Of a stretch of DNA of 21,977 nucleotides, positions 1 through 21,977 are shown piece after piece. The notes beneath the pieces are model-generated. The model had not been told where the DNA came from. It ran no database searches and saw only the letters and a program-made list of their open reading frames with translations. Position numbers and translations under genes: made by a program. This stretch comes from a virus. The stretch covers positions 1 through 21,977 of the IMG/VR virus record IMGVR_UViG_3300023116_000404, one strand, 5' to 3'. How positions within the stretch are numbered: position 1 is the first letter of the stretch; the number at the start of each line of letters is the position of its first letter.

Positions 1-2532
1 GGTGGTATAAACCCAGATGATTTATACGTATCAAACTATTATGAACCTGGTATTAATTCATATGACAAAGGTGCAAGTAAATTAACTGGCGGAAAAATTG
101 ATTTATCATTAGATAACTTAGAAGGTAACGGGTTTGGTGGAAAAATAGCCGATTTATTAAAAAAGATAGTTGCCAGTTTACCTGCTTTTATGTTAGATTA
201 TTTAAATATAAAAATACCATACTATGTTATCAAAAATGCAAAATTGCAAAATAATAGAATTAAAGGTGCTGCTTTAACCTTAACAGCTTTTACACAGTCT
301 GTAATTGTAGGCTTTATAAAATTTCTTATAGCTACAGTTAGAGATCTTGGAGGGAGCTCTGGTTTTTTTGCTGCAGTTTATAGAGGTGTTTTAAGATCAA
401 ACTTAGAGACGGCCAGAGATACTGGCTTCAATTTAAAACTATTGCCATATTTTAAAAAATTGAGAGATAGTAAGATTTTAGGTTTTTTAAGAATTATAAG
501 TAGCATGGGCGATATTGCAGTGGCTGGTGGTTTTTATGGTAAAAATTTATTTTCTGAAAATTATGTAAAAGGCAACAATTTTTTACCATCTATTAGAGTT
601 TCTCATATTAGAGACAATTCTGGGAAAAATGTTTTGTCTAATTCATTATTGCCATCGATGTTACTATATAACCCTAGAGCTGATATGTTTCAAAGGGACA
701 ATATGGCAATGATCGGTTTAACGACCAGGAAAGGTCAAACAGTTTCCGGCGAATTGCCAGTTTATATGGGAAACAATAAAAATAAACAAGGCACAGGTTA
801 TAGTGGGGTTACTGTCGAACATTATATTGACATCGAAGAAGTTAAGAATATTGAAAAAGCACTTGAAGCAGAATATATGCCTTTTTATTTTCATGATACA
901 AGAACAAATGAAATAGTAAGTTTTCATGCATTTTTAAACAGCTTGAGTGATAGCTACTCCGCAAATTATAATAGTCAAAAAGGTTTTGGTCGAATAGAAG
1001 GTACGCAAGTATATAGCGACACAACAAGGTCTTTGTCATTTGATTTTACGGTTGTTGCATATTCTTCTTCTGACATGGATGAAATGTATGCTAAAATAAA
1101 TAAGCTAACAACTTTAGTATATCCGCAATGGTCAAAAGGGACCACAGTTTTAACAGAAAATTTAGATGGTAAAGAAGGTGGAACAATATTTACACAGCCT
1201 TTTAGTCAAATACCAACAGCTACTCCATTAGTCCGAGTGAGATTAGGAGACTTGATTAAAAATAATTATAGTAGAAAAGCTTTGGCTAAAATACATGGTG
1301 TAGAAGATGCAGCAAAACTTGAAATTACCCGCGGTGAAGAAAAACAAACAAAAATTCATCAAGAAAAACTAGTAAAATATTCTGAGTTTGTATCAGACAA
1401 TGAATTATACGATTTTATACAAAATGTCGGCAGCATAAATATTAATGAAGGCAGTGAAGAAGTAACTATGGAAGACTTCGAAGCAGTTGGGTATAAAACA
1501 AATTTAGATTCTTTACCAAAAGCCAATATAGTAATTAATAGTTTAGGTTTTGACCCAGTGCCAGATGTTGATACCTTTATCTGGTCTAAACCTGCAGTTT
1601 TTAATACATTTACAACAGAATATGGAAATCAACCAGTAGTGCCTTTTGGATCTTGGAAACCAGATATAAATACACTGCGTTCACAATATCTGGCAGATCA
1701 CTTTGGTAAACACCTTAGAAAAAGTACGCGGATGAAATTGGTAGCAGCAAAAGTAGTTGATTGGGATACATGGTCTTTTGCGAATAAAAGTACAAAGGAA
1801 AACCCCACTTTCAGCATTGGTTTAATGTATACATTTGAGATATTAGGAGATGAAGATTACGCTCATCAATGGCATTACCCACAGGCCGGTTTAGGTGTCG
1901 CTGGTGTTGTCCCGCCTAAATATATTAGCATGTTATGTACTGGTTATGACAAGCTTTCAAAAAAACTGAGAGATAAACCTATAGGCTATTACATATCAAA
2001 GACAAAGAAAGAACAAGAATTAATAGCAGTTAATACCACGCAGGAAGTTAATACAACAATTTCTTCTGCAGAGTTAGATGGTTTCAAAAAAATATTTAAT
2101 GATCAAAACCCTATTGTACGCTCTTTCGAAAGCACTATGTCAGAAGGTTTAGCTGGAGTAATTACATCGTTAACATTTGACTGGGGTATTAATACTGTGC
2201 CCTGGGATCTAGAAGCAGGGCAACGTGCTCCAACAATCTGTAAAGTAAGTTTATCGCTTAATCCTATTCACGACATTACGCCTGGTATTGATTACAATGG
2301 TGTTAACAGAGCGCCGATATATAAAGTTGGGGCTTCTTCAAATAGTTTGCATGGCGAATTTACAGAAACAAGTGATTATGGCAAAAGTTTAATTGACTCT
2401 GCAGAACGCGTAAGGAATTCTGCGTTGGATACTTTTGACGATACAAACGATTCTGATCAGCTTTTAGATGAATTAAATAAAAGTGACACTGAAACTATTT
2501 CATCAACCATTAGTAAAACTTCACCGATATAA
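1..2532 (+). CDS. Large phage virion (tail/baseplate) protein, 5' partial
   Basis: The reading frame is open from base 1, so the gene starts upstream of the window; the ATG at 190 is internal. At least 843 residues are visible. I do not recognise a precise T4 counterpart. Around visible residues 290-370 (bases about 870-1115) there is a block with 'FYFHDTRTNEIVSFHAFL' followed by a GR..G..VYSDTTRS stretch and 'YPQWS'. As I recall it, this type of domain occurs in large tail or baseplate proteins of contractile-tailed phages. The N-terminal part is rich in Gly, Asn and small hydrophobics; the C-terminus is acidic and Ser/Thr/Asp rich. It lies directly before a gp53-like wedge gene and a hub-like gene, ten bases upstream of the former, which supports a baseplate or tail-tube-initiator role. 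The structural call is fairly safe; the exact position in the tail is inference. Confidence 0.6.
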   Translation, partial: GGINPDDLYVSNYYEPGINSYDKGASKLTGGKIDLSLDNLEGNGFGGKIADLLKKIVASLPAFMLDYLNIKIPYYVIKNAKLQNNRIKGAALTLTAFTQSVIVGFIKFLIATVRDLGGSSGFFAAVYRGVLRSNLETARDTGFNLKLLPYFKKLRDSKILGFLRIISSMGDIAVAGGFYGKNLFSENYVKGNNFLPSIRVSHIRDNSGKNVLSNSLLPSMLLYNPRADMFQRDNMAMIGLTTRKGQTVSGELPVYMGNNKNKQGTGYSGVTVEHYIDIEEVKNIEKALEAEYMPFYFHDTRTNEIVSFHAFLNSLSDSYSANYNSQKGFGRIEGTQVYSDTTRSLSFDFTVVAYSSSDMDEMYAKINKLTTLVYPQWSKGTTVLTENLDGKEGGTIFTQPFSQIPTATPLVRVRLGDLIKNNYSRKALAKIHGVEDAAKLEITRGEEKQTKIHQEKLVKYSEFVSDNELYDFIQNVGSININEGSEEVTMEDFEAVGYKTNLDSLPKANIVINSLGFDPVPDVDTFIWSKPAVFNTFTTEYGNQPVVPFGSWKPDINTLRSQYLADHFGKHLRKSTRMKLVAAKVVDWDTWSFANKSTKENPTFSIGLMYTFEILGDEDYAHQWHYPQAGLGVAGVVPPKYISMLCTGYDKLSKKLRDKPIGYYISKTKKEQELIAVNTTQEVNTTISSAELDGFKKIFNDQNPIVRSFESTMSEGLAGVITSLTFDWGINTVPWDLEAGQRAPTICKVSLSLNPIHDITPGIDYNGVNRAPIYKVGASSNSLHGEFTETSDYGKSLIDSAERVRNSALDTFDDTNDSDQLLDELNKSDTETISSTISKTSPI

Positions 2533-2542
2533 GGAATTATAA

Positions 2543-2827
2543 ATGAGATATAGAAACAGTAGCTTAATTAAAGGCGGAAAAGCTTTGTCAACCAATCAAA
2601 CAATACGCGTTGTTAGAGATTTAGTAAAAAAAGGCACAATACAAACAACTAGGTATATTTCTAAAGAAGGCGATAGGTTAGATGTAATTGCTGGCAGGGT
2701 ATATGGAGATTCTAGCTATTGGTGGCTAATTGCAATATGTTCAAATATTGGGTGGTCTTTACAGATACCACCTAATACTATTATAGAATACCCATCAAAC
2801 TTGCAAGATGTATTGGTGTATGTATGA
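2543..2827 (+). CDS. gp53-like baseplate wedge protein with LysM-type fold
   Basis: A 94-residue protein. Residues about 34-85 form a LysM-like unit: 'TTRYISKEGDRLDVIAGRVY', then GD..YWWLIA, then N...W.LQIPPNTII and a final EYP. This pattern (gD.ld.IA...YGd...wW.IA..N........I..G..l.iP) is shared by phage tail X/LysM proteins and the baseplate wedge protein gp53 of T4-type phages, where it joins wedge sectors around the hub. The ATG is preceded by AGGA at 2532-2535. Its last four bases (ATGA) overlap the start of the next gene, so the two are probably translationally coupled. No signal peptide is present, so it is not a secreted peptidoglycan-binding protein. It could also be a tail-tube or hub adaptor of the same fold. 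Confidence 0.72.
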   Translation: MRYRNSSLIKGGKALSTNQTIRVVRDLVKKGTIQTTRYISKEGDRLDVIAGRVYGDSSYWWLIAICSNIGWSLQIPPNTIIEYPSNLQDVLVYV

Positions 2828-5718
2828 TAAATTATTTTCATGAAAAAAGAAACATGATAAAAGAGGCTTTAACAGAGTTAAGTCAAATTTTAAATGTAAA
2901 AACAGAAAATGATTTGATAGCAAAATTAATAGGTGCTGAAGTCAATGGAAATATAGACTTAAACAATATTAATTTTTTACTAAATGACATCAAATTAGAT
3001 GATTTAGTAAAATATATTTTAGACATGCAAAATGGCGGCACTTTTTTAAATGAATTTGAAGCAAATATTAAAAGTTTTATTTCAGGTGATGAAGGCGAAT
3101 CTGATTTAACAAAAAAGATTAATGATAAAGAACAGAGGCTTTTTACAATAACACATGAATCTGAGCAAGAGAATTACAATTTTTTAAGTACTAGTAAAAT
3201 ATCTAAAATTATTGGCGATGGATCAAAATACAACCAACAAACCTCCAGTCCCACGAAACAAAATCCTTCTTTCGGTGTCGTACAGTTTCATAGTACAACT
3301 TTAAATTATGCAAACCGCGGTGCAGGGTTTGCATCTGTTTTTTTATCTGCTGTACCTAGTACAGAAATATCAAAATGTGTGCCATTTTTTGATTTGCAAA
3401 TCATATCATCTGCAAATACTATTTTAAAATCTGATCGCGGGCAATCAACACCAAATGGCTTAAGTTTAATAAAATATTTATCTAAAGACGTAAGAAATGA
3501 TAGCGCATTAGACATGCAAAGAGCAAAAAGATTTACTACTTCAGCTGACTTAGGTGGCAAATTGAAAAGTGAAGAAGTAATTAATGTTGCCTACGCTGGT
3601 ATGGAATTGTTCACTGCTCCTCAAACTATGAATTATGTTGGCGAAAAATTTAGAGACACAAGTTTCCTAGATAAAAGTAGTGAAAGACGAAATATTTTAG
3701 ATCCTAAAAGACCTTTTATGACAGTTAAAAGTTTTGACGTAAATGTAGTGCCTGCTAGTGGTATGTTAAGCAGCACATCTGCAACATTATCACTTACATT
3801 ACACGATAGATCTAGATTGTCGGATATATCTGAGTTAGTTGTCCCAGGTACTTTAAACCAAGTTGAAATACTAATTGAATATGGGTGGTCTCACCCTAGG
3901 AAAGACACACCGTACGGTAAGTTATTAAATGCGTGTCGAGTTGTTAATAAATTCAGGGTTTCTAGCACTTCCTATAATTTTACCCCAGCTGGAGAGATGG
4001 ATATAACATTAACCATGTTTTCTAAAGGTATTGATGATATTGCTTTTGGGTTAATTACTGATGACGGTGTTAAACATACAATGGATGAGCTAACAGTGTT
4101 GCTTAAAGAAATAAAAGCAATTAAAAAGAAATTAGTAAAAGTACCAAGCTACTCTCAAATTGCAGATTCACAGATATTGGGGAAGTTAAATAGCACAAAT
4201 AATATTTTAACATTAGATAACAAAGAAATAGAGGAAGTTAAAAAAATTATTGTAAAGCTTTCTAATGATTTAAAAGATCTTCAAAACACTGATGTGAAAA
4301 GTACTTTAAAAAACATGACCACAAAATTAAATAAAGCATTAGATAATACTAGCGTGTTAAAAAAAGATTTAACAACAACAGTGAACAAACTACTGGCTGA
4401 TATTAGAAAAGGCGATGATCCTTTTTTAAAAGATAAAACGTACAAAGGTGCACCTAAAAAGAAAACACACGTAAGTTTTGCAAAATTAGCTACTATATTT
4501 ATGGCAAAAAATATTGCAGCTAATAAAAACTTTGATGAAGTACAACTAGTTTTTTATCCTATGAATGAATATTCTGGTTATTGCAGAGATGATGATGTAG
4601 GTAGTTTCCCTATCAACATAAGCAAATTCAAAAAATATTTCAGTGAAAGAATAAAAGAAAATTATACAATGTCTATAATCCAGTTTATAGGTTTTATGAA
4701 CAGTATATTTTTTTCAAATTTAGCATCAGATGCATATGGTTTTGGCAGTATATATCAGCGTGATGAAAATGGGCAATCAAAAGTTAAATCAAATGCAAAG
4801 AAAAAAAATATTCTTGCTGAAAAAGAAAACGTATTAGTAGAAGCTTATGGTGGAAAAGGTTCCGCATTGAAATTTAAAAAACCAAGTATACAGCTGGTTA
4901 TAGAAACTGTGCCTCATATTAATGACCCTAATAAATCCATATGCAGAATGCATTTTTTTGATGCATCTACAACTAGTTATTCTAGTTATTATGATGTTTA
5001 TCAAGCTGCATTAGATTCTAATTACAGCACCTTTAATCGGGAAGCAATTGATAAAGAGCACACCCATATTAAAAAAGGAGGTAATAGTCAAGCAAGTGCA
5101 AGAGGTGACCATGGGAAAGTTTACGCTCAGTCTGCCAATGATATTTTTCAAAATCCTTTATTTAATAATTTTTTTAAAAGTAAACAAATAAAAGTAATAG
5201 AAAAAAATGAAGCTGGCCAGAATGTTGAAAAAAATCAAGAAGTTGTTTATATAAATGGTGGTCCTAACAAAATTAGATCTTTTTTTACATATACAATGCC
5301 TACTTTAAAATATGGAACCGAAGCTTCAGGTATTATTAATGCAAATCTTTCAACTAGTACTGACCCAACATTGCAGGCAATACACATGAAAAAACAATTT
5401 CAAAAGAATGCGCATTCTCCAGATGCAGATTCTGATGATGGTATGCCTTTAAAAACGCTAAGAACTAGTTTAGAATTAGAATGTTATGGTTGTCCATTTA
5501 TCATATTTGGGCAACAGTTTTTTGTTGATTTTCAAACAAATACGACTGCAGATGACGTATACGCAGTTAAAGGTTTTTCACATAAAATAGCTCCCGGGTC
5601 TTTTTCTACTAATGTTCAACTAGTTCCTTTGCAACGTGAAGGTCAATTTGAAAGCATATTAAAATCAACACAGAAATTAATTAATGAAATAGATATAACT
5701 AATGAGTCTCTAGAATAA
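2824..5718 (+). CDS. Baseplate hub-like structural protein (gp27/gpD-type C-terminus)
   Basis: A 964-residue protein whose ATG overlaps the preceding stop by four bases (ATGA). Three regions can be seen. Residues about 300-360 carry a beta-rich block ending 'VEILIEYGWSHP', typical of large-phage hub proteins. Residues about 420-535 are a Lys/Glu/Leu-rich, almost entirely helical insertion, likely coiled coil. Residues about 880-936 contain 'YGCPFIIFGQQFFVDFQT' and then 'AVKGFSHKIAPGSFSTNVQL', the hub signature in which a beta strand, an SH.I.PG.F turn and another strand close the gp27 or Mu gp44/P2 gpD tube domain. Such proteins form the trimeric platform under the tail tube and hold the spike. 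It is much longer than T4 gp27 (about 390 residues), so extra domains have been inserted. The hub call rests mainly on the C-terminus and on the neighbouring gp53-like gene. Confidence 0.62.
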   Translation: MINYFHEKRNMIKEALTELSQILNVKTENDLIAKLIGAEVNGNIDLNNINFLLNDIKLDDLVKYILDMQNGGTFLNEFEANIKSFISGDEGESDLTKKINDKEQRLFTITHESEQENYNFLSTSKISKIIGDGSKYNQQTSSPTKQNPSFGVVQFHSTTLNYANRGAGFASVFLSAVPSTEISKCVPFFDLQIISSANTILKSDRGQSTPNGLSLIKYLSKDVRNDSALDMQRAKRFTTSADLGGKLKSEEVINVAYAGMELFTAPQTMNYVGEKFRDTSFLDKSSERRNILDPKRPFMTVKSFDVNVVPASGMLSSTSATLSLTLHDRSRLSDISELVVPGTLNQVEILIEYGWSHPRKDTPYGKLLNACRVVNKFRVSSTSYNFTPAGEMDITLTMFSKGIDDIAFGLITDDGVKHTMDELTVLLKEIKAIKKKLVKVPSYSQIADSQILGKLNSTNNILTLDNKEIEEVKKIIVKLSNDLKDLQNTDVKSTLKNMTTKLNKALDNTSVLKKDLTTTVNKLLADIRKGDDPFLKDKTYKGAPKKKTHVSFAKLATIFMAKNIAANKNFDEVQLVFYPMNEYSGYCRDDDVGSFPINISKFKKYFSERIKENYTMSIIQFIGFMNSIFFSNLASDAYGFGSIYQRDENGQSKVKSNAKKKNILAEKENVLVEAYGGKGSALKFKKPSIQLVIETVPHINDPNKSICRMHFFDASTTSYSSYYDVYQAALDSNYSTFNREAIDKEHTHIKKGGNSQASARGDHGKVYAQSANDIFQNPLFNNFFKSKQIKVIEKNEAGQNVEKNQEVVYINGGPNKIRSFFTYTMPTLKYGTEASGIINANLSTSTDPTLQAIHMKKQFQKNAHSPDADSDDGMPLKTLRTSLELECYGCPFIIFGQQFFVDFQTNTTADDVYAVKGFSHKIAPGSFSTNVQLVPLQREGQFESILKSTQKLINEIDITNESLE

Positions 5719-5727
5719 AAAGATTAT

Positions 5728-5755
5728 TTGTAAATTGTTTTTTTACGTATATAAT
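5728..5755 (+). promoter_or_regulatory. Sigma70-like promoter before the polymerase gene
   Basis: TTGTAA at 5728-5733 and TATAAT at 5750-5755 are separated by 16 bases, close to the host-type -35/-10 consensus. They lie in the only gap (5719-5769) between the hub gene and the polymerase gene. A short inverted repeat, GTAAA (5730-5734) and TTTAC (5742-5746), sits within the spacer. This would start a new transcription unit at the change from virion to replication genes. Confidence 0.5.
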
Positions 5756-5769
5756 TTGCTGAGGTGATT

Positions 5770-6807
5770 ATGTTATATTTTGATAGATCTATATTTGGCA
5801 CTGAAAAACATCTTACTTATAATAAGAAAAAGTTTGTTTGGAAAAATGATATAGAAAGTGAGTACACAAGTTCTGTAGAGTTTAAAAACATAGCGCAAAC
5901 ATTTGATTTTAACATACCTTCTTTATTCCCAGATAGTTACATGAAAATGTGTAAAAACATAAGTACAACTAACTTGGCTAGATGTATTCCCGCACCAATT
6001 ATAAAAGAATCATGTCAAAGATATTGTGATACGTATGACAAGTTTTTAGAAAAATATAATGATCACAAGTATTTACCTGTTTTAGAAACTACAGAGAAGT
6101 TTATAAATCGGCTAAAAAGACCAAAGGTGGATAGAATTAGATACGCAGCAATAAATGCATCAAACGTTAATCTTCCGGGTTTCGTTATGACTAATAAGCA
6201 TTTAAACACGCCTGTTTATTCTAGGTTAAATACGAAGACTGGAAGGTTGACTGTTGTTGATGGACCAAATGTTTTAACATTGAAAAAGAGTTATAGAAAC
6301 ATGTTAGCTAATTGCATGCAGGTAGATTTTAACAGTATGGAGCCTAGGCTTTTGTTAGCAATATTAGGTATAAAAATAGATGGTGATTTATACAGCTGGG
6401 TCGGCGAAAAGACAGGTATAAAAGAAGAAAGATCAAAGTTAAAGATAAAAATTATTACTAGCTTGTATGGCGGTACAAAAGTAAAAGAAATCAATGATTT
6501 ATTTGCTGTTGATGAATGGAATGATCAACTTCACAAAAGTATAAAGAGTAACAAAATAGAAAATTATTTTGGTCGTGTAGTTGATGTAAGTGACACAGAT
6601 AAAAATAACTTATTAGCTATATACATACAATCATCAGCAGTTGACGCATCTTTATTAGGTTTTAACTGGTTAGTAGATAATTATAAGTTAGATCCATACT
6701 GGATAATACATGATGCGTTAATATTTAAATGTACTGATGTAGATTTACCTAAAAGTCTAAAAATTACGGATGATATATTTTTACCAGTCGAATATACGGA
6801 GATATAA
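5770..6807 (+). CDS. Mini family A DNA polymerase (palm/fingers core only)
   Basis: A 345-residue protein; the ATG at 5770 is chosen over the in-frame GTG at 5764 because GAGG (5761-5764) lies at the right distance only from the ATG. Family A landmarks occur in order. 'TKTGRLTVVDGPN' at 155-167 matches the TGRLSS..PN segment. 'DFNSMEPRLL' at 186-195 is motif A, with D186, E191 and R193. 'RSKLKIKIITSLYGG' at 221-235 is motif B, with R221, K225 and Y233 matching E. coli R754, K758 and Y766. 'YFGRV' is at 266-270 and Q287 sits where Q849 does. 'IHDALIF' at 313-319 is motif C, with catalytic D315. All catalytic aspartates are present. The protein is far shorter than a Klenow fragment (about 605 residues): I see no 3'-5' exonuclease motifs in the first 150 residues, and the A-to-B distance is short. 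The residue matching Phe762 is Ile229. It could be a reduced replicative polymerase using a separate exonuclease, or a repair enzyme. Confidence 0.75.
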   Translation: MLYFDRSIFGTEKHLTYNKKKFVWKNDIESEYTSSVEFKNIAQTFDFNIPSLFPDSYMKMCKNISTTNLARCIPAPIIKESCQRYCDTYDKFLEKYNDHKYLPVLETTEKFINRLKRPKVDRIRYAAINASNVNLPGFVMTNKHLNTPVYSRLNTKTGRLTVVDGPNVLTLKKSYRNMLANCMQVDFNSMEPRLLLAILGIKIDGDLYSWVGEKTGIKEERSKLKIKIITSLYGGTKVKEINDLFAVDEWNDQLHKSIKSNKIENYFGRVVDVSDTDKNNLLAIYIQSSAVDASLLGFNWLVDNYKLDPYWIIHDALIFKCTDVDLPKSLKITDDIFLPVEYTEI

Positions 6808-7410
6808 ATGAGTAGTTTATATGATTACATAATAGCAGAAACAACCGGGGGAAGTGGCTCGGGTAGTAAAACAACAACGCCTAAACCAAAGCCAAAACCA
6901 AAGCCTAAAAATAATTCAACCCCAATTAAAAAATTAGCTGCTTCAACGGAAAGTGCACTAGTTGGTAAGAAGTATGATGAAATAGCTAAGAAATATAGAT
7001 TGGCTTCTGAAACAAATCCGGCTAAATTAATGCGTGAATTTAATATCGATTATACATATAATGGAAATAATTTTGGTGATTTACTTTCACATGTTTTTGT
7101 TGAAGGTTTTGCAAAACATCAAGACATTCAACAAGTTATTGATAAAGCTACATTAGTTGAAAGTAACACTGGACAAAAGGGTGTGCTTTTTGAGGTTAAT
7201 ACATTCGCTTTTGGTTATTCTCCTAGCAACGTTGCTTTTTGGATTAAAGATACTATCAAAGCAAAGCACAGAATAAATCAAATAAAAGGTCAAAAGACTT
7301 TTCTTGATAGACACTTGAGAATAGAAGCAATTCCCGGTCAAACACATTTAATTATTTATTTTGCAAACAGAGCAAAAAACTGGGGCATTGCGCAACCGGT
7401 AAGATTTTGA
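6808..7410 (+). CDS. Unknown phage protein with Pro-Lys linker
   Basis: A 200-residue protein that I do not recognise. The ATG follows the polymerase stop directly (TAAATG) and has GGAG about six bases upstream. Residues 1-20 are a short hydrophobic helix followed by 'TTGGSGSGS'. Residues about 22-40 are a Thr/Pro/Lys linker with the dipeptide PK repeated five times. The rest is a mixed alpha/beta domain rich in Lys and aromatic residues, with no cysteines and no catalytic signature I can name. The basic, linker-bearing layout would suit a DNA-binding or virion-associated protein. The tight spacing places it in the polymerase transcription unit. Real gene, function unknown. Confidence 0.7.
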   Translation: MSSLYDYIIAETTGGSGSGSKTTTPKPKPKPKPKNNSTPIKKLAASTESALVGKKYDEIAKKYRLASETNPAKLMREFNIDYTYNGNNFGDLLSHVFVEGFAKHQDIQQVIDKATLVESNTGQKGVLFEVNTFAFGYSPSNVAFWIKDTIKAKHRINQIKGQKTFLDRHLRIEAIPGQTHLIIYFANRAKNWGIAQPVRF

Positions 7411-7425
7411 TAGTTGGAGAAAACC

Positions 7426-7671
7426 ATGATTGAAAAAATACGTGAGTATATTAGAAAAATTATAATTGAAGCTTATGATCCGGATGATGTGCATGAGATG
7501 GGTGATGAAGATGATTTGTTAATAGAGCCAGACGTTAAAGAAGACCGGGAAAATGAAAAAGATCCGTATGATGATGTTTATGACGAGGATGTTGATGAAG
7601 CAAGTGTTGTTGGCGGAATAGCTGGTGTAGTTGGCCCAGCATTTAATCCAGACCCGGAAAGAAAATATTAA
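7426..7671 (+). CDS. Small acidic unknown protein
   Basis: An 81-residue protein. The ATG at 7426 is preferred over the in-frame TTG at 7414 because GGAGA (7416-7420) serves the ATG. It has three parts: a basic amphipathic helix 'MIEKIREYIRKIIIEAYD', a very acidic centre rich in Asp and Glu (residues about 18-62), and a small-residue tail 'EASVVGGIAGVVGPAF'. No enzyme motif is present. The N-terminal helix loosely resembles the first residues of the preceding gene product ('LYDYIIAE'). My recollection, not checked, is that small virion or internal proteins of large marine phages often have this design. A DNA mimic or an assembly factor is also possible. Confidence 0.6.
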   Translation: MIEKIREYIRKIIIEAYDPDDVHEMGDEDDLLIEPDVKEDRENEKDPYDDVYDEDVDEASVVGGIAGVVGPAFNPDPERKY

Positions 7672-7688
7672 ATATATTTTATACAACT

Positions 7689-7765
7689 CCAATGGTGTAA
7701 ATATAATAATAAAGTTATCGTGTTGATAACGTTACAAAACATTTAAAAATTTACACATTTGGAGG
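7689..7765 (+). promoter_or_regulatory. Folded leader of the SSB gene
   Basis: Two nested inverted repeats precede the SSB start. The inner one is GTTATC (7714-7719) and GATAAC (7725-7730), a perfect six-base stem with a five-base loop. The outer one is GTGTAAAT (7695-7702) and ATTTACAC (7749-7756), a perfect eight-base stem, extended after a two-by-two mismatch by CCAA (7689-7692) and TTGG (7759-7762). The right end of the outer stem enters the strong Shine-Dalgarno GGAGG (7761-7765), so folding could block ribosome entry. A TATAAT at 7702-7707 could also be a -10 box. A transcript starting from it would lack the outer left arm and begin close to the inner hairpin. Confidence 0.5.
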
Positions 7766-7772
7766 TGTATTT

Positions 7773-8546
7773 ATGTCGATAGATATGGACGCTATTCGCA
7801 AAAAATTAAATCAACTATCTGGAAACTCTAGCAAAAGAAACGTAATGTGGCGACCTGAAGAAGGTGAAGAACACGTTGTGCGTATTATTGCATTTACTGA
7901 CAATGATGGCACTCCTTTTAAGGAACGTTGGTTTTACTATAATATTGGTAACAACCCTGGTCTTTTAGCACCTTATCAATTTGGAAAACCTGATCCAATT
8001 AATGAGCTTATTCAAAAGTTGAAATCAGATGGAACAAAAGAATCATATGAAATGGCTAAAAAACTTTACCCTAAAATGAGAAGTTTTGCTGCTGTTATTG
8101 TAAGAGGACAAGAAGATGAAGGTGTAAAACTTTGGTCATTTGGAAAAATGGTTTATCAGTCTCTTTTGAATATTATGCTTGATCCTGATTACGGTGATAT
8201 CACTGATATTTCAGATGGTCATGATATTAAAGTTTATTGTTCTAAAAACCCTGGGCAGCAATGGGCTACTACTGAAGTCAGAGCGAGACCTAAAAATACT
8301 CCTTTGGGTACAAAAGCACAAGTAAAAGAGTGGTCTGATTCTATACCTGAGTTAGATGATATTTATTCATTAAAATCTTATGATGAGTTAAGTAACATTA
8401 TTAATGCTTGGTTGAATGGTGATGATGATGAAACTGAAACAACAAAATTCGAAAGTTCTAGTACTTCTACAAGCACCAGTAGTTCAAGCAGTGATACTGA
8501 ATCTGATTTAGATAAAGCGTTTAAGGATATTGATTTAGGTTTTTAA
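7773..8546 (+). CDS. gp32-like single-stranded DNA-binding protein
   Basis: A 257-residue protein, near the length of T4 gp32 (301) and its shorter relatives. The N-terminus is a basic cooperativity-type region ending 'KRNVMWRPEEGEE', followed by an OB-fold core with 'FKERWFYYNIG', 'YPKMRSFAAVIVRG' and 'KLWSFGKMVYQSLLNIM', blocks typical of gp32 homologues. The tail is a Ser/Thr linker (residues about 225-240) followed by the acidic end 'DTESDLDKAFKDIDLGF', the part that in this family binds helicase, recombinase and polymerase partners. The zinc ligands of T4 gp32 are not present: only one cysteine is seen in the whole protein. A strong GGAGG lies 7 bases before the ATG, within a foldable leader. 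It coats single strands at the fork and during RecA loading. Confidence 0.82.
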   Translation: MSIDMDAIRKKLNQLSGNSSKRNVMWRPEEGEEHVVRIIAFTDNDGTPFKERWFYYNIGNNPGLLAPYQFGKPDPINELIQKLKSDGTKESYEMAKKLYPKMRSFAAVIVRGQEDEGVKLWSFGKMVYQSLLNIMLDPDYGDITDISDGHDIKVYCSKNPGQQWATTEVRARPKNTPLGTKAQVKEWSDSIPELDDIYSLKSYDELSNIINAWLNGDDDETETTKFESSSTSTSTSSSSSDTESDLDKAFKDIDLGF

Positions 8547-8576
8547 TCTATAGCATATATTTCTGGTAAATGCACT

Positions 8577-8604
8577 AAGAGGGAATTTATATTCCCTCTT
8601 TTTT
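8577..8604 (+). terminator. Rho-independent terminator after SSB
   Basis: AAGAGGGAAT (8577-8586) and ATTCCCTCTT (8591-8600) form a perfect ten-base stem with a four-base loop (TTAT), followed by a run of T to 8604. It lies 30 bases after the SSB stop and would separate the SSB transcript from the recA unit. Confidence 0.88.
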
Positions 8605-8612
8605 ATTAAATC

Positions 8613-8643
8613 TTTTAGACAATTGTGTTTTAGACAATACAAT
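8613..8643 (+). promoter_or_regulatory. Promoter with doubled TTTTAGACAAT element before recA
   Basis: The eleven-base sequence TTTTAGACAAT occurs twice, at 8613-8623 and 8628-8638, with starts 15 bases apart. TAGACA (8616-8621) and TACAAT (8638-8643) are 16 bases apart and make a plausible -35/-10 pair. The second copy falls in the spacer and its last base starts the -10. A TATATT at 8643-8648 is an alternative -10. It directly follows a terminator and precedes the replication gene run. Confidence 0.5.
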
Positions 8644-8666
8644 ATATTATTAAAAAAGGAGTATTT

Positions 8667-9842
8667 ATGGGTAAGACTAACGATTTTACATCTGACTTAA
8701 TTAAGTCGTTGAACAAAGAACATGGCACGCGTGTAGCATACAATTTATCTGTTGACCAATCTCCAACACACGTAAGTGATTGGATATCTACGGGTTCAAA
8801 ACAGTTAGATTATATGATATCTGGAAAACCCAATGGTGGTCTTCCCGTAGGTAGAATAGTAGAAATATTTGGCCCACCTAGTATTGGTAAAAGTCATATT
8901 GCTATACAGATAGCAAGAAGCACACAAGAGAAAGGTGGAGTCGTTGTATATATCGATACTGAAAATGCAACATCTGTTGAAAATCTAGGTCTACTTGGCG
9001 TAGACATAAAGACGAGATTTGTTTATGTAGACACGCATTGTACAGAAGAAGTACTATCCATTGCAGAGTCGACTATTTTAAAAGCAAAAGCAATGAATAA
9101 AGACGTGCCAGTTACTATTATTTGGGACTCCGTTGCAGCTACTTCACCAAAAGCAGAATTATTAGGTGATTATGATAAAGAAAGCATCGGTTTGAATGCT
9201 CGTGCCATATCTAAAGGGATGAGAAAGATTACTGGCGTAATCGCAAATCAAAAAGTACTATTTTTATGTTTAAATCAAATTAGAGAAAAAATTGGAGTTA
9301 TGTATGGCGATCCTACTACTACACCCGGAGGTAAGGCAATCCCTTTTCACTCATCTGTACGAATCAAATTGGGAGCGGGACAACAAATCAAAGACAAAGC
9401 CGGGAATGTTATGGGCATTAATGTCTCGGCTAAAACAATTAAAAACAAAATAGCACCACCATTTAGAAGTTGCAACTTTCAAATACATTTTGGAAAAGGT
9501 ATATTTGAGCATGAAGAGCTGTTTGATGTTTTAAGAATACACTGTAAAGATGGTGATGTTGATTATGATGATAAATTATTGTCATTATCAGGTACTGGTG
9601 CATGGAAATCTTTAACTGTAGTTGACAAATCAACCGGTGAAGTTTTAACAGAAAAGAAATTTTATAAAGCTGATTTTATCAATGTTATAAATGATGAAGA
9701 GTACAAAGATTATATTGATGCTATTGTTAACAGTGCAATGAAAGCTAAGTTAGGCCTTGTTGACAATATGGACATCGATGCTGAAAGTTATGAAGAAATG
9801 AAACAACTTAGTCAAACCCTAACCGATGATTTGGAGATTTAA
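8667..9842 (+). CDS. recA: RecA/UvsX-family recombinase
   Basis: A 391-residue protein preceded by AAGGAG. Walker A is 'GPPSIGKSH' at 69-77, with K75. 'YIDTENA' (95-101) matches the RecA FIDAEHA segment. Walker B ends at D154 in 'VTIIWDS'. Loop L2 and the strand after it read 'NQIREKIGVMYGDPTTTPGG' at 203-222, almost identical in pattern to bacterial RecA, so this member is closer to bacterial RecA than T4 UvsX is. It forms ATP-dependent filaments on single-stranded DNA, carries out strand exchange and, in T4-like phages, starts recombination-dependent replication together with gp32. The stop overlaps the next start by one base (TAATG), indicating coupled translation with the exonuclease. The position of the usual Walker A Thr after Ser is taken by His77. 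Confidence 0.93.
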   Translation: MGKTNDFTSDLIKSLNKEHGTRVAYNLSVDQSPTHVSDWISTGSKQLDYMISGKPNGGLPVGRIVEIFGPPSIGKSHIAIQIARSTQEKGGVVVYIDTENATSVENLGLLGVDIKTRFVYVDTHCTEEVLSIAESTILKAKAMNKDVPVTIIWDSVAATSPKAELLGDYDKESIGLNARAISKGMRKITGVIANQKVLFLCLNQIREKIGVMYGDPTTTPGGKAIPFHSSVRIKLGAGQQIKDKAGNVMGINVSAKTIKNKIAPPFRSCNFQIHFGKGIFEHEELFDVLRIHCKDGDVDYDDKLLSLSGTGAWKSLTVVDKSTGEVLTEKKFYKADFINVINDEEYKDYIDAIVNSAMKAKLGLVDNMDIDAESYEEMKQLSQTLTDDLEI

Positions 9843-10807
9843 TGAAAAAAATATTATTAGTTGATGCATATAACATATTTGCACGTTCTTACGCAGTTAA
9901 CCCATCTATGAGTGAAAATGGCCAACATATTGGCGGTACTTTGGGATTTTTAAAATCTCTTGGTGTGTTAGCTAGTAAATTTAGTCCTAATGAAATAGTA
10001 ATATGCTGGGAAGGTGGTGGATCTGCCAGAAGAAGAAAAATATTGCCCGAATATAAAACTGGTAGAAAACCAATAAAATTAAATAGAAGCGATATATATG
10101 AAGACATTCCTGACACTAGAGAAAATTTTAATTACCAAGTAGCATTATGCACTAGATTGTTAAAACATATGCCAGTAAAACAAATGTATGTATCAGAATG
10201 CGAAGCAGATGATATAATAGGTTATTTAGCTAGATATGCATACGATAAAGATGATCAAATTGTTATTGCATCATCTGACCAAGATATGTATCAGCTTTTA
10301 GGTAAAAATGTCACACAATATAGTCCGGCCGGTAAAAAAATGGTTACGCACTATGATGTAGAAAGTAAGTTTGACATATATTTTGAGAATTTTATTACAG
10401 CTCGGGCATTTATTGGCGATAAGTCTGATGCGATACCAGGCATAAAAGGTTGCGGTTTCAAAACGCTGGTAAAGAGAATACCTGAATTGAAAGAAAATCG
10501 GTTCTTAAGTGTTGATGATATAATTAAATTGTGTGAAGTTAAAGCAGAGCAATTCCCAAAAATTAAGTTATATCGAGATATACTTGAAAACAGGGATGTG
10601 CCGAAGAGGAATTGGAAAATTATGTATTTAGACGTCAGTAATTTAAGTGCCACACACATAGATCAGTTAAAGTATTCATACGAGAATGCTGAACACAAAA
10701 ATGATAAAATCTCAATGATGAGAGATTTAATTACTGAAGGCGTAACTTTTCCTAATAAAATTAACATAGACCGTATATATTATAATCTCAACGCATCTAT
10801 AAAATAA
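9842..10807 (+). CDS. 5'-3' exonuclease / flap endonuclease (RNase H-like role)
   Basis: A 321-residue protein of the FEN/5'-nuclease family. Metal-binding acidic residues appear in the expected order: D8 in 'LLVDAYN', E121/D123/D124 in 'SECEADDIIGYL', D146/D148 in 'ASSDQDMYQLL', and D193/D196 in 'FIGDKSDAIPGIKGCGFKT', which also begins the helix-hairpin-helix that grips DNA. The basic arch region 'RRRKILPEYKTGRKP' is at 63-77. In T4, rnh removes RNA primers and adjacent DNA from Okazaki fragments; the same role is likely here. The mini polymerase of this window lacks the N-terminal 5'-nuclease domain of bacterial Pol I, so this protein could be its partner in trans. It overlaps recA by one base. 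Confidence 0.88.
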   Translation: MKKILLVDAYNIFARSYAVNPSMSENGQHIGGTLGFLKSLGVLASKFSPNEIVICWEGGGSARRRKILPEYKTGRKPIKLNRSDIYEDIPDTRENFNYQVALCTRLLKHMPVKQMYVSECEADDIIGYLARYAYDKDDQIVIASSDQDMYQLLGKNVTQYSPAGKKMVTHYDVESKFDIYFENFITARAFIGDKSDAIPGIKGCGFKTLVKRIPELKENRFLSVDDIIKLCEVKAEQFPKIKLYRDILENRDVPKRNWKIMYLDVSNLSATHIDQLKYSYENAEHKNDKISMMRDLITEGVTFPNKINIDRIYYNLNASIK

Positions 10808-10833
10808 CTAACAAACGATTATAAGGAGCTTTT

Positions 10834-12252
10834 ATGAGCAAATCAGCAGCGCTGCAACAAGCAGCTGTATTAAAACCCATTATTGGTGACGAAAACACTT
10901 CATTTAAACATTATGGAAAGAGTTTTCAAGAAAAGATTTTTCAAGGTTTGGCTATTGATAAAAATTGGGCACAGCAAATGCATGAAGTAATGAAGCCAGA
11001 TTTTTTTGACTTGAAATATTTGCAATATTTGTGTGAAAAGTACTTTTCTTATTTTGACAAGTATAGATGTTTTCCTACAATGCAAATATTGTTAGATATG
11101 GTAAGAGAAGATTTAACAACTGATAACAGTGACACATTGTTAAGAGATCAAATCATTCAATTTATAAAAAGAATGCGATTAAATCCTAATCCTGAAGATT
11201 TGCCATACGTAAAAGACAAAAGTTTAGATTTTTGCAAAAGACAAGCATTTAAAGCTGCTTTGACTAGTGCTGTTGAATTAGTGCAAGGCGAAAAGTTTGA
11301 ATCTGTTGTTGACCTTATGAGAAAAGCTGTTTCAGTTGGTATGCCATCGACAATTGGTCACGATTTTTTCGAAGATATGGAATCAAGGTTTCAAGAAATA
11401 CAGCGTATAACTTCACCGACAGGACTAGAACAACTCGATAAACCTGAAGTTTTAGATGGTGGTTTAGGCAGAGGTGAGTTAGGCGTAATTGTAGCACCGA
11501 CTGGTGTTGGTAAATCACATTGGTTAGTAGCAATGGGCGCCGAAGCAGTAAAAAGAGGCAAACACGTTGTACATTATAGTTTTGAATTAAGTGAACATTT
11601 AACTGGTAAAAGATATGATGCAAACCTTTGTAATATTAGTGTATCAGACTTAAAGTTAAAAGAAAATCAAGACAAAGTTAGAGAATTATATAAGGACAAT
11701 GAAGATTTTGGTAGTTTGACAATAAAATATTATCCAACCAGGACAGCGAGTGTTAATACTTTACGCAATCACCTGGACAAACTAAAATTAAGAGGAAAAA
11801 TACCATCATTGGTTATTGTTGATTATGCAGACGTAATGCGTTCTACTAAAGAATACGACGCATTAAGACATGAATTAATGTTAATTTATGAAGAGCTAAG
11901 ACAACTAGCAGCTGATTTTAATGTACCTGTTTGGACTGCAAGTCAATCCAACAAGAATGGTGCTAATGCTGATTTAGTTGGCTTAGAAAACATGGGGGAA
12001 TCTTATGGAAAAGCGCAAGTATCTGATGTCGTTTTAGGTCTAAGTAGAAAACCTGAAGAAAAGGCACTGGGGACTGCTAGACTTTTCGTTGCAAAAAATA
12101 GAGCGGGTATGGATGGTATACAAATGCATATCAATATTGATACATCTAAATCTAAGTTCCGAACACTTAGTGAAGATGAAATACTAGCCTTAAACCCTAA
12201 AAAACAGTTAAAGGAAGTGTGGAAAGAAATTCAAAAAGAGAAGGAGTTTTAG
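10834..12252 (+). CDS. dnaB: Replicative DNA helicase, DnaB/gp41 family
   Basis: A 472-residue protein, close to T4 gp41 (475) in length. The start has AAGGAG upstream. An N-terminal helical region (about 1-170) is followed by a RecA-type motor. Walker A is 'APTGVGKSH' at 221-229. 'HYSFELSEH' matches the DnaB H1a segment (yfSLEM). Walker B is 'LVIVDYADVM'. 'VWTASQSNKNG' is the H3 sensor with Gln. The C-terminal 'FVAKNRAGMDG' matches the DnaB K-R-G motif that includes the arginine finger. The protein forms a hexamer that unwinds the fork on the lagging strand. No primase gene is visible nearby. The stop is followed after one base by the RNR start. Confidence 0.92.
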   Translation: MSKSAALQQAAVLKPIIGDENTSFKHYGKSFQEKIFQGLAIDKNWAQQMHEVMKPDFFDLKYLQYLCEKYFSYFDKYRCFPTMQILLDMVREDLTTDNSDTLLRDQIIQFIKRMRLNPNPEDLPYVKDKSLDFCKRQAFKAALTSAVELVQGEKFESVVDLMRKAVSVGMPSTIGHDFFEDMESRFQEIQRITSPTGLEQLDKPEVLDGGLGRGELGVIVAPTGVGKSHWLVAMGAEAVKRGKHVVHYSFELSEHLTGKRYDANLCNISVSDLKLKENQDKVRELYKDNEDFGSLTIKYYPTRTASVNTLRNHLDKLKLRGKIPSLVIVDYADVMRSTKEYDALRHELMLIYEELRQLAADFNVPVWTASQSNKNGANADLVGLENMGESYGKAQVSDVVLGLSRKPEEKALGTARLFVAKNRAGMDGIQMHINIDTSKSKFRTLSEDEILALNPKKQLKEVWKEIQKEKEF

Positions 12253-12253
12253 T

Positions 12254-14755
12254 ATGTACAATAAAGAACAAGTTTTAGAAAAAACACTGGAGTATTTCAA
12301 AGGAGATGATCTTGCAGCTAATGTGTTTGTAACAAAATATGCTCTTCGAGATTTAGAAGACAATTATTTTGAATTAACACCCGATGATATGCATAAGCGT
12401 TTAGCTAAGGAATTTGCGCGGGTAGAAGAAAAATACCCTAATGCAATGAGTGAAGATGAAATATATGGTTATCTAAAAGATTTTAAATACATTGTGCCAC
12501 AAGGGTCACCAATGAGTGGTATTGGCAATCAGTTTCAAATACAATCAATATCTAATTGTTTTGTTGTTGAGTCGCCACATGATTCATATGCTGGTATTTT
12601 AAAATCAGATCAAGAACAAGTCCAGATTATGAAAAGACGTGGTGGTGTTGGTTTTGACATATCGAATATAAGACCACGTGGATTGTCGTGTGAAAATGCT
12701 GCAAGAAGTACAGATGGTATAGAGTTATTTATGGAAAGATTTTCTAATTCTTGCCGTGAAGTTGCACAAGGCGGAAGAAGAGGCGCACTAATGTTATCTA
12801 TTTCAGTTCACCATCCACAAGTTTTAGATTTTATTAAAATAAAGCAAGATTTAAAAAAGGTAACTGGTGCAAACATCTCTGTCAGGGTTACAGACGAATT
12901 TATGGAAGCAGTTAAACTTGGTCAGCGATATGAACAGAGGTGGCCGATAGATGCTATTGAACCAGAAATTGTGAATACTGATGTCTACGCGATGGAAGTT
13001 TGGAATGAGTTGATAACTTGTGCACATGCTTCTGCAGAGCCCGGAGTATTGTTTTGGGATACTGCTACAAGAATGACGCCTTCAGACATATACTCTACAG
13101 ATGGTTTTGCTTCAACTAGTACTAATCCATGCGGTGAAATTATTTTGTCTCCATACGATAGCTGTAGACTTATGCTTGTTAATCTTACTAATTTTGTCGA
13201 TAATGCTTGGTCAACGGAGGCCACTTTTGATTTTGAAAAATATGGCACTGTTGTTAGAAAGGCACAGAGATTAATGGACAATATGATTGACTTAGAAATA
13301 GAACAAATTGATAAAATTCTTGCCAAAATAGACAGAGATGAAGAGCCAGATGAAGTGAAATATTATGAAAGATCACTGTGGCACAATATAAGACAAGCTG
13401 CCATTAATGGTAGACGCACAGGTTTAGGTATTACTGGTTTAGGTGACGCCATAGCTATGGTAGGTCTTCAATATGGTGAAAAGTCAGTTGATTTTGTTGA
13501 GAACATTTATAAAAATTTAGCAATATATTCTTACAAGGAATCTATAAAGTTAGCTAAAGAACGTGGTGCATTCCCTATATTTGACATTGAAAAGGAAATA
13601 AGTCATCCATTTTTAGATAGAATTTTCGAACAGTTAGAAGATGAAGACATTGAGACTTATAATGAATATGGTCGTAGAAATATTGCAAATACAACTACAG
13701 CCCCAGCTGGATCAGTATCTTGTTTAACACAAACTTCTTCTGGTATTGAGCCTGCATTCATGTTGTATTATAAAAGAAGAAGAAAGATTAATCCACAAGA
13801 CAAAGATGCTAAAGTAGATTTTGTTGATGACTTAGGTGATAAGTGGCAAGAGTATTATGTATACCATCACAAGTTCAAAGATTGGATGGATTCTACTGAT
13901 CCTGAGTGTGATTGGCACGCAGATGATTTATCTATAGCAGTTTCTCACAGTCCTTATGCAGGTGCAACAGCAAACGAAATTGATTGGCGAGCAAAAGTTA
14001 AATTGCAAGCTGCAGCTCAAAAGTGGATTTGCCATGCAATATCAAATACAACAAATTTACCGGCAGATATTGATGTTAAAACTGTTAAAGATATCTACAT
14101 GATGGGTTGGGAATTAGGATGTAAAGGAATAACAGTTTATAGAGACGGTTCTAGAAGTGGTGTTCTTGTTTCTGCTGATGATAAAAAAGAAGATAGAACA
14201 ACTAGTATCGTTGAAAGACATGCACCTAAGAGACCTGAGACTTTGGAATGCAATATTGTGCATACTAGTGTTAAAGGTGAAAAGTGGGTTGTTTTAGTAG
14301 GACTAATGGATAACAAGCCTTACGAAGTAATAGGCGGGAAAGCTGATTTAATAGAAATACCTAGAAAACATAAAAAAGCAACGCTAGTAAAGAGATCTTT
14401 CAAAACTCAAAATAGTAAATATGATTTGCTAATTGGTGAAGGTGATGAAGAGTTGGTAATAAAAGATGTTGTTTCAGTATTTGATAATCCTAATCATGCC
14501 GGTTATACACGTGTAATTTCTACTTCATTGCGCCATGGTGTCCCTGTACAGTTTTTAGTAGAACAAATGCAAAAAGATAAAGAAGCTGACTTATTTTCTT
14601 TTTCAAAAGTTATTGCTCGTGTACTTAAAAATTATATAGTTGATGGTACTAAGGCAAGTGTTTCTATTTGCGAAAACTGTGGAGCAGAAGGCACTTTAGT
14701 TTATCAAGAAGGCTGTCAAACTTGTACTTCTTGTGGATTTGGCGCATGCGGATAA
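12254..14755 (+). CDS. nrdJ: Class II (adenosylcobalamin-dependent) ribonucleotide reductase
   Basis: An 833-residue protein that reduces ribonucleotides to deoxyribonucleotides. 'SNCFVVESP' holds the first redox cysteine, C102. 'NPCGEI' at 291-296 holds the catalytic N291, the radical cysteine C293 and E295. 'TTAPAGSVSCL' matches the phosphate-binding TAPTGS loop. The C-terminal 'CENCGAEGTLVYQEGCQTC' followed by CGFGACG is the cysteine-rich, zinc-ribbon-like end of NrdJ enzymes, which also carries the re-reducing cysteines. There is no NrdB-like radical subunit beside it, as expected for class II, which works with or without oxygen but needs a B12 cofactor from the host or its medium. The gene is translationally close to the helicase, its SD lying in the end of that gene, and it ends the replication run at a terminator. 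Confidence 0.92.
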   Translation: MYNKEQVLEKTLEYFKGDDLAANVFVTKYALRDLEDNYFELTPDDMHKRLAKEFARVEEKYPNAMSEDEIYGYLKDFKYIVPQGSPMSGIGNQFQIQSISNCFVVESPHDSYAGILKSDQEQVQIMKRRGGVGFDISNIRPRGLSCENAARSTDGIELFMERFSNSCREVAQGGRRGALMLSISVHHPQVLDFIKIKQDLKKVTGANISVRVTDEFMEAVKLGQRYEQRWPIDAIEPEIVNTDVYAMEVWNELITCAHASAEPGVLFWDTATRMTPSDIYSTDGFASTSTNPCGEIILSPYDSCRLMLVNLTNFVDNAWSTEATFDFEKYGTVVRKAQRLMDNMIDLEIEQIDKILAKIDRDEEPDEVKYYERSLWHNIRQAAINGRRTGLGITGLGDAIAMVGLQYGEKSVDFVENIYKNLAIYSYKESIKLAKERGAFPIFDIEKEISHPFLDRIFEQLEDEDIETYNEYGRRNIANTTTAPAGSVSCLTQTSSGIEPAFMLYYKRRRKINPQDKDAKVDFVDDLGDKWQEYYVYHHKFKDWMDSTDPECDWHADDLSIAVSHSPYAGATANEIDWRAKVKLQAAAQKWICHAISNTTNLPADIDVKTVKDIYMMGWELGCKGITVYRDGSRSGVLVSADDKKEDRTTSIVERHAPKRPETLECNIVHTSVKGEKWVVLVGLMDNKPYEVIGGKADLIEIPRKHKKATLVKRSFKTQNSKYDLLIGEGDEELVIKDVVSVFDNPNHAGYTRVISTSLRHGVPVQFLVEQMQKDKEADLFSFSKVIARVLKNYIVDGTKASVSICENCGAEGTLVYQEGCQTCTSCGFGACG

Positions 14756-14769
14756 TTTAATATATTATT

Positions 14770-14796
14770 TAGACATTTTACTTATTTGGGTACAAT
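14770..14796 (+). promoter_or_regulatory. Possible promoter with TTTAGACA element before clpP
   Basis: TAGACA (14770-14775, within TTTAGACA 14768-14775) and TACAAT (14791-14796) are 15 bases apart, repeating the pair seen before recA. The -10 lies inside the left arm and loop of a terminator hairpin, so part of the match may be coincidental. Confidence 0.33.
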
Positions 14797-14814
14797 TAAT
14801 TTGTACCCATTTTT
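14787..14814 (+). terminator. Rho-independent terminator after nrdJ
   Basis: TGGGTACAA (14787-14795) and TTGTACCCA (14801-14809) form a perfect nine-base stem with a five-base loop, followed by TTTTT (14810-14814). It ends the recA-exonuclease-helicase-RNR run and lies just before the clpP start. Confidence 0.78.
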
Positions 14815-14835
14815 AATTTAACAAAAGGACAAAAT

Positions 14836-15441
14836 ATGCATTGGACAACAGAACATGGTTCGAATATTCTCGAATTACAACTAAGACACAACCCTGTTAT
14901 TATTCGCGTTAATGAATTTAATGAACAATCAGCATCTGATTTTTCTAAGCAAATTGGGTTAGCACACAACACTGGGCAAGACGTTATTCCTATTGTTATT
15001 GACAGTTACGGCGGTCAAGTTTATAGTTTGATGTCAATGATTGCTTCAATAAAAGCTTCAACTTTGCCAATAGCTACTATAGTTGAAGGAAAAGCAATGA
15101 GCTGTGGTGTGTTATTAGCTTCTTGCGGCACAAAAGGTTATAGATATGTAACTGAAGATGCAACATTAATGATACATGATGTTTCTTCTATGCAGTATGG
15201 TAAAAATGCAGAGTTACAAGCAAGTGCTGATGAAACAAAAAGATTAAACGAAAAGATTTACAAAATTTTAGATACAAATTGCGGAAAAGATCCCGGTTAT
15301 TTCAACAAAGAAGTATTTAATAGAGGACGGGCAGATTGGTTTGTCACCCCGGAAGAAGCAATTGCAATAGGTTTGACAGATCACATAAAAATGCCGAAGT
15401 TCCACATAATTAGTAAGTGTGAAATTAATTTTGTTGGTTAG
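14836..15441 (+). CDS. clpP: ClpP-like serine peptidase
   Basis: A 201-residue protein, the size of bacterial ClpP. 'VIDSYGGQVYSLMSMI' (54-69) matches the oxyanion SPGG region, with SYGG in place of SPGG. The nucleophile is S89 in 'GKAMSCGVLLASCG', the general base H114 in 'LMIHDVS', and the third member D167 in 'ADWFVTPEEAIAIGLTD', so the triad is complete. No propeptide is obvious. In tailed phages, ClpP-fold peptidases often act as prohead proteases, but those lie among capsid genes; here the gene follows RNR and precedes a Dps-like gene. It may instead form a barrel that uses the host ClpX/ClpA unfoldase or competes with host ClpP. The start has AGGA upstream. Family assignment is sure; role is inference. 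Confidence 0.85.
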   Translation: MHWTTEHGSNILELQLRHNPVIIRVNEFNEQSASDFSKQIGLAHNTGQDVIPIVIDSYGGQVYSLMSMIASIKASTLPIATIVEGKAMSCGVLLASCGTKGYRYVTEDATLMIHDVSSMQYGKNAELQASADETKRLNEKIYKILDTNCGKDPGYFNKEVFNRGRADWFVTPEEAIAIGLTDHIKMPKFHIISKCEINFVG

Positions 15442-15450
15442 GAGACATTT

Positions 15451-15918
15451 ATGAAAGAGATGCTAATGGATTGGATTGGAATGCACAAATGTGTACAGAT
15501 GTGGTTTCAATCAGCTCACCATTGTACTAAAGGCACAGGGTTTGCTGGAGATCATGATTTATTATATGGAGACATATATCAAAAGTTTTTTGCTGACTTT
15601 GACGTCATTGTAGAAAAATCTATTGGCATATGTGATGATGAATCTGTATCATGTCCATTGCATCTCTGTAAATGTTGTATGAAACACGTAAATAACTATC
15701 CATCACCTTGTAATAAAGATGCTACTTATATAGCTGCACATGCACTTGCGATTATGAAAGATTATATAAAATATTTAACTGCAACTTATAATACGCTTAA
15801 GGCAAGTGGTGATTTAACTCTTGGCACTGACGATTTAATTATGTCTTTAGCCAATGAGTATGAATCATATGTATACAAGTTACAGCAAAGAGTTAAATCT
15901 ACTGTTGGAGTAAAATGA
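15451..15918 (+). CDS. Dps/ferritin-like protein with cysteine-rich insert
   Basis: A 155-residue protein. 'HHCTKGTGFAGDH' at 23-35 aligns with the Dps segment HW..rG..F...H: H23 and H35 are 12 residues apart exactly as E. coli Dps H51 and H63, and G28 and F31 also match. D51 and E55, in 'DFDVIVEKSIG', have the D-x3-E spacing of Dps D78/E82, although the H-to-D distance is one residue longer (16, not 15). Long helices at about 5-25, 34-60, 89-116 and 124-150 fit a four-helix bundle. Between helices two and three is a cysteine-rich stretch, C61 to C87, with 'CPLHLCKCCMKH'; such cysteines are unusual for Dps and might bind metal. Family function would be iron oxidation at subunit interfaces using peroxide. 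It overlaps the endolysin start by four bases (ATGA). Confidence 0.6.
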   Translation: MKEMLMDWIGMHKCVQMWFQSAHHCTKGTGFAGDHDLLYGDIYQKFFADFDVIVEKSIGICDDESVSCPLHLCKCCMKHVNNYPSPCNKDATYIAAHALAIMKDYIKYLTATYNTLKASGDLTLGTDDLIMSLANEYESYVYKLQQRVKSTVGVK

Positions 15919-16802
15919 TGGATAAAGTTTTTTACAATGAGGCGTCCGCTTCAAAATTAGGGTGGAAACCACAATGGTTTATACCGGGTCATGACCAGTT
16001 TGATAACAAATTAATTAATGCTATTAGAGCATATCAAAGAGCTCATGGCATGACGGCCGATGGAATGTGTGGCCCCGGGACTTATAGAAGAATACAAGCA
16101 GATCAAGACATGTTGCGTGATCATGTTTTTCAAAAAGTAAAAAGTGGTTCAAAGTTTATATATTATATGGGACAACCGTTTCCTATAGAATGGGATAAAG
16201 TTAGCACATATAATGATGATAATTGTTTAAAATTAACTGGTGCTATGAGAAGGCAGTCTAAGAAAAGAAATATTAAATATTTTGTAAATCATTGGGATGT
16301 TTGTTTAAATAGTGAAAGTTGTGTAAGAGTTTTAAACAAGCGCAATATATCAGTACATTTCTGTATTGACAATGATGGTTGTATTCATCAGTTAGCAGAT
16401 TGTAATGATATATGTTTTCATGCTGGTTCAAGTACTTCAAATGCAGCATCTATTGGTGTTGAAATAAGCAACGCATATTATCCTAAATATCAAGGATGGT
16501 ATGAGAAAAATGGTTTTGGAAAAAGACCTATAATTGACAATGCTACAGTACATGGGAAAGGCATGAAGCCCTTTACAGGTTTTTATGATGTGCAACTGGA
16601 AGCTGCAAAAGCACTGTGGTCAGCTATACATAATGCTGTGGGCATACCTTTAGTTGCACCAAATAGCAAAGACACTGTCGACAAAGATTTACAAAAAGGT
16701 AAGTTTAAAGGCTTTTGTTCTCACTATCACATAACTTCGCGAAAGATTGACTGTGCCGGTCTCGATATTTGGTCAATGATAGAAGATATTAAAAATAAAT
16801 AA
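15915..16802 (+). CDS. Endolysin: peptidoglycan-binding domain plus zinc amidase
   Basis: A 295-residue protein. Two adjacent ATGs at 15915 and 15918 are possible; GGAG (15907-15910) is better spaced for the second. Residues about 28-60 are a peptidoglycan-binding type 1 domain ('LINAIRAYQRAHGMTADG', then GPGTYRRI). Residues about 118-285 are an Amidase_2/T7 lysozyme-type domain: H126 in 'YFVNHWDV', E183 in 'IGVEISN', H270 or H272 in 'CSHYHIT' and C280 in 'KIDCAG' give the expected zinc site, with the H272-C280 spacing of eight matching T7 lysozyme H122-C130. It cuts the N-acetylmuramoyl-L-alanine bond of the cell wall at lysis. No signal peptide is present, so it needs a holin; the nearest membrane-protein gene is at 19938. 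The binding domain at the N-terminus is typical of phages of Gram-negative hosts. Confidence 0.87.
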   Translation: MMDKVFYNEASASKLGWKPQWFIPGHDQFDNKLINAIRAYQRAHGMTADGMCGPGTYRRIQADQDMLRDHVFQKVKSGSKFIYYMGQPFPIEWDKVSTYNDDNCLKLTGAMRRQSKKRNIKYFVNHWDVCLNSESCVRVLNKRNISVHFCIDNDGCIHQLADCNDICFHAGSSTSNAASIGVEISNAYYPKYQGWYEKNGFGKRPIIDNATVHGKGMKPFTGFYDVQLEAAKALWSAIHNAVGIPLVAPNSKDTVDKDLQKGKFKGFCSHYHITSRKIDCAGLDIWSMIEDIKNK

Positions 16803-16820
16803 CGTACATTGTTTCTAAAT

Positions 16821-16847
16821 TGGTATAATCTTATTACTATAAGATTA
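16821..16847 (+). promoter_or_regulatory. Extended -10 promoter overlapping a palindrome, before glnA
   Basis: TGGTATAAT (16821-16829) is a perfect extended -10 element (TGnTATAAT). No good -35 is seen at the usual distance, as expected for that type. TAATCTTA (16826-16833) and TAAGATTA (16840-16847) form a perfect eight-base inverted repeat with a six-base loop that overlaps the -10 and the likely start site. AAATT (16817-16821) and AATTT (16850-16854) extend it across an internal loop, ending next to the Shine-Dalgarno GGAG (16855-16858). It could be an operator or a leader hairpin. Confidence 0.55.
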
Positions 16848-16863
16848 CTAATTTGGAGATATA

Positions 16864-17934
16864 ATGAAAACTATTTTAGAATATGTTTGGCTAGATGGAT
16901 ATAAAACACAGAATCTAAGATCAAAAATAAAGGTTGTCAATACTGCTGATATAGATTTTAGTTTTGGTGATAACATGCCTGAAATATCAAAAATACCTGA
17001 TTGGAATTTTGATGGCTCTTCTACAAAACAAGCAGAGGGGGATAACTCTGAATGTTTGTTGAAACCTGTAAGAGTTTATAGGTGGCCATATTCAATAAAA
17101 AACCACTTTGTTGTACTTTGCGAAGTTTACAATGCAAATGGTATACCACACGTTACTAATAAAAGACATTTGTTAGAAAAATTACATAAAAAATATTTGC
17201 ATGATCATTTCTGGTTAGGTTTTGAGCAAGAATATTTTATTACAAAGAATAGAAGACCGCTTGGCTTTCCGGAAATGGGAACTCCTGGACCTCAAGGCCA
17301 ATATTATTGTGGTGTAGGAACAAATCAAGCTGTTGGTCGTAAATTAACTCTCCAACACATGTCAGCTTGTATTGACATGGGGATGGATATTACTGGCACA
17401 AATGCGGAAGTTGCTATTGGTCAATGGGAATATCAAATATTTGGTAAGTCACCTTTGAAAGCGGCTGATGATGTAATAATTTCTAGGTATGTTTTAAAAC
17501 TATTAGCAGAAGATTATGGATATGATATTAACTTTGATCCAAAGCCAATCGACGGTGACTGGAATGGGAGTGGTATGCATACTAATTTTTCAAACGAGTA
17601 CATGCGAGAAACTGGCGGAGAAACTTATCTTAAAGATTTAATGAGTATTTTTAAAGAAAAGCATCATGCTAATATTAAAGATTATGGCGAAGGCAACAGT
17701 ATGAGATTGACTGGTAGGCATGAAACACAGCATATTGATGTTTTCACTTACGGTATTGCTGATAGAGGCGCATCAATTAGGGTTTCGAATGATTTTGTGC
17801 GCAATGGTTATAAAGGTTACTTAGAAGACAGAAGACCCGCCAGTAATGCCAATCCTTATGTTGTATCTATTGCTATAATAGAAAACAGCTGTAGTGGTAC
17901 AATTGAATGCTCGGGAAGAAACAATGAAAAATAA
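16864..17934 (+). CDS. glnA: Glutamine synthetase, type II (GSII)
   Basis: A 356-residue protein, the length of eukaryotic and rhizobial GSII (about 350) and much shorter than bacterial GSI (about 470). It makes glutamine from glutamate, ammonia and ATP. GSII blocks follow in order: 'EYVWLDG' (6-12), 'WNFDGSSTKQAEGD' (47-60), 'FEQEYF' with metal ligands E121/E123 (120-125), 'PQGQYYCGVG' (143-152), 'NAEVAIGQWEYQI' (180-192), 'WNGSGMHTNFS' with H239, 'RLTGRHET' (281-288), 'YGIADRGASIRV' (296-307) and 'EDRRPASNANPY' (321-332). Every active-site residue I can check is present, so it is likely active. It has no adenylylation loop of the GSI type. The last 11 bases overlap the dam start. The gene has its own extended -10 promoter. 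Base composition is like its neighbours, so any acquisition is not recent. Confidence 0.93.
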   Translation: MKTILEYVWLDGYKTQNLRSKIKVVNTADIDFSFGDNMPEISKIPDWNFDGSSTKQAEGDNSECLLKPVRVYRWPYSIKNHFVVLCEVYNANGIPHVTNKRHLLEKLHKKYLHDHFWLGFEQEYFITKNRRPLGFPEMGTPGPQGQYYCGVGTNQAVGRKLTLQHMSACIDMGMDITGTNAEVAIGQWEYQIFGKSPLKAADDVIISRYVLKLLAEDYGYDINFDPKPIDGDWNGSGMHTNFSNEYMRETGGETYLKDLMSIFKEKHHANIKDYGEGNSMRLTGRHETQHIDVFTYGIADRGASIRVSNDFVRNGYKGYLEDRRPASNANPYVVSIAIIENSCSGTIECSGRNNEK

Positions 17935-18796
17935 TTTTAAACCACCATTTAAGTGGGCAGGTGCAAAAAACAGAATGTATGAAAAGTATGTAAGTGCTGG
18001 TTTTTTTCCGGCTAGCACTTCACATGATTTATTTGTAGATGTTTTTGGTGGCACTGGTTGTGTTTCTATGTGGGTTCGTGACCGGTATCCAAATTTACCT
18101 ATAGTCTTAAATGATAATAATAGATATATAGTCGAAATGTATAAAACAATGATCAGTGATACAGAAGACTTTGTAAAAGAATATAATAAAATAATCGCAC
18201 AATATTCTGTTTTGAATGTTAGTGATAGAAAGAAAATGTACTATCAAAAACGAGATGAGTATCGTTTACAATATGCAAAACTTGGTAGAATAAAAGAAAA
18301 TGCTACCTTATTATATTTAATCCAAACGGGCTTTAATGGCATATGGCAAACAATGAAAGAATCAGGCGACAGATATGCAACTCCTTCGGGGCTTCAAAAA
18401 AGCAATGGAAACTCTGTGACTTTTAGCGAAAGTAGATTAAGAAAATATATTGACTATTTAAGATCATTTACAATTACTTGTGATGATTTTGAAAAATGTA
18501 TGTTATCATATGAGAACGCATGGTTGTATTGTGACCCACCTTATAGAGACACTGTGCAGAGATATGGTAGTAGCTTTAACGATGACAAACAAGCATTATT
18601 GGTTGATACGTGTAAATTAGTTTCAAAAAGTGGTAACTTGGTTTCTATGAGTAACAAAGAAGTTGATAATTGGTTTTCATCTAGATTTGATCATACTTGG
18701 AATTTTAAAATATTTAACAATGTTAAATACACAGCAGGAAGACACAACAAAGGCTTTGGTGCGAAAGCAACAGAGGTCTTAATCAAAAATTATTAA
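17924..18796 (+). CDS. dam: Dam-type DNA N6-adenine methyltransferase
   Basis: A 290-residue protein, the length of Dam-type D12 enzymes. The ATG at 17924 is preferred to the in-frame GTG at 17894 because GGGAAG (17913-17918) precedes it suitably. 'PPFKWAGAKNRM' at 7-18 is the Dam motif X region that binds S-adenosylmethionine. 'DVFGGTGCVS' at 39-48 is motif I. 'LYCDPPYRDT' at 201-210 holds the catalytic DPPY (204-207). The arrangement X-I-target recognition-IV is class alpha, as in E. coli and T4 Dam. The recognised site cannot be read from the sequence; GATC is a guess. It would protect phage DNA from host nucleases or time replication or packaging. The start lies inside the glnA end (11-base overlap), so it is probably translated by coupling. 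Confidence 0.9.
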   Translation: MKNNFKPPFKWAGAKNRMYEKYVSAGFFPASTSHDLFVDVFGGTGCVSMWVRDRYPNLPIVLNDNNRYIVEMYKTMISDTEDFVKEYNKIIAQYSVLNVSDRKKMYYQKRDEYRLQYAKLGRIKENATLLYLIQTGFNGIWQTMKESGDRYATPSGLQKSNGNSVTFSESRLRKYIDYLRSFTITCDDFEKCMLSYENAWLYCDPPYRDTVQRYGSSFNDDKQALLVDTCKLVSKSGNLVSMSNKEVDNWFSSRFDHTWNFKIFNNVKYTAGRHNKGFGAKATEVLIKNY

Positions 18797-18804
18797 AAAT
18801 TATT
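18785..18804 (+). repeat. Tandem ten-base repeat across the dam stop
   Basis: AAAAATTATT occurs twice in direct succession (18785-18794 and 18795-18804), the dam stop codon lying across the junction. No function is evident; slippage in AT-rich sequence would explain it. Confidence 0.5.
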
Positions 18805-18810
18805 ATAACC

Positions 18811-18825
18811 GGTCGAGAGAAGACC
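18811..18825 (+). other. Small leader hairpin before the lipoprotein gene
   Basis: GGTC (18811-18814) and GACC (18822-18825) enclose the purine loop GAGAGAA. It lies about 12 bases upstream of the Shine-Dalgarno GGAG. The stem is only four bases, so it is a weak call. Confidence 0.3.
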
Positions 18826-18845
18826 ACAAACAAAATGGAGAACAT

Positions 18846-19010
18846 ATGATTTTATCAGTATTATTTTTATTTGCATGCGGCGATGATAAAGAAGACACTG
18901 CCATTGCACAAGAAACTGGAGAGGTAGAGATTGTTGAAGAAGCAGAAGAAGCAGAAGAAACTGAAGAAACTGAAGAGACGGAAAGCGGTGAGACAGAAGA
19001 AGCAGAGTAA
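18846..19010 (+). CDS. Small acidic lipoprotein
   Basis: A 54-residue protein with GGAG at 18837-18840 before its ATG. The N-terminus 'MILSVLFLFACGDD' is a very short hydrophobic segment ending in Cys11, with Leu at -3 and Ala at -1, close to a lipobox; Phe at -2 and the absence of a basic start are atypical. The mature part starts 'CGDDKEDTAIAQETGE' and continues as a Glu-rich low-complexity tail built from EEAEE, EET and TEE units, with no aromatic residues. If lipidated it would sit in the inner or outer membrane with the acidic tail free. Candidate roles are superinfection exclusion, an Rz1-like lysis factor (though Rz1 is usually proline-rich) or a decoy. Start context and coding-like pattern support a real gene. 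Confidence 0.58.
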   Translation: MILSVLFLFACGDDKEDTAIAQETGEVEIVEEAEEAEETEETEETESGETEEAE

Positions 19011-19113
19011 TAGACTGTAGTTGCAGTCACATATGGTCATGATACGGGCACGACGAGATGCTTGCTTTCAAAAGCCGGTGGAGACCATCAAAAAAAACCC
19101 GTATCTCTTTTTT
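19011..19113 (+). ncRNA. Candidate structured RNA upstream of thyX
   Basis: This gap holds several complementary pairs. GACTG (19013-19017) and CAGTC (19024-19028) form a hairpin with a six-base loop. GATACGGG (19041-19048) and CCCGTATC (19098-19105) form a perfect eight-base long-range stem, followed by TCTTTTTT (19106-19113), as in an intrinsic terminator. ATGGTC (19033-19038) and GACCAT (19083-19088) are also perfectly complementary and cross the long stem, which would give a pseudoknot or an alternative fold. GCTT (19064-19067) and AAGC (19072-19075) form a small inner hairpin. The stretch is clearly richer in G and C than its surroundings. It does not match a tRNA, riboswitch or ribozyme that I can name. 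It could be a small RNA, or a cis-acting attenuator of thyX. Confidence 0.42.
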
Positions 19114-19135
19114 ATATAACATTGGTAGAAGTAAA

Positions 19136-19858
19136 ATGAAAATAGAAATATATAATGACGGAATTGGAAGTGTAGAATATGTACAACACATGGGCGAAGA
19201 CATCACTGTAGTAAATAGTGCTCGTGTTTCTTTTGGCAAACAGAAAGATAATGTTGATGACAAAGATAAAAAATTAATTAATTATCTCATAAAACATAAG
19301 CACACTAGCACATTAGAGCACAATGTTATAACTTTTAGGTTTGTCGTACCTTTATTTATCAGGTCTCAACATCACAGACACAGAACATGGTCTTACAATG
19401 AAATAAGCAGGCGTTATACAGATGTTAACTTAAATTTTTACAAACCTAAAAAATTTAGAACACAGCATACAAGTAATAGACAAGCTTCTAATCCGGATGA
19501 ATTAATCAATCCCCGGGTTTACCCAACATTAAGTTTGATAAAAGCATCTGAATTATTAGAGTGCAGAATTAGTGATTGTTTGCAAACGTTTAATGATCTA
19601 ATAGATGTTGGTGTTTGTAGAGAACAAGCTAGGATGATTTTACCTCAGTGTTTATATACGGAATACTACGGGACTTGTAATTTAAATAACCTTTTAAAGT
19701 TTTGTGCCTTAAGACTTCACGATGGTGCTCAGTGGGAAATACAGCAAGTGGCAAAAGCATGCTTAAAAATTGCAAAAAAACATTGGCCAATAACTGTGAA
19801 TGCATGGATAAATAATCTTTCAGATGAGGATCTTAAAGCAGAATTCCTATCTGTGTAA
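19136..19858 (+). CDS. thyX: Flavin-dependent thymidylate synthase
   Basis: A 240-residue protein of usual ThyX length. The ATG at 19136 is chosen because the protein then begins at the family's normal first strand; an in-frame ATG at 19058 would add 26 residues unlike ThyX, crossing the structured region. The signature RHRx7S is 'RHRTWSYNEISRRY', preceded by 'FVVPLFIRSQHH'. 'HTSTLEHNVITFRF' matches the FAD/substrate part. 'REQARMILPQCLYTEYYGT' matches the R-x2-R-x2-LP segment, although the first Arg-Glu-x-Ala-Arg is the only conserved pair I checked. It makes dTMP from dUMP with methylenetetrahydrofolate and NADPH, using FAD and yielding tetrahydrofolate, so no extra dihydrofolate reductase is needed. 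The upstream Shine-Dalgarno is weak (GTAGAAG), so translation may be modest or regulated. Confidence 0.93.
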   Translation: MKIEIYNDGIGSVEYVQHMGEDITVVNSARVSFGKQKDNVDDKDKKLINYLIKHKHTSTLEHNVITFRFVVPLFIRSQHHRHRTWSYNEISRRYTDVNLNFYKPKKFRTQHTSNRQASNPDELINPRVYPTLSLIKASELLECRISDCLQTFNDLIDVGVCREQARMILPQCLYTEYYGTCNLNNLLKFCALRLHDGAQWEIQQVAKACLKIAKKHWPITVNAWINNLSDEDLKAEFLSV

Positions 19859-19860
19859 TT

Positions 19861-19886
19861 AAAATCGATTTTGATTTTTCTATAAT
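19861..19886 (+). promoter_or_regulatory. Palindrome and TATAAT between thyX and the next gene
   Basis: AAAATCGATTTT (19861-19872) is a perfect twelve-base palindrome just after the thyX stop, followed by TATAAT (19881-19886). I see no good -35 at standard spacing. The palindrome plus the following GATTTTTC could be a weak terminator, or an operator beside a promoter. Confidence 0.33.
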
Positions 19887-19937
19887 ATTTATATAAAAGG
19901 TAGTTCAGTTTTTGTATTTAATATTCGGAGAATTAAA

Positions 19938-20258
19938 ATGACAAACAATGAAGGCTGGGCTGAGTATTCTAAACTAGTCCTAAAAGAGTTAGAGACACTT
20001 AATAAATCAATTGAATCTTTAAATGAACAGATTAATGACTTAAAAAACGAAATTGCAGTTTTAAAAGAAAGAGAAGATAGGGTAAGTGGTTTATTGCAGT
20101 GGAAAGAAAGAGTAGACGAAATAGCTAGCCCTTCTCAGTTGAAAGAAATGAAGAATGATGTTGATGATCTAAAAAAGTTTGCAACTAAAGCAACTACGAT
20201 TTTTGCTGCAGTACAAGTTTTCATGGGTATGGTTTTTGCGCTATTAAAATATTTATAA
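19938..20258 (+). CDS. Coiled-coil protein with C-terminal membrane segment
   Basis: A 106-residue protein, ATG preceded by CGGAGAA. Residues about 12-50 show heptad-like Leu/Ile spacing ('LKELETLNKSIESLNEQI' and onward) typical of a coiled coil. After a short link with 'LLQWKERVDEIASPSQLKEM', residues about 82-106 form a hydrophobic segment ('IFAAVQVFMGMVFALLKYL') that should span the membrane with the long N-terminal part in the cytoplasm. The layout resembles XhlA-type proteins that accompany holins, but the family cannot be proved by eye. Since the endolysin lacks a signal peptide, a role in lysis is possible; anchoring a phage complex to the membrane is another option. Confidence 0.62.
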   Translation: MTNNEGWAEYSKLVLKELETLNKSIESLNEQINDLKNEIAVLKEREDRVSGLLQWKERVDEIASPSQLKEMKNDVDDLKKFATKATTIFAAVQVFMGMVFALLKYL

Positions 20259-20274
20259 AATATGTTTTAACACG

Positions 20275-20288
20275 GTATAGTACTATAC
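20275..20288 (+). promoter_or_regulatory. Perfect palindrome with possible -10, before the glycosylase gene
   Basis: GTATAGTACTATAC (20275-20288) is a perfect fourteen-base palindrome. TATAGT (20276-20281) within it could be a -10 box, so a protein bound to the palindrome would cover the promoter. No strong -35 is visible. It lies 25 bases before the start codon and has no T run, so it is not a terminator. Confidence 0.42.
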
Positions 20289-20313
20289 AAACTAATTAAC
20301 AAAGGGAGTATGT

Positions 20314-21153
20314 ATGCCGGAAGGTCCAGAATGTAGAACGTTTGCTTTAGGTTTAGCAAAAGCAATATCATATAAGACACTAGTTGATATTAATATCCTT
20401 AGTGGCAAGTATTCAAGAGAAGCACCAAAAGGTTTTCATGACTTGAAACCTAAATTGCCAATACAAATGGTTGGTGCTGGTGTTCATGGAAAATACATTT
20501 ATGCACTAGGTAGAGAAGATCAGTTAATCATTAGTTTTACTATGGGCATGACTGGCAATTTTTCAATTGAAAAACAAAAGCATTCTCGTGTTGAGTTTTG
20601 TTTTAGTGATAATTCACGTGTGTACTATAATGACACTAGAAACTTTGGCACAATTCGTTTTGATTTTGGTAAGGATTATTTAGTTGATAAACTAGAAGGA
20701 TTAGGGCCAGATATGTTAGTGGAAGATATATCAGACCAAAATTTTATTACCCTACTAAGAGCTAAAAATAAATGGAATATTTGCAAAGCTTTGATGGATC
20801 AACATGTTATTGCTGGCGTAGGGAATTATGTAAAAGCTGATAGTCTATGGTTGTCAAAAATAAACCCTAATGCTAAAATATCTGATTTAGAAGATGGTGA
20901 ATTAGCAGTGTTGAACAGATCTGTCAAAAAAGTTTTAAGAACCAGTTTTGAAGAAGGTGGTGCAACTTTTAAATCTTATAGTGACATTAATGGCAATTTA
21001 GGTAATTACTCCCGGCGTTTTTTAGTGTATAATCAAAAAAGTGACCCTGAAGGAAACTTAGTAGAAAAAATAAAAACACCTGATGGTAGAACAACGCATT
21101 GGTCGCCTAAGGTACAAACTAATGGAGATAACAATGAGCCTAAAACTGTCTGA
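20314..21153 (+). CDS. Fpg/Nei-family DNA glycosylase with zincless finger
   Basis: A 279-residue protein, AAGGGAG upstream. After Met removal it begins 'PEGPECR', the catalytic Pro nucleophile and Glu of Fpg/Nei enzymes. K60 in 'GVHGKYIYAL' is the conserved lysine of the N-terminal domain. 'FTMGMTGNF' and 'NDTRNFGTIRF' (106-116) match further family blocks. The helix-two-turn-helix is 'IAGVGNYVKADSLW' (167-180), with the Asn that touches the DNA backbone. The C-terminal finger keeps its shape ('VYNQKSDPEGNLVEKI' then 'GRTTHWSPKVQT'), including the catalytic Arg (R259), but all four zinc-binding cysteines are absent. This is the zincless-finger type known from NEIL1, plant Fpg and mimivirus Nei. 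It removes oxidised bases and cuts the strand by beta/delta elimination. Whether it prefers 8-oxoguanine or oxidised pyrimidines cannot be told. Confidence 0.88.
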   Translation: MPEGPECRTFALGLAKAISYKTLVDINILSGKYSREAPKGFHDLKPKLPIQMVGAGVHGKYIYALGREDQLIISFTMGMTGNFSIEKQKHSRVEFCFSDNSRVYYNDTRNFGTIRFDFGKDYLVDKLEGLGPDMLVEDISDQNFITLLRAKNKWNICKALMDQHVIAGVGNYVKADSLWLSKINPNAKISDLEDGELAVLNRSVKKVLRTSFEEGGATFKSYSDINGNLGNYSRRFLVYNQKSDPEGNLVEKIKTPDGRTTHWSPKVQTNGDNNEPKTV

Positions 21154-21370
21154 CGAAACAATAGCACATATAGCTAAAATTATTCAAGTAGCAATACTTA
21201 GTGGTACTGATATAGTCGATCATTTAAGACTTTTGTCTTTGGTAAAAAATGATGAAGATTATTTGGTCCCTTCACCTGAAACTAATGAATTATTTGAAAA
21301 AAGTATTCAGGACATGTTAAAAGATATTGAACAAAAGAATTTTGAAAAAGAAATTGTTACGGATGAATAA
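21134..21370 (+). CDS. Small unknown protein overlapping the glycosylase gene
   Basis: A 78-residue protein that I do not recognise. The ATG at 21134 is preceded by GGAG (21124-21127) and lies within the last 20 bases of the glycosylase gene; an ATG at 21083 in the same frame lacks such a site. It is mostly helical: 'LSDETIAHIAKIIQVAILSG' is followed by 'DIVDHLRLL', and the C-terminal half is acidic with Glu/Lys-rich helix. It has no cysteines, no membrane segment and no signal peptide. Its start, with 'LSDETIAHIAKIIQVAILSGT', looks like a small helix-bundle or helix-turn-helix-sized domain, perhaps a regulator or a complex subunit. Its neighbours suggest expression with the glycosylase and the J-domain protein. 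Confidence 0.62.
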   Translation: MSLKLSDETIAHIAKIIQVAILSGTDIVDHLRLLSLVKNDEDYLVPSPETNELFEKSIQDMLKDIEQKNFEKEIVTDE

Positions 21371-21372
21371 TA

Positions 21373-21977
21373 TTGGCATTAACTAATAAACATAAAAAAA
21401 GAATTAAAGATGCATCATTAATGGTAAGCAGTCTTCGTAAAATGACAGAAGATATGCAGTCTATTAATGATGCATACTCTAAAGAGCTTGATGATATACT
21501 TAAAGCACTTGTATTAGGCAAACGTACAACTAAGGCTCAATCAAATGCATCTACACAAACTAATGCGGAAGTAGAAAATGCAGACAACACTAATTTAATT
21601 GCAGAGAAAGACCCAGAGTCTGCAGAAAGCACATACAGTGAAAAACATGAAAATCAAAGTGAGCAGAAAGAAGAGAAAAACCTCGTTGATTTAGAAACTA
21701 ACAACAATGCACCGCCGTCCTGGGCGAAAGATTTATATAAAAAAATACTAAAAATCTGTCATCCTGATAAGCTTAATATTAAAGACACATTAGATTTTGA
21801 AAAAAAGCTACATGCTGGGAAGTCATGTTTAAGATATTATAATACTGGAAATTATGAGTATATGATCATGGTTGGTGGCACAGTAGATACTTTTACAGAT
21901 AAACTATCACAAAACAAACAGTTAGAAATATTAAACAAAATTTATGCAGAAGATAATCAATCAATTCAATCTATACA
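21373..21977 (+). CDS. J-domain-like protein, 3' partial
   Basis: The frame is open from TTG at 21373 to the window end (at least 201 residues). TTG with GGATGA six bases upstream is the best start; the first in-frame ATG is at 21421 and has no Shine-Dalgarno. Residues about 1-55 form a basic then mixed helical region ('KHKKRIKDASLMVSSLRKM'); residues about 60-115 are a Gln/Asn/Glu-rich low-complexity linker; from about residue 117 a J-like domain begins ('WAKDLYKKILKICHPDKLN') with the HPD motif that triggers Hsp70 ATPase. The J domain is at the C-terminal side, unlike DnaJ. This could direct host DnaK to a phage target, or be a degenerate J-like fold with another role. It starts two bases after the preceding stop. 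Confidence 0.6.
   Translation, partial: MALTNKHKKRIKDASLMVSSLRKMTEDMQSINDAYSKELDDILKALVLGKRTTKAQSNASTQTNAEVENADNTNLIAEKDPESAESTYSEKHENQSEQKEEKNLVDLETNNNAPPSWAKDLYKKILKICHPDKLNIKDTLDFEKKLHAGKSCLRYYNTGNYEYMIMVGGTVDTFTDKLSQNKQLEILNKIYAEDNQSIQSI

What the first reader, a model, noticed from the sequence alone, without database searches (positions are those of the whole stretch)
16864..17934. Phage-encoded type II glutamine synthetase
Seen: a full-length GSII with all active-site blocks intact, its own extended -10 promoter, overlapping a dam gene. Known: GSII is typical of eukaryotes and a few bacterial groups, and lacks the adenylylation control of bacterial GSI. Inference: a phage enzyme outside host control could keep glutamine flowing into purine, CTP and amino-sugar synthesis under nitrogen limitation, in line with the RNR and ThyX genes in the same window.
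Basis: partly seen in the sequence, partly recalled or inferred. Interest (0 to 1): 0.68.

Follow-up and report, generated by a model that had tools for sequence, protein, structure and literature searches.

The report
Phage-encoded type II glutamine synthetase
A virus of bacteria carries an apparently working copy of the enzyme that makes glutamine; such copies turn out to be common in aquatic phages, and one phage lineage seems to have acquired unrelated versions of it, which suggests the phages gain from having one.

Summary
The observation largely holds. ORF 16864-17934 is a full-length type II glutamine synthetase (GSII): best PDB matches are all GSII (E 2e-92). The predicted fold (pLDDT 90.6) matches Streptomyces coelicolor GSII over 338 residues at 1.7 Å. 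Every metal, glutamate, ATP and ammonium residue checked is present. The window is a virus record with phage neighbours. The 'own promoter' is not supported: TGnTATAAT occurs 4 times against 2.8 expected. The dam overlap is real but probably only 11 nt.

Phage GSII is not rare. At least 586 IMG/VR stretches encode relatives, and papers already report glutamine synthetase in phages, usually as 'glnA'. The window's GSII belongs to a virus-only clade (support 100/99).

The new evidence is evolutionary. Phages sharing the window's RNR-ClpP-amidase-ThyX backbone carry GSIIs from two separate branches (AU p = 0.0098), so GSII was gained or replaced more than once. Related GSIIs evolve under purifying selection (dN/dS 0.07-0.11). 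In six related contigs GSII lies near a phage glyoxylate shunt.

Partner glutamine-using enzymes and PII are mostly absent. The most likely role is feeding the host's own glutamine-dependent nucleotide synthesis. This is a new member of a known kind.

The parts
16864..17934 (+). Type II glutamine synthetase (GSII), 356 aa
17924..18796 (+). Dam-type adenine-N6 DNA methyltransferase; ATG at 17924 preferred here over the mechanical GTG at 17894, giving an 11-nt overlap with the GS stop
   Evidence: TIGR00571 123.6 bits, cut-off 114.85
12254..14755 (+). Class II (adenosylcobalamin-dependent) ribonucleotide reductase, NrdJ
   Evidence: TIGR02504 480 bits, over cut-off
14836..15441 (+). ClpP-like protease, conserved neighbour of GS in the phage lineage
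15915..16802 (+). Peptidoglycan-binding N-acetylmuramoyl-L-alanine amidase (lysis), conserved neighbour
19058..19858 (+). FAD-dependent thymidylate synthase ThyX; the conserved part begins about 40 residues in, so the true start may be downstream
16821..16829 (+). TGGTATAAT, the extended -10-like sequence; not above chance
16826..16847 (.). Perfect 9-bp inverted repeat TAATCTTAT-TACT-ATAAGATTA overlapping the -10-like site; not seen upstream of GS in relatives, significance not shown

Best explanation
The ORF is a catalytically competent phage GSII (EC 6.3.1.2) in a T4-like aquatic phage. During infection it would make glutamine from glutamate, ammonium and ATP, as a GSII that lacks the adenylylation segment of enterobacterial GSI. 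The glutamine would feed the host's own glutamine-dependent steps (purine ring, GMP, CTP and carbamoyl-phosphate synthesis), whose products the phage's RNR, ThyX and nucleotide-kinase-like genes turn into dNTPs. Shown here: identity, complete active site, fold, viral context, neighbouring genes, purifying selection in related phage GSIIs, and more than one acquisition or replacement within one phage lineage. Inferred: enzyme activity, escape from host regulation, and nucleotide synthesis as the main sink.
For: Fold and catalytic residues: Z 43.1, rmsd 1.7 A over 338 residues to S. coelicolor GSII, against Z about 30 for GSI. D50, S53, E121, E123, E182, E189, H239, R281, E287, R301, R306, E321 and R323 all match maize GSII and are invariant in 79 viral relatives. 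Purifying selection: dN/dS 0.113 and 0.067 for two pairs of related phage GSIIs; dS is about 1 or more, so approximate. Repeated acquisition: the backbone tree (RNR+DnaB+ClpP+amidase, five of six inner branches starred) puts L253 and L256 among phages carrying window-clade GSII, but their own GSII lies on the actinobacterial/eukaryotic side, and forcing them together is rejected at p = 0.0098. Nucleotide context: RNR, ThyX and Dam in the window and syntenic relatives; RNR matches in 20 of 40 GSII virus records; a DUF3310 gene, which matches PHROG 'nucleotide kinase' families, close downstream of GS in 90 loci of 15 lineages. Few glutamine-consuming partner domains in the phages.
Against: No expression or activity data. 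Replication genes are near many phage genes, so adjacency to RNR and ThyX is weak evidence for a nucleotide sink, and no control set of phages without GSII was examined. Most records are fragments, so absence of partner enzymes is not proof. The host is unknown.
Confidence: 0.7

Rival explanations
1. General nitrogen-stress gene: the phage GSII raises ammonium assimilation for all biosynthesis, mainly amino acids and capsid protein, in nitrogen-poor water.
For: Published interpretation for phage glnA and GS in estuarine viruses and moraphages.
Against: No PII gene in 40 GSII virus records. No other nitrogen-assimilation gene was recognised among the neighbour families that were annotated, though not all were, and no ammonium-transporter search was run.
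Confidence: 0.17
2. The enzyme ligates glutamate to another amine (polyamine, ethanolamine or a modified base) rather than ammonia.
For: GS-fold paralogues with such activities exist (GmaS appears among the weaker structural matches). A Dam gene is adjacent.
Against: Ammonium-site residues D50, S53 and E287 and the glutamate-site arginines are all retained and invariant. Structure and sequence are far closer to true GSII than to GmaS (Z 43 against 29-30).
Confidence: 0.06
3. The protein mainly acts by moonlighting: it binds host nitrogen regulators or mixes with host GS, and catalysis is incidental.
For: GS is known from general knowledge to act as a regulator in some bacteria (B. subtilis TnrA/GlnR).
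Against: The full catalytic set is kept, related GSIIs are under purifying selection, and GSIIs from separate branches were recruited in one phage lineage, which fits a shared activity better than a specific protein contact.
Confidence: 0.04
4. The contig is bacterial or a mis-binned fragment, so the GSII is a host gene.
For: The window is only a 22-kb fragment with no terminase or capsid gene identified in it.
Against: The record is IMG/VR. UvsX-like recombinase and phage SSB match PHROGs, plus DnaB-type helicase and amidase. The backbone is shared with other virus contigs, and a 964-aa window protein has a relative in the L253 virus record. The GSII clade is virus-only.
Confidence: 0.03

Closest known systems
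Streptomyces coelicolor GSII (PDB 4BAX) and bacterial GSIIb (Bacteroidota, Planctomycetota, Verrucomicrobiota, rhizobial glnII)
   Same: Fold, all active-site residues, length of the core, no GSI-type adenylylation segment
   Different: About 42-54% identical; the window sequence sits in a virus-only clade; NCBIfam GlnII score below the equivalog cut-off
Glutamine synthetase of moraphages and jumbo phages (PMC12619734, PMC13037316)
   Same: Glutamine synthetase encoded by large phages; moraphages are aquatic and mostly predicted to infect Bacteroidota
   Different: The passages read report it as 'GS' or 'glnA' without class, tree or active-site analysis. Whether those are the same clade was not tested. 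The huge-phage homologues LR756501, LR756502 and LR745206 are 42-50% identical to the window; the two clusters that hold them on the tree fall outside the window clade.
aceBA operon of a 179-kb T4-like ocean virus genome, TARA_ERS478052_N000008 (PMC5332604)
   Same: T4-like phage genome with isocitrate lyase and malate synthase, as in the window's relatives L165, L191, L198, L248, L253, L256
   Different: The paper's text does not mention glutamine; GSII with aceBA in one neighbourhood is seen here in relatives, not in the window itself

Membership tests
Glutamine synthetase type II (GSII) | Beta-grasp N-domain plus GS catalytic C-domain, about 330-370 aa, GSII-type fold | tested here: met
   Pfam PF03951 and PF00120 over cut-off; 356 aa; Z 37.6-43.1 to 21 GSII entries against 30.5 or less for GSI and related enzymes
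Glutamine synthetase type II (GSII) | Metal, ATP, glutamate and ammonium active-site residues conserved | tested here: met
   Residue mapping to maize GS 2D3A; roles of the residues taken from general knowledge of maize and human GS structures
Glutamine synthetase type II (GSII) | No GSI-type adenylylation segment (Tyr397 region) | tested here: met
   Structural alignment to enterobacterial GSI (1lgr) ends at residue 386; position of the tyrosine from general knowledge
Glutamine synthetase type II (GSII) | Decameric assembly | not testable with these tools
   Only a monomer could be predicted
NCBIfam GlnII equivalog (NF041605) | Score over the curated 500-bit cut-off | tested here: not met
   358.7 bits; the seven viral GSIIs in the isocitrate-lyase records score 343-451 bits, also below it, so it is a divergent GSII and not this equivalog
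Phage auxiliary metabolic gene | Metabolic gene in a true phage genome, among phage genes | tested here: met
Phage auxiliary metabolic gene | Maintained by selection | tested here: met
   dN/dS 0.07-0.11 in two pairs of relatives; more than one acquisition in one lineage. Shown for relatives, not for the window gene itself
Phage auxiliary metabolic gene | Expressed in infection and changes host metabolism | not testable with these tools
   No transcript or enzyme data

The most novel reading that the evidence does not exclude
GSII is a long-lived gene of aquatic phages rather than a series of recent host captures, and in one lineage it forms part of a phage-borne carbon-plus-nitrogen feed (glyoxylate shunt plus glutamine synthesis). 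Viruses may also have spread GSIIb among bacteria, helping to explain its patchy distribution.
Probability: 0.2. Interest if true: 0.62.

Novelty: new member of a known kind. Interest (0 to 1): 0.42.

Why it matters
It shows that phage 'glnA' genes in aquatic data include a large, structured family of complete type II enzymes, with evidence (purifying selection, more than one acquisition in one lineage) that the activity is worth having. That makes a simple experiment worthwhile: assay one, and test whether it raises phage yield when glutamine is scarce. The nearby glyoxylate-shunt genes suggest that some of these phages adjust carbon and nitrogen supply together.

Tried and rejected
Riboswitch or other known RNA upstream: no Rfam match at E up to 1 in the window.
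Promoter: not above chance. The RNA fold of 16838-16900 is not unusual (z -0.22); that stretch cuts the inverted repeat, so it does not test the hairpin itself.
Inverted repeat: 8 matches in the window against a mean of 4.2 in 20 first-order Markov sequences (range 0-9); not convincing and not seen in relatives.
Glutamine amidotransferase partners: nearly absent. PII: absent in 40 records.
MAG contigs L082, L083, L089 suspected of being phage: apart from GS, their flanks match none of the phage neighbour genes, so they are kept as bacterial.
GSI-like hits in 'Listeria phage' records of 5-7 kb: 26-28% identical, not GSII; left aside.
One clade of all viral GSII: 0 of 200 bootstrap trees show it. 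The deep order of viral and bacterial GSIIb is weakly supported and changed when four sequences were added, so no direction of transfer is claimed.
BFVD structure search: no full-length GSII among the listed viral predictions; a library gap, not evidence.
Host assignment: nearest annotated phages by helicase and recombinase are below 41% identity and infect many different hosts, so no host is claimed.

Full report
Check of the observation. The window is one virus record of 21,977 bases, linear and probably a fragment. The ORF 16864-17934 encodes 356 aa. It matches both glutamine synthetase Pfam domains, and the strongest PDB matches are plant, then yeast, Streptomyces and animal GSII (E 2e-92 and weaker), with GSI far behind (3e-16 or weaker). 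Aligned to maize GS (2D3A), the conserved catalytic positions are D50, S53, E121, E123, E182, E189, H239, R281, E287, R301, R306, E321 and R323, all identical to maize and invariant in 79 viral relatives (roles of these residues from general knowledge). AlphaFold2 gives mean pLDDT 90.6 and pTM 0.91; the best solved match is Streptomyces coelicolor GSII, Z 43.1, rmsd 1.7 Å over 338 residues, while GSI and related enzymes score 30.5 or less. The C-terminal 10 residues are not confidently modelled.

Two details of the finding need correction. The extended -10 sequence at 16821-16829 exists but is not above chance (4 in the window, 2.8 expected), the promoter scan shows no excess, and relatives do not share it. 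The dam gene probably starts at ATG 17924, giving an 11-nt overlap, the usual close packing of phage genes, rather than the GTG at 17894.

How common it is. Contigs run up to 297 kb. Annotated phage records hold only four GSII hits, all huge uncultured phages at 42-50% identity. Papers already report glutamine synthetase in jumbo phages, moraphages, estuarine viruses and putative Microcystis viruses, usually as glnA and without stating the class in the passages read. So phage glutamine synthetase as such is known.

Family tree. In a tree of 66 representatives the window GSII belongs to a clade of eight virus rows, support 100/99. Viral rows are strongly clustered (3 changes against about 22 for shuffled labels) but are not one clade in any of 200 bootstrap trees. 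The nearest bacterial sequences are GSIIb from Saprospiraceae, Planctomycetota, Verrucomicrobiota and others, in line with the published GSIIb distribution. The sequences were collected by similarity to the window and its viral relatives, and deep branches are weak and moved when four rows were added, so I claim neither relative diversity nor direction of transfer.

Neighbourhood and lineage. Syntenic relatives share UvsX, 5'-3' exonuclease, DnaB, class II RNR, ClpP, amidase and ThyX around GSII, with Dam in the window and L168. A 964-aa window protein has a relative in the L253 record. A tree of RNR, DnaB, ClpP and amidase puts the window with L168, sister to seven others; five of its six inner branches are starred and one is open. 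L253 and L256 nest among those seven, yet their GSIIs group with the actinobacterial and eukaryotic side, and joining them to the window GSII clade is rejected (log-likelihood 48 lower, AU p = 0.0098). The group was named after the tree was seen, so the p value is optimistic. In L253 GSII sits beside the amidase, as in the window; in L256 it lies elsewhere. GSII was therefore gained or replaced more than once within this lineage. dN/dS for two pairs of related GSIIs is 0.113 and 0.067 (the script stopped with a division error at the third pair, so only these two were obtained, and dS near 1 or above makes the ratios approximate).

A second metabolic cassette. In L165, L191, L198, L248, L253 and L256, a malate synthase and isocitrate lyase pair lies within about 10 kb of GSII; the lyases keep the KKCGH motif. 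Seven of 13 virus contigs found with this lyase also carry GSII, but the query came from a GSII contig, so this is not an unbiased rate. The pair is not in the window. An aceBA operon in a T4-like ocean virus is already published.

What it probably does. In 40 GSII virus records, class II glutamine amidotransferase domains occur in 2 and class I in 1. In an overlapping set of 40 records PII occurs in none, while RNR large-subunit matches occur in 20, 19 of them over the cut-off. A DUF3310 gene, matching PHROG nucleotide-kinase families, lies close downstream of GSII in 90 loci of 15 lineages. This fits glutamine being passed to the host's own nucleotide synthesis, with the phage's RNR and ThyX finishing the dNTPs. 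Adjacency in a replication region is weak evidence, no comparison set without GSII was examined, and most records are fragments. Identity and competence of the enzyme I hold at about 0.95; the nucleotide-supply role at about 0.65-0.7.

Verdict.

Noticed in passing
L165:9003-11763, L191:3367-6184, L198:3287-6179, L248:6428-9233, L253:6405-9206, L256:6414-9203: Malate synthase and isocitrate lyase pair (glyoxylate shunt) in phages syntenic with the window; lyases keep the KKCGH motif.
   Followed up: partly
L165:6355-6741, L171:6361-7361, L248:5057-5756: IscU/NifU-like and, in L171 and L248, IscA-like iron-sulphur scaffold genes in the same phage lineage, just before ClpP and GSII.
   Followed up: no
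L169:5263-6267 (also L196, L229): Adenylosuccinate synthetase (PurA-like) genes in GSII phages; the L169 one matches a PHROG annotated '2-aminooxy adenylosuccinate synthetase'. Whether it is PurZ-like was not tested.
   Followed up: no
window 5764-6807: 347-aa ORF with PolA-like motifs by eye (DFNSMEPR, IHDALIF) but no Pfam or PHROG match; possibly a reduced DNA polymerase.
   Followed up: no
window 6808-7410: 200-aa ORF with a weak, below-cut-off match to the HamA family (E 0.0016), with a proline-lysine repeat near its start.
   Followed up: no
L168:9179-10059, L168:11104-11427, L171:13496-13837, L171:14262-15209: Several small ORFs begin with a similar basic tag (MKISKRQLKRIIREE type), perhaps a shared targeting or prohead sequence.
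   Followed up: no
viral GSII loci, e.g. L005, L036, L048, L070: Many viral GSIIs have C-terminal extensions (up to 427 aa in total, against about 332-348 for most bacterial ones), some ending in an acidic LLxEYREE-like stretch.
   Followed up: no
L211 compared with L082, L083, L089: The viral-contig GSII of L211 is 65-70% identical to GSII on Saprospiraceae/Chitinophagales MAG contigs, suggesting fairly recent exchange.
   Followed up: partly
window 16826-16847: Perfect 9-bp inverted repeat overlapping the -10-like site before GSII; could be an operator, but not shown to be more than chance.
   Followed up: partly
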